From Sphingopyxis sp. BE259 (GTDB taxonomy: Bacteria; Pseudomonadota; Alphaproteobacteria; Sphingomonadales; Sphingomonadaceae), in NCBI RefSeq assembly GCF_031457495.1, contig NZ_JAVDWM010000001.1, positions 2,778,001 to 2,842,000 of the forward strand: a stretch of 64,000 bases of DNA. Direction: 5' to 3'. Positions within the stretch are counted from its first letter, which is position 1; the number at the start of each line of letters is the position of its first letter. Made by a program: the position numbers and the translations under genes. Under the pieces are notes generated by a model. The model had not been told where the DNA came from and did no database searches. It saw nothing but the letters and a program-made list of their open reading frames with translations. Below are positions 1-64,000 of the stretch, one piece after another.

Positions 1-537
1 CTCGCGCCACGCGCCGGGCGCGAGGTCGCCCAGATCCCATGCCCCTATCCGCAACCGCACAAGCCGTAGCGTCGGATAGCCGACCGCGGCGGTCATCCGC
101 CGCACCTGACGGTTGCGCCCTTCGGTGATGACGATCTCCAGCCAGCTGTCGGCGACACTCTTGCGATATCGCACCGGCGGATCGCGCGCCCACAGCGGCG
201 GCGGCGCAATGCGCCGGGCCTCGGCGGGCCGGGTCGGGCCATCGTTCAGATCAACCCCGGATCGCAGCCGGTCGAGGCTCGCCGCATCGGGCTCACCCTC
301 GACCTGAACCAGATAGGTTTTGGGCGTTTTGTGCCGCGGCGACGCGATGCGCGCCTGCAACGCGCCATCGTCGGTCAGGATCAGCAAGCCTTCGCTGTCG
401 CGGTCGAGCCGCCCGGCGGGATAGACGTGCGGCACATCGATATAGTCGGACAGTGTCGCGCGCGCCTCGGGCTGGCTGCGATCGGTAAACTGAGACAGTA
501 CGCCATAGGGTTTGTTGAACAGGATGATGCGACCCAC
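1..537 (-). CDS. RluE/RsuA-family 23S rRNA pseudouridine synthase (partial, 3' end off the left edge)
   Basis: Translation from a GTG at 537 gives a protein opening [19 protein letters not shown], the N-terminus typical of the RluE branch of single-domain RNA pseudouridine synthases. The catalytic-Asp segment [19 protein letters not shown] follows, then the conserved [10 protein letters not shown] motif near residue 150. The enzyme isomerises a uridine in 23S rRNA to pseudouridine in the cytoplasm. A strong GGGGAG lies about 7 nt before the GTG, and no ATG fits better. The reading frame is still open at base 1 after 179 codons, so only a short C-terminus is missing. It follows tRNA-Phe on the same strand. 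The exact target uridine is inferred from family resemblance only. Confidence 0.88.
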
Positions 538-601
538 GGTTTTTCTCCCCGCCACGCCGCACCACGGGCGCGACCAATCCTGCCGATGCCTATCAGGAAA
601 A

Positions 602-677
602 TGGTGCCCGGGGACGGGTTCGAACCGCCGACACTGCGATTTTCAATCGCATGCTCTACCAACTGAGCTACCCGGGC
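602..677 (-). tRNA. tRNA-Phe (anticodon GAA)
   Basis: Read on the minus strand, a 76-nt cloverleaf is present. A 7-bp acceptor stem GCCCGGG/CCCGGGC is followed by a D-arm containing AGTTGGTAGA, an anticodon loop with GAA in the stem GCGAT/ATCGC, a T-arm with GGTTCGAACCC, discriminator A and an encoded CCA end. It lies between yacG and the RluE-like gene on the same strand, with about 96 nt to the yacG stop, so it may be co-transcribed with the infA cluster. Confidence 0.97.
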
Positions 678-773
678 TGGGCCGCTGCGACCCGATGGCC
701 GCGCTGGCGAGCGGCGGCTATAGGCAGGGCTTTGTGTCCTGTCCAGTGGCTTTGTGATGCCGGTTTTTCGGCG

Positions 774-956
774 TCAGTCGTCGTCGAAACGGTCGTTATC
801 GGCGGTGCCGTCGGGCGCTTGGGCGGCGGGCACGCGATAGTCCTCGCCGAACCAGTTCAGCAGGTCGCGGTCGCGGCAACCGCGGCTGCAAAAGGGTTTG
901 AATTCCGCCTCGCGCGGCTTGCCGCAGAGGGGACAGCGCGGCGATCTACTGGGCAT
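774..956 (-). CDS. yacG: YacG-type zinc-binding DNA gyrase inhibitor
   Basis: This small protein of about 60 residues has four zinc-ligand cysteines in the pattern CPLCGKP near residue 8 and FCSRGC near residue 24. RDRDLLNWFGEDY follows, the signature of the YacG (DUF329) family, and the tail is acidic. Family members bind GyrB and inhibit DNA gyrase. I chose the ATG at 956; a TTG two codons upstream (962) is the alternative. The start lies inside the end of the RNase E/G-like gene (11-nt overlap), which points to translational coupling in the infA-maf-RNase-yacG operon. Confidence 0.92.
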   Translation of the reverse strand: MPSRSPRCPLCGKPREAEFKPFCSRGCRDRDLLNWFGEDYRVPAAQAPDGTADNDRFDDD

Positions 957-1929
957 GCCCAATTCCTTTGCTGGCGGCGTCGGGGGTCAGCTGAACAGGA
1001 CGGCCGGTGCGGTTTTGCAGGGCGGCAATCCACGCCGGATGGGCTGCAACATGATCGATCACCGCGGGCCGCACGGTCAGGGTCAACAGCCCCGTTCCCA
1101 CCGCGCGCTCGGCCTGACGCAGCAGCAGCGCCGCGTCGGTGGAGATGGGATCAAGCACGACCTGTTCGATCAGCGACGGACGATCGCGGCGGCGGATAAT
1201 CTGCATCAGCCCGAAGCCGTTGACCGCGGTGCGTTCATAGGGCTGCGGTAGCGCCGCATCGACCGCGGCGTCGATCGCATGGCGCCCGGCACGATCAGGC
1301 ACCGAAGGAAAATCGATGCCAATCGACCCGCCGATGTCGCAGCAGCGGATCACCCCCGCCGCGGCCTTGGCGCCCGCCTTGGCCAGCGCCAGCGCGTCGC
1401 CGTCGCCATCGATGTCGATCAGCACCATCGCGGGCGTCGCATCGACCCACAGCGCGCCGCCATCGAACGGCCAGTGGCCGGTGCGGACATGGTCGATCAA
1501 TTCGGACCAGCCGGCCTGCTCCAGCCGGTCGGGATCGGTCGAGCGCAGGTCGGTTACCGGCAGGCCGCTCGCGGCAATGCGGGTGTGCAGATCGGGGCCA
1601 TCGCCGATCGCTGCGCCGACCTCGGCCAGCCGCGCCCGCGCCGGCTTGTCGCGGCCGCGCTCGCGCAGGCTCATGCGGGTGACCTCAACCGTCAGCGCGG
1701 CGCCGATCGACGTCGCGGGCGGCAATCCGGTCAGCGAGGCCATTGGCGCGCCGGGCCAGTCGAGCGCCACCAGCGGCGCCTTCCCGGCCTCGACCAGCCG
1801 CGCCGCAACAATCGCGCCGACCCGCGGCCCGGCGCCCTCGCGCTCGATCCGCGCTTCCAGGATTTCGTCGCCGTCGATCAGCGCCGCGCGCGCCTCGCCG
1901 ATCCCGGCCTCATAGAGCCACTCAGCCAA
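946..1929 (-). CDS. RNase E/G-like ribonuclease, short form without S1 domain
   Basis: A 327-residue protein related to the catalytic core of RNase E/G. It carries an acidic segment VLIDIDGDGDAL near residue 170 and GSIGIDFPS near residue 205. These correspond to the two metal-binding aspartate regions of the RNase E/G DNase I-like subdomain. It is much shorter than typical RNase G (about 490 residues) or RNase E, and no N-terminal S1 RNA-binding domain is visible. It starts at a TTG that overlaps the maf stop, with homolog-like N-terminus AEWLYEAGIGEARAAL. It is in the operon infA-maf-this-yacG. Activity on RNA is plausible but not shown; the missing S1 domain may alter substrate choice. Confidence 0.82.
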   Translation of the reverse strand: MAEWLYEAGIGEARAALIDGDEILEARIEREGAGPRVGAIVAARLVEAGKAPLVALDWPGAPMASLTGLPPATSIGAALTVEVTRMSLRERGRDKPARARLAEVGAAIGDGPDLHTRIAASGLPVTDLRSTDPDRLEQAGWSELIDHVRTGHWPFDGGALWVDATPAMVLIDIDGDGDALALAKAGAKAAAGVIRCCDIGGSIGIDFPSVPDRAGRHAIDAAVDAALPQPYERTAVNGFGLMQIIRRRDRPSLIEQVVLDPISTDAALLLRQAERAVGTGLLTLTVRPAVIDHVAAHPAWIAALQNRTGRPVQLTPDAASKGIGHAQ

Positions 1930-2494
1930 GCGCGATGCCAGCGCTGGTCAGCAGCGTGCGCGTTTCAAACAACGGCAGGCCGACGACATTCGAATGGCTG
2001 CCCGACAGGAAGCGGACAAAAGATTCGGCGCGGCCCTGAATCGCATAACCACCCGCCTTGCCCATGCCCTCACCGCTTTCGACATACCAGTCGATCTCGG
2101 CGGCGCTCAGCACCTTGAACGCGACGACGGTGTCGGCGACGCGCACCCGCGGCTTGCCGTCGGTGCCGACGACGCACAGCCCCGAATAGACATGGTGGCG
2201 CCGCCCCGACAACAACGCCAGCATCCGGCGCAGATCGGCTTCGTCGGTGGGCTTTTCCAAAATGCGCCGCCCGATCGCAACGGTCGTGTCGCCCGCCAGC
2301 ACCACCTCATGCGGCGCGCGGTCGACCGCCAGCGCCTTGCCCTTGGCGAGCCGCGCGACATAGTCGCGCGGCAGCTCGGCCTTCAGCGGCGTTTCGTCGA
2401 TGTCAGGGGACGCGATACGCGCCGGAACCACGCCAATCCGCGCCAGCAACTCACGCCGCCGCGGCGATGTCGACGCGAGGACCAAAACCGGCAT
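1922..2494 (-). CDS. maf: Maf-like nucleoside triphosphate pyrophosphatase
   Basis: The protein begins MPVLVLASTSPRRRELL, the SxSPRR nucleotide-binding motif of Maf/HAM1-related house-cleaning pyrophosphatases. DIDETP follows near residue 33, then the active-site region VVLAGDTTVAIG. It hydrolyses nucleoside triphosphates, probably dTTP/UTP or modified pyrimidine nucleotides, to the monophosphate. I prefer the ATG at 2494 because the family starts immediately at this motif. An in-frame GTG at 2524 overlaps the infA stop in a GTGA arrangement and could instead be used through coupling. It is second gene of the infA operon. Confidence 0.92.
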   Translation of the reverse strand: MPVLVLASTSPRRRELLARIGVVPARIASPDIDETPLKAELPRDYVARLAKGKALAVDRAPHEVVLAGDTTVAIGRRILEKPTDEADLRRMLALLSGRRHHVYSGLCVVGTDGKPRVRVADTVVAFKVLSAAEIDWYVESGEGMGKAGGYAIQGRAESFVRFLSGSHSNVVGLPLFETRTLLTSAGIALG

Positions 2495-2520
2495 GGGCGC
2501 GGGATAATCCACCGCGCCGC

Positions 2521-2739
2521 TCACTTGAAGCGATAGGTGATCCGACCCTTGGTCAGGTCATAGGGGGTGAGTTCGACGAGCACTTCGTCGCCGACCAGCA
2601 CACGGATGCGGTTCTTGCGCATCTTCCCGGCCGTGTGGCCCAGAATTTCGTGGTTGTTTTCCAGTTTGACGCGAAACATCGCGTTGGGCAGCAGTTCGAC
2701 CACTTGGCCGCGCATTTCCAGAAGTTCTTCTTTCGCCAT
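2521..2739 (-). CDS. infA: Translation initiation factor IF-1
   Basis: A 72-residue OB-fold protein of the standard IF-1 length. It starts [19 protein letters not shown] and ends with GRITYRFK, matching bacterial IF-1 throughout. IF-1 binds the 30S A site and helps select the initiator tRNA. It heads the operon infA-maf-RNase E/G-like-yacG. Its promoter should lie in the 73-bp gap up to the cupin-like gene, where a short hairpin (GCCGC-AAATT-GCGGC, 2782-2796) is the only structure I see. Confidence 0.98.
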
Positions 2740-2812
2740 CAGTCCTCAAAGGGTTTCGCTATCAAAGGATGCGCGCCCATAGCCGCAAATTGCGGCAATG
2801 GAAAGCGGTCTG

Positions 2813-3679
2813 TCATTCGACGAACCGCAGCTTTCGCGCGATCCGCCAGGCCACCGTCTTGGCCCAGGCATAGCTTGGCCAACGCGGCGGCATCGCGGGA
2901 TCGAGCCCCATACGCCGCAGCGCCGCATTGGCCGCATGCGCCTCCGCTTCGCGATAGCTCCATTCGCTGCGCCAGGTGATCGACAGCGAGATCGACGGCG
3001 CATCGCCATTGGCGACGAAATGCGGCGCCATCACCGGCATCAGCACCGCGTCGCCGGGGCCAAGCGGCACTTGCTGCGCGCCGTCTCGATAGACTTCGGC
3101 CCATGGCAGGTTGCGATGACCGCCAGTGTGGTACCGCTCATGTTCGCGGCGATGCGCAAAACGTTCGTCGCCCGACGGCCAGACGTTCATCACCTTGGTC
3201 CCGCGCAGTTGCAGCAGGATATTATGCTCGGGATCGAAGTGGAACGGCGTGATCGAACCCGGCGACGAGATGAAGATGAACCCCTGCGGCGTCAGCATCG
3301 CGCCGGTGCGCGGGTTCACCACCGGCTCGAGTTCGCCGAGCAGGTCCAGCAGGAGCGTGCGATAGGCGGGAACATTCTCGATATTCTTGAGCACCGCCCA
3401 GCTGCCATTCGTATCGATGGTGCGGATCGTCTCGCCGATCGACAGGCCGTTCGACGGCACGTCTTCGGGGCGGATGCCGATCGGCACATTGCCCGGATTA
3501 TATTCGACCTCGCTCGCCGGCAGGCCTTCGCCAAGCTCTGCCAGCGCCTCGATCGACAGCAACGGATGGTCGGGCAGATGATGGTGGAGCAGCCCCGCCT
3601 GCTGCGGATACAGCGCCGCCATCGCCGCCAGCGTGGCGGGCGGAAAGACGGGCGCGGCGATCGGCTGGTGGGCAGTCAT
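2813..3679 (-). CDS. Cupin/JmjC-like (cupin_8) Fe(II)/2-oxoglutarate oxygenase family protein
   Basis: A 288-residue protein. The core HFDPEHNILLQLRGTKVMNVWP near residues 160-180 has the HxD pair of JmjC/cupin_8 2-oxoglutarate-dependent oxygenases. The distal histidine is probably in VMAPHFVANGDAP near residue 240. It resembles FIH-like asparaginyl or small-molecule hydroxylases, but the substrate is unknown. Its ATG overlaps the stop of the upstream GNAT gene by 4 bp (ATGA), so the two are translationally coupled. They sit at the downstream end of the exosortase A exopolysaccharide locus. The gene is not one of the standard exosortase-associated families I know; its link to exopolysaccharide is from position only. 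Confidence 0.78.
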   Translation of the reverse strand: MTAHQPIAAPVFPPATLAAMAALYPQQAGLLHHHLPDHPLLSIEALAELGEGLPASEVEYNPGNVPIGIRPEDVPSNGLSIGETIRTIDTNGSWAVLKNIENVPAYRTLLLDLLGELEPVVNPRTGAMLTPQGFIFISSPGSITPFHFDPEHNILLQLRGTKVMNVWPSGDERFAHRREHERYHTGGHRNLPWAEVYRDGAQQVPLGPGDAVLMPVMAPHFVANGDAPSISLSITWRSEWSYREAEAHAANAALRRMGLDPAMPPRWPSYAWAKTVAWRIARKLRFVE

Positions 3680-4860
3680 GTCGGGCTTTCTATCGCATTA
3701 TCGGACGCGGGGGCACCCTTGCGGCGCCGCCAGAACCGTTCCGCCCGCGTCAGCATCGCGAACCGCAGCCGGTCGGCAGGGGCGGACAGCGCGGCGTTGA
3801 CCCAGACCAGTGCGCGGCGCTCGCGCCAGACGCTGTCGATCATCGGATGGTCGGGCGCGGCGCAGCTGTCGACCCACGCTATCGCCGGATCGTCGAGCAG
3901 ATCAAGATTGGCTTGTTGCAACAGCACGCCGGGTGAAAAGCGGGCATAATCCTCGTCGAATGCGGTCTTGAACGAAAAGCCGCCCGGCGGCGCGAGGAAG
4001 TTGATCAGCATCGCGAGCGGGTGCTCGTCCAGATCGAGCGCGCGCATGTCGAGCCGTCCCGCGTCGGCGGCGCCTCCGATGGTCGCGCGGAACCACGCCT
4101 GGGTATCGCTATGGCTCGCGAGCGCCGACCCGGCACGACCTTTCCAGCCGCGCGCCTCAACGTCGAGAAACGCATCGATCCACGGCTCAATCGCCTCGCC
4201 CGCCTGCCAGCGGCGAAACGTCACGGCACCCTGTTCGGCGAGCCGGTTCGCTTGCCGCCGCAGTTCCTTGCGCTTCTTCGCGCGCACCGCGGCGTCCCAA
4301 TAATCCTCGGGCGACAGGTCGCTGGCGAGCAGCGCGCGTTCCTCGCGGTGAACGACCTCGGCCTCGCCCCCGCGCACCCGTGCGACATCGACCAGCGCGC
4401 GATGCAGCGGGCCGTTCTCGGTCAGGCGCGGCACATGCAGCAGCGTGCGCGCCCACTGCGCTGCATCGCACCAGCCGAGCAGGATCGACCAGAACAGGCT
4501 TTCGAAGCCAGCGCGCACCAGTGGGGCGCCATGGAAATGATTGGGATGCGCCCAGCCACTGACATGGCGCAGCGGCAGGCGGCCATAACGCGTCGCCAGC
4601 GCGATCGGTATGATCCCGATCACCGGCCCGTCGCTGCCATCGCGAACCATCACCAGTCGCGCCCTGCGTTCGGGATCAAGCAGGTGCAGCGCCGATTGCA
4701 GGCACCAGCGTTCGGCAAAGGGATTGGGCTCGCTGGCCTCCGCCGCCAGCCGGTCCCACGCCGCCGCCAGCTCGTCCGACAACGCCAGCGGGTCGACGAC
4801 CCGGACGGTCAACGGGGCGGCGGGCGCGGCCTGGGCGGGAAAGGCGGGGTGCACCGTCAT
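3676..4860 (-). CDS. GNAT-family (CelD/BcsL-like) N-acetyltransferase
   Basis: A 394-residue protein with the two-lobed fold layout of the CelD/BcsL acyltransferase group (Acetyltransf_6). The N-terminal lobe contains EPNPFAERWCLQSALHLL, and the core segment AKKRKELRRQANRLAEQG near residue 190 is the characteristic basic helix. The C-terminal part has ARFSPGVLLQQANLDLL, the usual acyl-CoA-binding end. Such proteins acylate sugars, lipids or amino groups in polysaccharide loci. It overlaps the cupin-like gene by 4 bp and is separated from the amidotransferase gene by an intergenic repeat. It is one of three related acyl/aminoacyltransferases in this locus. Substrate unknown. Confidence 0.82.
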   Translation of the reverse strand: MTVHPAFPAQAAPAAPLTVRVVDPLALSDELAAAWDRLAAEASEPNPFAERWCLQSALHLLDPERRARLVMVRDGSDGPVIGIIPIALATRYGRLPLRHVSGWAHPNHFHGAPLVRAGFESLFWSILLGWCDAAQWARTLLHVPRLTENGPLHRALVDVARVRGGEAEVVHREERALLASDLSPEDYWDAAVRAKKRKELRRQANRLAEQGAVTFRRWQAGEAIEPWIDAFLDVEARGWKGRAGSALASHSDTQAWFRATIGGAADAGRLDMRALDLDEHPLAMLINFLAPPGGFSFKTAFDEDYARFSPGVLLQQANLDLLDDPAIAWVDSCAAPDHPMIDSVWRERRALVWVNAALSAPADRLRFAMLTRAERFWRRRKGAPASDNAIESPT

Positions 4861-4907
4861 CGGGTGGAGGTTAGCAGGGAAGCGTTAAAATGGGGTGGCT
4901 GAAATTG

Positions 4908-4999
4908 CCGTCGCCCCCGCGCAGGCGGGGGCCGCAATCGGCCTATTCCTGCTTCGCGGCGTAAACCTACAGCGGCCCCCGCCTTCGCGGGGGCGACGA
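4908..4999. repeat. Paired palindromic intergenic repeat (CCCCGCG-AGGCGGGG family)
   Basis: Two arms of 28 bases (4908-4935 and 4972-4999) are inverted copies that differ at only two positions. Each arm is itself a small palindrome with a CCCCCGC/GCGGGGG stem. The arms flank a 36-bp unrelated core. It fills the gap between the amidotransferase and GNAT genes. A second member of the family lies at 22138-22216. The arrangement resembles REP/BIME elements. Confidence 0.9.
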
Positions 5000-5006
5000 A
5001 TCATCC

Positions 5007-6902
5007 TCAAATTCCGAACAATTTCGCGAGTGACTTTTCCAGCATGAAAAACTGCCAGATCAATCGGCCATGATCGCGCCGCCCCGACTGGTGCGCCGCG
5101 ACGATGCGCTCGATTTCGGCCATGTCGAACCAGCCCGACCGCGCCAGCGTCGACGAGGTCGCCAGCCCCTTCGCCTGCTCGACCAGCGGCCCGCGGAACC
5201 ACTGCGACACCGGCGTCACAAACCCCATCTTGGGCCGATACAGGATGTCATGCGGCAGATAGCGTTCCATCGCCTGCTTCATAATCGCCTTGCCGGTCGA
5301 TCCCTTGACCCGCATCGACGCGGGCAGGCTCGCGGCGAATTCGATCAGCCGGTAATCGAGCAGCGGTTCGCGCGCCTCCAGGCTGACCGCCATGCTCATC
5401 CGGTCGGTCTTGGTCAGAATGTCGCCGGGCAGCCAGATCATCAGATCGGCATATTGGGCGCGGTCGAGCGGCTCGCGCGCCGGCGCGTCGGCCATCGCCC
5501 TCCAGTAGCGCGCCTCGGCGACATGATCGCCCAGCGCATGATGCGCCGCGTCGTTGAAAAGGCGCGAGCGTTGGGCGATGCCCGTCACCCCGACCGCCTC
5601 GGCATAACCCTCCGCCCCGCTTTTCGACAGGCTGGCGAGCGTCGCACGGGCGCGCAGCGGGCGCGGCGCCCAGTCCATTTGCGGCCACAGCTTCGCCAGC
5701 GGGCCGAGCACCCCGCGGCGCATAAATCCAGGGATCAGCCCGCGCAGCTTTTCTTCCTGATGCTGGAACACCAGTCGGCGATAGCCCGCAAACGCCTCGT
5801 CGGCGCCGTCGCCCGACAGCGCCACCGTCACCTCTTCGCGCGCCAGTTCGCACACGCGGTACGTCGGCAGCGCGCTGGCGTCGGCAAAGGGCTCGTCGAA
5901 ATGGTCGGCGATTGTGTCGACCAGTCCGAAATCACCCGGCGATACAGTGCGGGTTCGGTGATCGGTCGCGAACCGCTCGGCGATCTGCTGGGCGTATGCG
6001 GTCTCGTCGAGCGCCGCCTGGTCGAAACCGATGGTGCAGGTCTTGACCGCCTTTGCGCTCGCCTCGGCCATCAAGGCAACGACCGAGCTGCTATCGACCC
6101 CGCCCGACAGAAAGGCGCCGAGCGGCACATCCGCGACCATCCGGTCGGTCACCGCGGCGCGCATCAGATGGACGAGATGCTCCGCCGCCTCGCCTTCGCT
6201 CGCCCGGATGCGCTTGGAAAAATCGGGCGCCCACCAGCGCGTCGGCGGCGGCACCGGCTTGCCGCGTTCGAGCAGCAAATAATTCCCCGCGGCCAGCTTC
6301 TCGACGCCCGCGACGATGCAATTGTCATCGGGGACATAACCGAAAGCCAAGAAGTCCTCGATGGCGGTGAGGTTCGCTTCTTGTCGCAAGAGCGGATTGC
6401 GGAGCAGCCCCTTCAGTTCCGACGCGAACGCTACCGACCCGTCCGACAGCCGCGCAAAGTGCAGCGGCTTCACTCCCAGCCGGTCGCGCGCCAGGAACAG
6501 GCAGCCGCGCTGATGGTCGTGGATTGCAAAAGCGAACATGCCGTTCAGCCGCGACAGACAATCCGGCCCCCATTGCCGCCACGCCGCGATGATCACCTCG
6601 GTATCGCCGCTGGTGCGGAACCGGTGGCCGCGATCCTCAAGTTCGGAACGCAACTCGCGGAAATTGTAGATTTCGCCGTTGTAGGTGAGCGTCACCGCCT
6701 CGTCGTCGCTCGCCATCGGCTGCGGGCTGCCCTCGACGTCGATGATCGACAGGCGCAAATGGCCCAGCCCGACGCCCGGCGCAGTCCATTCGCCCGCCCC
6801 GTCGGGCCCGCGATGCTGCATCGGCGACAGCATCGCGCGCAGCCGTGCCGGATCGACCGGCTTGGCCGTTTCCAGATGATAGATGCCCGCGATCCCACAC
6901 AT
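5007..6902 (-). CDS. Asparagine synthase-like amidotransferase, exosortase A system-associated (amidotransferase 1)
   Basis: A 631-residue AsnB-like enzyme. The class II glutaminase domain begins MCGIAGIYHLETAKPVDP, with the Cys2 nucleophile exposed after Met removal. It includes MQHRGPDG and TYNGEIYN. The synthetase domain has the PP-loop SGGVDSS at residues 266-272. Family members in exosortase A loci resemble this rather than housekeeping AsnB, and probably amidate a carboxyl group, perhaps a uronic acid of the exopolysaccharide, with glutamine as nitrogen donor. It lies directly downstream of xrtA (11-bp gap) on the same strand. The assignment to the exosortase-associated subfamily rests on context and N-terminal similarity. 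Confidence 0.9.
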   Translation of the reverse strand: MCGIAGIYHLETAKPVDPARLRAMLSPMQHRGPDGAGEWTAPGVGLGHLRLSIIDVEGSPQPMASDDEAVTLTYNGEIYNFRELRSELEDRGHRFRTSGDTEVIIAAWRQWGPDCLSRLNGMFAFAIHDHQRGCLFLARDRLGVKPLHFARLSDGSVAFASELKGLLRNPLLRQEANLTAIEDFLAFGYVPDDNCIVAGVEKLAAGNYLLLERGKPVPPPTRWWAPDFSKRIRASEGEAAEHLVHLMRAAVTDRMVADVPLGAFLSGGVDSSSVVALMAEASAKAVKTCTIGFDQAALDETAYAQQIAERFATDHRTRTVSPGDFGLVDTIADHFDEPFADASALPTYRVCELAREEVTVALSGDGADEAFAGYRRLVFQHQEEKLRGLIPGFMRRGVLGPLAKLWPQMDWAPRPLRARATLASLSKSGAEGYAEAVGVTGIAQRSRLFNDAAHHALGDHVAEARYWRAMADAPAREPLDRAQYADLMIWLPGDILTKTDRMSMAVSLEAREPLLDYRLIEFAASLPASMRVKGSTGKAIMKQAMERYLPHDILYRPKMGFVTPVSQWFRGPLVEQAKGLATSSTLARSGWFDMAEIERIVAAHQSGRRDHGRLIWQFFMLEKSLAKLFGI

Positions 6903-6913
6903 GGTCTTGGCGT

Positions 6914-8392
6914 TTAGCGGGTTTTCAAGGCGCGGTCAGCCATGGCCTTGGCTCCACCCGACGCGGAAACAAAATCGATGATCGCATCGCGCCCGCCCTG
7001 CCCCGCTTCGCTCGACACGATCAGCGACAAGGCGCGCGGGTCGCCGCCGAGCAGCCGCGCCTTCAGCCCCGCGAGCTTCGCGCGGCGCGGATCGCCGGTC
7101 ACACCGCCGCCCACGACATACCAGGTCGCCGCATCGCGCAGCACCGGGCCGGGGTGCAGCAACCGTTCGGTCTTGGCGCCGTCGATGGCGGGCAGCGACG
7201 CGCTCCACGCCCACTGGCTGTCGAGGTCGATCGCGCCCTGCCCGAAAGCGACGATCTCGCGTCCCTCGGCTTGGCGCTCGTAGCCACCGATCGCCACCGC
7301 AACGCTGCGCCCCTTGGCATCGACAAAGTGCCGCAACAGTCGCTGGTCGGCGCCGTCGAAACGCGGCGTCCATGCCACGCTTTCGGCGGCTACCGGTTGC
7401 CATCCTGCGGGCGCCTCGACGACCATGGTGTCGGGCAACGGCACGCTGCGCCCGCCGATCAGCATCGCCCATCCCGCAAAGACCAGCGGGATCGCCAGCG
7501 CCGCGGGCAACACAGTCTTGGCCGATCCGGCGAAGCGCGGCGCGCCGTCCAGCCCCGTCACATCGACCGCGACATCGTTCGCGGGGCGGTCGAACCAGCG
7601 TCGCGCCACCAGCATCACGATCGCAATCACCAGCCCGAAGAAAATCCACCCATAAAAGATATGATCGATGCCGCCCGCCGCCTCGATCCCCCAGATTTCG
7701 GCAGCGACCATCGTGCCATAGGCGCGCAGCGCATTGGCGAAGATCGTCGTTGCCAGCGCCGCGGCGACGAAAACGATTCGCCGCGTCCAACTGCGGAAAC
7801 ACAGATGCGCCGCAAACACCGCATAGGCGAGCATCGCGATCAGGAAATTGACCCCCGAACATTCCTCGGCAACCTCGAAGAAGCCCGCAGGCGTCGTGAT
7901 GAACACCCCTTCCATCTCGGCCGAAATGCCCGACAGCTGGAGCAGGACAACGCTGATATGCGCGGTAAAGGTCTGGAGCAGCGGCACCAGTTCCTCCCCG
8001 AACGGCACCAGCAGCAGCGCATAGCCCAGCGGAAACAACAATCCGCGCACCAGCTTTTCGCCCAAGGTCGCGGCGACCGCGCCCTGCAGCAGCAGCACCA
8101 GCCCAAGCTGGCGGAACAGCCCGACCCCCGCGGCCTCGCCGACCAGCCACACCAGCCCCGCCCCCGCCATCCAGACGAGCGCGGGCCACCAAAAGGCGGG
8201 GGTCAGCGGGCGCAGCAGATCGATCCGCTGCGACACCAGCCAGCCGATCATCGGTACCATGAGCAGGCAATGGGTAAAGGTCGAGCTGTGCCACCAGATG
8301 CCCGCCATATCGGCGGCATCGCGCCAGAAGATCACGAGGATCGCGGCCGACAGCAGCGTCAGTGCGCCCAAATGGCGTTGCCACAACGTCAT
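6914..8392 (-). CDS. xrtA: Exosortase A with fused EpsI domain
   Basis: A 492-residue fusion. Residues 1-270 form a polytopic membrane domain of about eight segments. They carry the three exosortase active-site residues: Cys178 in EECSGVNFL, Arg223 in NALRAYG and His244 in DHIFYGW. Residues from about 285 to the end form a periplasmic EpsI (DUF3485) domain after one more membrane segment. Exosortase A is the transpeptidase-like enzyme that recognises PEP-CTERM sorting signals on exported proteins. EpsI is a separate gene in many bacteria; fusion is usual in sphingomonads as far as I recall. The ATG overlaps the upstream sugar transferase stop (ATGA). No PEP-CTERM protein is encoded in this window, so its substrates are elsewhere. 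Confidence 0.95.
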   Translation of the reverse strand: MTLWQRHLGALTLLSAAILVIFWRDAADMAGIWWHSSTFTHCLLMVPMIGWLVSQRIDLLRPLTPAFWWPALVWMAGAGLVWLVGEAAGVGLFRQLGLVLLLQGAVAATLGEKLVRGLLFPLGYALLLVPFGEELVPLLQTFTAHISVVLLQLSGISAEMEGVFITTPAGFFEVAEECSGVNFLIAMLAYAVFAAHLCFRSWTRRIVFVAAALATTIFANALRAYGTMVAAEIWGIEAAGGIDHIFYGWIFFGLVIAIVMLVARRWFDRPANDVAVDVTGLDGAPRFAGSAKTVLPAALAIPLVFAGWAMLIGGRSVPLPDTMVVEAPAGWQPVAAESVAWTPRFDGADQRLLRHFVDAKGRSVAVAIGGYERQAEGREIVAFGQGAIDLDSQWAWSASLPAIDGAKTERLLHPGPVLRDAATWYVVGGGVTGDPRRAKLAGLKARLLGGDPRALSLIVSSEAGQGGRDAIIDFVSASGGAKAMADRALKTR

Positions 8393-9597
8393 GCGGATTG
8401 TCCCAGCAGGTCAGCGAGCGGCGCCAACCGCGCGTCCCAGCCATAGCGCGCGATCATCTGGGTCCGGGCCGCCAGCCCCATTCTGGCGGCGGCGGCGCGA
8501 TCGTCGAATAGCGAACCCACCGCCGCGGCCATGCCCGCGGCATCGTCGGCGACCAGCAGATGCTCGCCTGCCGCCGCGTCAATTCCTTCGGCAGCCGCCG
8601 CACTGGCGACCACCGGGCGCGCCATCGCCATCGCCTCGAGCAATTTATTCTGCACCCCGCGCGCCAGCAGCAGCGGCGCGACCACCGCATCGGCAGCGGC
8701 GAGCCAGGGCCGCACATCGGGCACCTCGCCGGTGACGATCACTCCAGGCAGGCTCGCCAGCGCGCGCACCTCGTCGCTCGGCGCTCGCCCGACGATCGCA
8801 AAACGCACGTTTGCGTGCTGCTGGCGGATCAGCGGCAAGACCTCGACGGCGAACCAACGCACCGCGTCGATATTGGGGCGATAGTCCATCTGACCAGTGA
8901 ACACCGCGAGCGGCCCGGAACCCGCATCGACCGGGTCGAAGGTCAGCGCCGGGTCGAACCGTGCAGTGTTGATGCCGTTTTCGACCGCATGCACCTTGTC
9001 TGCACCCAGCCCGCTGCGGCTGCGAAACAACGCTGCTTCCGCCTCGCTGACGAACAGGCTGGCGTCGACGCGCGACGCAATCTTTGCCTCATAGGCGCCG
9101 AGCACCCGCGCCTCGCGTGCATGCACCCAGTTTAGCGGCTGGCGCTTGTCCTGCTCGGCATAGGTGGCGAACTTCGCCGAATCGACATCAACAAAATCCA
9201 TCAACACCGGGCCGCCGAAATCGCTCGGCAGATATTGCGCCATCTGGCCCGAGAAACCGACGATATGGGTGATGCCACCCGCGCGAACCAGCGCCTCGAC
9301 ATGGCGGGCCAACGCGGCGTTTTTAAACAGTCGGCTCGACACCGGCTCTCCGCGCAGGATCGCTTGGCCCAATGCCACCGGACGCGAGGCATTCCGCACT
9401 TCGATCGCTAAGCTCTTGCAAAACGGTGCCATCTTGCCATGCGCGATTGCGGCGTCATCGGCATTGTCGGCCAGCGCCGCAACATGCACCGGCGCCAGCT
9501 TCGCCAACGCCTCGAACATATGCCAGCTGCGAATCCGGTCGCCGCGGTCGGGCGGCCAGGGCGCGCGGTGCACGAGGAACAGGATTTCGGGCTTCAC
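8389..9597 (-). CDS. Exosortase A system-associated sugar transferase (glycosyltransferase family 1 type)
   Basis: The protein of about 402 residues begins VKPEILFLVHRAPWPPDRGDRIRS, the hallmark N-terminus of the PEP-CTERM/EpsH1-associated sugar transferase (stp1) group. It has a GT-B layout: an N-terminal acceptor domain, then the donor domain with VFTGQMDYRPNIDAVRW near residue 230. The segment GVQNKLLEAMAMARPVVAS carries the conserved Glu of family 4 glycosyltransferases. It would add one sugar during exopolysaccharide repeat-unit assembly at the inner membrane. I chose the GTG at 9597; a GTG at 9606 that overlaps the upstream stop (GTGA) is an equally possible start. Longer upstream extension has the composition of an out-of-frame shadow. 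Confidence 0.88.
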   Translation of the reverse strand: MKPEILFLVHRAPWPPDRGDRIRSWHMFEALAKLAPVHVAALADNADDAAIAHGKMAPFCKSLAIEVRNASRPVALGQAILRGEPVSSRLFKNAALARHVEALVRAGGITHIVGFSGQMAQYLPSDFGGPVLMDFVDVDSAKFATYAEQDKRQPLNWVHAREARVLGAYEAKIASRVDASLFVSEAEAALFRSRSGLGADKVHAVENGINTARFDPALTFDPVDAGSGPLAVFTGQMDYRPNIDAVRWFAVEVLPLIRQQHANVRFAIVGRAPSDEVRALASLPGVIVTGEVPDVRPWLAAADAVVAPLLLARGVQNKLLEAMAMARPVVASAAAAEGIDAAAGEHLLVADDAAGMAAAVGSLFDDRAAAARMGLAARTQMIARYGWDARLAPLADLLGQSA

Positions 9598-9602
9598 CCG
9601 GA

Positions 9603-10670
9603 TCACCCCAATCCGCGCGCGATCAGCGGCCCGATCCGGTTCGCCGCCCACAGCGGCAGCTTTTTCCACAAATCGACCTGCAGCCGATATTTGGCGCTGT
9701 TCGGATTGGTATCGCGCGGCGTCTCTCCTTGCGCGAGCCAGCGCGCATAGACCAGCAGCTGCGGCTCGAACCCCCAATTCTTCTTGTAGCTATAGGGTCC
9801 GGTGCCGATCTTTGACCGCCCGAAGTCGAAGCGCGTGCAGCCCTTTGCCCGCGCATGGCGCATCAGCGCGAAATACATCAGTTCGTTGGCGCGCAGCCGC
9901 CGCGCGTCGGCGGTCCCGCCGCCCCAATAGGGCATCACCGTGCCGCGCCAATACAGGCTGAGCACGCTGGCGACAGGTTTGCCGTTCCGGCGCACCGTCA
10001 AAATGTCGGCGCCGTCGCCGAACGCATCGAGCACCGCATCGAACAGCTTCTTCGGAAAAACCGGCGTGCCCAGATTGCGGACGCTGGTCGCATAGATGCG
10101 GTAATGGTCGCGCCGTTCCGAGGCATCGCGCCCGGTGGTCACGGTCAAGCCGCCGTCGAGCACCTTGCGCACTTCGGCGCGCTGCTTGCGCGGGATCGCG
10201 AGCAGTTCGGCGTCGTCGTCACCGCAAAGATCGCGCGCAAAGCCCGCGTAAACATCCGCTTCGCGGCGCCAGCCGTCGCCATCGGGCTGCGGTCCGCCGC
10301 GCAGTTCGACCGAGGGCACCCCCAGCGACTTGGCCATCCCCGCGGCGCCATAGGCCAGCGTCGCCGCCACCGCCGGATTATCGGCCAATATGCCGCCATC
10401 GACAGCAAAGCCGCTGCCGACCAATGCCTGCCCGAATAGCGGCGAGCGGATATGGTGCAGCGGCAGCAACCCGGTCAGCGCCCCGCCCGCATCGCGTGCG
10501 GTCACCAAGTGGCAGCGATGCCCGGTCGCCGCGGTGATCGCCTCACACCACGCACGGCTGTGAAATGGGGTCGCCTGCGGATGCGCTGCGACATAGGCAT
10601 CCCACGCCGCCGCATCGGACAGCGGCGCCCCGGAAAAATCCTGCGTCATAGGACGCGTCGGCGCATTCAC
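9603..10670 (-). CDS. FemAB-family protein, exosortase/PEP-CTERM system-associated
   Basis: A protein of about 355 residues with the FemAB/GNAT double-domain pattern. HSRAWCEAI lies near the N-terminus, VELRGGPQPD in the middle, and the C-terminal lobe includes KGCTRFDFGRSKIGTGPYSYKKNWGFEPQ, typical of the PEP-CTERM-associated FemAB group. FemAB relatives transfer amino acids from aminoacyl-tRNA or acyl groups from CoA. In this locus it may decorate the exopolysaccharide or its precursor. The GTG at 10670 overlaps the deacetylase stop (GTGA); an ATG at 10649 is the alternative. Confidence 0.87.
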   Translation of the reverse strand: MNAPTRPMTQDFSGAPLSDAAAWDAYVAAHPQATPFHSRAWCEAITAATGHRCHLVTARDAGGALTGLLPLHHIRSPLFGQALVGSGFAVDGGILADNPAVAATLAYGAAGMAKSLGVPSVELRGGPQPDGDGWRREADVYAGFARDLCGDDDAELLAIPRKQRAEVRKVLDGGLTVTTGRDASERRDHYRIYATSVRNLGTPVFPKKLFDAVLDAFGDGADILTVRRNGKPVASVLSLYWRGTVMPYWGGGTADARRLRANELMYFALMRHARAKGCTRFDFGRSKIGTGPYSYKKNWGFEPQLLVYARWLAQGETPRDTNPNSAKYRLQVDLWKKLPLWAANRIGPLIARGLG

Positions 10671-11527
10671 GCCGCGGCGCGCCACGGCTCGGCGCGCTGT
10701 TGCTGCGCGGGCAGCAAGGCGTCGGCGCGCGTCCATTCGAAATCGGCGAGCAGTTTTTTCAGCTTGCCAGCCATGGCCGACAAGCCGCTGTAATGGCGAA
10801 TTTTCGATTTGATTGGTGCATCGGCGACGCGCGGCTGGCCGGGGTCGATCTCCCACGGATGGAAATAGAGGATCGCCGGATGCCCCTCGGCATTCATTCG
10901 CGCGATCGCCCAGCGCGTGAAGCTATAGGGCAGCATCCGCATAAAGCCGCCGCCGCCCGCGGCCAGGGTCCGCCCGGCAAAGCGCGCAGTCGTCACCGGC
11001 CATTCGACGAGCTCGCTATCGGCCAGCGGTCGCCACGCATGGCGCGGGCTCTGCGGCCAGCCATAATGGTCGTGGACCACCGGCGCGACGCTCGACGAAT
11101 AGGCGTAGCCCTGTTCGGCAAGGACGGCGTGCGCCCATGGCGTGCGCGTATCGACCGAAAAGCTCGGCGCGCGGTAGCCGCGTACCCCAACCCCACCCAG
11201 ATCTTCCAGGATCGCCTGCGTCCTTTTGAGGTCCGCCGCAAATTCGTCGGCGGTCATGTTGAACACGCGTTTGTGGTCATAGCCATGGCTGGCCAGTTCA
11301 TGCCCCGCGCCGACGATCCGCTTGATCAGCGCCGGATAGCGTTCGGCGACCCAGCCCAGCGTGAAAAAGGTGCCCTTGACGCCCGCATCGGCGAAAATTT
11401 GCAGCACCGCGTCGCAATTCGCCTCGACCCGGCACTCGAGCGTCGGCCAGTCGGCGCGGTCGATCGTGCGCTCAAAGGCGCCGACCTGGAACCAGTCCTC
11501 GACATCGACCGACAGGCCGTTCTGCAT
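10667..11527 (-). CDS. XrtA-system polysaccharide deacetylase (DUF3473-containing)
   Basis: A 286-residue NodB-homology carbohydrate esterase. It starts MQNGLSVDVEDWFQVGAFE, which contains the catalytic Asp-Asp-type motif (Asp8/Asp11). The metal-ligand pair SHGYDH follows, with His81 and His85, and then RGYRAPSFS. The C-terminal ILYFHPWEIDPGQPR is the signature of the exosortase-associated deacetylase group. It would remove N-acetyl groups from the exopolysaccharide or its lipid-linked precursor. AAGGTGAG lies about 5 nt before the ATG, which supports this start. It is followed by the FemAB gene with overlapping stop and start. Confidence 0.93.
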   Translation of the reverse strand: MQNGLSVDVEDWFQVGAFERTIDRADWPTLECRVEANCDAVLQIFADAGVKGTFFTLGWVAERYPALIKRIVGAGHELASHGYDHKRVFNMTADEFAADLKRTQAILEDLGGVGVRGYRAPSFSVDTRTPWAHAVLAEQGYAYSSSVAPVVHDHYGWPQSPRHAWRPLADSELVEWPVTTARFAGRTLAAGGGGFMRMLPYSFTRWAIARMNAEGHPAILYFHPWEIDPGQPRVADAPIKSKIRHYSGLSAMAGKLKKLLADFEWTRADALLPAQQQRAEPWRAAA

Positions 11528-11572
11528 CTTTTCTCACCTTCATCGGCAGACTAACCGATTTCGCGGCGGCTG

Positions 11573-12844
11573 TCAGGCCGCCCAGGTCCGCGACGTCGCC
11601 GGGTTCGGGGCATTTTCGGGATCGCGCTCGACCCACTCGATCAGTAGATCGAGCACGCGGCGCAGCGCCGCATCCTGTTCGACCAGCCGCGTTTCGAGCG
11701 ACGTGATCTGCGCCTCCAGCGCCGCCAGCTGTTCGGGATCAATCGCCAACGAGGCCGAAGCCTCAGACTTTGCTGCCGCCATGCGCTCCAAAATCTCGTC
11801 CGCGCTGGGATCGGGCGGCGTCAGCATGACGGCGTCCGCGGGATCGGCGGGGACGGCAAAAGGGCCGCGACCGTCGGCGGCCGGCTCAGCGGCGCGCTGC
11901 GGCCATTCGAGCGCAGTTTCGTTGGCGGGCGTCGGCGCGGCAAAGGGTGCGGACGTCGGGGCGACCGCAACCGCGGCGGCGGCCACGACATCATCCACCG
12001 GCAGCGGCGCCAGCGTCGATGCATCGATGCCGCGATCGGCCTCGATCTCGCCGACAACCGAGCGAACATTCTGCGCCGTGATCCGCGTCATCTGCTCGAC
12101 TGCACCATAGAGCAGCAGGCGGCTGACCAGCACGTTGAGTTTGCGCGGCACGCCCTCACTATAGTCAAAGATTTCCTCGAACGCGTCGGGGCTGAAGCTG
12201 GGGTTGCCCGTCCAGCCGACCTTGCTCAGGCGGTGGAGGATATAGGGTTCGACCTCTTCGGGTTCCATCGGGTCGAGGTGGTGCGTCGCGATCACCCGCT
12301 GGCGCAATTGTTCCAGCGTCGGCGAATGGAACAGGGTCTGACGAAACTCGGGCTGGCCAAGCAGGAAAATTTGCAGCAACGAGTGGCCGCCGAGCTGGAA
12401 GTTCGACAACATCCGCAGCTCTTCGAGCGCCGAAATGGCAAGGTTCTGCCCTTCATCGACGATCAGCAGGGTGCGCTTCCCGGCGCGCGCCTGTTCGCGC
12501 AGATATTGCTCCATCGAGCGCAGCAATTCGGCCTTGCTTTGCCCTTCCCACTCCAGGCCGAACTGTTCGGCGACCAGGCGCAGCAGATCATCACCCTCGA
12601 CCTGCGTCGACACCAGCTTGACCGCGGTCAGGCGGTTGGGGTCGATCGTGTTCATCAGATGGCCGACCAGCGTCGTTTTGCCCGCGCCGACGTCGCCGGT
12701 GATGACGATGAAGCCCTCACCCTGCGCGAGGCCATAGCCAAGGTAGGACATGGCCTTACGGTGCGTGCCGCTTTCGAAGTAGAAATGCGGGTCTGGCGTC
12801 AGCTGAAACGGACGCCCGGTGAAACCATAGAACTGATCGTACAT
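11573..12844 (-). CDS. XrtA/PEP-CTERM system-associated ATPase (ExeA-like)
   Basis: A 423-residue AAA-type ATPase. It begins MYDQFYGFTGRPFQLTPDP and has Walker A GDVGAGKT at residues 50-57 and Walker B LLIVDEGQ at about 126-133. The N-terminal 270 residues match the ExeA/GspA-like ATPase of exosortase A loci. A low-complexity Ala/Pro linker follows, and a predicted coiled coil lies near the C-terminus (ALEAQITSLETRLVEQDAA). It probably energises or organises polysaccharide assembly at the inner membrane. The C-terminal coiled-coil extension makes it longer than the bare family domain. Confidence 0.92.
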   Translation of the reverse strand: MYDQFYGFTGRPFQLTPDPHFYFESGTHRKAMSYLGYGLAQGEGFIVITGDVGAGKTTLVGHLMNTIDPNRLTAVKLVSTQVEGDDLLRLVAEQFGLEWEGQSKAELLRSMEQYLREQARAGKRTLLIVDEGQNLAISALEELRMLSNFQLGGHSLLQIFLLGQPEFRQTLFHSPTLEQLRQRVIATHHLDPMEPEEVEPYILHRLSKVGWTGNPSFSPDAFEEIFDYSEGVPRKLNVLVSRLLLYGAVEQMTRITAQNVRSVVGEIEADRGIDASTLAPLPVDDVVAAAAVAVAPTSAPFAAPTPANETALEWPQRAAEPAADGRGPFAVPADPADAVMLTPPDPSADEILERMAAAKSEASASLAIDPEQLAALEAQITSLETRLVEQDAALRRVLDLLIEWVERDPENAPNPATSRTWAA

Positions 12845-12879
12845 CGCTTGTATTCCTGTTGCCCAAAGGGTCCCACACG

Positions 12880-14595
12880 TCAGAAGTTGTAACGAAGTCC
12901 CACCAAAGCTGAACCAATAAGCTGGCTGTTGAAGCCGTCCTGATCAAAGGCGTTGAGGCTGGCCGCCGCGGTGCCGGTCAGCCCGCGCCAGAAGCGCCGC
13001 GAATAGGCCGCCGACAGCCCGGCCGACTGGACATCCCCCGCGCCGGGCGCGCCATTGTCGAAATAATTGACATAGCCCGACAGGCTCAGGTCCGAATCGA
13101 CGTCGAGCTGGCGCCCCGCCGACAGGAACAGATAATAGCTTTCGTCCTTGATCCCGTTCAGGCTGGCGATCGGCGACAGCAGCGGCGCGAGCAGCTTGCG
13201 CTGATCATATCCGATGCCAACGCCATAGCTCCAGCCCGCAAAGCGCGAGCCAATCGTCGCCTGTATCCCGCGGCTACGATATTGCGCCGAGGTCGCGTTG
13301 CCGAGCTGGTTGTTGAGGCACCCGCCGCCTTCCTGCCCGAATACGCACGGATTGATTGCGCCGCCGATCGGATTGCGGGTCGGGTCGAACTGCGTCGGCA
13401 ATGCCGCCAATCCGCCCGACAAGCCGCGGCCCAGGCTCGACAGCCCGTCATAAACGCCAACCTGGATCGTCGTCGCATGGTCGGCGCGATAGGAAAAGCT
13501 GCCGGTATAGATGGTGTCGCCATAGCGGCGGCCAACCCTGGCGGTCGCTGAGGTGCGTCGGCTCGGCTGCCACATCACCCCGGCGTCCCAGATCAGCCCG
13601 TCGGTGTCGAACGACAGCTGGCGCGGGGTCGATTTGTCGGTGATGAAGCGGCCGTTGGCGTCGCGGAGCGGCACGCCGTTCGCATCGACCACCGGATCGC
13701 GCTGACCGATCTCGATGTCCTCATAGCCGACGCCGCCAAGCAGCGCGACGGTCGGCCCGATCGGCATCGTCACGTCGGCGCGGGCATATTTACCTTCGAA
13801 CCTTTGGTCGAGCTGGCTCGCATCTTCGCGCTCGTAACCGCCCGAAAGCTGCCAGCCGAAGGGCAGGTCGCCCGGGCGCGCGCCGACGCTGGCCCACGCA
13901 ACATGATTGGTCGAACTGTCGAAAATGTCCTGCGGCTGCGACCCCGGCGACAGGATCGCCGGTTCGTCGACATCGACCTTGGTGTAACCAAAGCGATAGC
14001 CTGCGCCGACATCCAGCCCGCCGATACGGCGCGTAAAGGTCGGTCCGGCATAGACCGAATAGAGGTTGGCGACGTTGCTGGCGTCACCGATGAACAGGCC
14101 GCTGTCGGCGCCCTGGTTATCGGCACGGGTGCGGGTCGCAAGCGCGCCGCCCTCCAGATTCAGGCCACGCGCAACCTCGATCCTGCCGCGGGCCAGCCCG
14201 CTGATCGTGTCGGAATCGCCGCTGTCACTGCCCCAGCCAAAGCGATGTTCGTAACGCACCGTCGCCGCCAGTTCGGCGCGGTTGGTGACGATCGCCGCAT
14301 CAACGCCGACCGCGACATTGGTATAGGTCAGGACGTCGCCGCCATTTTTCAGGTCGGCGGTCAGCACCTGGCCGACCTCCAGATAGGGGCTGACATCGAC
14401 CTGGCGCTGGCTGCGGCGCGCTTCGGCGCGCTTGGCCGACCGGCCCGGTTCGGATGCGGGGGCGCTGGCCGATGACGGTTCACCGCTGCCCGATCCCGGA
14501 TCGCCCGAAAATTGGGCGTGCGCGCCCGTCGCGGTTCCGGCGAGCAGCAACGCGGCGAGCGCGCCTGCTGAACGGGAAATTGTGGTGGTGCGCAT
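12880..14595 (-). CDS. Exosortase A-associated outer-membrane beta-barrel protein
   Basis: A protein of about 571 residues. It has a clear signal peptide (MRTTTISRSAGALAALLLAG, cleaved after GAHA-Q), a Ser/Pro-rich spacer, then a long beta-rich region ending in an aromatic residue (GLRYNF), as in outer-membrane barrels. It belongs to the PEP-CTERM-associated outer-membrane protein group and may serve as the exopolysaccharide exit or anchoring channel. GGGAGG lies before the ATG at 14595, which overlaps the kinase stop by one base (TGATG). The open frame runs further upstream, but that part is a shadow of the kinase gene. Confidence 0.9.
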   Translation of the reverse strand: MRTTTISRSAGALAALLLAGTATGAHAQFSGDPGSGSGEPSSASAPASEPGRSAKRAEARRSQRQVDVSPYLEVGQVLTADLKNGGDVLTYTNVAVGVDAAIVTNRAELAATVRYEHRFGWGSDSGDSDTISGLARGRIEVARGLNLEGGALATRTRADNQGADSGLFIGDASNVANLYSVYAGPTFTRRIGGLDVGAGYRFGYTKVDVDEPAILSPGSQPQDIFDSSTNHVAWASVGARPGDLPFGWQLSGGYEREDASQLDQRFEGKYARADVTMPIGPTVALLGGVGYEDIEIGQRDPVVDANGVPLRDANGRFITDKSTPRQLSFDTDGLIWDAGVMWQPSRRTSATARVGRRYGDTIYTGSFSYRADHATTIQVGVYDGLSSLGRGLSGGLAALPTQFDPTRNPIGGAINPCVFGQEGGGCLNNQLGNATSAQYRSRGIQATIGSRFAGWSYGVGIGYDQRKLLAPLLSPIASLNGIKDESYYLFLSAGRQLDVDSDLSLSGYVNYFDNGAPGAGDVQSAGLSAAYSRRFWRGLTGTAAASLNAFDQDGFNSQLIGSALVGLRYNF

Positions 14596-15617
14596 CACGC
14601 GCCTCCCTGTCCGTAATAGGTGCCAAAGCGGCGACCGCCCGGCGAATATTTCACTCCGTTGAGGAGCAGCTGGATATGCGGACACGCGCCCATTAGGCCG
14701 ATCGCGTCGCGCAGCGCGGATTCGAGCGTTTCGTCGGCGCGCACGACCATGATCGTCTGGCCGACATGTCCGGCGAGTACCGCGGCGGGCGACGCCGCCA
14801 GCACCGGCGGGGAATCGATGATCAGGATGCGGCCCGGCGCGCCCTGTTCGAGCTGGGCGAGCAGCGTTTCGGTCCGCGCCGAAGCGAGCAGTTCGGTGTC
14901 GTGCATATGGCCGGTGCCCGCCGGCATCACCTTCAGCCCCGGAATATCGGTCTGGATCAGGCAATCGCCGAGCGGCAGGTGCGGATCGGCGAGCGCATCC
15001 ATCAGCCCCGGACCATCGTCCAGCCCCAAGGCGGCAAGCACGCTCGGCTTGGCGATGTCGGCATCGATCAGCAGCACGTCATGGTCGGCCTCGACCGCCA
15101 GGCTGAGCGCGAGATTGACCGCGGAGAAGGTCTTGCCCTCGCCCGGATTGGCCGACGCGATCAGCACGCGGTGGCCGCGCGGCAGGATCGGACGATTGCC
15201 GACGCCGCCAAAATTGCGGATCAGCTCGCGCTTAACGATGCGATATTCTTCCGAAATGCCGGTGACCGGGGTGCCGGGCACGATCATTCCGCGCGACGCA
15301 AGCCGCGCCCGGTCGATCGTTCCCTGCCGCGTCGGCACCACCGCAGGCGCTGCCTTGGCAACATCCTTGCGCGGCGACGGTTTTGGCGTTGGTGCCGTTT
15401 CGACCTTGGGCGCCGCCTCGGCAACGGATTCCAGGATTTCGGGCGGCAGCACTTCGGCGACAGGCTCTGCCGCCGCCTTCTTCGCCTTTTTGGGCGGTTC
15501 GGGCGGCAGGTTCGATACGTCGATCGTCGGCGCATTGGCGGCGGGATCGAGGCCGAACATATCGGCCGCGCGTTCGAGGAGCGAGGGCGGGCGCTTGACT
15601 TTGCGTTGGTCGTTCAT
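14595..15617 (-). CDS. XrtA-associated cytoplasmic tyrosine autokinase (BY-kinase)
   Basis: A 340-residue BY-kinase. An N-terminal Ala/Pro/Lys-rich linker of about 110 residues precedes a MinD-like ATPase. It carries Walker A ANPGEGKT at residues 156-163, Walker A' VLLIDADIAK at 181-190 and the Walker B segment RILIIDSPPVL. The C-terminus FGTYYGQGGA has a Tyr pair, a short form of the usual tyrosine cluster. It would work with the adjacent chain-length determinant as a Wzz/Wzc-type pair that controls polymer length through phosphorylation cycles. I use the ATG at 15617 with a GGGGGA ribosome site; a GTG at 15635 overlapping the upstream stop is an alternative. Confidence 0.92.
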   Translation of the reverse strand: MNDQRKVKRPPSLLERAADMFGLDPAANAPTIDVSNLPPEPPKKAKKAAAEPVAEVLPPEILESVAEAAPKVETAPTPKPSPRKDVAKAAPAVVPTRQGTIDRARLASRGMIVPGTPVTGISEEYRIVKRELIRNFGGVGNRPILPRGHRVLIASANPGEGKTFSAVNLALSLAVEADHDVLLIDADIAKPSVLAALGLDDGPGLMDALADPHLPLGDCLIQTDIPGLKVMPAGTGHMHDTELLASARTETLLAQLEQGAPGRILIIDSPPVLAASPAAVLAGHVGQTIMVVRADETLESALRDAIGLMGACPHIQLLLNGVKYSPGGRRFGTYYGQGGA

Positions 15618-15631
15618 GTCATCGTCCCCCG

Positions 15632-17179
15632 TCACGCAACCATGCCGCGCTGGATGAATTCGGCGACCAGCAGCAGGGCGTAGAGCCCGACCAGCGCGCC
15701 GCCGCCACTCGCTAGCCAGACGAGCCGCTTGCGCCGTTCGACATGGCGTTCGGGGGTCACCACTTCGGTGATCGATCCGATCACCGGCAAGCCGCTGGCG
15801 CGCTCCAGCTTGCCCGCAGTCGCATAGCTGGTGCGGACCTGGCCAAGGCCAAAGGCGACGCCGATGCCGCCACCGATCCCGGCGAGCAGGACAAGGGTCA
15901 GGAACAGCGGCCGGTTGGGCGCCGCGGGGCTGGTCGGTTTCGACGGCGGATCGAGCAGCTCGATCTTGATTGCGTCGGTTTCGGTCTGCACGTCGCCGCG
16001 CATCCGCACCTGCTCACGCTGGCCGAGGAGCTTGTCATATTGCGCCTTGAACGCGGTATATTCGCCGTTGATCCGGTCATATTCGGCGGCGATGCCGGGG
16101 TTTTGAATCTGTTGGCTGGTGATTCGCGCGATGTCGCCGCTCAGCTGTGCCTTGCGGGCATTCAGCGCGCTCACCGTCGCCTGGCGCTCGGCGCGCATCG
16201 CGGCGAGCGAGGCATAGGCCGGGTTCTGCGAATTGCCGCCGCCACCACCGCCGGTGCCTTCGCGGTCCGCCATGGCTTTCAGCGACGCAATCTGGCTTTT
16301 CAGCGCGATGACGTCGGGATGCGCGTCGGTCAGCCCGCGCGCGCGCATCGACGACAGTTCATTCTGCGCCCCGGCGAGTTGCTGGCGCGCGACGCCGCCG
16401 CCGACGCTGCCCATCCCGGGGACATTGATCGTCGCGGGGGTCGAGGCAAGCTGGCCGTTGGCAGCGGCAAGCTGCGCCTGCGCCGCCACCAGCTGCGAAT
16501 CGATCTGGCCGAGTTCGGCGCGCGCCGCTTCGACGCGCTGCGCCGGCGATCCGGCGCCGCCGGGGATCAGGCCGATGTTCTGCGCCTCGAACGCCGCACG
16601 GCGGGCTTCGACTTCGCGCAACGCCTTTTCGCGGTCGGCGATCTGCGAATCGAGGAATTTCAATCCTTCGCGGGCGTTCATCCGGCCGCCCCGCAGCTGA
16701 TCGTCGCGGAACACCGTGATCAGGCTGTCGAGCACCCCCGACGCCAGCTTGGCATTGTCGGCATCTGACAGGCTGCCGACCGCTATGGCGGACGTTATTT
16801 CAAAGATATTATCCTGTTGCGGAACGACCTTGATGCTTTTTTGCAGCATCGCGACAGCGCCCGCCTTTTCGCGCTCGCCCGCGCCTGCGGGGAGCAGGCC
16901 GGTGGTCGCCGCGACCTTTTCCAGATTGCGCGCGCTGGTCAGCGTTTCGCGGATCTGGTCGATCTGCTGGCGCCCGCCATAGGAACCGCCCTGCGCGTCG
17001 TCGGGCAGGATTTCGTTGACGTCGACGAGCAACCGGGCGCGCGAGTCATAGCGGTTGGGGATCGACGCGATCGCCAGCCAGCCGAGGATGCAGATGCCCC
17101 ACGCCACCGCCAGCACGAGCCACCGGCGCGTCCAGACGCTGTGCAGCGCCACCCGGAATTCGTCGTAAAGGCTGTTCAT
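15632..17179 (-). CDS. XrtA-system polysaccharide chain length determinant (Wzz-like)
   Basis: A protein of about 515 residues. The N-terminal membrane segment is WLVLAVAWGICILGWLAIAS (around residues 20-40), and a long periplasmic helical region of about 400 residues follows, including a Gly/Asn-rich loop. A second membrane segment follows the Pro-rich stretch PPSKPTSPAAPNRP, and a last hydrophobic helix lies near the C-terminus. This is the Wzz/GNVR architecture of the exosortase-associated chain-length protein. It is the membrane partner of the tyrosine autokinase encoded immediately downstream. The ATG at 17179 is chosen; a TTG at 17188 has the better-spaced AAGGA and could be the true start. 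Confidence 0.93.
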   Translation of the reverse strand: MNSLYDEFRVALHSVWTRRWLVLAVAWGICILGWLAIASIPNRYDSRARLLVDVNEILPDDAQGGSYGGRQQIDQIRETLTSARNLEKVAATTGLLPAGAGEREKAGAVAMLQKSIKVVPQQDNIFEITSAIAVGSLSDADNAKLASGVLDSLITVFRDDQLRGGRMNAREGLKFLDSQIADREKALREVEARRAAFEAQNIGLIPGGAGSPAQRVEAARAELGQIDSQLVAAQAQLAAANGQLASTPATINVPGMGSVGGGVARQQLAGAQNELSSMRARGLTDAHPDVIALKSQIASLKAMADREGTGGGGGGNSQNPAYASLAAMRAERQATVSALNARKAQLSGDIARITSQQIQNPGIAAEYDRINGEYTAFKAQYDKLLGQREQVRMRGDVQTETDAIKIELLDPPSKPTSPAAPNRPLFLTLVLLAGIGGGIGVAFGLGQVRTSYATAGKLERASGLPVIGSITEVVTPERHVERRKRLVWLASGGGALVGLYALLLVAEFIQRGMVA

Positions 17180-17228
17180 CGGTTGCAATCAATCCTTGGG
17201 AGATGGGTTTGCGGGCGGCCGGTCTGGG

Positions 17229-17885
17229 TCAGAACATGCTTTCGGGGATGATGATGACATCGCCGGGCTGCAACCGCACATTGGCCTTGATATCGCCGCG
17301 CTTGATCAGGTCGTTCAGCCGCAGGCCGAACTCCTGCTGCTTGCCACTGCCCTTGTCGAAACGGACGAGTCGTGCCTTGTTTCCAGCGGCATATTCGCCC
17401 AGCCCGCCGACTGCAATCATTGCGTCAAGCACGGTCATGTTGGCACGGAATGGAATCGATGCCGGTTTTTCGGTCGCGCCGACGACGCGCACCTGCTGCG
17501 AAAAGGTGCTGTTGAACGTCGTCACGATCACGCTGACGATCGGGTCGGTGATATATTGGCTGAGCTGGAGCTTGATGTCCTGTTGCAGCATCGTCGGGGT
17601 TTTGCCGACCGCGGGCATGTCGGTGATCAGCGGGGTGGTTATCCGCCCGTCGGGGCGCACCTGGACCTTGCCGCCGAGTTCGGGGTTGCGCCAGACAAAG
17701 ATTTGCAGCTCGTCGAGCGGGCCGATGATATATTCCTCGCCCGGTCCCTCTTGATTTTGCACGAAATTCGCGCTGGGCAGCTGCGGCGCGCTGCCGCCGG
17801 TGCTCGCGCAACCGGTCAGCGCGGTCGCCGCGATGCCACAGACGAGCGCGGCGCGCGCGATGCGAAGCGAGGGGAACGAAGCCAT
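17229..17885 (-). CDS. XrtA/PEP-CTERM polysaccharide export lipoprotein (Wza-like)
   Basis: A 218-residue outer-membrane lipoprotein with signal peptide and lipobox LTGC (Cys about 26). A polysaccharide export (SLBB-type) domain follows, starting EEYIIGPLDELQIFVWRNPELGGKV. It lacks the long C-terminal region of E. coli Wza, as is usual for the exosortase-associated short form. It would form the periplasmic/outer-membrane gate for polymer export. It is the first gene of the transport segment export-chain length-kinase-OMP-ATPase, with AAAGG before the ATG. The 172-bp upstream gap contains a perfect inverted repeat that could be an operator. Confidence 0.94.
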   Translation of the reverse strand: MASFPSLRIARAALVCGIAATALTGCASTGGSAPQLPSANFVQNQEGPGEEYIIGPLDELQIFVWRNPELGGKVQVRPDGRITTPLITDMPAVGKTPTMLQQDIKLQLSQYITDPIVSVIVTTFNSTFSQQVRVVGATEKPASIPFRANMTVLDAMIAVGGLGEYAAGNKARLVRFDKGSGKQQEFGLRLNDLIKRGDIKANVRLQPGDVIIIPESMF

Positions 17886-18004
17886 AATCCATCAACCTTT
17901 CGTGCCGCCGCCAATCGCCGCGGCCCAATTCGCCGCGACGACAGACATTGCGTCAGCTTCGTCCTTGCGCGAAAAGGGTGAACATAGGGTTAGTCTTGCG
18001 GTAA

Positions 18005-18027
18005 GTTTGACTAGCACATCGTCAAAC
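18005..18027. promoter_or_regulatory. Inverted repeat GTTTGAC-N9-GTCAAAC upstream of the export operon
   Basis: Perfect 7-bp arms are separated by 9 bp. The repeat lies about 120 bp before the export lipoprotein start and 31 bp after the PLP-decarboxylase stop. It has the size of a dimeric regulator site. A weak terminator role is also possible, but no T-run follows on the minus strand. Confidence 0.45.
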
Positions 18028-18057
18028 CTGTCCCGTTAAGGAACAGCTTTGGCGCTA

Positions 18058-19287
18058 TCAGACGAGCATTTCGCGCGCCGGCCCCTGGCCCAGAAACGCC
18101 GCCGGGCTTGCGCTCGCGCCATAGGCGCCCGCCTGGAAGATCGCGATCAGATCGCCGACATCGGCGCGTGGCAACGCGACCTGATCGCCCAGCCGGTCGA
18201 GCGGAGTGCAAAGGCAGCCGACCACCGAAACGGTTTCGGTCGGCGCGTCGCCAAAGGCATGGGCGACTGCAATCGGATAGTTGCGGCGGATCACCGTCCC
18301 GAAATTGCCGCTCGCCGCCAGCTGGTGATGCAGCCCGCCGTCGGTGACCAGAAATGTCTCGCCATGGCTGGTCTTGCGGTCGACGACGCGGGTCAGATAG
18401 ACGCCTGCCTCGGCGACCAGCCAGCGTCCCAATTCCATTGCAAAGCGGCTGTCCGCGAGCGCCGCATCGCGCCCGGCGAGCGTCTCGCCCAGCGCCGCCC
18501 CGACCGCCGCGGCGTCGACCGCGGTGTCGCCAGGAAAATAGGGAACCCCCATCCCGCCGCCCAGATTGACCAGCGGCGGGGTGGCGCCAATGTCATCGGC
18601 CAATCGCGCCGCCAACGCCACCGTCTGCGCCTGCGCATGGGCGATCGCACCGGCATCAAGCGCCTGCGACCCTGCGAAAATATGGAAACCCTGCCAGTCG
18701 GCACCCGCCGCGATCAGGCGCCGCACCAGCGCCGGAACCTCGGCGGCGTCGACCCCGAACGGCTTGGCGCCGCCGCCCATCTTCATCCCCGACCCTTTCA
18801 GGTCGAAGTCGGGATTGACCCGCACCGCCAAGCTGGGCGTGAGGCCAAGGCGGCTGGCGATCGACAGCGCTCGGTCGGCCTCTCCCGCCGATTCCAGGTT
18901 GAGCGTCGCGCCTGCGGTGATCGTCGCTTCCAGTTCGCGGTCGCGCTTGCCGGGCCCGGCGAAACTGATGTCGCCCGCCGCCATCCCGCTCGCCAGCGCC
19001 GCCTTGAGTTCGCCGCCCGAGGCGACATCGAACCCATCGACCAGCCGCGCCATAAAGGCGAGCAGCGGCGCATAGGGGTTCGCCTTCATCGCAAAATGGA
19101 GTTGCACCTCGGCGGGCATCGCGGCACGCCATGCTGCGACCCTCGCCGCCAACATTGCGCTGTCATAGACAAACAACGGCGTGTCGCCCGCCATATCGGC
19201 CAGCGTATCGGCGCGGTCGCCGCCGATCAGCAACATCCCGTCGTCATCGGCCGCATAGCCGGGCGGGATCGGGCCGTGCGGCTTCAT
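18058..19287 (-). CDS. PLP-dependent decarboxylase, exosortase A system-associated
   Basis: A 409-residue fold-type III (alanine racemase-like barrel) decarboxylase of the diaminopimelate/ornithine decarboxylase superfamily. The Schiff-base lysine is K68 in HFAMKANPY. GFDVASGGEL, the HIFAGSQ region and the glycine-rich phosphate loop LGGGMGVPYF follow. The C-terminal VVGCLCTPLD holds the catalytic Cys region. It probably decarboxylates an amino acid or aminoacyl derivative; the substrate is unknown. The ATG at 19287 overlaps the acyl-CoA ligase stop (ATGA), so the two are coupled and likely act in the same short pathway with the divergent acyl carrier protein. Confidence 0.93.
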   Translation of the reverse strand: MKPHGPIPPGYAADDDGMLLIGGDRADTLADMAGDTPLFVYDSAMLAARVAAWRAAMPAEVQLHFAMKANPYAPLLAFMARLVDGFDVASGGELKAALASGMAAGDISFAGPGKRDRELEATITAGATLNLESAGEADRALSIASRLGLTPSLAVRVNPDFDLKGSGMKMGGGAKPFGVDAAEVPALVRRLIAAGADWQGFHIFAGSQALDAGAIAHAQAQTVALAARLADDIGATPPLVNLGGGMGVPYFPGDTAVDAAAVGAALGETLAGRDAALADSRFAMELGRWLVAEAGVYLTRVVDRKTSHGETFLVTDGGLHHQLAASGNFGTVIRRNYPIAVAHAFGDAPTETVSVVGCLCTPLDRLGDQVALPRADVGDLIAIFQAGAYGASASPAAFLGQGPAREMLV

Positions 19288-20816
19288 GTCGCTACCGCCT
19301 GCGCCCAATCGGCGGCGATTGCCACCCGATCGAGCTTACCATTCGGATTGCGCGGCAGTTCGTTTCGCCATTCAACCACTTGCGGCTGCATGAAATTAGG
19401 CAGGTTCTGGCGCAGATAGGCGGCCAGCCCCGCCTCGTCGGCGACCCCGCCCTTGCCGCGCACAATCAGGATGATCGCCGCGCCGAGCCGCGGGTCGGGA
19501 ACCCCGAACGCAACCGCTTCGTAAATCAGCCCCGACGCGACCGCGACATCCTCGACCTCGGTCGGGCTGAGGCGATTGCCCGCGGTCTTGATCATGGCGT
19601 CGTCGCGCCCGACGAAATAGAGCAGGTGATTGGCGTCGCGGCGCACGGTGTCGCCCGACCACACCGCCATGCCGCCATATTCGGAGGCACGCGGCGCCGG
19701 TTTGAACCGCTCCACTGTGCGCTCGGCGTCCTGCCAATAACCCTGCGCGACCAGCGGCCCGCAATGCACCAGCTCGCCCGGCTCCTCGTCGGCGGTAATC
19801 GTGCCGTCGGGTCGGCACACCAAAATCTCGGCATGGGGGATCGCGCGGCCCATCGAGGTCGGATGATCGGCCACGAACTTTGGTTCAAGATAGGTCGAGC
19901 GGAACGCTTCGGTCAGTCCGTACATCGGATAGATGTCGGCGTTCGGAAAGGTCGCCCGCATCGCGTCGATCAGCGACGGCGTCAGCGCCCCGCCGCTGTT
20001 GGTCAGGCGCTTCAGATGCACCGCCGCATCGGCAGGCCAGTCGCTCTCGACCAGTTGCACCCACAAGGGCGGCACCCCCGCCAGCGTCGTCGCCCGGTGC
20101 CGCGCCACCGCCTTCACAACGTCGCGCGGGGTCAGATAATCGAGCGGCGCCACCGCGGCGCCCGTATACCAGCTCGAAAGCAGCTGGTTCTGCCCATAAT
20201 CGAAGCTCAGCGGCAGCACCGCCAGCACCCGGTCATCCGGCGACAGCTTCAGATAGGAAGCGACGCTTTCCGCACCCAGCCACAGATTCGCGTGACTGAG
20301 CATGACGCCCTTGGGCCGCCCGGTTGATCCACTGGTATATAGGATCGCCGCCAGTTCGTCCGGATCGGCGGCCGACGGCGACAGCTCCGGTCCGTCCGAA
20401 TCGATCACCTCTTCGGCGACCTTCAAATCCTGCACCGCGCAACCCGCAGGCAATTCCTCGCCCAGCATCTCCGTCCGTGCCGCATTGGTAATCAGCAGCC
20501 GCGCCCTGCTGTCGGTCAGGATATGCGCAACCTGCGGCCCCTTGAGCAACGGATTGACCGGCACATGGATCAGCCCCGCGCGCGCCGCCGCCAGCGGCAT
20601 CAGGCACGCCGCCCGCGTCTTTGCGCTCCAGCTCGCCACCCGCTCACCCGGCGCGCCAGCTTGGTCAAGCAGCCACGCCGCCAGCCGACCGACGCTGGCG
20701 TCAAGTTCAGCAAAGGTCAGCACCGCGTCACCGGTCAGCAGGGCAGCCGCATCCGGCGCGCCGCAGCGGGCGAGATGGTCGATCGGTCGCGAAGATGGCT
20801 TTTCGGGCGTGGTCAT
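19284..20816 (-). CDS. Acyl-CoA ligase (AMP-forming), exosortase A system-associated
   Basis: A 510-residue ANL-superfamily adenylating enzyme. It has the P-loop ILYTSGSTGRPKG at about residues 158-170, an A5-like YPMYGLTEAFRSTYL, and the C-terminal catalytic lysine in ELPRNPNGKLDR. It activates a carboxylic acid as acyl-AMP for transfer to CoA or to the carrier protein. The identity of the acid is unknown. It is co-transcribed with the PLP decarboxylase and faces the GNAT-ACP-hydrolase genes across only 35 bp. This suggests it loads the ACP encoded at 21844. Confidence 0.93.
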   Translation of the reverse strand: MTTPEKPSSRPIDHLARCGAPDAAALLTGDAVLTFAELDASVGRLAAWLLDQAGAPGERVASWSAKTRAACLMPLAAARAGLIHVPVNPLLKGPQVAHILTDSRARLLITNAARTEMLGEELPAGCAVQDLKVAEEVIDSDGPELSPSAADPDELAAILYTSGSTGRPKGVMLSHANLWLGAESVASYLKLSPDDRVLAVLPLSFDYGQNQLLSSWYTGAAVAPLDYLTPRDVVKAVARHRATTLAGVPPLWVQLVESDWPADAAVHLKRLTNSGGALTPSLIDAMRATFPNADIYPMYGLTEAFRSTYLEPKFVADHPTSMGRAIPHAEILVCRPDGTITADEEPGELVHCGPLVAQGYWQDAERTVERFKPAPRASEYGGMAVWSGDTVRRDANHLLYFVGRDDAMIKTAGNRLSPTEVEDVAVASGLIYEAVAFGVPDPRLGAAIILIVRGKGGVADEAGLAAYLRQNLPNFMQPQVVEWRNELPRNPNGKLDRVAIAADWAQAVAT

Positions 20817-20851
20817 CGGCTGTTAGGGGTCAAGTGATAGAGGGCGACACC

Positions 20852-21847
20852 ATGCAAGGGAACGGTGAACATCACGCTAATGATGAGCGGTTGCCGGTCG
20901 CGGCGCGCGCGGCGGGCTTTGCCTCGCCCTTCGATCGCGCCGCGTGGTTCGACTTGCTCGAAGCGCATGGCTTTGCCGGACAGGGCCGGATTGACGCGCG
21001 TGGTCACGCCGAGGGAGCAACTGCGTGGTTGCCGCTGCGTATCGAAAGGCCGGGCGATGTTGCGGGCCTGACCAACTGGTACAGCTTCGCCATCCGCCCG
21101 CTCTATACCGGCGACGGCGACCGCGGCTCCGCCTTGCAGGCGCTGTGTACCGATCTTCGCCGCACGACCACGCGCCTGACGCTATATCCGATCATTTCCC
21201 CCGATGACATCACGGACGTCCTTCGCTCCGCGGGCTGGTGGGTCAAGGTGACGCGCGCTGGCGACCGTCACTGGCTCGACCTTGGCGACACGGATCACGA
21301 CGCCTGGTGGGCCAGCCGCCCCGGCGCGCTGCGCAGCACCGTCCAGCGCAAGGCGAAAAAGGGCATTGTCGACATTCAACTGCTCACCGCGTTCGACGAT
21401 GGCAGCTGGGCCGCCTACGAACAGATTTATGCCGCGAGCTGGAAACCCGAAGAAGGCCGCCCCGCATTGCTCCGGGCTTTTGCCGAGGCCGAAGGCGCCC
21501 GCGGCACCTTGCGGATGGGGATCGCGCGCATCGACAGCATCCCCGTCGCGGCGCAGTTCTGGACCGTCGAGGACGGCACCGCGTTCATCCACAAGCTCGC
21601 GCATGTCGAGGACAGCCTGAAAGCCTCCCCCGGGACGTTGCTGTCGGCAGCTTTGTTCCGCCATGTCATCGACATCGACAAGGTAAAGCGTATCGATTTC
21701 GGCACCGGCAACGACGGCTACAAACGCGACTGGATGAACCGCCACGACCCGCTGTGGCGGATCGAGGCTTTCAATCCGTCGCGCCCCGCGGCATGGGGAC
21801 CGGCATTCAAGGCCTTCGCCCGTTCCCTGTTGAGGAAAGAAACGTGA
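20852..21847 (+). CDS. GNAT-family (CelD-like) N-acetyltransferase in the exosortase A locus
   Basis: A 331-residue acyltransferase of the same two-lobed family as the proteins at 3676 and 9603. It has the core basic helix WASRPGALRSTVQRKAKKG near residue 165. The C-terminal lobe has AHVEDSLKASPGTLLSAALFRHVID and IDFGTGNDGYKRDWM, which match the FemAB/CelD-like acyl-binding end. I chose the ATG at 20852, preceded by AGAGGG at about 7 nt; the frame is open far upstream, but that part is antisense to the acyl-CoA ligase gene. It is the first gene of a plus-strand operon with the ACP and two hydrolases. It may transfer the ACP-bound acyl group to a sugar. Confidence 0.85.
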   Translation: MQGNGEHHANDERLPVAARAAGFASPFDRAAWFDLLEAHGFAGQGRIDARGHAEGATAWLPLRIERPGDVAGLTNWYSFAIRPLYTGDGDRGSALQALCTDLRRTTTRLTLYPIISPDDITDVLRSAGWWVKVTRAGDRHWLDLGDTDHDAWWASRPGALRSTVQRKAKKGIVDIQLLTAFDDGSWAAYEQIYAASWKPEEGRPALLRAFAEAEGARGTLRMGIARIDSIPVAAQFWTVEDGTAFIHKLAHVEDSLKASPGTLLSAALFRHVIDIDKVKRIDFGTGNDGYKRDWMNRHDPLWRIEAFNPSRPAAWGPAFKAFARSLLRKET

Positions 21848-22110
21848 CCGAACCCGATACCGTCGACGCCACCCTCCGCGCCCTGCTCGCCGATGTGCTC
21901 GGCCTCGGCGAAGACCGCGCCGCCGCGCTGACCGACGACAGCGGCCTGTTCGGCGCGCTCCCCGAGTTCGACTCGATGGCGGTCGCCACGGTGCTGACCG
22001 AGATGGAGGATCGGCTCGGGATCGTGATCGATGATGACGAGGTCGATGGTGAAATCTTTGAAACCTATGGTAATTTGCTCGCCTTCTCGTTGCGCAAGGT
22101 TGGCGAGTGA
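21844..22110 (+). CDS. Acyl carrier protein, exosortase A locus
   Basis: An 88-residue acidic four-helix carrier. The phosphopantetheine attachment site is Ser44 in EFDSMAV (DSM instead of the usual DSL). It then has MEDRLGIVIDDDEVDGEIFET, typical of helix III of ACPs. It would carry an acyl or aminoacyl group activated by the divergent ligase. It starts at a GTG that overlaps the GNAT stop (GTGA), so the two are tightly coupled. It differs clearly from a housekeeping AcpP and is not near fatty-acid synthesis genes. Confidence 0.92.
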   Translation: MTEPDTVDATLRALLADVLGLGEDRAAALTDDSGLFGALPEFDSMAVATVLTEMEDRLGIVIDDDEVDGEIFETYGNLLAFSLRKVGE

Positions 22111-22137
22111 TCGAAAAGGTCATCCCCACTACCCTGT

Positions 22138-22216
22138 TCCCCCGCGAAGGCGGGGGTCCATCTCCGGTCGGCACAATTTCGAACCGGCAGGTGATGGGTC
22201 CCCGCCTTCGCGGGGA
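22138..22216. repeat. Paired palindromic intergenic repeat (CCCCGCG-AGGCGGGG family)
   Basis: The arms (about 22138-22160 and 22194-22216) are inverted and share the CCCCGCGAAGGCGGGG core with the element at 4908-4999. Inside them a second, weaker inverted pair (CCGGTCGG/CCGGCAGG region) is visible. It separates the ACP gene from hydrolase 2. Confidence 0.85.
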
Positions 22217-22235
22217 CACACGGCCTGCTTAAGCT

Positions 22236-22910
22236 ATGGCTGAGTATTGTTTCCACCTCGAACCCACCGGCACCCCGCGTGCCACTGTGCTGTTCGTTCC
22301 GCCGTTGTTCGAGGAAGCCAACCGCACCCGCCGCACGCTGGTGCTGGCGATGCGCGCGCTCTCCGCAGACGGTTTCGCGTCCATGCTCCCCGATCTCCCT
22401 GGCCAGAACGAAAGCCTCGTTCCACTGGAACAGGTTAACCTCGCCACCTGGCAAACCGCACTCGCCGATACTGCCGCAGCCATCGACGGCCCGCTTATCA
22501 TCGCGTCGCTCCGCGGCGGCGCGCTGATCGACCACCACGCGAAGGCCGCGGTCTGGTGGCGGCTCGCCGCGGTCGGCGGCGCGTCGCTGCTCCGCACCCT
22601 GATGCGCGCCCGCGTCGCCGCCGATCGCGAAGCCGGGCTGATCTCGTCGCCGGGCAGTCTGCAAGCCGAAGCCGCCACCGCGCCGCTGCTGCTCGCGGGC
22701 AACCGCCTTTCGCCAGCGATGATCGCGCAGCTGGGCAGCGCCGAAGCCCAACCCGTCCTCCCCCTCCGCACCGTCACTGTCGGCAGCGCCGCCGACGCCA
22801 TCGCCGGAACCCCGCTCTGGCTGCGCGCAGAACCGGGTGAGGATAGCGTCATGGCCGAAGCAATCGCCACCGACATTACCGCCTGGAGCACAACATGCGG
22901 CATCAGCTGA
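22236..22910 (+). CDS. Exosortase A system-associated hydrolase 2
   Basis: A 224-residue alpha/beta-hydrolase-fold protein. It starts MAEYCFHLEPTGTPRATVLFVPPLFEEANRTRR, the oxyanion strand typical of the exosortase-associated hydrolase 2 group. LPDLPGQNES follows near residue 52. The position of the nucleophile elbow reads ASLRGGA (Ser91), not a canonical G-x-S-x-G, so catalytic competence is uncertain. It could be a thioesterase or a non-catalytic partner. Its end overlaps hydrolase 1 by 16 nt. Context suggests it acts on the product of the ligase/ACP pathway. Confidence 0.85.
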   Translation: MAEYCFHLEPTGTPRATVLFVPPLFEEANRTRRTLVLAMRALSADGFASMLPDLPGQNESLVPLEQVNLATWQTALADTAAAIDGPLIIASLRGGALIDHHAKAAVWWRLAAVGGASLLRTLMRARVAADREAGLISSPGSLQAEAATAPLLLAGNRLSPAMIAQLGSAEAQPVLPLRTVTVGSAADAIAGTPLWLRAEPGEDSVMAEAIATDITAWSTTCGIS

Positions 22911-23698
22911 GTTTCGATTGCGGGGGCGCCACCCTCGCCGCGACGCTCGACGAAGCGCCGAGCACCACCGGTCTGCTCATCGTGTCGGGTGGCAACGAAA
23001 TCCGCAGCGGCGCGCATCGCGGCATGGCGATGCTGGCGCAGAGCATCGCCGAAGCCGGTCACCCCGTGTTCCGCTTCGACCGCCGCGGCATTGGCGACAG
23101 CGAGGGCGGCAATGGTGGCTACACGAGCAGCGGCCCCGACATCACTGCCGCCATCACCACCTTTCGCGCCGCCGCGCCGCAACTCTCCCGCATCATTGCC
23201 TTCGGCAATTGTGACGCCGCCAGCGCACTGCTGCTCCACCAGCCGCTCGCACTCGACCGCCTGGTCCTCGCCAATCCCTGGACCTACGAACGTGATGAAG
23301 CGGAAGCCGCCGAACCCGCGCTGCCCCCCGCGTCGGCGATCCGCGCCCGCTATCTGGCGCGGCTGACCGATCCGAAAAGCCTGCTCCGGCTGCTGAAAGG
23401 CGAAATCGATCTCAGGAAACTGGCGCGCGGCCTGTCCGCCCTCCGCCGCAAACCCGCCCCCGCCGTGCCTGACAGCCTGCCCGCCCGCCTCGACGCCGCG
23501 CTCGCCAAACTACCCTGCCGGGCGACGATCCTGCTCGCCATCGGCGACCGGACGGCGCAGGCGTTTATGGAGAATTGTCATCCGGGCGCGGTGCCGGTCG
23601 AACGGCTGGACAGCGCATCGCACAGCTTTGCGGGCGACGATGCGGAATGGCTGGCCCAGACGATTCTGAAAGCATTGGGCCGGGAAAGCGCTGGCTAG
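22895..23698 (+). CDS. Exosortase A system-associated hydrolase 1
   Basis: A 267-residue alpha/beta hydrolase. Its elements are LLIVSGGNEIRSGAHRGM, FDRRGIGDSEG near residue 62, and a nucleophile elbow FGNCDAAS that puts Cys106 where serine is expected. A late His in SASHSFAGDDAEW is the likely base. The Cys-Asp elbow is characteristic of this exosortase-linked group as I recall it. It could be a thioesterase or acyltransferase releasing the ACP-bound product. It overlaps hydrolase 2 upstream, and its stop overlaps the convergent gene at 23695 by 4 bp. Confidence 0.88.
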   Translation: MRHQLSFDCGGATLAATLDEAPSTTGLLIVSGGNEIRSGAHRGMAMLAQSIAEAGHPVFRFDRRGIGDSEGGNGGYTSSGPDITAAITTFRAAAPQLSRIIAFGNCDAASALLLHQPLALDRLVLANPWTYERDEAEAAEPALPPASAIRARYLARLTDPKSLLRLLKGEIDLRKLARGLSALRRKPAPAVPDSLPARLDAALAKLPCRATILLAIGDRTAQAFMENCHPGAVPVERLDSASHSFAGDDAEWLAQTILKALGRESAG

Positions 23699-24162
23699 TT
23701 TGCATCATCCCGATGCGCCAGGAAGATCGCCGGATCGAGATCGATCCGCGTGATCTGCCGATCCTGAACCCCAAAGCCGATCCGCGCGACCGGTTCTTCG
23801 GTTTCGCCGTCGCGGCAGAGGAAGCTGCCGACAACATAATAGAGATCGCCCATGCTCGCGATTTCGCGAACCCCGTCGACCAGCGCCGCCTCGGTCATCG
23901 ACACCAACGCGCACTGGCTGAAATAGGTCACGAATTCGCCATGCTCATAGGGAGAGCCCACGCCGACCACACCGACGCTGGCGTATCGGGAAACCATGGC
24001 GCCGACGTCCTGCCCCTGCCGCGCGCGGTCGACATAATCGCGCACGACGCGCACCGAACGGGCAGCGCTGTCCTCGGCCATCGCGGATGTCGGCGAAGCA
24101 ATCAGCGCGAGGGCGCACCACAGATGCGCCATTGCATATCGCTTTGATCGCCGTCGGCTCAT
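23695..24162 (-). CDS. Hypothetical secreted protein with signal peptide
   Basis: A 155-residue protein. A basic N-terminus is followed by a hydrophobic stretch (HLWCALALIASPTSAMA), with likely signal peptidase I cleavage after AMA. The mature part VRVVRDYVDRARQGQDVGAMVSRYASVG suggests a small alpha/beta domain, possibly SnoaL/NTF2-like, and has two cysteines (SQCAL and SFLCRD) that might form a disulfide. I do not recognise a specific family. It converges on hydrolase 1 and lies 15 bp downstream of trxB's end on the same strand. An ATG 10 codons further in (24132) is an alternative start. Confidence 0.65.
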   Translation of the reverse strand: MSRRRSKRYAMAHLWCALALIASPTSAMAEDSAARSVRVVRDYVDRARQGQDVGAMVSRYASVGVVGVGSPYEHGEFVTYFSQCALVSMTEAALVDGVREIASMGDLYYVVGSFLCRDGETEEPVARIGFGVQDRQITRIDLDPAIFLAHRDDAN

Positions 24163-24176
24163 CCCGGTCGCTCCCC

Positions 24177-25142
24177 CTACGCTTCGACCAACGCCTTATA
24201 TTCCGCCTCGGCCAGAAACCGCTCGGCATCCAGCGCCGCCATGCAGCCCATGCCCGCCGCGGTGACCGCCTGGCGGTACACCTTGTCGGTCACGTCACCC
24301 GCCGCGAACACGCCGGGAATGGTTGTCAGCGAAGTGCCTGGGCTAACCGCCAGATACCCGTCGCTATCCAGCGGCAGTTTGCCCTTGAACAACTCGGTCG
24401 ACGGGCTGTGGCCGATCGCGACGAAGCCGCCATCGGTCGGCTCGTGGCTCGCCTCGCCGGTCACCGTGTCGATCAGATCGACCCCGACCAGCCCCGAAAC
24501 GCCCTCGCCCGCCACAAAGCGGTCGACGCGCTTGTTCCATAGCACCTTGATCTTGGGGTTAGCGTGCAGGCGGTCCTGCAAAATCTTCTCCGCGCGCAGA
24601 TGGTCGCGGCGGTGGATCAAGGTGACGTCGTCGCTGTGGTTGGTCAGGTACAGCGCCTCCTCGACCGCGGTGTTGCCGCCGCCGATCACCACGACCTTCT
24701 TGCCGCGATAGAAGAAGCCGTCGCACGTCGCGCACGCTGAAACGCCCTTGCCCCCTAGTTCCTGCTCGCCCGGCACGCCCAGCCATTTCGCCTGCGCGCC
24801 CGTGGCGATCACCAGTGTTTCGGCCATATAGACATCGCCGCCGTCGCCGGTGATCCTGAACGGGCGCTGCGACAGATCGACGTCGACGATGGTGTCCCAG
24901 ATCATGCTGGTGCCGACATGCGTCGCCTGCGCGGTCATCTGTTCCATCAGCCACGGCCCCTGCACCACCTCGGCAAAGCCGGGGTAGTTTTCGACGTCGG
25001 TGGTGATCGTGAGCTGGCCGCCGGGCTGCAGCCCCTGCACGACGATCGGCTGCATCCCGGCGCGCGCCGCATAGATCGCGGCCGACAGGCCCGCGGGGCC
25101 AGAACCTAGGATGAGCATCTTGGTGTGGTGGGTGGTCGGCAT
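24177..25142 (-). CDS. trxB: Thioredoxin-disulfide reductase
   Basis: A 321-residue flavoprotein of the expected length. It has the FAD-binding GSGPAG at residues 13-18, the redox-active pair CATC (Cys137, Cys140), the NADPH-binding GGGNTAVEE, and the C-terminal FAD motif GVFAAGDVTDKVYRQ. It reduces thioredoxin with NADPH in the cytoplasm. The ATG at 25142 fits the family start; the longer frame to 25202 lacks homologous character. Confidence 0.97.
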   Translation of the reverse strand: MPTTHHTKMLILGSGPAGLSAAIYAARAGMQPIVVQGLQPGGQLTITTDVENYPGFAEVVQGPWLMEQMTAQATHVGTSMIWDTIVDVDLSQRPFRITGDGGDVYMAETLVIATGAQAKWLGVPGEQELGGKGVSACATCDGFFYRGKKVVVIGGGNTAVEEALYLTNHSDDVTLIHRRDHLRAEKILQDRLHANPKIKVLWNKRVDRFVAGEGVSGLVGVDLIDTVTGEASHEPTDGGFVAIGHSPSTELFKGKLPLDSDGYLAVSPGTSLTTIPGVFAAGDVTDKVYRQAVTAAGMGCMAALDAERFLAEAEYKALVEA

Positions 25143-25256
25143 GACGGTCTTTCTGATCCTGTGCGGACACGCACAGATGGGTGTTGCCAACCGCGCTAGC
25201 AAGGGTCACCTTCTACGCCAAGGGAAGACTGGCCGCGCCAAGGGGGAGTAGGGCAA

Positions 25257-25880
25257 ATGGCAAGTTGGTGGGAACGTCATGGAGTGCCGCGGCTGATCAA
25301 ATGCGCCTGTTCGCAGGGGCAGATCATGAAGGTGCGGAGCAAGGTCGTGCCGAACGCCAGCGGCGATGTGCTCGAACTGGGATGCGGTGGCGGCATCAAC
25401 ATGGCGTTTTATGACCCCGCGCGGATCGCCAGCTTTACGGGGCTTGATCCCTCACCCGAATTGCTGGCGATGAGCCGCGCCGCGGCACAGGCGCGCGGGA
25501 TGGTGGCAGATATTCAGGGCGGGGTCGGCGAAGCGATGCCGTTCGGTGACGCGCGGTTCGACACGGTGGTCACCACCTTCACCCTCTGCTCGGTCGCCGA
25601 TCAGGCTGCGGTGCTGAGCGAAATCCGCCGCGTGCTGAAGCCTGGCGGTACCGCGCTGTTCCTCGAACATGGCGCCGCGCCCGACGCCGGGGTCGCAAAA
25701 TGGCAGCGGCGGATCGAGCCGATATGGAAACGGATTGGCGGCAATTGCCATCTCACCCGTCCGATCAGCGACGCCTATCAGGCGGCGGGTTTTGCCGTCG
25801 ATCGGCAGGCCGCCGCCTATATGCCCCAAACCCCGCGCCCGTTCGGCTGGGTCGAATATGGCGCGGCGCATGCCGCCTGA
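25257..25880 (+). CDS. Class I SAM-dependent methyltransferase
   Basis: A 207-residue Rossmann-fold methyltransferase. Motif I is VLELGCGGGINMAFY (about residues 38-52), motif II-like TGLDPSPELL follows, and FDTVVTTFTLCSV and RVLKPGGTALFLEHG form motifs IV and VI. It resembles UbiE/Coq5-like or phospholipid N-methyltransferases, but the substrate cannot be read from sequence. It is followed after 18 bp by the caspase-like gene on the same strand. Confidence 0.88.
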   Translation: MASWWERHGVPRLIKCACSQGQIMKVRSKVVPNASGDVLELGCGGGINMAFYDPARIASFTGLDPSPELLAMSRAAAQARGMVADIQGGVGEAMPFGDARFDTVVTTFTLCSVADQAAVLSEIRRVLKPGGTALFLEHGAAPDAGVAKWQRRIEPIWKRIGGNCHLTRPISDAYQAAGFAVDRQAAAYMPQTPRPFGWVEYGAAHAA

Positions 25881-25898
25881 CACAGAGAGGTTTGCGAG

Positions 25899-27239
25899 AT
25901 GATACGATTCTGGTTGATCACCCTCACCGCGCTGGTCCTGTTCGCGCCGACCGGGGCCGAAGCGCGCAAGGTCGCGCTGGTGATCGGCAACAGCGACTAT
26001 GCCAACACCAGCCGCCTCGCCAACCCGGTCAACGACATCCGCATCATCGCCGCCTCGGCGCGTCAGGCCGGGTTTGACGATGTCACCGTCGCCGCCGACC
26101 TGTCGGTCAATGATTTCCAGAAAGCGATGCGCGATTTTCGCGCCAAGGCCGACGGCGCCGAGGTCGCGATGGTCTATTTTGCCGGGCACGGGATCGAGGC
26201 GCAGGGTAAGAACTGGCTGATCCCGACCGACGCGCAGCTGAAATCGGACCTCGACCTGCCCTATGAGGCGATCAACCTCGACCGCCTGATGGAATCGGTG
26301 TCGGGGGCGCAGATTCGCATGGTCGTGCTCGATTCGTGCCGCAACAATCCCTTCGGCCGCTCGTGGCGGTCGGGCACGCGTGCGGTGGTCAACGGGCTGG
26401 CGGGGGTCGAGGCTGACGATGTGCTCGTCATCTTTGCCGCCGCGCCGGGGCAGACCGCCGCCGACGGCACTGCGGGCAATTCGCCGTTCGCGACCTCGCT
26501 CGCCAAACGCCTGCCTCAGCCCGACGTGCCGGTCCAGCTGCTCGGCGGGCTGATCCGCGACGATGTTCTCGCGGCAACCGGCGGCAGCCAGCGGCCGTTC
26601 GTCAGCGCCAGCATCACCGGCACCCCGGTCTATCTGGTCCCGCGCGCAGCCGCGCCGACCGCGGTGCCCGCGGCATCGGGGGACCGCAGCGGGCTGGAAG
26701 AACTGCTGTGGAAGGGCGCGATGGCCGAAAACAGCGTCCGCGGCTTCAGCGCCTATCTCGCCGAATTTCCGGCGGGGAAATATGCCGGGCAAGCGGGCGG
26801 CAATATCAGCCGGTTGCTAAAAGGTCCGGGGGTCGTCGCAGCACCGGTGACGATGACCGCGATGGCTGCGCCCGCCGCCACGCCTCGCCCGGCGGCCCGC
26901 AGATTCACCCTGAGCAACGTCCGCGTCGAATGCGTCAAACTGACTGGGCGTCTCGGCCTCGGCCTGCCTGACCAGCTGTTCCTGCGCTTCAACACCGGGC
27001 AACGCTTCCCCGAGGGAAAGAGCGAGATTTACTCGATCAAGAAGGGCGAAAGCTGGGTCGTCGATCAGAGCTTCGATTTCGACCAGCCGGTGAGTCTCCA
27101 GCTGCGCGAATTCGACGACATCGGCGGCAGCGACAATATTGGGACGATCGATCTGGGGGACGCGGCAGGGACGTTTACGAAGACGTTGGACGGCGATGCG
27201 AGTGAATATCGGGTGACCTATATGCTGACGGTCAGGTAG
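25899..27239 (+). CDS. Secreted caspase-family (C14) protease
   Basis: A 446-residue protein with a signal peptide (MIRFWLITLTALVLFAPTGAEA). The p20-like caspase domain begins ARKVALVIGNSDY and has catalytic His97 in YFAGHGIE and Cys147 in LDSCRNNP. The C-terminal 180 residues contain an Ala/Pro linker and a beta-rich region (FTLSNVRVECVKLTGRLGLG) of unknown function. Bacterial caspase homologs cleave after basic or acidic residues and take part in signalling or stress. This one is exported to the periplasm. No conflict-system partner genes are next to it. Confidence 0.9.
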   Translation: MIRFWLITLTALVLFAPTGAEARKVALVIGNSDYANTSRLANPVNDIRIIAASARQAGFDDVTVAADLSVNDFQKAMRDFRAKADGAEVAMVYFAGHGIEAQGKNWLIPTDAQLKSDLDLPYEAINLDRLMESVSGAQIRMVVLDSCRNNPFGRSWRSGTRAVVNGLAGVEADDVLVIFAAAPGQTAADGTAGNSPFATSLAKRLPQPDVPVQLLGGLIRDDVLAATGGSQRPFVSASITGTPVYLVPRAAAPTAVPAASGDRSGLEELLWKGAMAENSVRGFSAYLAEFPAGKYAGQAGGNISRLLKGPGVVAAPVTMTAMAAPAATPRPAARRFTLSNVRVECVKLTGRLGLGLPDQLFLRFNTGQRFPEGKSEIYSIKKGESWVVDQSFDFDQPVSLQLREFDDIGGSDNIGTIDLGDAAGTFTKTLDGDASEYRVTYMLTVR

Positions 27240-27260
27240 CGACCGAACGCCAACCACACT

Positions 27261-27356
27261 GTCGTCATCCCCGACTTGATCCGGGATCCATACGCCGTCT
27301 CAGTGTAGGGCGGTGCAAGACCTCATGGACCCCGGATCAAGTCCGGGGTGACGAAG
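27261..27356. repeat. Inverted intergenic repeat (CGGACTTGATCCGGG family)
   Basis: The arms 27261-27291 and 27325-27356 are near-perfect inverted copies around CTTGATCCGGG. Related elements are at 45394-45474 and 54601-54679. It fills the gap between the convergent caspase and trhO genes and may act as a two-way terminator. Confidence 0.88.
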
Positions 27357-27397
27357 ATATGAAAGCATCTCCCCAGCCCGACGCGGCCATCAAGCCG

Positions 27398-28126
27398 CTA
27401 ATCCTTCTCGCCCACCTCGACCAGCCCATGGCCGACGCTCACCCGTTCGTCGAAGACGAAACAGCTGCCGTGCCAGCGGCTCTCTTCGGCGGGCACCTGT
27501 TCCAGATACGCCAAAATGCCGCCCTTCAGATGCACCACATTGTCGACGCCCTCGTGCCGCAGAAACGCGGTCGATTTTTCGCAGCGGATACCCCCGGTAC
27601 AGAACATCGCCACCCGTTTGCCCGCAAAGCGTGTCGCATTGGCGCGCCACCAGTCGGGGAACTCGCCAAAGCTGTGGGTCGCGGGGTCGATCGCGCCATT
27701 GAAGCTGCCATAACCGACCTCGAACCCGTTGCGCGTGTCGATCAGCACCGTATCGGGATCATCGACCAGCGCGTTCCAGTCGGCGGGATCGACATAGGGC
27801 GCCGCATCGCGCGCCGGATCGAGCCCCGCGACCTTCAGCGTCACGATTTCCTTTTTGAGTCGCACCTTCAGCCGCTGAAATGGCATTTCGACGGCGGTGG
27901 AATATTTGACGTCGAGGTCGGCGCAGTCTGGCAGCGCGCGGATATGGTCCAGCACCGCGGCAATGCCATCGGCACTGCCCGCGATCGTCCCGTTGATGCC
28001 TTCGGCAGCAAGAAGCAACGTGCCCTTGACGCCGCGTTGGGCGCACAGGTCTATCAGCGGCTGGCGCAGCGCAGCGGGGTCGTCGAACGGCGCGAATTTA
28101 TAAAGGGCGGCGACGGTGAGAGTCAT
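27398..28126 (-). CDS. trhO: tRNA uridine(34) hydroxylase TrhO (rhodanese-like)
   Basis: A 242-residue protein. An N-terminal acylphosphatase-like domain (LYKFAPFDDPAALR, LLLAAEGINGTIAG) is followed by a rhodanese domain with the loop CTGGIRCEKS (Cys176 and Cys182). The C-terminal HLKGGILAYLEQV and CFVFDERV complete the YceA/TrhO pattern. Family members hydroxylate U34 of certain tRNAs to 5-hydroxyuridine, using prephenate-derived chemistry independent of, or parallel to, TrhP. The ATG at 28126 is the family start. Confidence 0.94.
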   Translation of the reverse strand: MTLTVAALYKFAPFDDPAALRQPLIDLCAQRGVKGTLLLAAEGINGTIAGSADGIAAVLDHIRALPDCADLDVKYSTAVEMPFQRLKVRLKKEIVTLKVAGLDPARDAAPYVDPADWNALVDDPDTVLIDTRNGFEVGYGSFNGAIDPATHSFGEFPDWWRANATRFAGKRVAMFCTGGIRCEKSTAFLRHEGVDNVVHLKGGILAYLEQVPAEESRWHGSCFVFDERVSVGHGLVEVGEKD

Positions 28127-28176
28127 GGCGGCTGCCCATAACGATTCGCGCCGCGCTTGTCGAAGCCGTGTCAACT

Positions 28177-28220
28177 TTTCCAGTCGTCATCCCGGCGAAG
28201 GCCGGGATGACGACTGGAAA
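28177..28220. terminator. Perfect 20-bp stem hairpin between GMC oxidoreductase and trhO
   Basis: Two perfectly complementary 20-base arms enclose the 4-base loop GAAG. The stem contains the CGTCATCCCGGC sequence frequent in alphaproteobacterial intergenic repeats. It lies 12 bp after the GMC oxidoreductase stop on the minus strand, so it could terminate that transcript. There is no clear T-run, so a repeat origin with terminator function is the better description. Confidence 0.7.
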
Positions 28221-28231
28221 GGAGCAGGCGC

Positions 28232-30247
28232 TCACCCGAACGGATCGCCCCGACCCGTCGCATAGTGCGCCATCGCCATCGTCGTCCATTGCGCGTTGAC
28301 GCGGATGCAGCTGGGGAACACGCTCGCGTCGGTGACCAGCACATTGGTCGTTCCATGCACCCGGCAATCGAGATCGACGATGCCGTGCGCCGGATCTTCG
28401 TTGATCGCGTTGCCGCCGTGCGGGTGGCTGCTCGACAACGTCACATCATCCTGTTCGCGGATTGCGCTGGCGAAAAACGCATCGACGTCCATGTCGGGGG
28501 TCACCGTCTGCCCCTTGGCCAGCGCCGGATAACATTCGATCGCCCCCGCCGCGAAATGCACCTTGGTCAATGTTGACATCGCGTCGCGCAGCACCGGCAA
28601 ATCGTCGGTGGCATCAAGCTGGAACTGCAATTTGTCGTTCACAACCCGCCCGCGCCGGTCGGCGGGGAACAGTATTCCCGCCGAATGGACGCGCCCGAAA
28701 TTCTTCATCCGGCTGGCATGGTCGGCGAACCAACCGGGCATCAATGACGCCATCGACATCGGCGGCTGGAAATGGCTTTCGAGCAGATAGTCGCCGACAT
28801 CGACATAGCTCGACATCTGATCCTCGTCCCACGCATCGCCGCCGACGCCATCGGGCATCAATGCGACCACCGGCGAGGCGACGTTGAGCGACACCTGATA
28901 GCCGGTGCCGTCGATGTCGCTGCGGTCGAGCAGTTTCGACGACGCGATGGTGCCGCCCGCAACGACGACCCCCACCCGCGCCCGCACCATCACCCGCACA
29001 TCGCCGGGCAGGATCAGCACCACGGCTTCGGCCTCGCGCCGCCCGTCATAGGCGGTCTGCCAGACGATCCGTTCGGCCTTCGTATTCGGCAGGATGCGCG
29101 CGCCGTGGTCGCGGCACGCGGCGGGCAGATAGGTCTGCGCCACCCCCATGCGGCGGCCATAGGGGCAACCCGAATTGCAATAGCCGCAATAGGCGCAGGC
29201 GTTCGGCGTGTTCGGCGGCCCGAAATTCTTCGCGAACCAGTCGGTGATCGCGCGGGCATCGCGCGGTTTGCCCGACGCGGCGGCGTAGGATCGCCAGCCC
29301 TCGATCAAGTGCGGGCCATTATGCCTTCCGCTGCGCGGTTCGATGCGCGCGATGCCCAGCTTTGCCTGCACCGCGTCATAGCTCTCATGAAACGCAGCGG
29401 CGTCGATCGGCGCGCCGATGCTTGCCCATTTCGCCAGCACATCCTGCGCGTCGGGGTGCGTCCGTCCCGCTTCATTGACGCGCAGACAGATGCCGTTGTT
29501 GATCGTCGACGAACCGCCGACGCAGCGGCCTTGGAACACCACGAAATCGCGGTTGGTCGATGTCTGGAGCGCGCCATGCTTGTAGAGGTTGGCGATCATG
29601 TCGAGTTCGTGATGATGGATCTTGTGCGAGGGGAAAAACGGCCCCGCCTCGACGATCAGCACCTTATAGCCCTGCGCCGCGATATTGTGCGCCGCGACCG
29701 CGCCGCCCGCACCCGACCCGATCACCACGACATCATATTCATCGCCCAGGGTGGTGGCATCCAGGATATGCGCCGGGTCGATCTCGCGTCCGACGACCGG
29801 CTTGATCTCCACCTCGCCACTGCCGCGAACACGGTGCTTGGGCAGCTTGAAGCCGATCTGACGGTGCACCGGATTGGCGACATTCGCGTCCTGATCGCCG
29901 GGTTCCAGCCCCGGCTGCCAATGGCCGTAATAGCAGGCGTAAACGATACCACGCAGCCGCGCCATGTCCTGGAACAGATCGATCTGGCTGTCCTGCAACC
30001 GGTCCTTCAGCTTGGCGGCGCGCCCGGCGACATCATCCTCGGTGAAAAACGGCCCGCCCAGCACCAGTTCGGTCGCGGTCAGCGACAGCCGGATTTCGTC
30101 CAGCTTGGTCCCGCCGACTTTTTCGAACAGTTCGCTGATATTGGCGACCACTTGATCGGCGGTGATCGCCATGTCGGCCTCGAAAAACAGCGCCTCAGTC
30201 AGCGCCTTCAGAAATTTGCGTTGCCCCGAACTAAATGGTGCCGTCAT
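28232..30247 (-). CDS. GMC-family FAD oxidoreductase with ferredoxin-like cysteine motif
   Basis: A 671-residue flavoprotein. An N-terminal helical domain of about 165 residues is followed by the FAD-binding GSGAGG (residues 177-182), the GMC signature segment RCVGGSSTINNG near residue 241, and the C-terminal NALVTDASVFP-type GMC motif (here NVLVTDASVFPS) followed by NAQWT. The middle holds CAYCGYCNSGCP at residues 351-362, a CX2CX2CX3CP pattern like that of 4Fe-4S ferredoxins. The closest functional groups are long-chain alcohol oxidases and related dehydrogenases; substrate unknown. The ATG at 30247 follows the family N-terminus; the longer frame is not supported. Confidence 0.9.
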   Translation of the reverse strand: MTAPFSSGQRKFLKALTEALFFEADMAITADQVVANISELFEKVGGTKLDEIRLSLTATELVLGGPFFTEDDVAGRAAKLKDRLQDSQIDLFQDMARLRGIVYACYYGHWQPGLEPGDQDANVANPVHRQIGFKLPKHRVRGSGEVEIKPVVGREIDPAHILDATTLGDEYDVVVIGSGAGGAVAAHNIAAQGYKVLIVEAGPFFPSHKIHHHELDMIANLYKHGALQTSTNRDFVVFQGRCVGGSSTINNGICLRVNEAGRTHPDAQDVLAKWASIGAPIDAAAFHESYDAVQAKLGIARIEPRSGRHNGPHLIEGWRSYAAASGKPRDARAITDWFAKNFGPPNTPNACAYCGYCNSGCPYGRRMGVAQTYLPAACRDHGARILPNTKAERIVWQTAYDGRREAEAVVLILPGDVRVMVRARVGVVVAGGTIASSKLLDRSDIDGTGYQVSLNVASPVVALMPDGVGGDAWDEDQMSSYVDVGDYLLESHFQPPMSMASLMPGWFADHASRMKNFGRVHSAGILFPADRRGRVVNDKLQFQLDATDDLPVLRDAMSTLTKVHFAAGAIECYPALAKGQTVTPDMDVDAFFASAIREQDDVTLSSSHPHGGNAINEDPAHGIVDLDCRVHGTTNVLVTDASVFPSCIRVNAQWTTMAMAHYATGRGDPFG

Positions 30248-30409
30248 CGCCCTGCCCCCTGCTTGCCCCGCTTGGCAATTTGCCGGGTTATAGAGGGTGA
30301 TGGCAAGCCGTATTGTATCGAAACGGCGGCAATCGCCCGGCCCCTGTGGGCCAAAGTCTGGCTGCGACGTCTCAATCGGATCGCAATCATTTCGCGATAC
30401 CAGCGGCCA

Positions 30410-31390
30410 ATGGCGGTGCATCGACTATCGGGACTGGATATGTTGCGCGGCATCGCCGCGATCGTTGTGGCGTTCAACCACGCGGCCGATCTGGCGGGCG
30501 TGACCAGTTTGGTCAGCCGCAGCTATCTTGCCGTCGACTTCTTTTTCCTGCTCTCCGGATTTGTCATCGCGGCGACCTTTGAAGCCCGCATGTCCGCCAT
30601 GGGGGTCGTAAGGTTTCTGCAAGCACGCTGGTTCCGGCTCTTGCCCATGATAGCGATCGGCGTCGCAATTTCGGCCGCTATCTATCTGGCATCGGGCGCC
30701 AACCCTTATCTGACGTTCGCATGCGCGGCCGTCGCTATGGCCTTTCTGCCGATGCCAAACGGCATATTCTACATGAACAACCCGATGTGGTCGGTTCATT
30801 TCGAGGTGGTTGCGAACGCGGCCCACACCCTGATCCTGCGCCGAATATCCGCGGCGGGGCTCGCGCTGATAGCCATGGCCTGTTTGGCGACCCTGATCCT
30901 GATGCACGGCTGGCAAGATTTGGATGTCGGCCAGGGCGACAACTATCTCTTGGGCATCCCACGCGTCCTGCTGTCCTATTCGATGGGCATCCTGCTATGG
31001 CGGATCAATGCTGCCAAGGCGCGGGGTCCAGCATGGCTGGCTTTCGTTTTGTTGCCACTTGCGATTTTGATCGCGTCGCAGCTGGGTTGGGCGGACTATA
31101 TCGTCGTCTTGCTGCTGAATCCGATTATCCTGCTGTGCGGGTTGGGGTTCGACGAAGACAGCAGCTATCGGCCCCTTGCGAGTTTTATCGGGGCGTGGTC
31201 CTTCCCGCTCTATGCGCTCCATTGGCCGGTCCAGGACGCCCTGTTGCGGAGCGGCCAAAGCTGGCTTGCCGCTTTCGCATGGTCGATTGGTGTCTCGCTC
31301 GCCATCGGGCTGCTGCTCGATCAACGCGTCCGCGCAGCATCCTTGGCGCCCTTCGGAACGAGACTGGCGCTGCTTCGACGACGATCCTGA
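30410..31390 (+). CDS. Acyltransferase family 3 (OafA-like) membrane O-acyltransferase
   Basis: A protein of about 326 residues with roughly ten hydrophobic segments. It begins with the acyltransferase-3 signature LRGIAAIVVAFNHAADL, including the conserved His. YLAVDFFFLLSGFVI follows, then an Arg-containing RWFRLLPM. Such enzymes O-acylate sugars of lipopolysaccharide or exopolysaccharide. I chose the ATG at 30410; M11 at 30440 is possible, and the very long open frame upstream is antisense to the GMC gene. It is divergent from that gene with a 162-bp gap, and its codons are slightly less G/C-biased at the third position than those of its neighbours. Its stop overlaps a small palindrome (TCCTGA-GA-TCAGGA). 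Confidence 0.85.
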   Translation: MAVHRLSGLDMLRGIAAIVVAFNHAADLAGVTSLVSRSYLAVDFFFLLSGFVIAATFEARMSAMGVVRFLQARWFRLLPMIAIGVAISAAIYLASGANPYLTFACAAVAMAFLPMPNGIFYMNNPMWSVHFEVVANAAHTLILRRISAAGLALIAMACLATLILMHGWQDLDVGQGDNYLLGIPRVLLSYSMGILLWRINAAKARGPAWLAFVLLPLAILIASQLGWADYIVVLLLNPIILLCGLGFDEDSSYRPLASFIGAWSFPLYALHWPVQDALLRSGQSWLAAFAWSIGVSLAIGLLLDQRVRAASLAPFGTRLALLRRRS

Positions 31391-31429
31391 GATCAGGAGT
31401 CAGTCTGACCGGGCAGCGCGGCCCGCGCC

Positions 31430-33526
31430 CTATACCGCCGCCTTCTTCGCCTGCCGGAACTTGTGCAGCAACGGCTCGGTATAACCCGACGGCTGGGTCA
31501 CCCCGTCAAAGATCAGCGCCCGCGCCGCCTGATACGCGATCCCGTCGGGAGTCAGCTTTTCGTACAGCGGATCGCCCGCATTCTGCCCGTCGACCTTCGC
31601 CGCCATCCGCGCCAGCGCGGCATCGACCTGTTCCGCCGAACACACGCCATGCAGCAACCAGTTCGCCAGCGCCTGCGACGCGATCCGCAATGTTGCGCGG
31701 TCTTCCATCAGGCCGACGTCGTCGATGTCGGGCACCTTCGAACAGCCGACGCCCTGATCGATCCAGCGCACGACATAGCCCAAAATGCCCTGGCAATTAT
31801 TGTCGAGCTCGCGAGTGATTTCGGCCTCGCTCCAGTTGCGCCCGGTGGCGACCGGAATGTTCAGCAACCGGTCGAGCGACGGCACCGTCTCGCCCGCGAT
31901 CTCCTGCTGCCGCGCGAACACATCGATTTGATGATAATGCAGCGCGTGCAACGTCGCCGCGGTCGGCGACGGCACCCATGCGGTGTTGGCGCCCGATTTG
32001 GGATGGCCGATCTTCGCCTCCAGCATCGCGCGCATCAGGTCGGGCATCGCCCACATGCCCTTGCCGATCTGCGCCTTGCCCGACAGCCCGCAGGCCAGCC
32101 CTATGCGGACGTTGCGGTCTTCGTAGGACGCGATCCAGTCCGACGCTTTCATCTCGCCCTTCGGGATCATCGGCCCCGCGCGCATGCTGGTGTGGATTTC
32201 ATCGCCGGTGCGGTCGAGAAAGCCGGTGTTGATGAACACGATGCGGTCCTTCACCGCATGAATGCACGCGGCGAGATTGGCACTGGTGCGGCGCTCCTCG
32301 TCCATCACCCCGACCTTCATCGTATGGCGCGCGAGCCCCAGCATATCCTCCACCGCGTCGAATAACCGGTCGGTGAAGCCACATTCCTCGGGGCCATGCT
32401 GCTTGGGCTTGACGATATAGATGCTGCCTGCCCGGCTGTTGGCGAGGGTGCCAAGGCCTTTGAGGTCGTGGAGCGCGCAGAGCGCGGTGATCACCGCGTC
32501 GCACAGCCCCTCGGGCGCATCATTGTCGCCGGGCAGCTTGATCATCGGCGTCGTCATCAGATGCCCGACGTTGCGCACGAACATCACGCTGCGCCCATGG
32601 AGGACGAACGGATCGCCCGCCGGCGAGGTCCATTCGCGGTCGGTCTCCATCGCGCGCGTCACGGTTGCGCCGCCTTTGGCGAAACTTTCGGTCAGGTCGC
32701 CGCGCATCAGGCCCAGCCAGTTCGTGTAGCCGAGCACCTTGTCCTCGCCATCGACCGCGGCGACGCTGTCTTCCAGGTCAATGATCGTCGTCAGCGCGGC
32801 TTCGAGCACGACGTCGGCGATGCCCGCCGGGTCGGTCTTGCCGATCGCGCTCGACGAATCGATCACCAGTTCGATGTGCAATCCGTTGTGGCGGAGCAGG
32901 ATGCCGCTAGGTTTGCAGCCGACCAATTGCGACGGATCGGCGAGCGACAGGTCCTCACCCCTCCAGTCGGCCCAGCTGCCCGACGCCAGCGGCACCGCGT
33001 CGTCGAGAAACGCCTTGGCGCGCGCGATCACCGCCGAGCCGCGGTCGGCGTCATAGCCACCCGGCTTCGCAGGCGGCGCGTCGAGCGCGTCGGTGCCGTA
33101 CAGCGCATCATACAGGCTGCCCCAGCGGGCGTTGGCGGCGTTAAGCGCGAAACGGGCATTGAGCGCGGGCACGACCAGCTGCGGCCCCGCCATCGTTGCG
33201 ATTTCGGGGTCGACATTCTGGGTGCCGACCGCGAAGGACGCGGGCTCGGGGACGAGATAGCCGATCTCGCGCAGGAAAGCCTGATAGGCCGCGGCATCAT
33301 GCGTCTGGCCAGCCCGTGCTTCGTGCCAGGCATCGATCTTGGCCTGCAAATCCTCCCGCTTGGCGAGCAGCGCGGCGTTTTCGGGCGCAAATTTGCCGAG
33401 TAGTGCTGCGAAATCGGCCCAGAATTTGTCGGCGTCGAGTCCCGTGTCCGGCAGCGCGCGCTGCTCGATGAAATCGGCCAGTCGCGAATCGACGGACAAG
33501 CCTGCGCGGTCGAGAAATTCGGTCAT
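31430..33526 (-). CDS. glcB: Malate synthase G
   Basis: A 698-residue enzyme close to the normal 720-residue length of isoform G. Landmarks are the N-terminal [19 protein letters not shown], the segment [18 protein letters not shown] around residue 260, and the active-site region [20 protein letters not shown] near residue 350. It condenses glyoxylate with acetyl-CoA to malate, allowing growth on acetate or glycolate. It is transcribed away from a small WYL-like gene; the 215-bp gap contains a palindrome resembling a PHA-regulator site. Confidence 0.97.
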
Positions 33527-33685
33527 GTAAGCACCCTCTGGTCGGCGCGACTGCGCCCGTGGACCCGGGGAGGAAAGGGCCGCCGCCCTATGCCGCGATT
33601 GGCCCAATATGGCAATGGCGGCGATTTCACGCATAGGATTTCAACGATCAAATTGCCTTTCGGGTCTTGCCGGGAACGTTCGCAT

Positions 33686-33706
33686 GTGCATTATGCTGCA
33701 ATGCAC
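33686..33706. promoter_or_regulatory. Palindrome GTGCATT-N7-AATGCAC with PhaR-like TGCATTGCAGCA core
   Basis: Perfect 7-bp inverted arms lie in the divergent glcB/WYL-like promoter region, 36 bp before the ATG at 33742. On the minus strand the inner 12 bases TGCATTGCAGCA fit the TGC-N3-GCA-type site that I recall for alphaproteobacterial PhaR/AniA regulators. The binding protein is an inference. Confidence 0.45.
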
Positions 33707-33741
33707 AATAAAAATGACCTCTTTCTCCCCAAGGTAGGATC

Positions 33742-34041
33742 ATGAGCGAGACCCGACTAACCCTGATGGAAGCTATCGCGCGCAAGCGCGTGGTGACCGC
33801 GCAGTATAACGGCCAGTTGATGAAGCTGGCACCGCACCAGATGTTCGAACGCCGCGGCGACCTGTTCGTCAGCGCGCTCAACCTGGACAAGAGCTGGCGG
33901 TCCGACGACGAACGGCGGCTCGGTCATTTCAAGCTCGATGGGCTGGTCGAGCCGGCGCTGATCGACGCGGAGTTCGACCCCCTCCCTTCGTTCCAGGCCG
34001 CCCCGCCGCAAAGCGACGACACGCTGCTGCTCGCGGTCTGA
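33742..34041 (+). CDS. Small WYL-like domain protein
   Basis: A 99-residue protein, MSETRLTLMEAIARKRVVTAQYNGQ. The pattern is hydrophobic strand, YNG, KLAPHQMFERRGDLFVSALN, then LGHFKLDGL. It resembles an isolated WYL/SH3-barrel ligand-sensing domain, which is normally found C-terminal in HTH regulators. There is no DNA-binding part here. AAGGTAGGA before the ATG supports the start. Function unknown; it could sense a ligand or nucleic acid. Confidence 0.7.
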   Translation: MSETRLTLMEAIARKRVVTAQYNGQLMKLAPHQMFERRGDLFVSALNLDKSWRSDDERRLGHFKLDGLVEPALIDAEFDPLPSFQAAPPQSDDTLLLAV

Positions 34042-34130
34042 CCGCCGCGCCATAGCCGCCGGTCATGGTCGGCCGATGATTCGTCCCCGCCGGGGGTGGC
34101 AAGCATCGCGCCGCTCGCTATAGCCGTGCG

Positions 34131-35342
34131 ATGACTTCGCTCACGGCTTCCGAAACCGCGACCCTCGAACGCGCCGCCGACGCGCCAATGCTGGCGCGGG
34201 TCGAGCAATGGGCCGCGGTCAACAGCGGAACCGGCAATCTGGCGGGGCTCAAAAATGTCGCGGGATTGCTCGCCGACGCCTTTGCGGCGCTACCGGGCGA
34301 GGTACGGCTGGTCGCTGCCGATCCGGTCGAAAGTGTCGATGCCGCGGGCCGCGTGAACAGCATCCAGCGCGGCGATCATCTGCATCTGCGCGTGCGGCCC
34401 GAGGCGCCGGTGCAACTGCTGCTGACCGGCCATATGGACACGGTGTTCGCCGCCGATCATCCGTTCCAGACCCTGACATGGCGCGAACCCGGCGTCCTCA
34501 ACGGCCCCGGCACCGCCGACATGAAGGCGGGCATTTCGGTGATCCTCGCCGCGCTGACCGCGCTCGAAGCCTCGCCGCTGGCGGACCGCGTCGGCTATGA
34601 CGTGATGATCAACAGCGACGAGGAAACCGGCAGCCAAGCCTCGGCGCGGCTGATCGCAGAACTTGCGAAGGGCAAGACCGCCGCCCTAACCTACGAACCC
34701 GCCCTGCCCGACGGCACCTTGGCGGGAGCGCGGCCGGGCAGCGGCAATTTCTCGGTCGTTGTCCACGGCCTGTCGGCGCACGCCGGACGCAACCCCGATG
34801 ACGGGCGCAACGCGTTGCTTGCCGCCGCCGACTTGGCGTTGCGGCTTGGCGCGCTGAAATCGGACGTGCTCAAGGTCAATCCGGCCAAGATCGACGGCGG
34901 AGGGCCGAACAATGTCGTGCCCGACAGCGCGATCCTGCGCGTCAACATGCGGCCTTCGACCCCCGACGCGATGGTGGCGGCCGAAATCGCGCTGCGCGAC
35001 GCCATTGCCGCGGTATCGCGCGACCACGACGTCCACTGCCACCTCCACGGCGGCTTCAACCGCCCGCCCAAGCCGCTCGATCCCGCCGCGACGCGGCTGT
35101 TCGAACTGGTGCGCGATTGCGGCGCCGCGCTCGGGCTGCCACCCATCAGCTGGAACGCGACAGGCGGCGTGTGCGACGGCAACAATATCGCCGCCTGCGG
35201 CATCCCGGTGGTCGATACGATGGGACCGCGCGGCGGCGCGATCCACTCGGCAGACGAATTTCTGATCGTCGACAGCCTCGCCGAACGGGCGCAGCTGTCG
35301 GCGCTCACGATGATACGCATAGCGGAACGGGGGACAGTGTGA
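34131..35342 (+). CDS. M20-family metallohydrolase (ArgE/DapE/CPG2-like) of the arginine succinyltransferase cluster
   Basis: A 403-residue M20 peptidase-like enzyme with metal ligands His101 and Asp103 in TGHMDTVF, Asp130 in GTADMKAG, and the catalytic Glu pair in NSDEETGS. A dimerisation domain (VVHGLSAHAGRNPDDGRNA) follows. It is translationally coupled to astA through a GTGA overlap, and astB follows. The AST pathway ends with removal of succinate from succinylglutamate, normally by AstE (M14 family). This M20 enzyme could do that step here, or deacylate a related amino acid. That role is inferred from the operon. Confidence 0.87.
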   Translation: MTSLTASETATLERAADAPMLARVEQWAAVNSGTGNLAGLKNVAGLLADAFAALPGEVRLVAADPVESVDAAGRVNSIQRGDHLHLRVRPEAPVQLLLTGHMDTVFAADHPFQTLTWREPGVLNGPGTADMKAGISVILAALTALEASPLADRVGYDVMINSDEETGSQASARLIAELAKGKTAALTYEPALPDGTLAGARPGSGNFSVVVHGLSAHAGRNPDDGRNALLAAADLALRLGALKSDVLKVNPAKIDGGGPNNVVPDSAILRVNMRPSTPDAMVAAEIALRDAIAAVSRDHDVHCHLHGGFNRPPKPLDPAATRLFELVRDCGAALGLPPISWNATGGVCDGNNIAACGIPVVDTMGPRGGAIHSADEFLIVDSLAERAQLSALTMIRIAERGTV

Positions 35343-36340
35343 ATTACGTGATCCGGGCGGCCAAGCCGGGCGACTTGCAAAGCATTTACGAGATGGCGAA
35401 GCTGACCGGCGGCGGCTTTACCAACCTGCCCCCCGACAAAAAGGCCTTGCGCGCGAAGCTCGAGCGCACCGAAGCCTCGTTCGCCAGCGACAAGGAATAT
35501 CCGTCGGACGAGCTGTATCTCCTCGTGCTCGAAGACCTCGACAGCGGCGAGGTGCGCGGCACCTGCCAGATTTTCGGACAGGTCGGTCAACGCTGGCCTT
35601 TCTACTCCTATCGCATCGGCACCGACAGCAAGCATAGCGAGCAGCTGGGCCGCACCTTTCAGGCGCAGATCCTGATGCTCAGCAACGACCTCAACGGGTC
35701 GAGCGAGGTCGGCGGATTGTTCCTGCACCCCGCGGCGCGCGCCGGCGGGCTCGGGCTGTTGCTCGCCCGTTCGCGCTACCTGTTCATCGCCCGCCATCGC
35801 GCGCGTTTCGGCGATCGCATCCTCGCCGAGCTGCGCGGGGTGATCGACGAGGCGGGCGGCTCGCCTTTCTGGGACGGGGTCGCGGGCAAGTTCTTTGGCA
35901 TGAGCTTTCAGGAAGCCGACCAGTTCAACGCGGTGAACGGCAATCAGTTCATCGCCGACCTGATGCCCAAGCACCCAGTTTATATCGCGATGCTCAGCGA
36001 CCATGCGCGCAGCGTCATCGGCGTCCCGCACCCCAGCGGCCGCGCCGCGATGCGGATGCTGGAGAATGAGAATTTCGCGTTCGAAAATTATGTCGATATC
36101 TTCGACGGCGGCCCGACGATGACCGCGCGCACCGACCAGGTCGCGAGCGTCGCGGGGGCGAAGCATGTCGAGGTTTCCGCAATTGCCGAAACGGGCGACG
36201 ACGCGCTGGTCGCCACCGGCCGCCTCGCCGATTTCCGCTGCTGTTTCGGCAAGGTCGGGGACGGATCGACGCTGGATGCAGAGGCAGCGAAGCTGCTCGG
36301 GGTCAAGGCGGGCGACGAGATCAGCTGGATCGGCCGCTGA
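35339..36340 (+). CDS. astA: Arginine N-succinyltransferase
   Basis: A 333-residue protein. VIRAAKPGDLQSIYEMAKLTGGGFTNLP at the N-terminus and EVGGLFLHPAARAGGLGLLLARSRYLFIA near residue 120 are the AstA signatures. EADQFNAVNGNQFIADLMPKHPVYI follows in the C-terminal half. It transfers succinyl from succinyl-CoA to the alpha-amino group of arginine, the first step of arginine catabolism by the AST route. It starts at a GTG overlapping the upstream stop, and its stop overlaps the astB ATG (TGATG). Confidence 0.96.
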   Translation: MNYVIRAAKPGDLQSIYEMAKLTGGGFTNLPPDKKALRAKLERTEASFASDKEYPSDELYLLVLEDLDSGEVRGTCQIFGQVGQRWPFYSYRIGTDSKHSEQLGRTFQAQILMLSNDLNGSSEVGGLFLHPAARAGGLGLLLARSRYLFIARHRARFGDRILAELRGVIDEAGGSPFWDGVAGKFFGMSFQEADQFNAVNGNQFIADLMPKHPVYIAMLSDHARSVIGVPHPSGRAAMRMLENENFAFENYVDIFDGGPTMTARTDQVASVAGAKHVEVSAIAETGDDALVATGRLADFRCCFGKVGDGSTLDAEAAKLLGVKAGDEISWIGR

Positions 36341-37587
36341 TGCTCACCGAAATCAATTTCGACGGGATCATCGGCCCCAGCCATAATTATGCGGGGCTCA
36401 GCCGCGGCAACATCGCGTCGGCATCGAACGCGGGCGACGTGTCACAGCCGCGCGCCGCGGCGCTGCAGGGCATCGACAAGATGCGCCACAATCTGGCGCT
36501 CGGCCTGCCGCAGGGCTTCTTCATGCCGCTCGACCGCCCCGACGCGCCGTGGCTGGCAACGCTCGGCACGACGTTGGCCGATGCCGAGGGGCATTTGCGC
36601 GCGCAGGCGTGGTCGGCGTCTTCGATGTGGGCCGCCAATGCCGCGACGGTGTCCCCCGCCCCCGACAGCGCCGACGGCAAATGCCATCTGACCGTCGCCA
36701 ACCTGGTCACCATGCCGCACCGCAGTCACGAATGGCCGGGGACGCTGGCACAGCTTCGCCTCGCCTTTGCCGATCCCGCCTTTGCCGTGCACGCGCCGGT
36801 CCCGGCCCCCTTCGGCGACGAAGGCGCGGCGAACCATATGCGGCTGTGCAACGGGCACGATGGCCCAGGCGTAGAAATCTTTGTCTATGGAGTCGGTGGC
36901 GGGCGTTTTCCGGCCCGCCAGCATCTCGATGCGTCCAAGGCGATTGCCCGCCACCACCGGCTCGACCCGGCGCGCACGCTGTTCATCCGCCAGTCGGATA
37001 CCGCGATCCAAGGCGGTGCGTTCCATAACGACGTCGTCGCGGTGGCGAATGAGCATGTCCTGTTCACCCACGAAACCGCGTTCGAAGATCGCGAATCTGC
37101 ACACGCCGAAATCCGCGCGGCGTTTCCCATGGTCGAGATCGTCGAGGTGCCGGCGAGCGCGGTGACGCTGCCCGACGCGATCAAATCCTATCTGTTCAAC
37201 GCCCAACTCGTCAGCCTGCCTGAGGGCGGCATGGGACTGGTGCTGCCGACCGAGGCGCAGGCGATCCCCGCGGTGTGGGACTGGCTGCAGGCGCATGTCG
37301 CGGGCAACGGCCCGATCCGCCGCCTGCTGCCGGTCAACGTCCGCCAGTCGATGGCGAACGGCGGCGGCCCCGCCTGCCTCCGCCTGCGCGTCGTTGCCGA
37401 CCCGGTGACGGTCGATCCGCGGTTCATGGCGGACGAGGTGAAGCTCGACCGGATCGCCGCGGTGGTCGCCCAGCATTGGCCCGAAGCGATCGCGCCGGGC
37501 GATTTGGCATCGGCGACGCTGGCGGGTGAGGTGCGGACTGCGCGGGGGGCTTTGTTGGAGGCGATGGGGCTGAGCGAGTTGGGGTGA
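36340..37587 (+). CDS. astB: N-succinylarginine dihydrolase
   Basis: A 415-residue amidinotransferase-fold enzyme starting EINFDGIIGPSHNYAGLSRGN, the AstB signature. It also has LCNGHDGPGVEIFVYG, AIQGGAFHNDVVAVAN and the late NGGGPACLRLRV with the presumed catalytic Cys. It converts N2-succinylarginine to succinylornithine, ammonia and CO2. astC and astD are not in the window, so they must be elsewhere or the pathway is served by other aminotransferase and dehydrogenase genes. Confidence 0.97.
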   Translation: MLTEINFDGIIGPSHNYAGLSRGNIASASNAGDVSQPRAAALQGIDKMRHNLALGLPQGFFMPLDRPDAPWLATLGTTLADAEGHLRAQAWSASSMWAANAATVSPAPDSADGKCHLTVANLVTMPHRSHEWPGTLAQLRLAFADPAFAVHAPVPAPFGDEGAANHMRLCNGHDGPGVEIFVYGVGGGRFPARQHLDASKAIARHHRLDPARTLFIRQSDTAIQGGAFHNDVVAVANEHVLFTHETAFEDRESAHAEIRAAFPMVEIVEVPASAVTLPDAIKSYLFNAQLVSLPEGGMGLVLPTEAQAIPAVWDWLQAHVAGNGPIRRLLPVNVRQSMANGGGPACLRLRVVADPVTVDPRFMADEVKLDRIAAVVAQHWPEAIAPGDLASATLAGEVRTARGALLEAMGLSELG

Positions 37588-37618
37588 TGGTCGGTAGCTA
37601 TCGAGAGCAGACCTAATG

Positions 37619-37754
37619 ATCCTCCCCATCGACTTGCGATGGGGAGGTGGCAGCGCGAAGCGCTGACGGAGGGGTAATAACGCAGCGTTGCGGCCCCTCC
37701 ACCCCTCGCTTCGCGAGCGGTCCCCCTCCCCATCGCAAGTCGATGGGGAGGATA
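37619..37754. repeat. Large nested inverted repeat (MITE/BIME-like) downstream of astB
   Basis: The outer arms (about 37621-37647 and 37726-37752) are exact inverted copies of 27 bases. Each arm is itself palindromic, with CCTCCCCATCG and CGATGGGGAGG halves. The interior contains further stems (CAGCGCGAAGCGCTG, GGAGGGG/CCCCTCC and CTCGCTTCGCGAG). The whole element can fold into a branched cruciform of about 135 bases. Elements of this kind are frequent in Caulobacter and sphingomonad intergenic regions in my recollection. Confidence 0.92.
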
Positions 37755-37872
37755 AGTGACGTCAACTTCCCACCCCAAAGCCGACCCGCTCCTACACCCC
37801 CCTTCCCTGATCTGTCGGATTAACTTACAGTTTACCATAAGCCCCGCGCCGCAAATCGCCGTTTTGCGTCAG

Positions 37873-37888
37873 TGGCACGGCTCTTGCT
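37873..37888 (+). promoter_or_regulatory. Sigma-54 (-24/-12) promoter
   Basis: The sequence TGGCACGGCTCTTGCT matches the RpoN consensus TGGCACG-N4-TTGCW at every defined position. The -12 GC at 37886-37887 predicts transcription starting around 37898-37900, right at the ATG at 37901, so the message would be almost leaderless or the translated start would lie further in. This is the only such match I found in the intergenic regions of the window. Confidence 0.75.
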
Positions 37889-37900
37889 GAGTAAACTGCG

Positions 37901-38143
37901 ATGTTGAAAAAAATCGGACGCCTGTTCGTTATCAAGACCCGCTTTGAAGCGTGCCTGATCATTTATGCGCTGGCGGTCGGCGCCATGGCGCGCGGCAGCG
38001 CCTATCTGCACGAATATCCGGGCGTCGGCGGTCAGTTGTTGCTCGCCGCGTGCAGCGGCGCGGTGTTCCTGGCGGGCGCGAAGATTTTCGACTGTCTGCG
38101 CTATGAACAGGCGGCGGCCGCGGCGGCAAAACAGCCCGATTGA
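37901..38143 (+). CDS. Small two-helix membrane protein, hypothetical, sigma-54 promoter
   Basis: An 80-residue protein. The N-terminus is basic (MLKKIGRLFVIKTRFEA), two hydrophobic segments follow (about residues 18-32 and 43-62, separated by ARGSAYLHEYPGVG), and the tail is Ala-rich. I recognise no family with a known function, though similar short membrane proteins occur in sphingomonads. It is directly behind a perfect sigma-54 promoter. Its stop overlaps a TTG of the downstream depolymerase-like frame, which suggests an operon with that gene. Because the predicted transcript start is at the ATG, translation may be leaderless. Confidence 0.72.
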   Translation: MLKKIGRLFVIKTRFEACLIIYALAVGAMARGSAYLHEYPGVGGQLLLAACSGAVFLAGAKIFDCLRYEQAAAAAAKQPD

Positions 38144-38190
38144 CGCCTGCGGTCTTTCGAATGTCACCCGGATATGCCAAGGCCGGTGGC

Positions 38191-38946
38191 ATGAGCAGGA
38201 TCAGCGGCCGTCCCGTCATCAGCACCGAGCATGTCTATGGGCTGACGCTGCGCGTCGCGCGCTGGCGCGTTGGCTCGGTGGGTACGCCGCTGCTGTTCCT
38301 GAACGGGATCGGCGCCGACATCGGGGCAGCCGCGCCGCTGCTGGCGCAAATTCACGGGCGCGAAGTCTGGACGCTCGACATGCCGGGGGTCGGCGCTTCG
38401 CCCGATGCGCTGATCCCTTATGGCGCGCCGACCATCGCGGCGGTGGTCATGGAGATTGCCGACCGTTTTGGCCACAAACTGATCGACCTGGCGGGTTTCA
38501 GCTGGGGCGGCGCGCTGGCGCAGCAGATCGCAATCCAGTTTCCGGGACGGGTTCGCCGTTTGGTGCTGATGGCGACGACGCCGGTCATGGGTGCGCCAGG
38601 GATCGGCTGGACCGCCCTGTTCGATGACGACATGCAGGCGAGCGGGCTGAAAATCCAGACCGCGACCCCGCTTGGGATTGCGTATCAGACCGCGGCGATG
38701 GCGGGATGGACCAGCGCCGCCTATCTGCCGGGGTTGAAGAACCTGCCGACGCTGGTGCTGACGGGCGAGCGCGATGGCGTCATGCCCGCCTGCTATGGCC
38801 AGATGCTCGCCAGCCTGATCGACGGCGCGGTGCTGGAGGTGGTACCCGGATCGCACCTCTTCCCCTTCACCAACGCTGCCGCAATGGCGGCGCGAATCAG
38901 CGCGTTTCTGGATCAGCCGACCGCGTCGCGACAAGCCGCCGCTTGA
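38191..38946 (+). CDS. PHA depolymerase-like (PhaZ) alpha/beta hydrolase
   Basis: A 251-residue alpha/beta hydrolase. PLLFLNGIGADIGAAAPLL, LDMPGVGAS and the nucleophile elbow AGFSWGGALAQQ (G-x-S-x-G) closely follow the intracellular medium-chain-length poly(hydroxyalkanoate) depolymerase of pseudomonads. The acid is probably in LTGERDGVMPACYG and the base is the His in VPGSHLFPFTN. It may degrade intracellular PHA or a related polyester. The ATG at 38191 matches the homolog N-terminus in length; 38161 and a TTG at 38140 are alternatives. It follows the sigma-54-driven membrane protein, and its 3' end overlaps the convergent hydrolase gene by 50 bp. Confidence 0.8.
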   Translation: MSRISGRPVISTEHVYGLTLRVARWRVGSVGTPLLFLNGIGADIGAAAPLLAQIHGREVWTLDMPGVGASPDALIPYGAPTIAAVVMEIADRFGHKLIDLAGFSWGGALAQQIAIQFPGRVRRLVLMATTPVMGAPGIGWTALFDDDMQASGLKIQTATPLGIAYQTAAMAGWTSAAYLPGLKNLPTLVLTGERDGVMPACYGQMLASLIDGAVLEVVPGSHLFPFTNAAAMAARISAFLDQPTASRQAAA

Positions 38947-39940
38947 GGAAATCGGCGATCGCCGCCGCCGTCGCGTCGGGGGCTTCCTCCATCGGCAGGT
39001 GACCGATACCATCCAGCAGCACGACCTCCGAACCCGGCATCCGTTCGTGAAAACTTTGCGCGGCGCTGGCGTTGATGATCCGGTCCTGCTTGCCGAACAG
39101 GATCAGCGTCGGCGCCTTAATCTCGCCGATCCGCGCCCCCATCGCCGGTTCGCGGTTCATCCGTGCGCGCAGCACCGTCGCCTCGCGATTGCCGGGAAAG
39201 CGCAGCAGCTCCCAATAACGGTCGATCATCGCCTCATCGACGATCGCCTGTTTCTCGACCGACCCGCGCAGCGATTGTTCGACCAGCGCGCGCGGGGTGA
39301 TCTGGGTCGCGAGCCAGCGCCCGAACGGATATTTCAGGATACGAAAACCGACATTGGATTTGGGTGCTTTCTCTCCCTTGCGGAGCGGCATCCCCGCCGC
39401 GTCGAGCAAGAGCAGCGCATCGACGCGGTCCGGCTGTGCCAGCGCATAGCGCCACGCGACCCAGCCGCCCATCGAATTGCCGCCAAGGATGAAATGATCG
39501 AGACCCAGCTTCGCCGCAACAACGTCGACTGCCGCCGCCATCCCGTCGGCGCCATAATCCTTGTCGGGGGTGCCGCCGGTCAACCCATGGCCCGGCAGGT
39601 CGAGCGTGACGACGCGATAGTCGTCGCCCAGCCGCTGAACCAGCGGTTCCCACGTATGCAGGCTGCTGTTCGACCCGTGGAGCAGGATGATCGCGGGGCC
39701 GCTACGCTGACCCTGATCGCGATAATGGATGCGCTGTCCCGCTGGCCCGGCGACAAAGGCGCCGGCAGGTCCGCTATATTTCGCGATCATCGCGTCGCGA
39801 TCAGTGTCCGAGGTGCGGAGCGCGAGGAAGATGGCGATGATCGCGACGAGCAGGGCGAGCGGGATGAGCACCCGCTTGCGCCGGAGCAGCGGGCGCCGCG
39901 GCGGCGGCGGCGGGTAGAAATCATCGTCGTCGATCGTCAT
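38897..39940 (-). CDS. Membrane-anchored alpha/beta hydrolase
   Basis: A 347-residue protein. An acidic N-terminus and Pro/Arg stretch (DDDDFYPPPPPRRPLLRRKR) is followed by one membrane helix (VLIPLALLVAIIAIFLALR), which would hold the catalytic domain on the periplasmic face. The hydrolase has ILLHGSNSSLHTWEPL, LDLPGHGLTGG, the elbow LGGNSMGGW and GIGHLPMEEAPD for the His. It resembles 2-hydroxymuconic semialdehyde hydrolase-like esterases, but substrate is unknown. It overlaps the convergent PhaZ-like gene by 50 bp. Confidence 0.88.
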   Translation of the reverse strand: MTIDDDDFYPPPPPRRPLLRRKRVLIPLALLVAIIAIFLALRTSDTDRDAMIAKYSGPAGAFVAGPAGQRIHYRDQGQRSGPAIILLHGSNSSLHTWEPLVQRLGDDYRVVTLDLPGHGLTGGTPDKDYGADGMAAAVDVVAAKLGLDHFILGGNSMGGWVAWRYALAQPDRVDALLLLDAAGMPLRKGEKAPKSNVGFRILKYPFGRWLATQITPRALVEQSLRGSVEKQAIVDEAMIDRYWELLRFPGNREATVLRARMNREPAMGARIGEIKAPTLILFGKQDRIINASAAQSFHERMPGSEVVLLDGIGHLPMEEAPDATAAAIADFLKRRLVATRSADPETR

Positions 39941-39999
39941 CACACGCCCCCTCAAGGCCGCGGCGAACCTAACGTCCCGCTGCCGCGCGTCAATGCACG

Positions 40000-41667
40000 C
40001 TATTCGTGAATCGGACGGCGAAAGGTTTCGGGCAGGAAGAGCAGCCCGATGACAACGGTCAGCGCCGCTACGACGACCGGATACCACAGGCCGTAATAGA
40101 TGTTGCCGGTCGCCGCGACCATCGCGAACGCCGTCGTCGGCAGGAAGCCGCCGAACCACCCATTGCCGATATGATAGGGCAAAGACATTGCGGTGTAGCG
40201 GATGCGGCTGGGGAACAGCTCGACCAGCAGCGCCGCGATCGGGCCATAGACCATCGTGACGAGCAGCACGAGGTAGAAGAGGATCGCGACGACAAGCGGT
40301 TTGTTGATCGCCGCGGGGTCGGCCTTGGCCGGATAGCCCGCGGCCGCGGTCGCGGCAGCCAGTTCCTTGCGAAAGGTTTCGGCGGCGGCGGCGCGATCCT
40401 CCTCGGCCAAGCGCCACGGTTCGGGGGCGATCAGCACGCGGTCACCGATCCACACGTCGGCGGCTTCACCGGTACGGTTGGGTCGGGTCACGCTGGTATA
40501 GCTGACCCCCGCCTTTGCCAGCGCCGATTTGGCGATGTCGCAGCCGGTGCTTTCGAACTTTTCCTTGCCGACCGGATCGAACTGGAAGGCGCAGGCGCCG
40601 GGGTCGGCGTTGACCCGCACTGCGGCGCTTATCTGCGCCTTGGCCATCGCCGGATTGGCAGCGGCGGTGAGCATCTGGAACGCCGGGAAATAGGTCAGCG
40701 CCGCCAGCGCGCAGCCGGCGAGGATGATCGGCTTGCGCCCGATCTTGTCGCTGAGCCAGCCGAACAGGATGAAAAACGGCGTGCCGAGCGCGAGTGCGAT
40801 GGCGATCAGGATGTTCGCGGTCGCACCATCGACCTTCAGCGTCTTTTCGAGGAAGAACAGCGCATAGAATTGCCCCGAATACCACACCACCGCCTGCCCC
40901 GCGACCGCACCGAACAGCGCGACGATTACCCATTTCAAATTGCCCCAGCGGCCAAAGGCTTCGGTCAGCGGCGCCTTTGACGTCGTGCCCTCTTCCTTCA
41001 TCTGCTTGAACACCGGGCTTTCTTCGAGCTGCATGCGGATCCACAGCGACACGCCGAGCAGGATGATCGAGATCAGGAACGGGATGCGCCAGCCCCAGTC
41101 GGCGAAGGCGTCCTCGCCGATCAGCGTCCGGATCGTGATCACGACGCCGAGCGCGGCAAACAGGCCGAGCGTCGCGGTAGTCTGGATGAAGCTGGTGAAC
41201 AGCCCGCGTTTTCCCTCGGGCGCATGTTCGGCCACGTAGGTCGCGGCACCGCCATATTCGCCGCCGAGCGCCAGCCCCTGAAGCAGGCGCAGCACGACGA
41301 GCAGGATCGGCGCGGCAACTCCGATCGACGCATAGTTGGGCAGGATACCAACGAGGAAGGTCGACGCGCCCATCAGGCCCATGGTGACGAGGAAGGTGTT
41401 CTTGCGCCCGACAAGGTCGCCGATGCGCCCGAACACCAGCGCCCCGAACGGCCGCACCGCGAAACCCGCCGCAAAGGCGGCGAGCGCGAAGATGAAGCCG
41501 GTGGTTTCGTTGACGCCGGAGAAAAACTGCGCCGAGATGACCGTCGCGAGCAAGCCGTAGAGGTAGAAATCATACCATTCGAACACGGTGCCGAGCGACG
41601 AGGCCAAGATGACCTTGCGTTCGCTCTGGCGGGTGTCAATGAGTGATGTTCCCCCTGCGTCCGTCAT
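40000..41667 (-). CDS. MFS transporter, metabolite:H+ symporter (MHS) type, with periplasmic insertion
   Basis: A 555-residue permease. TM1 region SSLGTVFEWYDFYLYG, loop 2-3 motif VFGRIGDLVGRKNTFL, and the RLLQGLALGGEYGGAATYVAEHAPEGKRG segment are all diagnostic of the MHS group (proline/betaine, ketoglutarate, citrate carriers). After the second motif (LSDKIGRKPIIL) and TM9 there is an extra region of roughly 95 residues (from about residue 345 to 440) with two cysteines. Predicted topology puts this region in the periplasm. Ordinary MHS proteins have about 430-450 residues. Substrate unknown, probably a carboxylate or betaine. Confidence 0.9.
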   Translation of the reverse strand: MTDAGGTSLIDTRQSERKVILASSLGTVFEWYDFYLYGLLATVISAQFFSGVNETTGFIFALAAFAAGFAVRPFGALVFGRIGDLVGRKNTFLVTMGLMGASTFLVGILPNYASIGVAAPILLVVLRLLQGLALGGEYGGAATYVAEHAPEGKRGLFTSFIQTTATLGLFAALGVVITIRTLIGEDAFADWGWRIPFLISIILLGVSLWIRMQLEESPVFKQMKEEGTTSKAPLTEAFGRWGNLKWVIVALFGAVAGQAVVWYSGQFYALFFLEKTLKVDGATANILIAIALALGTPFFILFGWLSDKIGRKPIILAGCALAALTYFPAFQMLTAAANPAMAKAQISAAVRVNADPGACAFQFDPVGKEKFESTGCDIAKSALAKAGVSYTSVTRPNRTGEAADVWIGDRVLIAPEPWRLAEEDRAAAAETFRKELAAATAAAGYPAKADPAAINKPLVVAILFYLVLLVTMVYGPIAALLVELFPSRIRYTAMSLPYHIGNGWFGGFLPTTAFAMVAATGNIYYGLWYPVVVAALTVVIGLLFLPETFRRPIHE

Positions 41668-41735
41668 CCGCTGCCCCTTCGTTTCTCTGACGAGGCGAAG
41701 AGTAGTCGGCGACCGCTTGGCGTCAATGGTTTCGG

Positions 41736-41823
41736 CCCGTCATTGCGAGCGAAGCGAAGCAATCCAGAGCGGCTTGCGCCCACTCTGGATTGCTTCGTCG
41801 CTACGCTCCTCGCAATGACGAGG
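41736..41823. repeat. Inverted repeat of the CATTGCGAGCGAAGCGAAGCAATCC type
   Basis: The arms 41736-41772 and 41781-41823 are imperfect inverted copies around GATTGCTTCG and CATTGCGAG. The element sits between the MHS transporter start and the helicase stop. It is a common intergenic palindrome in alphaproteobacteria in my recollection. Confidence 0.88.
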
Positions 41824-41830
41824 GTTTGAC

Positions 41831-43210
41831 TTACCCGACGCGGGTCACCGCGCCCTTGTGCGCGCCGACGCTTTTGTTGCGCGGGCGGAAGCGGCGCTTG
41901 CGCTGGCCTTCCGCGCCTTCACCGGCCGCACCATCGCGGCGCGGGCCACGTTCACCCTGCGGTTTGCCATTGCCGCGGCCGCGATTAGCCTCCTGACGCT
42001 GGCGGTTCGGGTCGCGGCCCTGGCTGCCGGTGTCGCGCGGGCCCGCAACGGGCTTGGGCAGATTGCGCACCAACTCGTTGAAATTCTCGGGCAGCGGCAT
42101 CGGTTCAGACTTACTGCGCGTCACGCGCTCGATGTCGCGCATGTACGGCCGCTCATCGGGCGCGATGAAGCTGATCGCCTTGCCCTCGGCACCCGCACGC
42201 GCGGTGCGGCCGATGCGGTGGACATATTGTTCGGGCACGTTCGGGATTTCAAAGTTGATCACATGGCTGACGCCCGACACGTCGATGCCGCGCGCGGCAA
42301 TGTCGGTCGCGACGAGCAGCTTGATGTCGCCCGAGCGGAAAGCCTGCAATGCGTGGGTGCGTTGCGACTGGCTCTTGTTGCCATGGATCGCCATCGCCTT
42401 GATCCCGGCGCCCGCCAAATGGCGCACGACGCGGTCGGCGCCATGCTTGGTACGGGTGAAGATCAGTGCGCGGTCGATATCCTCGCTGGCGATCACCGCA
42501 TGGAGCAGCGCCTGCTTTTCCTTTTGTTCGACGAAGGTCGCATATTGGCTGATCTTTTCGACCGTGGTCGCCGCCGGTGTCACCGATACGGTCACCGGAT
42601 CTTCAAGGAACTGTTCGGCCAGATGCGCGATTTCCTTCGGCATCGTCGCCGAGAAGAAGAGATTCTGGCGGCGCGACGGCAGCAGCTTGGCGACGCGGCG
42701 CAGCGAGTGGATAAAGCCCATGTCCATCATCTGGTCGGCTTCATCGAGGACGAAAATTTCGACATCGTCGAGGCGCAGCGCGCGCTGGTCGATCAGGTCG
42801 AGCAGGCGGCCCGGCGTGGCGACCAGGATGTCGACACCGCCCGACAGGTCGCGGATTTGTTTGTTGATCGGCACGCCGCCAAACACGGTCGACACCGACA
42901 GCTTGGTAAAGCGGCCATAGTCGCGGCAGCTCTGCGCGATCTGCGCCGCGAGTTCGCGCGTCGGCGCGAGGACGAGCATCCGGCAGCCGCGCGGGGTCGG
43001 ACGGTGCGGATAGGTCAGCAGGTGGTGGATCGACGGCAGCGAGAAACCGGCGGTCTTGCCGGTGCCGGTCTGCGCGATCCCGCACAGGTCCCGGCCTTTC
43101 ATCAGCGGCGGGATCGCCTGCGTCTGGATCGGGGTCGGGGTGGTGTAATCCTTGGCGGCAAGCGCGCGATTGATGTCGGCGTGCAGGCCAAAGTCGTTAA
43201 AAGTCGTCAT
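41831..43210 (-). CDS. DEAD-box ATP-dependent RNA helicase (RhlE-like)
   Basis: A 459-residue DEAD-box helicase. It has the Q motif PTPIQTQAIP, motif I AQTGTGKT (residues 46-53), Ia PTRELAAQ, motif II DEAD (156-159), motif III SAT, motif V ATDIAARGID and motif VI HRIGRTARAG. From about residue 375 the C-terminus is a basic Arg/Gly/Asn-rich tail, as in RhlE-type helicases that act in ribosome assembly or cold adaptation. The start is followed upstream by a structured 5' region (43211-43300), which would suit autoregulation. Confidence 0.95.
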   Translation of the reverse strand: MTTFNDFGLHADINRALAAKDYTTPTPIQTQAIPPLMKGRDLCGIAQTGTGKTAGFSLPSIHHLLTYPHRPTPRGCRMLVLAPTRELAAQIAQSCRDYGRFTKLSVSTVFGGVPINKQIRDLSGGVDILVATPGRLLDLIDQRALRLDDVEIFVLDEADQMMDMGFIHSLRRVAKLLPSRRQNLFFSATMPKEIAHLAEQFLEDPVTVSVTPAATTVEKISQYATFVEQKEKQALLHAVIASEDIDRALIFTRTKHGADRVVRHLAGAGIKAMAIHGNKSQSQRTHALQAFRSGDIKLLVATDIAARGIDVSGVSHVINFEIPNVPEQYVHRIGRTARAGAEGKAISFIAPDERPYMRDIERVTRSKSEPMPLPENFNELVRNLPKPVAGPRDTGSQGRDPNRQRQEANRGRGNGKPQGERGPRRDGAAGEGAEGQRKRRFRPRNKSVGAHKGAVTRVG

Positions 43211-43569
43211 AAATACTCACTATGGGCGACGCGCAGGCGCATCCGTTCGGATCGAACGGACGGCGCACGGGCCGCGGGTTCGAAACGACCCGCGTGAAAG
43301 GGTGCCTCTGGGGACAAAGCGCTGGTCCGGCTCGTCCCGCGCCTGAAATCGGGCGGGAAAATCACGCTGCCGGGTGTTGCGGCGGGGAAGCCCGCCATGC
43401 TGCGCTGCACAAGATATGGCATGGGTTGCGCGATATTGCAAGATAATTGCGCCGCTACCTATTCGCGTCCGCCCGCCGCTTGTCGAAGGGCTGATCTTTC
43501 TTCATGGGTTGCTCAAGAAAGGAGCGGTGCATCGACACGCTCGGCAAAAACGGATGAGGGGATAGCGCG
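43211..43569. other. 359-bp divergent region between helicase and glpK with two leader hairpins
   Basis: No convincing gene is seen; a 74-codon open frame on the plus strand (43222-43446) has Cys/His/Trp-rich, non-protein-like composition. Two hairpins lie in what would be the helicase 5' leader: TCCGTTCG-GAT-CGAACGGA at 43242-43260, and CGCGGGT/ACCCGCG at 43273-43294. The right half is lower in GC (around 43411-43460) and probably contains the glpK promoter. A 17-codon frame (43504-43557) precedes glpK, but I have no support for its translation. Confidence 0.55.
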
Positions 43570-45042
43570 TTGGCCGAAAAGATTATCGTCATCGACGAGG
43601 GCACCACTTCGACCCGGACGATGTTGTTCGCCGCCGACGGCACCCCGCTGGGGAGCGCGCAGCGCGAGATCCAGCAGCATTATCCCGCCGCTGGCTTGGT
43701 CGAACATAACGCCGCCGAAATCTGGGAGGCCACGCTAGCCTGCACCCGCGAGATGGTTGCGCAAGCGGGGGGCGCAGACCGGATTGCCGCGATCGGGATC
43801 ACCAACCAGCGCGAAACCATTGTGTTCTGGGACCGCGCCACGGGCGAACCGCTGGCGCCGGCGATCGTCTGGCAGGACCGGCGCACCGCCGCCGATTGCG
43901 CGGCGCTGAAGGATGCGGGCCATGAAGCCGCGGTGCAGGCGACGACCGGCCTGCTGCTCGATCCCTATTTTTCGGGAAGCAAGATCGGTTGGGCGCTGAA
44001 ACACTGGCCGCAGCTGCGCGAAGCGCGTGAGCGGCTGGCGGTCGGAACGATCGAATCCTATCTGATTTTCCGGCTGACCGGCGGGGTGCATGTCAGCGAC
44101 GCGACCAATGCGTCGCGCACCTTGCTGATGAACATCAACGGTGCGAGCGGCTGGGACGCGGGGCTTTGCGATCTGCTCGGAGTGCCGATGCGTCTGTTGC
44201 CCGAAATCACCGGCTGCACGACCACCGTCGGCAAAGCCGATCCCGCACTGTTCGGAGGCGCGATCCCTATCTGCGGCATGGCGGGCGACCAGCAGGCGGC
44301 GACGATCGGGCAGGCGTGCCTGGCGCCCGGGCAGACCAAGGCGACGTTCGGCACCGGCGCCTTCATCCTGTCGGCAAGCGGCACAACGCGCCCGCGATCG
44401 AACAACCGCCTGCTCGCGACGGTGCTGGTGCAAGAGGGCGATGAGCGCTCCTACGCGCTTGAGGGATCGGTGTTTGTCGCTGGCAGTCTGATCAAATGGC
44501 TGCGCGACGGGCTTGGCCTGCTCGCCAATGCTGCCGAGAGCGAAGGATTGGCGCGGTCGATCGAGGATAATGGCGGGGTATATCTCGTCCCCGCACTCAC
44601 CGGGCTTGGCGCGCCGCATTGGCGCCCCGACGCGCTGGCGGCGCTGTCGGGGCTCAGCTTTGCCAGCACCAAGGCGCATGTCGCGCGCGCCGCGCTGGAG
44701 GCGCAGGCGTATCAGGCGCACGACCTGAAATCGGCCTTTGCGGCGGATGGCGTCGATTGGGCTGACCTGCGGATCGACGGCGGCATGGCAGCGAACGACT
44801 GGATGGCGCAGGATCTGGCCGACATGCTGAACCTGACGGTCGAGCGCCCGGATTTCGTCGAGAGCACAGCATTAGGCGCCGCGATGCTCGCCGCGACCGG
44901 CGCGGGCCTGTATCCCGATCTGGCGAGCGCCGCCAAGGCGATGCGCGGCACCGCGACGCGATTTACCCCGGCGTTGGATGCCGACAAACGCAAAACGCGC
45001 CTTGCCGGGTGGCAAAGCGCGCTTGCAAAGGTTCTGAGCTGA
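43570..45042 (+). CDS. glpK: Glycerol kinase
   Basis: A 490-residue FGGY kinase. VIDEGTTSTRTMLFAADG is the N-terminal phosphate loop, with Glu where E. coli has Gln. ITNQRETIVFWDRATGEPLAPAIVWQDRR, DPYFSGSKIGW, TNASRTLLMNI and GMAGDQQAATIGQ follow, all GlpK signatures. It phosphorylates glycerol to sn-glycerol 3-phosphate. The start is a TTG at 43570 with a GAGGGG about 7 nt upstream; no ATG is near the family N-terminus. No glpF or glpD is adjacent, so it appears to be a single-gene unit. It converges on rpmE with a 12-bp gap. Confidence 0.95.
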   Translation: MAEKIIVIDEGTTSTRTMLFAADGTPLGSAQREIQQHYPAAGLVEHNAAEIWEATLACTREMVAQAGGADRIAAIGITNQRETIVFWDRATGEPLAPAIVWQDRRTAADCAALKDAGHEAAVQATTGLLLDPYFSGSKIGWALKHWPQLREARERLAVGTIESYLIFRLTGGVHVSDATNASRTLLMNINGASGWDAGLCDLLGVPMRLLPEITGCTTTVGKADPALFGGAIPICGMAGDQQAATIGQACLAPGQTKATFGTGAFILSASGTTRPRSNNRLLATVLVQEGDERSYALEGSVFVAGSLIKWLRDGLGLLANAAESEGLARSIEDNGGVYLVPALTGLGAPHWRPDALAALSGLSFASTKAHVARAALEAQAYQAHDLKSAFAADGVDWADLRIDGGMAANDWMAQDLADMLNLTVERPDFVESTALGAAMLAATGAGLYPDLASAAKAMRGTATRFTPALDADKRKTRLAGWQSALAKVLS

Positions 45043-45054
45043 TCGCCGAAGCGA

Positions 45055-45282
45055 TTAACGCTTGAGGGTGAGGCCACCGAAGCGCTTGTTGAACTTGGCA
45101 ACCTGGCCCGCCGCGTCGAGCATGCGGCCATTGCCACCGGTCCACGCCGGGTGCGCGGTGGGGTCGATTTCGAGCGTCATCGTGTCGCCCTCTTTGCCCC
45201 AGGTCGAGCGCGTCTGATATTCGGTACCATCGGTCATCTTGACGGTGATCATGTGGTACGCGGGGTGAATGTCTTGTTTCAT
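45055..45282 (-). CDS. rpmE: 50S ribosomal protein L31
   Basis: A 75-residue L31. [40 protein letters not shown] and the terminal [13 protein letters not shown] match bacterial L31. It has no zinc-ligand cysteines, so it is the C-minus (zinc-independent) form; no second rpmE copy is in the window. It stands apart from the fabZ operon by 205 bp that include an inverted repeat. Confidence 0.97.
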
Positions 45283-45393
45283 GTCTTTGGCTCCTGTGCC
45301 GCTGGTTACCGACCAGCGGTCGCGAGTCTGTGCGTCCGGGAACGCGAAGGTGCGGCCTTTAGTGGGCTATCAAGCGAAAAGCAACACCCTGCC

Positions 45394-45474
45394 CTCGTCA
45401 TGCCGGGCTTGATCCGGCATCCATTGCTGCGGCGCTGCCATGGACCCCGGATCAAGTCCAGGGTGACGAAGAAA
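45394..45474. repeat. Inverted intergenic repeat (CGGACTTGATCCGGG family)
   Basis: The arms 45394-45423 and 45440-45474 share the CTTGATCCGG core with the elements at 27261 and 54601. It lies 14 bp downstream of the fabZ stop on the minus strand, where it may end the long rpsB-fabZ transcript. Confidence 0.85.
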
Positions 45475-45487
45475 GAGGTGTGAGGTT

Positions 45488-45967
45488 TTAATCGCCCGGC
45501 GGGTCGGCGATCATTGCGGTGAACTGGCACTCGGCGGCGAGGACGCCGTCGAGCATCGCCTTGCCCTCGAAACGGCAGACGCTGCGCTTGGCCTGGATGA
45601 TCGTCGCATGCAGGTCGAGCAGGCAGCCGGGTTCGACCGGCTTGCGGAATTTCGCGCCGTCGATCGCCATGAAATAGACGAGCTTGCCGGTGCCGGCGAG
45701 GCCCATCGATTCGATCGCCAGGACGCCGGCGGCCTGCGCCAGCGCCTCGACGATCAACACGCCCGGCATGATCGGCCGACCTGGGAAATGCCCTTGGAAA
45801 AAGGGCTCGTTCATCGTCACCGCCTTGACCGCGTGGATCGACGTGTCGGGCACGATCGACACGACGCGGTCGACCAGCAGCATCGGATAACGGTGCGGCA
45901 GCAGCGCCAGGATGCGGCGGATGTCCGCCGGCCCCATCGCCCCTGCCGCATTTTCCCCGTCAGCCAT
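45488..45967 (-). CDS. fabZ: (3R)-hydroxymyristoyl-ACP dehydratase
   Basis: A 159-residue hot-dog fold dehydratase. [17 protein letters not shown] lies near residue 18, and the catalytic pair is His60 in [11 protein letters not shown] and Glu74 in [11 protein letters not shown]. It dehydrates 3-hydroxyacyl-ACP in fatty-acid and lipid A precursor synthesis. It is the last gene of the bamA-skp-fabZ segment, 5 bp after skp. lpxD and lpxA, often next to it in other proteobacteria, are not here. Confidence 0.97.
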
Positions 45968-45972
45968 GGCGC

Positions 45973-46665
45973 TTAACGGGTCGTCGGCGCGGTGCCGGTC
46001 GGCGCCGGTGCGGCGGTGGTCGCGCCCGGCTGCGCCGCGCGGGCGGCGTCCATAAGCTGCTGGTTGCGCTGCTGAACGAGCTGGCCCGGCTGGTATCCGG
46101 CCGGCACGGCAATCGACACATTCGGTAGCAGGCGGTTGAGTTCGGTCACGACCGCATCGGTCAGATCGACGTTGTTCTCGCGCGCCAGCACCGCATCGGG
46201 ATTGAGCAGCAGGTCGATCTTTTTCGCCGTCATCGCGGCGCGGATCGCTTCGTTCATGCGAACGCTGATCTGGTCTTCGACATAAGCAATGGCCAGCTCG
46301 ACCGGGCGGCCGATCTGGCCGAGTTCGGCCTGTGCCGCCTGACGCTTGTCCTGAACCGCCTTGCCGGCGGCCTGCAACGCGGCCTGGTTCTGCGGCGTCT
46401 TTTTCGCCTCTTCATTATATTTGGCAATCAGGACGTTGATTTCGGCCTGCAGCGTCTGGCCGCGCGACTGCTGCTGGTCGATCTGCGCCTTGTAGGTGGT
46501 CTCGATCTGCTGCGACGCGACCGAAAAGGCATTCGAGCGTGCGGCGGCGACGCGAACGTCGGCGACCGCAACGGCTTTGGCCTGGGCGATCGCGGGGACG
46601 GCCATGATCGGCGAAACCGACAGCGTGGCGAGGGCAAGCGCCGACGCGGTGAGAATTTTCTTCAT
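45973..46665 (-). CDS. OmpH/Skp-family periplasmic chaperone
   Basis: A 230-residue secreted protein. The signal peptide is [29 protein letters not shown] helical coiled-coil region (about 55-120, with alternating Gln/Ala and Lys) and a Pro/Ala-rich C-terminal tail follow. The order and composition fit Skp/OmpH, which holds unfolded outer-membrane proteins for BamA. Its ATG overlaps the bamA stop by one base (TGATG). Confidence 0.92.
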
Positions 46666-49346
46666 CAGAATTGAGTTCCTACGTTGAATGAGAAGCGTTT
46701 GGTATCATCACCCTCTTCTTTGCGAAGGGCGTAAGCGAAGTCGATCCGGAAGGGACCGAAAGGCGAGTTCCAGTTGACCCCGGCGCCGATCGACACGCGC
46801 GGCATCCAGGTGTCGCCAAAGAAGCGTTCCTCGAACGGCGGCAGCGCACTGAACCCGTTTGCCGTGTCACACGTCGTGTATTGATTGGTCGTGCCCGTCG
46901 TCAGCGAGGCAAAGACATCTTCGCCGGTCGATGCCTTGCGGCAGCGATACTTAATCAACCCTTCGCCTGCAACGCCCGGACGCGTGTCACGGAAATCCTC
47001 CAACGTCGTCAGCGTCGGACGCTTCACGCTGAACACCGAGCCAACATCGAGGAAAATCGACGGCCGCAGCCCCAGCTCCTTGGCCCCGGTCCCGAGCGGA
47101 ATGTCGAGCTCGACGCGGCCCTGATAATAAGCGCGGCCGCCGAGTGCGTCATCGATCTGGGCGTCGCTGCTGGTATCGAGCACCGGCGCGGCGGGATTGG
47201 TCAGATCGACCGACGCATAGCGCACAACGCGCGGACCGATACCGCGGATGTCAAAACCACGCATCTGCGGTTCGCCCAGGAAGAAGCGGTCGGTCAGGCG
47301 GACCTTGTCGCTGGTCGGAGTGGGCGCGCTGCCAAACGGATAGATATAACCGCCCTCGGCCGAAAAATTGAGCACGAAGCGGCTGCCGAGATTGAAGTGC
47401 TTCGAGGCATTGGCGCGGGTGCGGACATATTTCACGCTGCCGCCAAGCCCGGCGAAATCCTGGCTGAGCGACAGCGACTGGCCGCGCGTCGGACGGATGC
47501 GGTTGTCGCGGTCGTCATAGGCGAGGGTATAGCCGACCAGCGAGGTCGTGCGCTTGCCAATTGCGTCGCACAGATAGCGACCGGCAACCAGCGGGTCGCA
47601 CTCGTCGCCAAAGAAATAGGTGCCGCGGTCAAGCGTCACGTCGTCATAATTCAGACTGTAACGCGCGAAAAAGGACATGAATTCGGTGAGCGGCACACCG
47701 GCGTTGAGCTGAAAACCGGTCGTCACCTGCTCGAACGTCGTTTCGCGGTTGTTGTTGATGAAGTTGAACGAGTTCAGATCGCGGCGATAAATGCTGCCGC
47801 CGACCGAAATGTTGCGGTCGAACAGATAGGGTTCGGTAAAGCCGAGTTCGATCGACTTCGAATAGCTCGAATAATTGACCGACGCCTGCAGTTGCTGACC
47901 CAAGCCGCGGAAGTTGCGTTGGCGGATCGACGCCTGGAGCAGGAAATTCTCGATCGACGAGAACCCGGCCGACAGCGACAATTCGCCGGTCGGCTTTTCT
48001 TCGACATTGGTTTCCAGGATGATACGGTCGGGGGCGCTACCCTCCTTGCGCTCGATCTCCAGATTTTCCTGGAAATAGCCGAGGCTGTTCAGGCGGTTTT
48101 CGGTGCGCTTGATGCCAAAGCTGTTGAACGCATCGCCTTCATTCAGACGGAATTCGCGGCGCACAACCTTGTCGTGCGTCAGCGTGTTGCCATTGACGTC
48201 GATGCGCTCGACATAAGTGCGCGGGCTTTCGGCGACGTTGAAGGTGATTGCCATCGTCCGGTCTTCGGCATTGCGGCGGAATTCGGGGTTGATGTCGGCA
48301 AAGGCATAACCGAACAGCCCGGCGGTCTCGCTCAGGCTTTCGACCGTATCCTCGACCAGCTTTGCGTCATACCAGTCGTCGGTCTTCATCGGCAGCAGCG
48401 TCTTGAGCATTTCGGGCTGGAAATCGCGCAGCTCGCTCTTCACATCGACGGCGCCGAATTTGTAACGTTCGCCTTCTTCGACGACATAGGTGATGATGAA
48501 GTCTTGCTTGTTGCTCGTCAGCTCGGCCACGGCCGAAATGACGCGAAAGTCGGCGTAACCGTTCGCCAGGTAAAACAGGCGCAGCTTCTGCTGGTCATAG
48601 GCCAGGCGATCGGGATCGTAGCTGGTGTTCGACGACAGGATTGTCAGCAGACCCGATTCCTTGGTCGCCATCTCGTCCTTCAGGTCGCCGTCGCTGAATT
48701 TTTCGTTGCCGATGATGCTGATCTGGCGAACCTTCGACTTCGGCCCTTCGTTGATTTCGAACACCACATCGACGCGGTTCTGGTCGAGCGACACCATCTT
48801 CGGCTCGACCGTCGCAGCGAAGCGCCCCTGGCGCTTATAGAGTTCGATAATGCGGGCGACGTCGGCGCGGACTTTCGACCGGGTAAAAATCTGGCGCGGC
48901 GCCAGCTTGATCTCGGGCCGGATCTTGTCTTCCTTCAGGCGCTTGTTGCCCTCCAGGATGACGCGGTTGATCACCGGATTTTCGGCGACCTGAATCGTCA
49001 GCGCACCATTGTTGTCGGTGATCTGGAAATCCTTGAACAGCTCAGTCGCGGCCAGGTCCTTCAAGGCCTGGTCAAGGATCGAACGGTCATAGCGCTGACC
49101 GACGCGCAGACGCAGATACGACAAGATCGTCTGCGCCTCGAGCCGCTGGTTGCCCACGACCGTAATCGACTGGACCGTCGTCGCGACGGGAACCGCCTCG
49201 GGCGCGGGGGCCGGGACGCCCGGCGCGGGGACTGGCGGCGGCGCGACTTCCTGCGCCATCACCGGCGCTCCGAGCATCGTTCCTGCCAAAAGGAGGGCCG
49301 ACAGCTGTGTCCGCGCCGAGAATTTGTGTGAAGCCACGCTGTTCAT
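46665..49346 (-). CDS. bamA: Outer-membrane protein assembly factor BamA
   Basis: An 893-residue Omp85. The signal peptide is MNSVASHKFSARTQLSALLL with cleavage after VMA-Q. Five POTRA repeats follow (from about residue 60, QSITVVGNQRLEAQTILSYL, to about 440), then the barrel with the conserved RGF in MRGFDIRGIGPR and a C-terminal FNVGTQF ending in Phe. It inserts beta-barrel proteins into the outer membrane. I chose the ATG at 49346, because the frame upstream only offers a TTG at 49373. A 7-bp stem (49373-49392) lies between rseP and bamA. Confidence 0.97.
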   Translation of the reverse strand: MNSVASHKFSARTQLSALLLAGTMLGAPVMAQEVAPPPVPAPGVPAPAPEAVPVATTVQSITVVGNQRLEAQTILSYLRLRVGQRYDRSILDQALKDLAATELFKDFQITDNNGALTIQVAENPVINRVILEGNKRLKEDKIRPEIKLAPRQIFTRSKVRADVARIIELYKRQGRFAATVEPKMVSLDQNRVDVVFEINEGPKSKVRQISIIGNEKFSDGDLKDEMATKESGLLTILSSNTSYDPDRLAYDQQKLRLFYLANGYADFRVISAVAELTSNKQDFIITYVVEEGERYKFGAVDVKSELRDFQPEMLKTLLPMKTDDWYDAKLVEDTVESLSETAGLFGYAFADINPEFRRNAEDRTMAITFNVAESPRTYVERIDVNGNTLTHDKVVRREFRLNEGDAFNSFGIKRTENRLNSLGYFQENLEIERKEGSAPDRIILETNVEEKPTGELSLSAGFSSIENFLLQASIRQRNFRGLGQQLQASVNYSSYSKSIELGFTEPYLFDRNISVGGSIYRRDLNSFNFINNNRETTFEQVTTGFQLNAGVPLTEFMSFFARYSLNYDDVTLDRGTYFFGDECDPLVAGRYLCDAIGKRTTSLVGYTLAYDDRDNRIRPTRGQSLSLSQDFAGLGGSVKYVRTRANASKHFNLGSRFVLNFSAEGGYIYPFGSAPTPTSDKVRLTDRFFLGEPQMRGFDIRGIGPRVVRYASVDLTNPAAPVLDTSSDAQIDDALGGRAYYQGRVELDIPLGTGAKELGLRPSIFLDVGSVFSVKRPTLTTLEDFRDTRPGVAGEGLIKYRCRKASTGEDVFASLTTGTTNQYTTCDTANGFSALPPFEERFFGDTWMPRVSIGAGVNWNSPFGPFRIDFAYALRKEEGDDTKRFSFNVGTQF

Positions 49347-49418
49347 CCCGAAAAAATAACTCAAAAGCGCCAAACCTGCCTGACCGCAGGTTCGCGCGCA
49401 CTCCCTGCCCCAGACTCG

Positions 49419-50558
49419 CTAGCCAATCAAGCGCGCGATCCCGTCCCACAGGCCCAATGAGCCCAAATCGTTGAAAGTCACGACCAGCATCAGGGTGACG
49501 ACCGCTGCAAAGCCGAATCGGAACGCCCATTCCTGCACCCGGGGCGGGGCTGGACGCCGCCGGACCGCTTCATAGGCGTAGAATAGCAAATGACCACCAT
49601 CAAGCATGGGCAATGGCAAGAGATTGATGAACCCCAGATTGATGGAAATCAGGGCGATGAAGAATATCAGCGACGCCAGTCCCAACGTCGCCGCCTGCCC
49701 CGAAATTTCGGCAATCTTGACCGGGCCGTTCATATCCTTGATCGACCGCCGCCCGGTCAGAAACTGGCCCAGCACCTCGCCCGTCTGGCGGACGATCTGC
49801 CAGGTCTGGTGAAGCCCAACCATCGGCGCTTCGAGCAGCGTCACCGGCTGCAATTGCGGCGGCGGCGGCGCCAGGCCGATGATCGCCCGCTCATAATCCT
49901 TGCCGAAGGGGTCTTTTTCTTTGACCAGCTTCGGCGTCAGCTCAACCATCCGCTCGCTGCCGCCACTGACCACGCGGACCTGCATCGCCTCGCCGGGACG
50001 GTGGGCCACGGCCATCGAAATATCGCCAAAGACCGCAATCGGTCGCCCATCAATTTCGACAATGCGGTCGCCGGTCTGCAGCCCCGCCGCCGCCGCCGCC
50101 GATCCCGCCGAAATGCCGCCGGCGACCGGCGGGGTCACCGGTTTGCCGCCCGCCCAAGCGAAACCGGCAAGAATCAGGATGGCGAACAGGAAATTGGTCA
50201 CCGGCCCCGCGGCCACGATCAACGATCGTTTCCACACCGGCTGAGCCGGGAAGGTGTGCGATTTCTGCTCGGCTGGCAAAGTCTGCCATTCGGCGTCAGG
50301 CTGGCTCACAGCATCGCGGTCGCCCGCAAACTGGACATAGCCGCCCAGCGGCAACCAGCCGATCTTCCATTCGGTGCCGCGCTTGTCGGTCCAGCCCAGG
50401 ACCTTGCGCCCGAACCCGATCGAGAAGGTGTCGGCCTTTACCCCGCACCAGCGCCCGACAATATAATGGCCATATTCGTGAACGAACACGAGCGGCCCCA
50501 GCACCAGCAGGAATGCAAGTACTGTAAAGGCAAAACCGGGGGTCTCAAGCATGTTCAT
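49419..50558 (-). CDS. rseP: RseP-type site-2 intramembrane metalloprotease
   Basis: A 379-residue M50 protease. It has the zinc motif HEYGH (residues 27-31) in TM1, one PDZ domain (about 115-200, GDRIVEIDGRPIAVFGDIS), and a C-terminal LLPLPMLDGGHLLFY carrying the third zinc ligand. Only one PDZ domain is visible, while E. coli RseP has two. It cleaves membrane anchors of anti-sigma factors or remnant signal peptides. The ATG at 50558 overlaps the end of dxr by 14 nt. Confidence 0.95.
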   Translation of the reverse strand: MNMLETPGFAFTVLAFLLVLGPLVFVHEYGHYIVGRWCGVKADTFSIGFGRKVLGWTDKRGTEWKIGWLPLGGYVQFAGDRDAVSQPDAEWQTLPAEQKSHTFPAQPVWKRSLIVAAGPVTNFLFAILILAGFAWAGGKPVTPPVAGGISAGSAAAAAGLQTGDRIVEIDGRPIAVFGDISMAVAHRPGEAMQVRVVSGGSERMVELTPKLVKEKDPFGKDYERAIIGLAPPPPQLQPVTLLEAPMVGLHQTWQIVRQTGEVLGQFLTGRRSIKDMNGPVKIAEISGQAATLGLASLIFFIALISINLGFINLLPLPMLDGGHLLFYAYEAVRRRPAPPRVQEWAFRFGFAAVVTLMLVVTFNDLGSLGLWDGIARLIG

Positions 50559-51711
50559 ATAGGTCCACAAAGCGCTGGGCGGCCGCGCGCGATGCGGCAT
50601 CGACGCTGAATATGTCGTGAAGCGAGGACGGCGCAGCGGGCGCGTCGGCCTCGATCACGCGGCGCACCGTATCGATGATCGCCGGAAAGGATATGCGTCC
50701 CGCCAGGAAAGCGGCGACAGCCACCTCGTTCGCCGCATTAAGCTGCGCCGGGCGAGCGCCGCCCGCGGCGATCGCGGCGCGGCACAGCGCGGTTGCGGGA
50801 AAGCGCACCTCGTCGGGTGCCTCGAAGTCGAGCCGCGCGATGGTCGCCAGGTCGAGCGGCGCGCACGGCGTCGCCATCCGCTGGGGCCAGGCGAGCGCAC
50901 TGGCGATCGGGATCCGCATGTCGGGCGAGCCGAGCTGTGCCAGGGTCGAGCAGTCGATATATTCGACCAGACTGTGGATCACCGATTGCGGATGGACCAA
51001 AATTTCGATGCGATCGAGCCCGACCGGGAACAGGTGATGCGCCTCGATCAGTTCAAGCCCTTTGTTCATCATCGTTGCCGAATCGACGCTGATCTTCGCG
51101 CCCATCGACCAGTTCGGGTGGGCGACCGCCTGCGCCGGGGTGACCCGCGCCATGTCGGCGGCGCTCATCGTGCGGAACGGCCCGCCGCTGGCGGTCAGGA
51201 TGATCCGCCGCACCTGATCGATCCGGCCGCCCGCGAGGCATTGGAAAATCGCATTATGCTCGCTGTCGACAGGCAGGATGGTGGCGCCCGACGCGCGCGC
51301 GGCAGCGGTCATCAGCGCCCCCGCGGATACCAGGGATTCCTTGTTGGCAAGCGCCACATCGGTGCCCGCCGCCAGCGCGGCCATCGTTGGGGCCAGCCCC
51401 GCGGTGCCGACGATCGCGGCCATCACCAAGTCGGTTGGCCGCTGTGCCGCGGTGACAAGCGCATCGGTGCCTGCGGCGATTTCGATGCCCGTGCCTGCCA
51501 ACGCATCCTGCAATTCACCATAGCGCGCTTCATCGGCGATGACTGCGACGTCGGGGCGAAATTCGCGCGCCAGCTTGGCCAGTTCGGCGACGCCACTGTT
51601 CGCGGTCAGGACGCTGACTTGCCAGCCTTCGCCGTCGCGGCGGACGAGATCGAGGGTCGATTGCCCGACCGATCCCGTCGCACCGAATAGCGAGAGGCGG
51701 CGCGTGGTCAT
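50545..51711 (-). CDS. dxr: 1-deoxy-D-xylulose 5-phosphate reductoisomerase
   Basis: A 388-residue enzyme. It has the NADPH-binding LSLFGATGSVGQSTLDLV at the N-terminus, LANKESLVSAG near residue 120, the metal-binding LPVDSEHNAIFQCL, and LTASGGPFRTMS. It catalyses the second step of the MEP isoprenoid pathway, feeding UppS encoded two genes upstream. The ATG at 51711 is one base after the cdsA stop. Confidence 0.97.
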   Translation of the reverse strand: MTTRRLSLFGATGSVGQSTLDLVRRDGEGWQVSVLTANSGVAELAKLAREFRPDVAVIADEARYGELQDALAGTGIEIAAGTDALVTAAQRPTDLVMAAIVGTAGLAPTMAALAAGTDVALANKESLVSAGALMTAAARASGATILPVDSEHNAIFQCLAGGRIDQVRRIILTASGGPFRTMSAADMARVTPAQAVAHPNWSMGAKISVDSATMMNKGLELIEAHHLFPVGLDRIEILVHPQSVIHSLVEYIDCSTLAQLGSPDMRIPIASALAWPQRMATPCAPLDLATIARLDFEAPDEVRFPATALCRAAIAAGGARPAQLNAANEVAVAAFLAGRISFPAIIDTVRRVIEADAPAAPSSLHDIFSVDAASRAAAQRFVDLYEHA

Positions 51712-51712
51712 G

Positions 51713-52387
51713 TCACACCCCCGCCCGGATCGTAATCTGCCCCGCGAACGCGAGCGCGCCGAGCAGCAGCGCCACCGGCAGCACCCCATCGACGCGGTCG
51801 AACAATCCGCCATGGCCCGGGATCAGCTTGCCCGAATCCTTGACCCCGGCGCGGCGCTTCATCCAGCTTTGCGCGAGGTCGCCCAGCTGCGCGAGCAGCC
51901 CCATGAACAGGCCGATCCACAGCGGCACCCCGATGATGCCGGCGCGGTCGCCGATCGTCGCGCTGGCGATCAGCGCCGCGATCATGCCGCCGATCAGCCC
52001 CGACCAGGTTTTCGACGGGCTGATCGTCGGCGCCAGCCGCGCCCCGCCAAAGGCGCGCCCCGCGAAATAGGCGCCGATGTCGGTCGCCCACACCATGCCG
52101 AACACCCATAGCGCCGCGGTCACGCCCAGCTGGTCGCGAATGAACCACAGCCCTGCCATCGCGCCGAGGGTGAGCAACGGGCCGAGAATGGTGAGCGCCG
52201 CCTTGGCCCCACTGCCGATCGTCATCGCGCGCACCAGCGCAAACCATTCGACCAGCATCAACGCGCCGCCGACGAGCAGTAGCAGGCCGAACGCGAGGCC
52301 GCCGAACCACAAGGCGGTGCCCGCGATCGCGAACAGGATGATGGCTGACCCGATGCGGGTCCAGAAGTCCGATTTGCCCGCCGCCAT
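51713..52387 (-). CDS. cdsA: Phosphatidate cytidylyltransferase
   Basis: A 224-residue membrane enzyme with about seven hydrophobic segments and the CDS signature region DIGAYFAGRAFGG..SPSKTWSG. The end is GHGGLFDRVDGVLP, the conserved C-terminal motif with two Asp residues. It makes CDP-diacylglycerol for PssA. It is in the standard frr-uppS-cdsA-dxr order, 3 bp after uppS. Confidence 0.96.
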   Translation of the reverse strand: MAAGKSDFWTRIGSAIILFAIAGTALWFGGLAFGLLLLVGGALMLVEWFALVRAMTIGSGAKAALTILGPLLTLGAMAGLWFIRDQLGVTAALWVFGMVWATDIGAYFAGRAFGGARLAPTISPSKTWSGLIGGMIAALIASATIGDRAGIIGVPLWIGLFMGLLAQLGDLAQSWMKRRAGVKDSGKLIPGHGGLFDRVDGVLPVALLLGALAFAGQITIRAGV

Positions 52388-52390
52388 GCC

Positions 52391-53077
52391 TTATAGCCCC
52401 CCGTAACGACGATTGCGGCGCGCGAAGTGATCGAGCGCGGCTTTCAGGTCCGCCGGTTTGAAATCCGGCCACAAAATATCGGTGAAATAGAGTTCGGCAT
52501 AGGCCGACTGCCACAGCAGGAAGTTCGACAGCCGCACCTCGCCCGAGGTGCGGATGAGCAGGTCGAGCGGCGGCATGTCGGCGGTGTCGAGGTGCGCCGC
52601 GATCGCGTCCTCGGTAATCGCGCCTTCGGCCGCAGCGGCGGCGGCGGCGCGGACCAGCTCGTCCTGCGCGCCATAGTTCAGCGCGACCGCCAGCGTCGTG
52701 CGCTTGTTGCCCGATGTGCGCTCCAGCGCATTTTCGATCAATGCAACGACGTCGGGCGCGAGCGCGCGCCAGTTGCCGATCACCTTCAGCTTCACGTCAT
52801 TGGCGGCGAATTCATCGAGGTCGGACAGGATGAAGCGCTTCATCAGCCCCATCAGGTCGCTGACCTCTTCCTCGGGCCGCTTCCAGTTTTCAGAGGAAAA
52901 GGCGTAGAGCGTCATCGCCTCGATCCCGAGGTCGCCCGCCGCGCGGACGATCGTCCGCACCGCCTCGACCCCCGCCTTGTGACCGGCAACGCGCGGCAGC
53001 AGGCGTTTCTTCGCCCAGCGTCCGTTGCCGTCCATGATGATGGCGACATGGCGCGCGCCGTGAGTGGGGGCTGTCAC
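52391..53077 (-). CDS. uppS: Undecaprenyl diphosphate synthase (isoprenyl transferase)
   Basis: A 228-residue cis-prenyltransferase. HVAIIMDGNGRWAKKRLLPR includes the catalytic Asp, GHKAGVEAVR and TLYAFSSENWKRP follow, and DLLIRTSGEVRLSNFLLWQ is the C-terminal signature. It makes the C55 lipid carrier for peptidoglycan and exopolysaccharide. A perfect 28-bp inverted repeat sits between it and frr. Confidence 0.97.
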   Translation of the reverse strand: MTAPTHGARHVAIIMDGNGRWAKKRLLPRVAGHKAGVEAVRTIVRAAGDLGIEAMTLYAFSSENWKRPEEEVSDLMGLMKRFILSDLDEFAANDVKLKVIGNWRALAPDVVALIENALERTSGNKRTTLAVALNYGAQDELVRAAAAAAAEGAITEDAIAAHLDTADMPPLDLLIRTSGEVRLSNFLLWQSAYAELYFTDILWPDFKPADLKAALDHFARRNRRYGGL

Positions 53078-53092
53078 GAAAAGACCTCAGAA

Positions 53093-53172
53093 CCCGTTCG
53101 TGTCGAGCGAAGTCGAGACACGGGAAGTCGGGCGCGAACGCGGCGTGTCTCGACTTCGCTCGACACGAACGG
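53093..53172. repeat. Perfect 28-bp inverted repeat inside the frr-uppS gap
   Basis: The arms 53094-53121 and 53145-53172 are exact inverted copies (core CGTGTCGAGCGAAGTCGAGAC) around a 23-bp centre. It lies inside an operon that should be transcribed through. It could act as an RNA processing site or partial terminator. Confidence 0.93.
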
Positions 53173-53196
53173 AAGAGAGGTAAGCGCCGGAAAGCA

Positions 53197-53751
53197 CTAG
53201 CCCAGGATTTCCTTTTCCTTCGCGGCCGCGGCGGCATCGAGTTCGGCGATCGTCGCGTCGGTCAGCTTTTGCACCTCGGTCTCGTGGCGCTTGCGCTCGT
53301 CCTCGCTGATTTCCTTCTTGTTCTCGTCGGCCTTCAGATTGTCCATCCCGTCGCGGCGGACGTTGCGCACCGCGACGCGCGCCTTTTCGGCATATTGGCC
53401 GGCCAGCTTCGACAGCTCCTTGCGGCGCTCCTGCGTCATTTCGGGGATCGGCAGGCGCAGCATCTGGCCGTCGACGATCGGGTTGAGACCAAGGCCCGCC
53501 GAGCGGATCGCCTTGTCGACCGGGCCGACGTTCGATTTGTCCCACACTTGCACCGACAGCATCCGCGCCTCGGGGGCACTCACCGAAGCGACCTGATTGA
53601 GCGGCATGTGGCTGCCATAAACTTCGACGGTCACCGGATCGAGCAGCGCGGTGTGCGCGCGGCCGGTCCGCAGGCCCGAAAGGTCGCTCTTCAGCGATTC
53701 GACCGCACCATGCATGCGGCGTTCCAGGTCAGCCTTGTCATATTTCGCCAT
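53197..53751 (-). CDS. frr: Ribosome recycling factor
   Basis: A 184-residue protein. [40 protein letters not shown] is the RRF N-terminus, and [36 protein letters not shown] is the long-arm helix. It splits post-termination ribosomes with EF-G. It lies 14 bp after pyrH. Confidence 0.98.
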
Positions 53752-53765
53752 CAGTCTTTCCTCTC

Positions 53766-54494
53766 TTAATTCTGGTCCGCGTCGGCAACGACGGTGGAAA
53801 CGCCCTCGCCCGCCAGCACCCGCGCCAGATTACCCGCTTCGCGAATGTTGAACACGACGATCGGGATATGATTGTCGCGGCACAGCGCCACCGCGCTGGC
53901 GTCCATCACCTTCAGATTGTCGGCGAGCACGCGGTCGTAGCTGAGCGTGTCGTAACGGACCGCCGACTTATCCTTTTTGGGGTCGGCATTATACACGCCA
54001 TCGACACTGGTGCCTTTCAGCAGCGCGTCGCATTTCATTTCGGCAGCCCGCAGCGCGGCGCCGCTGTCGGTGGTGAAATATGGTGCGCCGACGCCCGCGG
54101 CGAAGATCACCACCCGGCCCTTTTCGAGATGGCGTTCGGCGCGGCGGCGGATCACCGGTTCGCATACCTTGTCCATCTCGATCGCCGACTGGACGCGCGT
54201 TTCGACGCCCAGCTGTTCCAGCGCATTCTGCATCGCTAGCGCGTTCATCACCGTCGCCAGCATGCCCATATAATCGGCCTGCGCGCGGTCCATGCCCTTG
54301 GCGGCGCCCGCCATGCCGCGAAAGATGTTGCCGCCGCCAATGACCAGGCAGATTTCCAGCCCGCTGTCCTTGGCTTGCTTGACCTCGGCGGCCATGCTGG
54401 CGACGGTTTCGGGGTCGATGCCAAAGGGGGTCGCGCCCATCAGCGCCTCGCCCGACAGTTTCAGCAAGATGCGTTTCATGCCGGGCAGTGCCAT
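53766..54494 (-). CDS. pyrH: Uridylate kinase
   Basis: A 242-residue UMP kinase of the amino acid kinase fold. [42 protein letters not shown] and the [14 protein letters not shown] segment are all diagnostic. It makes UDP from UMP. tsf and pyrH are separated by 229 bp containing an inverted repeat, so pyrH-frr may have its own promoter. Confidence 0.98.
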
Positions 54495-54600
54495 GATCGG
54501 GGAAACCTCTTTGGGGGATTAGATACGCGAATGGCGCGCACCCTAGTGAAGGCGCGCGCCATTGCCAAGCGGACTGCCGCGTCGTTCAGGTCGCAACCCC

Positions 54601-54679
54601 CAAGTCGTCAACCCGGACTTGATCCGGGGTCCATGCGGCGAGGCCGGAGTGGATGCCGGATCAAGTCCGGCATGACGAG
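54601..54679. repeat. Inverted intergenic repeat (CGGACTTGATCCGGG family)
   Basis: The arms 54601-54634 and 54650-54679 share the CTTGATCCGG core with the elements at 27261 and 45394. It lies within the tsf-pyrH gap, where it may reduce readthrough. Confidence 0.87.
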
Positions 54680-54723
54680 CATCGGGAATTGGCGCCGATC
54701 GAAACCGCAGCCCAATTCTTCGA

Positions 54724-55650
54724 TTAAACGCCAGCGACCGCCGCGACTTCCGCCGCGAAATCGCTTTCTTCCTTCTCGATGCCTTCGCCGAGTTGGAAGC
54801 GGGTGAAGCCCTTGAGCGTGATCGTCGCGCCGACGTCCTTGCCGGCGGCGGCAACGACTTCGGCGACCGGGGTCTTGCCGTCCATCACGAACAGCTGCGA
54901 CAGGAGCGCGTTTTCCTTGCGGAACTTCGCGATCGAACCGTCGACCATCTTCGACACGATATCGGCGGGCTTGCCCGACTGGGCAGCCTTTTCCTCGGCA
55001 ATCGCGCGTTCGCGGGCGACCAGGTCGGCGTCGAGGTCGTCACCGTTCAGCGCCAGCGGGTTGGCGGCGGCGACGTGCATCGCCAACTGCTTGCCCAGCG
55101 GCTCCAGAACGTCGGCACCGGCGGTCGATTCGAGCGCGACGAGCACGCCAATCTTGCCCATGCCGGGGGCGGCGGCGTTGTGGACATAAGCGGTCACGAC
55201 GCCCGAGTTCACCGACATGATCGCCGAGCGGCGCAGCGACTGGTTTTCACCGATCGTCGCGATGTTCTGGGTCAGCGCTTCGGCGACGGTGGCGCCCGAC
55301 GGATAGGCGGCAGCGCCCAGCGCGTCGATGTCGGTGATGTTACCGGCCAGCGCCACATTGGTGACGTCGCGGACGAAGCCCTGGAACTGCTCGTTCTTGG
55401 CGACGAAGTCGGTCTCGCTGTTGACCTCGACCATCGCGCCGCGGGTGCCGTCGGTGGCAACACCGACCAGGCCTTCGGCGGCAACGCGGCCAGCCTTTTT
55501 GGCGGCGGCGGCGAGACCCTTGGTGCGCAGCCAGTCGATCGACGCTTCGATGTCGCCGCCATTTTCGGCGAGCGCCTTTTTGCAGTCCATCATGCCTGCG
55601 CCCGTGCGGTCGCGCAGTTCCTTGACGAGAGCGGCCGTAATTTCAGCCAT
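54724..55650 (-). CDS. tsf: Elongation factor Ts
   Basis: A 308-residue EF-Ts. [41 protein letters not shown] is the UBA-like N-terminal domain. [28 protein letters not shown] is the Tu-binding signature with the TDFV motif. It exchanges GDP on EF-Tu. It follows rpsB across a gap that contains a strong hairpin. Confidence 0.98.
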
Positions 55651-55730
55651 GGGATATTCCTTTCCAAAGGGGCAGGCGCGTTGCGGCCTGCGGGACGCCC
55701 GCGCGCATGGCGGGGCGATAAGTCAAAGGG

Positions 55731-55770
55731 ATGACAGGGACGGCGCGAAAATGTCGCGCCGTCCCGTCAT
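55731..55770. terminator. Strong hairpin between rpsB and tsf (attenuator-like)
   Basis: Perfect 12-bp arms GGGACGGCGCGA and TCGCGCCGTCCC (55737-55748 and 55754-55765) have a 5-nt loop. They are extended by ATGAC/GTCAT with one bulged base. It lies 13-52 nt after the rpsB stop on the minus strand, without a T-run. An intercistronic attenuator or processing site is known at this place in E. coli. Confidence 0.65.
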
Positions 55771-55782
55771 GCCGCGAGCGGA

Positions 55783-56649
55783 CTAGGCGTCGCTCTGACG
55801 TTCGGTTTCGGCAGCAGCTTCGGCCGGGACCTGTTCGTCCTCGGTCACCGGAGCAGCTTCGACAGCCGGAGCTGCTTCGGCAACCGGAGCAGCCGCTTCT
55901 TCGAGCACGGGTTCGGCAGTCGGTTCGACCGCTGCGCCCAGATCTTCGCCGCGGTTGGCGCGGGCCTGCTGGCCGCCACGCGTCGCCGCCTGGGCGATCG
56001 CATCGCAGTACAGGCGGATCGCACGTGCCGCGTCGTCGTTCGCCGGAACCGGGAACGCGATGCCGTCAGGCGACACGTTCGAATCGAGGATCGCGACGAC
56101 GGGGATGCCAAGGACGTTGGCTTCCTTGATCGCCAGCTCTTCCTTGTTCGCATCGACCACGAACATCACGTCGGGAATGCCGCCCATGTCGCGGATGCCG
56201 CCGAGCGACATTTCCAGCTTGTCGCGTTCGCGGGTGCGGTTGAGCACTTCCTTCTTGGTCAGGCCCGAGGTGTCGCCCGAAAGCTGTTCCTCAAGGGTCT
56301 TGAGCCGCTTGATCGAACCCGAGATCGTCTTCCAGTTGGTGAGCATGCCGCCCAGCCAGCGGTGGTTGACGAAGTGCTGACCCGAGGCGCGCGCCGCATC
56401 GGCAATCGGACCCTGCGCCTGGCGCTTGGTCCCGACGAACAGCACCTTGCCACCCGACGCCGCCGACGAGGCGACGAATTCGAGGGCGCGCGCGAAAAGC
56501 GGCACGGTCTGCGAAAGGTCGAGAATGTGGATGCCGTTGCGCGCACCGAAAATATACGGCTTCATGCGCGGGTTCCAGCGGTGGGTCTGGTGGCCGAAGT
56601 GGGCGCCAGCCTCGATAAGATTCTGCATCGTGACGACAGGGGCCGCCAT
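55783..56649 (-). CDS. rpsB: 30S ribosomal protein S2
   Basis: A 288-residue S2. It has the signature [53 protein letters not shown] and [18 protein letters not shown]. The C-terminus carries an acidic Ala/Glu/Pro extension of about 50 residues, longer than in E. coli S2 and common in sphingomonads. The ATG at 56649 is chosen by homology; the open frame continues upstream but is not S2-like. It heads the translation/envelope operon. Confidence 0.98.
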
Positions 56650-56959
56650 GGTCTTTCTCCTTCCGGTTGGTCCTCTGGAAAGCAAGAACCGGGTTCCGCA
56701 AGCGGATGGTCCCGGCACCGGTTTATGTGCGCTTTCCATGTGGAATGGGCGGCCCGTTAGCGGCGTTGACTGGCAAATGCAAGCGCCGAGCGGCGCTTTG
56801 GGACGAACCGTGCACGCGTCACCTTATTCGATCCGGCGACAATCTGACTCGGTTCGTCGCAAAACTGTTGAGAACAAATAGAGAACATGGAACAAAAAGC
56901 CCAGCGAAACCGTCCTTTGGTGAAAAGGTTTCGTTAACGAAAACCCGGAAGGACAGATC
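56650..56959. other. 310-bp divergent region upstream of rpsB and the SOS-box small gene
   Basis: No gene is visible. It should contain the rpsB promoter (minus strand) and, at 56872-56886, the LexA-type box upstream of the 86-residue protein on the plus strand. The stretch 56860-56950 is notably AT-rich for this genome. Confidence 0.7.
56872..56886 (+). promoter_or_regulatory. Alphaproteobacterial LexA (SOS) box
   Basis: GAACAAATAGAGAAC fits the alphaproteobacterial SOS operator, the direct repeat GAAC-N7-GAAC (equivalently GTTC-N7-GTTC). A TTGAGA that could act as a -35 element overlaps its left half at 56868-56873. It lies 74 bp before the ATG at 56960. No other clear match was noticed in the window. 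Confidence 0.7.
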
Positions 56960-57220
56960 ATGGTTCAGGTCGCAGCTGCACTCCTCTTCGCTCTCGCCGC
57001 CGGGCTCGGCATCACGGTGATCCTTGCCATGCTGAAATCGAACGAGATGGCGATTCTGTCGGCGTTGCTGGGCGAAGGCGCGTTTCCGGCCGACGCCGCT
57101 CCGCAGCCTGGGCCGGCGACCGTCATCAAGCTGCGCCCATCGGCGCCGCGCCGCCACATTGCGCGCGCCATTGTCGATCGCCCGATCAGTGCCCGCCCAC
57201 AGTTCAGCCGCGCCGCCTGA
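56960..57220 (+). CDS. Small single-pass membrane protein, predicted SOS-regulated, hypothetical
   Basis: An 86-residue protein. An N-terminal hydrophobic helix (about residues 4-25, AAALLFALAAGLGITVILAML) is followed by KSNEMAILSALLGEG, a Pro/Ala spacer and a basic tail (RPSAPRRHIARAIVDRPISARPQFSR). The positive tail suggests a cytoplasmic C-terminus. A good ribosome site (GGAAGGA, 6 nt spacing) supports the ATG. The upstream LexA box suggests DNA-damage induction. Small membrane proteins of this sort block division in Caulobacter (SidA, DidA), but I see no sequence similarity to them. Its 3' end overlaps the convergent pssA stop region by 17 bp. Function unknown. Confidence 0.72.
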   Translation: MVQVAAALLFALAAGLGITVILAMLKSNEMAILSALLGEGAFPADAAPQPGPATVIKLRPSAPRRHIARAIVDRPISARPQFSRAA

Positions 57221-57977
57221 CCTTGGCATAGCTCGCCAGACCGAACGGCAACGTCGCGGCATAAATCGCGCAGACCGCAAGCAGCGTCAGCCACGGCGCG
57301 GTGACCAGCGCCGCGCCCAGCAATCCCACCCCGGCCAGAGCGAACAGCCGCCACGACCGGCGTAGCCGGATCGAGGCCCAGCTGTAGGTCGGGATTGCCG
57401 AGATCATTAACATCGCGACGCCGAGCGCCCAAGGCATCACGACATACCATTCGCGGAACAGCTCATTGCCAGTCGTCAGCCACAGATAGACGGGGACGAA
57501 CGACAAGCCTGCACCCGCGGGCGCCGGAATACCGGTGTTGAAGCCTGCCGACTCGTGCGGCTGAAAATCGGCGTCCATGCGCGAATTGAAGCGCGCGAGG
57601 CGCAGCGCGCAGCAGACCGCCAGCGCCAGCGCCGCAGTCCAGCCGAACTTCGGCGCGTCCTGAAGCGACCACAGGAACAGGATCATCGCCGGGGCGACGC
57701 CGAACGCGATGACATCGGACAGCGAATCGAGCTCGGCGCCGAACTTGCTCTGGGCACGCAGCAGGCGGGCAATGCGGCCATCCATCCCGTCGAGCACCCC
57801 GGCAAAGATCACCGCCGCAATCGCCAGTTCGAATTGCCCGCCGATTGCAAAGCGCACTCCGGTCAGGCCGAAACATAGCGCCAGCACGGTAATCGCGTTG
57901 GGGGCAAAGGCGCGCAGGCTGATCCCGCCGATACGGCGCCCGGCAGCGTCGGGAATGATCTGCTGGTCTTCGCTCAC
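57204..57977 (-). CDS. pssA: CDP-diacylglycerol-serine O-phosphatidyltransferase
   Basis: A 257-residue membrane enzyme with the CDP-alcohol phosphotransferase signature DGX2ARX8GX3DX3D, here MDGRIARLLRAQSKFGAELD followed by SLSD (about residues 65-90). About seven hydrophobic segments follow. It condenses CDP-diacylglycerol and serine to phosphatidylserine. It is one base after psd on the same strand, so the two steps of phosphatidylethanolamine synthesis are one operon. Confidence 0.95.
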   Translation of the reverse strand: MSEDQQIIPDAAGRRIGGISLRAFAPNAITVLALCFGLTGVRFAIGGQFELAIAAVIFAGVLDGMDGRIARLLRAQSKFGAELDSLSDVIAFGVAPAMILFLWSLQDAPKFGWTAALALAVCCALRLARFNSRMDADFQPHESAGFNTGIPAPAGAGLSFVPVYLWLTTGNELFREWYVVMPWALGVAMLMISAIPTYSWASIRLRRSWRLFALAGVGLLGAALVTAPWLTLLAVCAIYAATLPFGLASYAKVRRRG

Positions 57978-57978
57978 C

Positions 57979-58713
57979 CTATTGCCCGATGCCGTCGATC
58001 ATGTCGGCCTTGCCGATCCGCGCGATCACCGTTTCGCCCGCCAGCGTCCGCTGTCCCAGCAGCACCTGCGGTGTGGTCCCGGCGGGCAGATAGACATCGA
58101 CGCGGCTGCCAAAACGGATCAGCCCGACGCGCTGGCCGGTGCTAAGCTCGTTGCCCATGGTGACGAACGGCATGATCCGCCGCGCCACCAGCCCGGCAAT
58201 CTGGGTAAAGCCGATGCGGACGCCGTCGGCGCGCTCGACCACGAAATGTTGGCGCTCATTCTCCTCGCTCGCCTTGTCGAGGTCGGCGTTGAGGAATTTG
58301 CCGGGGATATACACCAGCTTTCGCAGCGCCCCGGCGACCGGGGTGCGGTTGATGTGGACGTCAAACACGCTCATGAAAATCGACACGCGCAGCATCGGCG
58401 CATCGCCCAGCCCGTCGGTCCCGGCAATTTCGGGCGGCGGCGACACTTCGGCGATCTGGGTGATAAGTCCATCGGCGGGCGCAATCACCAGATCGACAGA
58501 GGTTGGCGTGACGCGCACCGGGTCGCGGAAGAACGTGCCAACCCACAGGGTGATCCCGAACATCAGCCAGCCGACTATTTCCCAGCCGAGCAGCCAGAAA
58601 CACAGCGTGATGATCGCGGCGATGAGCAGGAACTTGCGCCCCTCGGGATGGATCGATGGCCATTGCCATTTGATGCCGCCACCGGGGCGGTTGGAAGAGA
58701 TGATGTTGGACAT
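57979..58713 (-). CDS. psd: Phosphatidylserine decarboxylase (short, type II-like)
   Basis: A 244-residue protein. One or two hydrophobic segments ([20 protein letters not shown]) precede [13 protein letters not shown] and [29 protein letters not shown] follows, and the pyruvoyl processing site is in [12 protein letters not shown] (Gly-Ser cleavage). It belongs to the short archaetidylserine/phosphatidylserine decarboxylase group and makes phosphatidylethanolamine at the inner membrane. The ATG at 58713 is supported by GGAAGAGATG-like sequence upstream. Confidence 0.95.
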
Positions 58714-58862
58714 GGCCGTTCTTCTAGGGTGCACACCTATGACTGACAATGGATAAGGCACGCCCCGAGTTCCGTGCCGCGTCCACCAGCCCATTGATCA
58801 ATCGCGCCGCTTTGCCTAAGGCCCGCTGCAACTCCGACTCCCCAAGGATAAAGGCGTACAGC

Positions 58863-60077
58863 ATGGGCAAGATCAAGGTAGCCAACCCGGTCGTCGAACT
58901 CGACGGCGACGAAATGACCCGGATCATCTGGCAGTGGATCCGCGAACGGCTGATCCTTCCCTATCTCGACATCGACCTGCATTATTACGACCTCAGCATC
59001 GAAATGCGCGACCAGACCGACGACAAGATCACCGTCGATGCCGCCAATGCGATCGCGAAATATGGCGTCGGCGTGAAGTGCGCGACGATCACCCCCGACG
59101 AACAGCGGGTCGAGGAATTTGGCCTCAAGAAAATGTGGAAGTCGCCGAACGGCACGATCCGCAATATCCTGGGCGGCGTCGTGTTCCGCGAACCGATCGT
59201 GATGAAGAACGTCCCCCGCCTGGTCCCCGGCTGGACCGACCCGATCGTCGTCGGCCGTCACGCATTTGGTGACCAGTATAAGGCGACCGACTTCCGTGTC
59301 CCCGGCCCCGGCAAGCTGCGCCTGGTGTTCGAGGGTGAGGACGGCAAGGTCATCGACGAAGAGGTGTTCCTGTTCCCCTCGTCGGGCGTCGCGATGGCGA
59401 TGTACAACCTGGACGATTCGATCCGCGACTTCGCGCGCGCCAGCCTGAACTATGGCCTCGCGCGTAAATGGCCGGTGTATCTGTCGACCAAGAACACAAT
59501 CCTGAAGGCCTATGATGGCCGGTTCAAGGATCTGTTCGAAGAGGTGTTCAACGCCGAGTTCAAGGATCAGTTTGACGCCGCCGGCATCGTCTACGAACAT
59601 CGCCTGATCGACGACATGGTCGCATCGGCGCTCAAGTGGAGCGGCAAGTTCGTCTGGGCTTGCAAGAATTACGACGGTGACGTCCAGTCGGACACCGTCG
59701 CGCAGGGCTTTGGCTCGCTCGGTTTGATGACCAGTGTACTGATGACCCCCGATGGCCAGACGGTCGAATCCGAAGCCGCACACGGCACCGTCACCCGCCA
59801 TTACCGGATGCATCAGCAGGGCAAGGCGACATCGACCAATCCGATCGCGTCGATCTTTGCGTGGACCGGCGGCCTGAAGCACCGCGGCAAGCTCGACGGT
59901 AACGATGCGCTGATCAAATTCGCCGACGACCTGGAAAAGGTGTGCGTCGCGACGGTCGAAAGCGGCAAGATGACCAAGGATCTGGCGCTGCTGATCGGCC
60001 CCGACCAGAACTGGCTGACCACCGAAGGATTCTTTGAAGCGATCGTCGAGAATCTCGAAGCCAAGATGGGCGCATAA
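58863..60077 (+). CDS. icd: NADP-dependent isocitrate dehydrogenase
   Basis: A 404-residue enzyme of the eukaryote-like IDH group. [23 protein letters not shown] opens it. It also has [19 protein letters not shown], the substrate-binding region [20 protein letters not shown], and [29 protein letters not shown]. It oxidises isocitrate to 2-oxoglutarate in the TCA cycle. AGGATAAAGG lies before the ATG at 58863; the open frame extends to 58749 but that part lacks homology. Confidence 0.97.
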
Positions 60078-60113
60078 ACAAGCAATCTGCTTGAGATAGC
60101 TATCTAGCCAATC

Positions 60114-60140
60114 GGGGCCGGCCTGCATAAGGTCGGCCCC
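60114..60140. terminator. Hairpin between icd and the CPA2 antiporter
   Basis: The 10-bp stem GGGGCCGGCC/GGTCGGCCCC contains one G-T pair and has the loop TGCATAA. It ends one base before the antiporter ATG at 60142. It probably terminates icd, but it would also hide the antiporter start region in a readthrough transcript. No T-run is present. Confidence 0.6.
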
Positions 60141-60141
60141 T

Positions 60142-61923
60142 ATGGTATCGGAAACAGAAACATCGGCTATCGGCAACGCGCTGGTGGTGCTGGGCGCCGC
60201 AGGTATCGTCATTCCGGCGTTTGCGCGCTTTCGCCTGCCCCCGGTCATCGGGTTCATCCTCGTCGGCCTGCTTGTCGGCCCGTCGGGATTGGGGTCGCTG
60301 ACCGGGGAATATCCATGGCTGAAGCATGTCACGATCGGATCGACCGAAGACATCGCGCTGTTTGCCGAATTCGGCATCATCCTGCTGCTGTTCTCGATCG
60401 GCCTCGAACTGTCGTTCCGCCGTCTGTGGTCGCTCAGGAAACTGGTGTTCGGGGTTGGCGCCGCCGAACTGCTCTTGAGCGGCGCGATCCTGGGCGGCGG
60501 CCTGTGGCTGCTCGGCGGCCTGTCGACTCCCGCCGCCTTTGGTCTGGGCATCGCGCTGGCGCTGTCCTCGACCGCGCTGGTGCTGCCGATGGTCGGTACC
60601 AAGTCGGCGGTCGGCCGGGCCTCTTTCTCCATGCTGCTGTTCGAAGATCTGGCGATCGTCCCGATCATCTTCATCCTCGGCGCGTTCGCGCCCGATGTGG
60701 CGGGTGACAGCACCGAATTGCTGCTGACCACCCTGTGGCAGGGGGTGCTGGTCGTCGCGGTGCTGGCAGTCGCGGGCTGGTTCCTGCTGCCGCGCATTTT
60801 CGCGCAGGCGGCGCGCGCCAAGGATCCCGAACTGTTCCTCGCCGCCAGCCTGCTGGTGGTCATCGTCGCCGCGCTGGCCACCGCGACCGTCGGTCTGTCG
60901 CCGATCGTCGGCGCGCTGCTCGCCGGGCTGATGATTGCCGAGACCGAATATCATGGCGAGGTCGAGGCGATCACCGCGCCGTTCAAGGGGCTGGCGCTCG
61001 GGGTCTTCCTGATCAGCGTCGGCATGGGCCTGAACCTCAAGACGATCGCTGAACAATGGCCGATGCTGGTCGCGGCCGTGGTCGGGGTTGTCGCGGTCAA
61101 GGCGGTGGTGACCGCGCTGCTGCTGCGATTCTCGGGCGCGCGCCGCGGCACGGCTGCTGAAGTTGGCCTGCTGATGGCCAGCCCGTCGGAAACGACATTG
61201 ATCGTCCTTACCGCCGCGCTGACCGCGGGACTAATCGACCCCGAAACCGCCAGTTTCTGGCAGCTGGTTACCGCCATCGGCCTCACCATCACGCCGCTGC
61301 TCGCGCGCGTCGGGCATGACATCTCGCGGCGGATCGAGATGCGGAGCGGCGACACTCCGGATGAGGACGTCGCCGCCGCGCGTACCGTGGTTGTCGGCTT
61401 TGGCCGCGTTGGGCGCACCGTGGCCGAACTGCTGCGCGACCATGGCCGCTCGTACATCGCCGTCGATGCCGACATCGACACCGTCGCGGCGGCGCGGCGC
61501 GACGGCTTTAAGGTGCGCTTCGCCGATGTCGCGCGGCCGGGCAGCCTCGACAAGCTGGGGATCGAAAGCGCCGACGCGATCGTGCTGACGATGGACGACC
61601 CGGTCCAGCAGTTGCGGATGACCAAGCAGATGCGGCTGAAGTATCCCGACCTGCCGATCATCAGCCGCGCCCGCGATGCCGACCATGCCGCGGCGCTCTA
61701 TCAGGCGGGGGCGACCGACGCGGTGCCCGAGACGCTCGAAAGCTCGCTGCAACTGGCCGAAGCGGTGCTGATCGACCTGGGCGTCGCGATGGGACCGGTC
61801 ATCGCATCGATCCACGACGTGCGCGCAAAGATGCGGCGCGACATCATGACCAAGGGCGATCTGGACCGCGAGCCGCGTATCCGCAAGGTGCGCCGCCCGG
61901 TCGCGGGCGACGAAACCGCTTAG
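60142..61923 (+). CDS. CPA2-family monovalent cation:proton antiporter with TrkA-N domain (KefB/YbaL-like)
   Basis: A 593-residue transporter. About 12 membrane segments (from ALVVLGAAGIVIPAF) include LPPVIGFILVGLLVGPSGLG and the LFAEFGIILLLFSIGLELS motif of CPA2 antiporters. The cytoplasmic RCK/TrkA-N NAD-binding domain starts TVVVGFGRVGRTVAELLRD near residue 416. It probably mediates K+/H+ or Na+/H+ exchange and nucleotide-dependent gating. There is no ribosome site before the ATG, and a hairpin ends one base upstream. It converges on the M16 peptidase gene with a 4-bp stop overlap. Confidence 0.92.
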   Translation: MVSETETSAIGNALVVLGAAGIVIPAFARFRLPPVIGFILVGLLVGPSGLGSLTGEYPWLKHVTIGSTEDIALFAEFGIILLLFSIGLELSFRRLWSLRKLVFGVGAAELLLSGAILGGGLWLLGGLSTPAAFGLGIALALSSTALVLPMVGTKSAVGRASFSMLLFEDLAIVPIIFILGAFAPDVAGDSTELLLTTLWQGVLVVAVLAVAGWFLLPRIFAQAARAKDPELFLAASLLVVIVAALATATVGLSPIVGALLAGLMIAETEYHGEVEAITAPFKGLALGVFLISVGMGLNLKTIAEQWPMLVAAVVGVVAVKAVVTALLLRFSGARRGTAAEVGLLMASPSETTLIVLTAALTAGLIDPETASFWQLVTAIGLTITPLLARVGHDISRRIEMRSGDTPDEDVAAARTVVVGFGRVGRTVAELLRDHGRSYIAVDADIDTVAAARRDGFKVRFADVARPGSLDKLGIESADAIVLTMDDPVQQLRMTKQMRLKYPDLPIISRARDADHAAALYQAGATDAVPETLESSLQLAEAVLIDLGVAMGPVIASIHDVRAKMRRDIMTKGDLDREPRIRKVRRPVAGDETA

Positions 61924-64000
61924 CGGCCGCCTGTCGCCGGGGGCGCGGCTGCGGCGCCGAGCGCCGATGCATCGGCCAACGTCATCCCCTTGGGCAGGAT
62001 CGCCAGCGACCATTGGCGCTGCGGCGTCAGATATTGCTGCGCCAGTCGCTGGACATCGGCGGCGGTGACCGCCGAAATATCGTCCTGCATCGACAGGGCT
62101 GCGGCGGTCACGCGCGGATCGCGCGTCGCACCTTCCAGCAGGAACATCCAATAGACGTTGCCCGTTGACGCCCGCGCCACCTGTTCGCGGATCGGCACCG
62201 CGTTGCGCGTCAGTTCGTCGGCACTGACCGGCTTCGCCACCAGATCGGCGGCGATGTCACGCGCGATGCCATAAAAACGGTCGAGATCCTTGGGCGCGAG
62301 CAGGCTGCCGACGAGCAGATAGCCGCCGCTGTCGAATCCGGTCGGCCAATGGCTATCGACCACCGGGCCATAGCTGGCGCCCTGCTCGGCGCGCAGGCGA
62401 TCGAACAGCCGGTCGTTGAAGATCGCGGCCAGCACTTCCAGCCCGCGCGCGTCACGCGGATTGGTCAGGCCACCACCGGTCGGCCACGCGGTCATCGCTG
62501 CCGCCTGCCCCTGTTCACCGCTGTGGTAGGCGATGTCGGGCACCTTGGCGGGTTTGGCAAAATCGACGCGTTGGCCGCTCGCCGGCGCCAGCACCTTGCG
62601 CGGCGGCAATGCGCCGAGCGTGCTGGACAGAATCTGGCGATAATCGACCGATTCCAGATCACCGAAAATCTGCACCTCGATCGGCCCGCTGGCGAGCCGC
62701 GGTTCCCAGAAAGCGCGGAAAGCGGCGGGAGTCAGTGCCGCGATCTGCGCCTTGTCGGGCGCCGCCCAGCGCGCATCATTGCCGGTCAGCCACCCGCGCA
62801 GATTGCGGTCGAGCACCGCATTGGGAGTCGCGTCGTTGAGGTCGTAGCCGGTGAGATAGCCAATCCGCAGCCGCTCGATCGGCGCCGCATCCCAGCGCGG
62901 CTGCGCCAGCTTCGCCGCGATCAGCCGCATCTGGTCGGCGAGATCGGCGGGCTTGCTTTCCGCCGACAGTTCGAACGCATCGTCGTCGATCGCAAAATTG
63001 AGCTGAATCTGGCGCCCGTTGGTCAGCTGGTCGATCTCGTTCTGGCCCCACGGCCCGATGCCGCTGGCGACCAGCGCATAATCGCCGGTCCAGAGCAGGT
63101 TTGGCGCGTCGGCGGCGACGCTGCGATTGCCGGTGCCGAACCGGACGTTGACCCGTACCTTGCCCGGTTCGACCTTGTTGTTCGACACCAGCGCGGTGAC
63201 GCCGTTCGCAAATTCGATCCGTTCGGCACGCAGGCCCAGCACGCTGCTGGTCGCGGTGATCGTGCCGGGGGTTCCAAAGGCGGGAAGCTGTTTGAAATCG
63301 GCCTGCACCGCAGCCAGCCGGTCATCGCGCGCGGTGACCGGCGCGTTCAGCGCCGCCAGAACCGCGCCATTGCCGCCCGCCGCGGTCGGCGTGGTCAGCA
63401 CGGCGCGCGTCACCGGCGCGGCAAAAATCGCCTTGCTGATCTCCAGCATCACCTTGGGCGTCGCCGACGCACGGATTGCCTTGAACATATCAACCTGCCC
63501 CTGCGGGCTCGTCACCGTCTCGGCAATATCGACCGCCCGAACCATGTCGTCGGCCAGCCGGGCGCCGGGTTCGTTGCGGGCGTTTTCCAGTTCCTTGGCC
63601 AGAAAGGCTTCGATCTCGTTCGCCTCGCGGTCGATGTCGGCTTGTGACGGCGGGGTGGTCACCGCATCGGCGATGACGCCGCGCACATCGGCCAGCGCGG
63701 CTTTCCAATCGCTCAGCGGGACGATCGACGCCATGGTGACGTCGGCGCTGCGGCTGACATATTGCTGTTCGACGGTGGCGACCAGATAGCTTCCGCCGCT
63801 GCGCGCCCGATTTTCCAGCCGCCGGTTGACCAGTGCCTGGGCGATGAATTCCAGATAGAGCCGCCGGGTGTTTTCGACGGTATCGATGCGTTTCTGCCAC
63901 GGGCGGACCATCGCCAGCGTCAGCGCGAGCGGCTGGTTCGCCTCGACGATTTCCAGCGCCGCGGGCGCCTTGGGATCGGGCTTGCCAAAATCGGGGGCGG
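61920..64000 (-). CDS. M16-family (pitrilysin-like) zinc peptidase, C-terminal part (5' end off the right edge)
   Basis: The frame is open to base 64000, so the N-terminal third with the HxxEH zinc site is outside the window. The visible 690 residues contain the middle helical part (VRPWQKRIDTVENTRRLYLEFIAQAL) and the second M16 domain. In that domain RAERIEFANGVTALVSNNKVEPGKVRVNVRFGTG starts a homology repeat, and FNDRLFDRLRAEQGASYGPVV is the R/Y motif region. The C-terminus QYLTPQRQWSLAILPKG is typical. It is likely a periplasmic or outer-membrane lipoprotein-type oligopeptidase of about 950 residues. Confidence 0.93.
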   Translation of the reverse strand, partial: APDFGKPDPKAPAALEIVEANQPLALTLAMVRPWQKRIDTVENTRRLYLEFIAQALVNRRLENRARSGGSYLVATVEQQYVSRSADVTMASIVPLSDWKAALADVRGVIADAVTTPPSQADIDREANEIEAFLAKELENARNEPGARLADDMVRAVDIAETVTSPQGQVDMFKAIRASATPKVMLEISKAIFAAPVTRAVLTTPTAAGGNGAVLAALNAPVTARDDRLAAVQADFKQLPAFGTPGTITATSSVLGLRAERIEFANGVTALVSNNKVEPGKVRVNVRFGTGNRSVAADAPNLLWTGDYALVASGIGPWGQNEIDQLTNGRQIQLNFAIDDDAFELSAESKPADLADQMRLIAAKLAQPRWDAAPIERLRIGYLTGYDLNDATPNAVLDRNLRGWLTGNDARWAAPDKAQIAALTPAAFRAFWEPRLASGPIEVQIFGDLESVDYRQILSSTLGALPPRKVLAPASGQRVDFAKPAKVPDIAYHSGEQGQAAAMTAWPTGGGLTNPRDARGLEVLAAIFNDRLFDRLRAEQGASYGPVVDSHWPTGFDSGGYLLVGSLLAPKDLDRFYGIARDIAADLVAKPVSADELTRNAVPIREQVARASTGNVYWMFLLEGATRDPRVTAAALSMQDDISAVTAADVQRLAQQYLTPQRQWSLAILPKGMTLADASALGAAAAPPATGGR

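Follow-up and report, generated by a model that had tools for sequence, protein, structure and literature searches.

Between rpsB and pssA of Sphingopyxis sp. BE259 lies a small membrane-protein gene that very probably belongs to the LexA (SOS) regulon of the Sphingomonadaceae. Since the protein is conserved, apparently switched by LexA, and usually ends in Ala-Ala, it probably serves as a short-lived brake after DNA damage. The gene, its operator, their conservation, the membrane helix, and selection on the C terminus are supported by computation. The complete proposal, that of an inner-membrane checkpoint protein that is repressed by LexA, quickly degraded, and most likely an inhibitor of division, is put forward tentatively.

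Results

The locus and its product

The stretch of DNA analyzed here (the window) comprises 64,000 nucleotides (nt) of a genome consisting of one contig of 3.67 Mb. Within it, an open reading frame (ORF) of 86 codons plus a stop (56960 to 57220, + strand) was assigned as the small gene, encoding an 86-residue single-span membrane protein, from the reading frame itself, conservation, dN/dS, and a structural model. The initial annotation had placed a GAAC-N7-GAAC operator and a strong ribosome-binding site before this gene, and both were confirmed. The operator, GAACAAATAGAGAAC, identified by reading of the sequence and by conservation, lies at 56872 to 56886 (+) and is separated by 73 nt from the ATG at 56960. 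The ribosome-binding site GGAAGGA, conserved in this form or as AAGGA, is found at 56947 to 56953 (+), 6 nt 5' of the ATG. The divergent neighbor at 55783 to 56649 (-) is presumably rpsB, encoding ribosomal protein S2. Before it lies a match to the Rfam rpsB leader RF01815 (56653 to 56742, - strand; 27.5 bits, below the gathering threshold of 40), and the Rfam scan returned subthreshold matches only. The convergent neighbor at 57204 to 57977 (-), which we take from a sequence motif to be pssA, encoding phosphatidylserine synthase, shares 17 nt with the small gene (57204 to 57220), an overlap that was analyzed by codon comparison.

Other elements were observed around the operator. A stretch 5' of the box that is conserved in Sphingopyxis (56832 to 56863) contains the inverted sequences GCGAC and GTCGC and could be part of the rpsB promoter or a further operator. 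Between the box and the start codon, the inverted repeat CGAAACC/GGTTTCG (56905 to 56911 and 56927 to 56933) is for the most part retained in the leaders of Sphingopyxis; it is broken in places, and some of the changes would still allow G-U pairing. No pairs were predicted for these leaders by RNAalifold, and a leader hairpin is not claimed. No sigma-70-like promoter was detected by a simple scan.

The product of the small gene is almost certainly a membrane protein. The single N-terminal membrane helix described in the initial annotation was borne out by the AlphaFold2 model of the window protein, in which a helix at residues 2 to 27 (codons at 56963 to 57040, + strand; pLDDT about 96, with block values of 96, 98, and 95) is followed by a short helix at residues 29 to 36 and a disordered tail. 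For other family members the single span was read from hydropathy, which was also the criterion by which they were selected. The 88 family ORFs with a box had a median length of 78 residues (range, 52 to 111; as a rule, 70 to 111), and their tails were Arg-rich (748 Arg versus 82 Lys in the 88 proteins) and otherwise divergent. The mean net charge of these proteins was +6.4 after residue 26 (lowest, -1) and about 0 at residues 2 to 6, so that by the positive-inside rule the protein would be oriented N-out, C-in. The window protein matched no Pfam or NCBIfam family, 42 family members compared with the same two collections gave single-member matches only (best E value, 0.017), and homology to a known division inhibitor or family was not detectable. 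A single weak PDB match, to PscE (E = 0.06), was attributed to chance resemblance between single helices.

Conservation of the operator and gene

A single box by itself is no proof; it is conservation that gives it significance. GAAC-N7-GAAC was found twice in the window versus 1.79 times expected (standard deviation, 1.37), and 53 of 100 shuffles reached the same number; the whole host genome contained 88 such boxes versus 56 for a reversed control pattern. Since the single box in the window was not significant, the question became one of conservation. The other match in the window, GAACAACGGCGGAAC at 22296 to 22310 (-), has a core that is not of the AT-rich kind.

Within Sphingopyxis, the small ORF is supported as a real protein-coding gene under purifying selection, with residues 1 to 43 nearly unchanged among the proteins and a dN/dS of 0.17 over the gap-free 28-codon core of 30 loci. 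A single-protein search found it encoded by 33 of 36 genomes of the genus and by none of 24 genomes from other genera. Three genus members gave no match. Two of them, G015 and G017, have a diverged version and a box beside pssA, as seen in the pssA 3' flank; pssA was not found in the third (G021). The Sphingopyxis matches listed (120 of 258 and 120 of 232) were annotated as hypothetical or uncharacterized protein and once as putative membrane protein, and members from Altererythrobacter aurantiacus and Qipengyuania were likewise annotated as hypothetical or uncharacterized protein.

The initial annotation named absence of a box upstream of orthologs as one result that would refute it, and the comparison did not refute it. 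Such a box was present in all 30 Sphingopyxis loci (L001 to L030), starting 86 to 90 nt 5' of the ATG, and at most 160 nt from the start in all 46 named loci, which came from titled genome records (mostly Sphingopyxis, the rest titled by family, order, class, or phylum only). In an alignment of 27 of the 30 leaders (L021, L003, and L027 were omitted, and their boxes were read), TTGAGAACA, the next A but one, and GAACATG were invariant. The operator surround (56868 to 56893, + strand) adds TTGA 5' of the box and ATGGAAC, with a third GAAC, 3' of it; in the same alignment TTGA and ATG were invariant and the third GAAC was nearly so, and L003, outside it, has TTGG in place of TTGA. Positions further 5' of the box vary among Sphingopyxis loci.

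An order-wide search with a Sphingopyxis profile gave matches in 20 of 247 genomes, 12 of them inside the genus. Among the eight outside it, L105 and L111 seemed unrelated, whereas the match in G151, from another genus (E = 4.9e-5), was real and lay between rpsB and pssA behind a box. Because this was the same place, the place itself was examined in other genomes. This gave 98 family slots on the rpsB side, one per genome and about one per genus, from 159 genomes plus 18 family genomes. The choice of ORFs rested on a membrane helix, a start codon, and a ribosome-binding site, with the C terminus ignored, and L197 (52 residues, perhaps misframed) is included in the counts. Across the slots, the N7 spacing occurred 95 times on the gene strand versus once on the opposite strand, with spacings of N4, N5, N6, N8, N9, and N10 occurring 4 to 12 times each, and the leader, counted from the first base of the box to the start codon, measured about 50 to 145 nt. 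In L125, L182, L122, L123, L124, and others, the small gene is preceded by two or three GAAC-N7-GAAC boxes.

An adjoining pssA was recognized by motif in 66 slots (57 genera). The ORF was present in 65 of these and ended in Ala-Ala in 60 of the 65, and a perfect box lay 30 to 220 nt upstream in 63. The remaining 32 slots contained 15 ORFs, 10 with a box and 11 with an Ala-Ala end. For 21 of these 32 genomes the pssA 3' flank was examined, and box and ORF were both there in 13; since the pair stands beside pssA when rpsB is apart, the box belongs to the small gene and not to rpsB. By script, ORF and perfect box were found together in 88 of 100 family genomes (89 with G060, which has a TTG start), and slot L203 of genome G300 holds the module. 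The presence of this pair in 78 of 83 genera, with the box staying with the gene away from rpsB, strengthens the case for LexA control made in the initial annotation.

Eleven of the 100 family genomes lack a perfect box, the ORF, or both, which counts against our explanation. The ORF has a one-mismatch box in G094, G212, G238, and G305 and no perfect box in G088; G100 has an ORF by rpsB without a box there and a box close to the pssA end; and G246 has a box with no recognized ORF. There was no convincing module in G103, G158, G111, or G082, of which G111 has a box near the pssA end. Loss of LexA was rejected as the cause of module absence: LexA was detected in each of the 24 further family genomes examined for it and was present in those module-lacking genomes that were tested.

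In other families of the order, box and ORF were found in 0 of 11 rpsB slots (six families) and 0 of 5 pssA 3' flanks (three families). As far as tested, then, the module is restricted to sphingomonads, in line with the specificity that the initial annotation had suggested. A class-wide profile search gave matches in 24 of 290 genomes, five from Sphingomonadaceae; the 19 outside the family were dismissed as noise (best E value, 3.7e-4; internal stop or a frame of at least 250 residues). The family is wider than sequence search reveals: this fast-evolving small gene can be traced across genera by position and operator, and profile search finds little beyond one genus.

SOS circuit of the host

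Judged from sequence, control of the small gene by LexA is very probable. As in an alphaproteobacterial LexA regulon, the operator is conserved in orthologs and LexA is present with a box of its own, which in the host starts 53 nt before the lexA ATG. The host LexA has a cleavage-like site, KIAA/G, of the kind seen in Escherichia coli LexA. Host GAAC-N7-GAAC boxes lie near recA, uvrA, radA, imuA-like, and rmuC-like genes, a repair-linked radical SAM gene, and others; these neighbors were read at 19 AT-rich boxes picked from the 88 and are not a census, and the imuA, uvrA, and rmuC matches were below NCBIfam cutoffs, with uvrA cut by the locus end. Possible further SOS genes beside the boxes at 371229, 2165460, 3120981, and 3529471 of the host genome include a CinA-like gene, two radical SAM genes (one of the PA0069 type, the other repair linked), and a gene for an AAA ATPase weakly similar to PtuA. 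No match to SulA (PF03846) was found anywhere in the host genome. In S. granuli TFA, lexA, recA, radA, dinG, and imuAB-dnaE2 are reported to rise in anoxia (PMC6472365).

C-terminal Ala-Ala and the overlap with pssA

Neither the pssA overlap nor the C-terminal Ala-Ala figured in the initial annotation. The window protein ends in SRAA plus stop (57206 to 57220, + strand), and its Ala-Ala is proposed as a degron from the frequency of this end in the family: 80 of 88 ORFs with a box versus 2 of 45 long ORFs of the window, or 71 of 78 by genus. Two observations count against our explanation, namely, that 8 of the 88 lack the Ala-Ala end and that the signal lies largely within the stretch overlapping pssA.

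The overlap is 17 nt in the window and 17 to 107 nt among overlapping slots. In 72 of 75 slots the stop keeps one register, facing V/I-R/K-R-Q/R of PssA or close to it; in the window, the PssA codons GTC AGG CGG sit opposite the stop and last Ala codons. Because a shared register could itself yield Ala-Ala-stop, PssA codon choice was tested. An A is required as the first base of the PssA codon that faces the stop and last residue; all 39 such codons that encode Arg were AGG, versus 27 of 930 Arg codons in the upstream parts of pssA taken as background. The next PssA codon sets the penultimate residue, CGG giving Ala and CGC giving Gly, a choice to which the PssA protein is indifferent. Among the 63 cases in which this codon encodes Arg, CGG occurred 59 times and CGC never, versus 322 and 418 of the 930 background codons (P = 7.5e-23 for the CGG bias, uncorrected for kinship). 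The rare Arg codon AGG, fixed in pssA opposite the stop of the small gene, is a codon-level trace of overlapping genes.

Five of six credible nonoverlapping loci also end in Ala-Ala (SEAA in L119, RAAA in L167, ALAA in L220, and RLAA in L230 and L231; the exception, L176, ends in NLA), a tally that omits L118 and L129, where an ORF without a box was judged spurious. L119 and L231 have the Ala-Ala end without a perfect box. Where pssA is not overlapped at the site (L230, L231, L234, L240, and L241), the A[AG]G CGG pair was absent in all five, a small control since some of these genomes look G+C-poorer there. From the PssA codon bias and the Ala-Ala ends of nonoverlapping loci, we conclude that the C-terminal Ala-Ala is under selection in the small protein.

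Terminal Ala-Ala often tags proteins for rapid destruction. The ssrA tag of the host, ANDNEALALAA, ends in LAA, and the Ala-Ala of the small protein therefore looks like a ClpXP degron. That it is a degron seems somewhat likely, and degradation would be by ClpXP. Caulobacter CtrA, ending in NAA, and poly-Ala tails are tabled as ClpX signals (PMC8138137).

Discussion

We propose that DNA damage leads to cleavage of LexA and that the small single-span inner-membrane protein would then be made. Its N-terminal helix would lie N-out/C-in, with the Arg-rich tail in the cytoplasm, and would contact the late divisome (FtsW/FtsI/FtsN), most likely stalling septal peptidoglycan synthesis, as is reported for SidA, DidA, and YneA. 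The Ala-Ala would act as a built-in degron, probably for ClpXP, so that the brake would be gone soon after LexA re-shuts the promoter. By analogy with the known inhibitors, the protein could well act as a division inhibitor, with the divisome as its presumptive target. It is rather doubtful that the module is, in full, a family-wide SOS checkpoint in which a LexA-repressed, C-inside single-span protein, with its stop and ClpXP degron codons locked inside pssA, links damage signaling to division arrest, timed removal, and possibly phospholipid synthesis at a single locus.

Other explanations of the locus were weighed against this proposal. A box that arose by chance or controls rpsB, with an ORF outside SOS control, would be compatible with the number of matches expected in the window but was rejected as highly improbable, given the conservation of the box, its specificity in strand and N7 spacing, and its place beside the small gene and pssA where rpsB lies apart. 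Alternatively, rather than being a degron, the Ala-Ala may simply follow from the C-terminal motif of PssA encoded on the opposite strand. The constant register of the stop opposite that motif speaks for this, but the Arg codon that sets the penultimate residue is almost always CGG and never the commoner CGC, and all but one of the credible nonoverlapping loci keep Ala-Ala, two of them without a perfect box; we consider this explanation unlikely. It is improbable, too, that the transcript is the point, with SOS-induced antisense transcription into pssA lowering phosphatidylserine synthase and the protein being secondary. Most slots in which both genes were read show them convergent and overlapping, and the small gene remains beside pssA in 13 of 21 genomes in which rpsB lies apart. 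However, their shared codons would also account for this linkage, selection on the protein and its C terminus is strong, and L220, L230, and L231 keep the ORF without the overlap.

Two further explanations accept an SOS-induced membrane protein and give it another task. It might be a TisB/DinQ-like peptide that depolarizes or modulates the membrane and slows growth with no divisome target. The small protein is single-span and very probably LexA controlled, the leader of about 50 to 145 nt could carry translation control, and DinQ of E. coli is described as an SOS-regulated, single-span inner-membrane peptide that depolarizes the membrane (PMC3567139). However, a conserved Arg-rich tail of 45 to 60 residues with a selected C terminus is not known from such peptides, leader structure was not predicted, and we see little likelihood in this account. 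About as little attaches to a membrane anchor for DNA or repair factors, in which the SOS-induced protein would bind the nucleoid, anionic lipids, or a repair protein through its Arg-rich tail and keep it at the membrane: Arg-rich, otherwise divergent tails would fit a nonspecific binder, but they are also plain inside anchors, and neither a domain nor a partner was found.

As a putative SOS division inhibitor, the small protein would be a concrete, conserved candidate for the whole sphingomonad family, in a host genome without a SulA match, and would offer a clean test case of an SOS brake switched off by a built-in degron. With pssA, it also forms a naturally occurring example of convergent genes in which each limits the codon choice of the other.

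DinQ and TisB are much shorter than the small protein, and we know of no long tail or Ala-Ala end in them. In the cited description they resemble it as SOS-regulated single-span membrane peptides and differ from it in belonging to type I toxin-antitoxin loci (PMC3567139). Among the matches listed, open-licence PMC titles and abstracts yielded no paper on this gene or on a sphingomonad SOS division inhibitor. Known SOS inhibitors of similar make are reported to target FtsW/I/N and to be removed by proteases (PMC4211646, PMC6851548, PMC13396833, and PMC6051672); YneA is described as acting on FtsW, which predictions point to as a target shared by SOS inhibitors (PMC13396833). SidA of Caulobacter crescentus, to which the initial annotation had likened the small protein, is likewise a small, LexA-controlled alphaproteobacterial protein with a single inner-membrane span. 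The likeness in control stood, the SidA operator being reported as the same GTTCN7GTTC type (PMC12700426), but that in size class did not, since SidA, which interacts with FtsW, has 29 residues (PMC4211646) versus 86 here and the small protein has a long Arg-rich tail and Ala-Ala. In size the small protein is nearer to DidA (71 residues) and SosA (77 residues) than to SidA. DidA, also from C. crescentus, is a small single-span membrane protein made after DNA damage, but it is described as SOS independent (DriD) and as binding the periplasmic part of FtsN (PMC4211646), whereas the small gene has a LexA-type operator. SosA of Staphylococcus and YneA of Bacillus share with it LexA/SOS control and an N-terminal single span plus a C-terminal part, and are reported to be turned over by proteases (PMC6851548, PMC6051672, and PMC13396833). 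Their C termini are described there as extracellular and cut by CtpA-type proteases, whereas the tail here is predicted to be cytoplasmic with a ClpXP-like end, and the small protein has no LysM domain, unlike the SosA/YneA group. The size mismatch therefore keeps it from being filed with SidA, and the probably reversed topology keeps it from being filed with SosA and YneA; in our judgement, it nevertheless probably works in the manner of the SosA/YneA/SidA kind.
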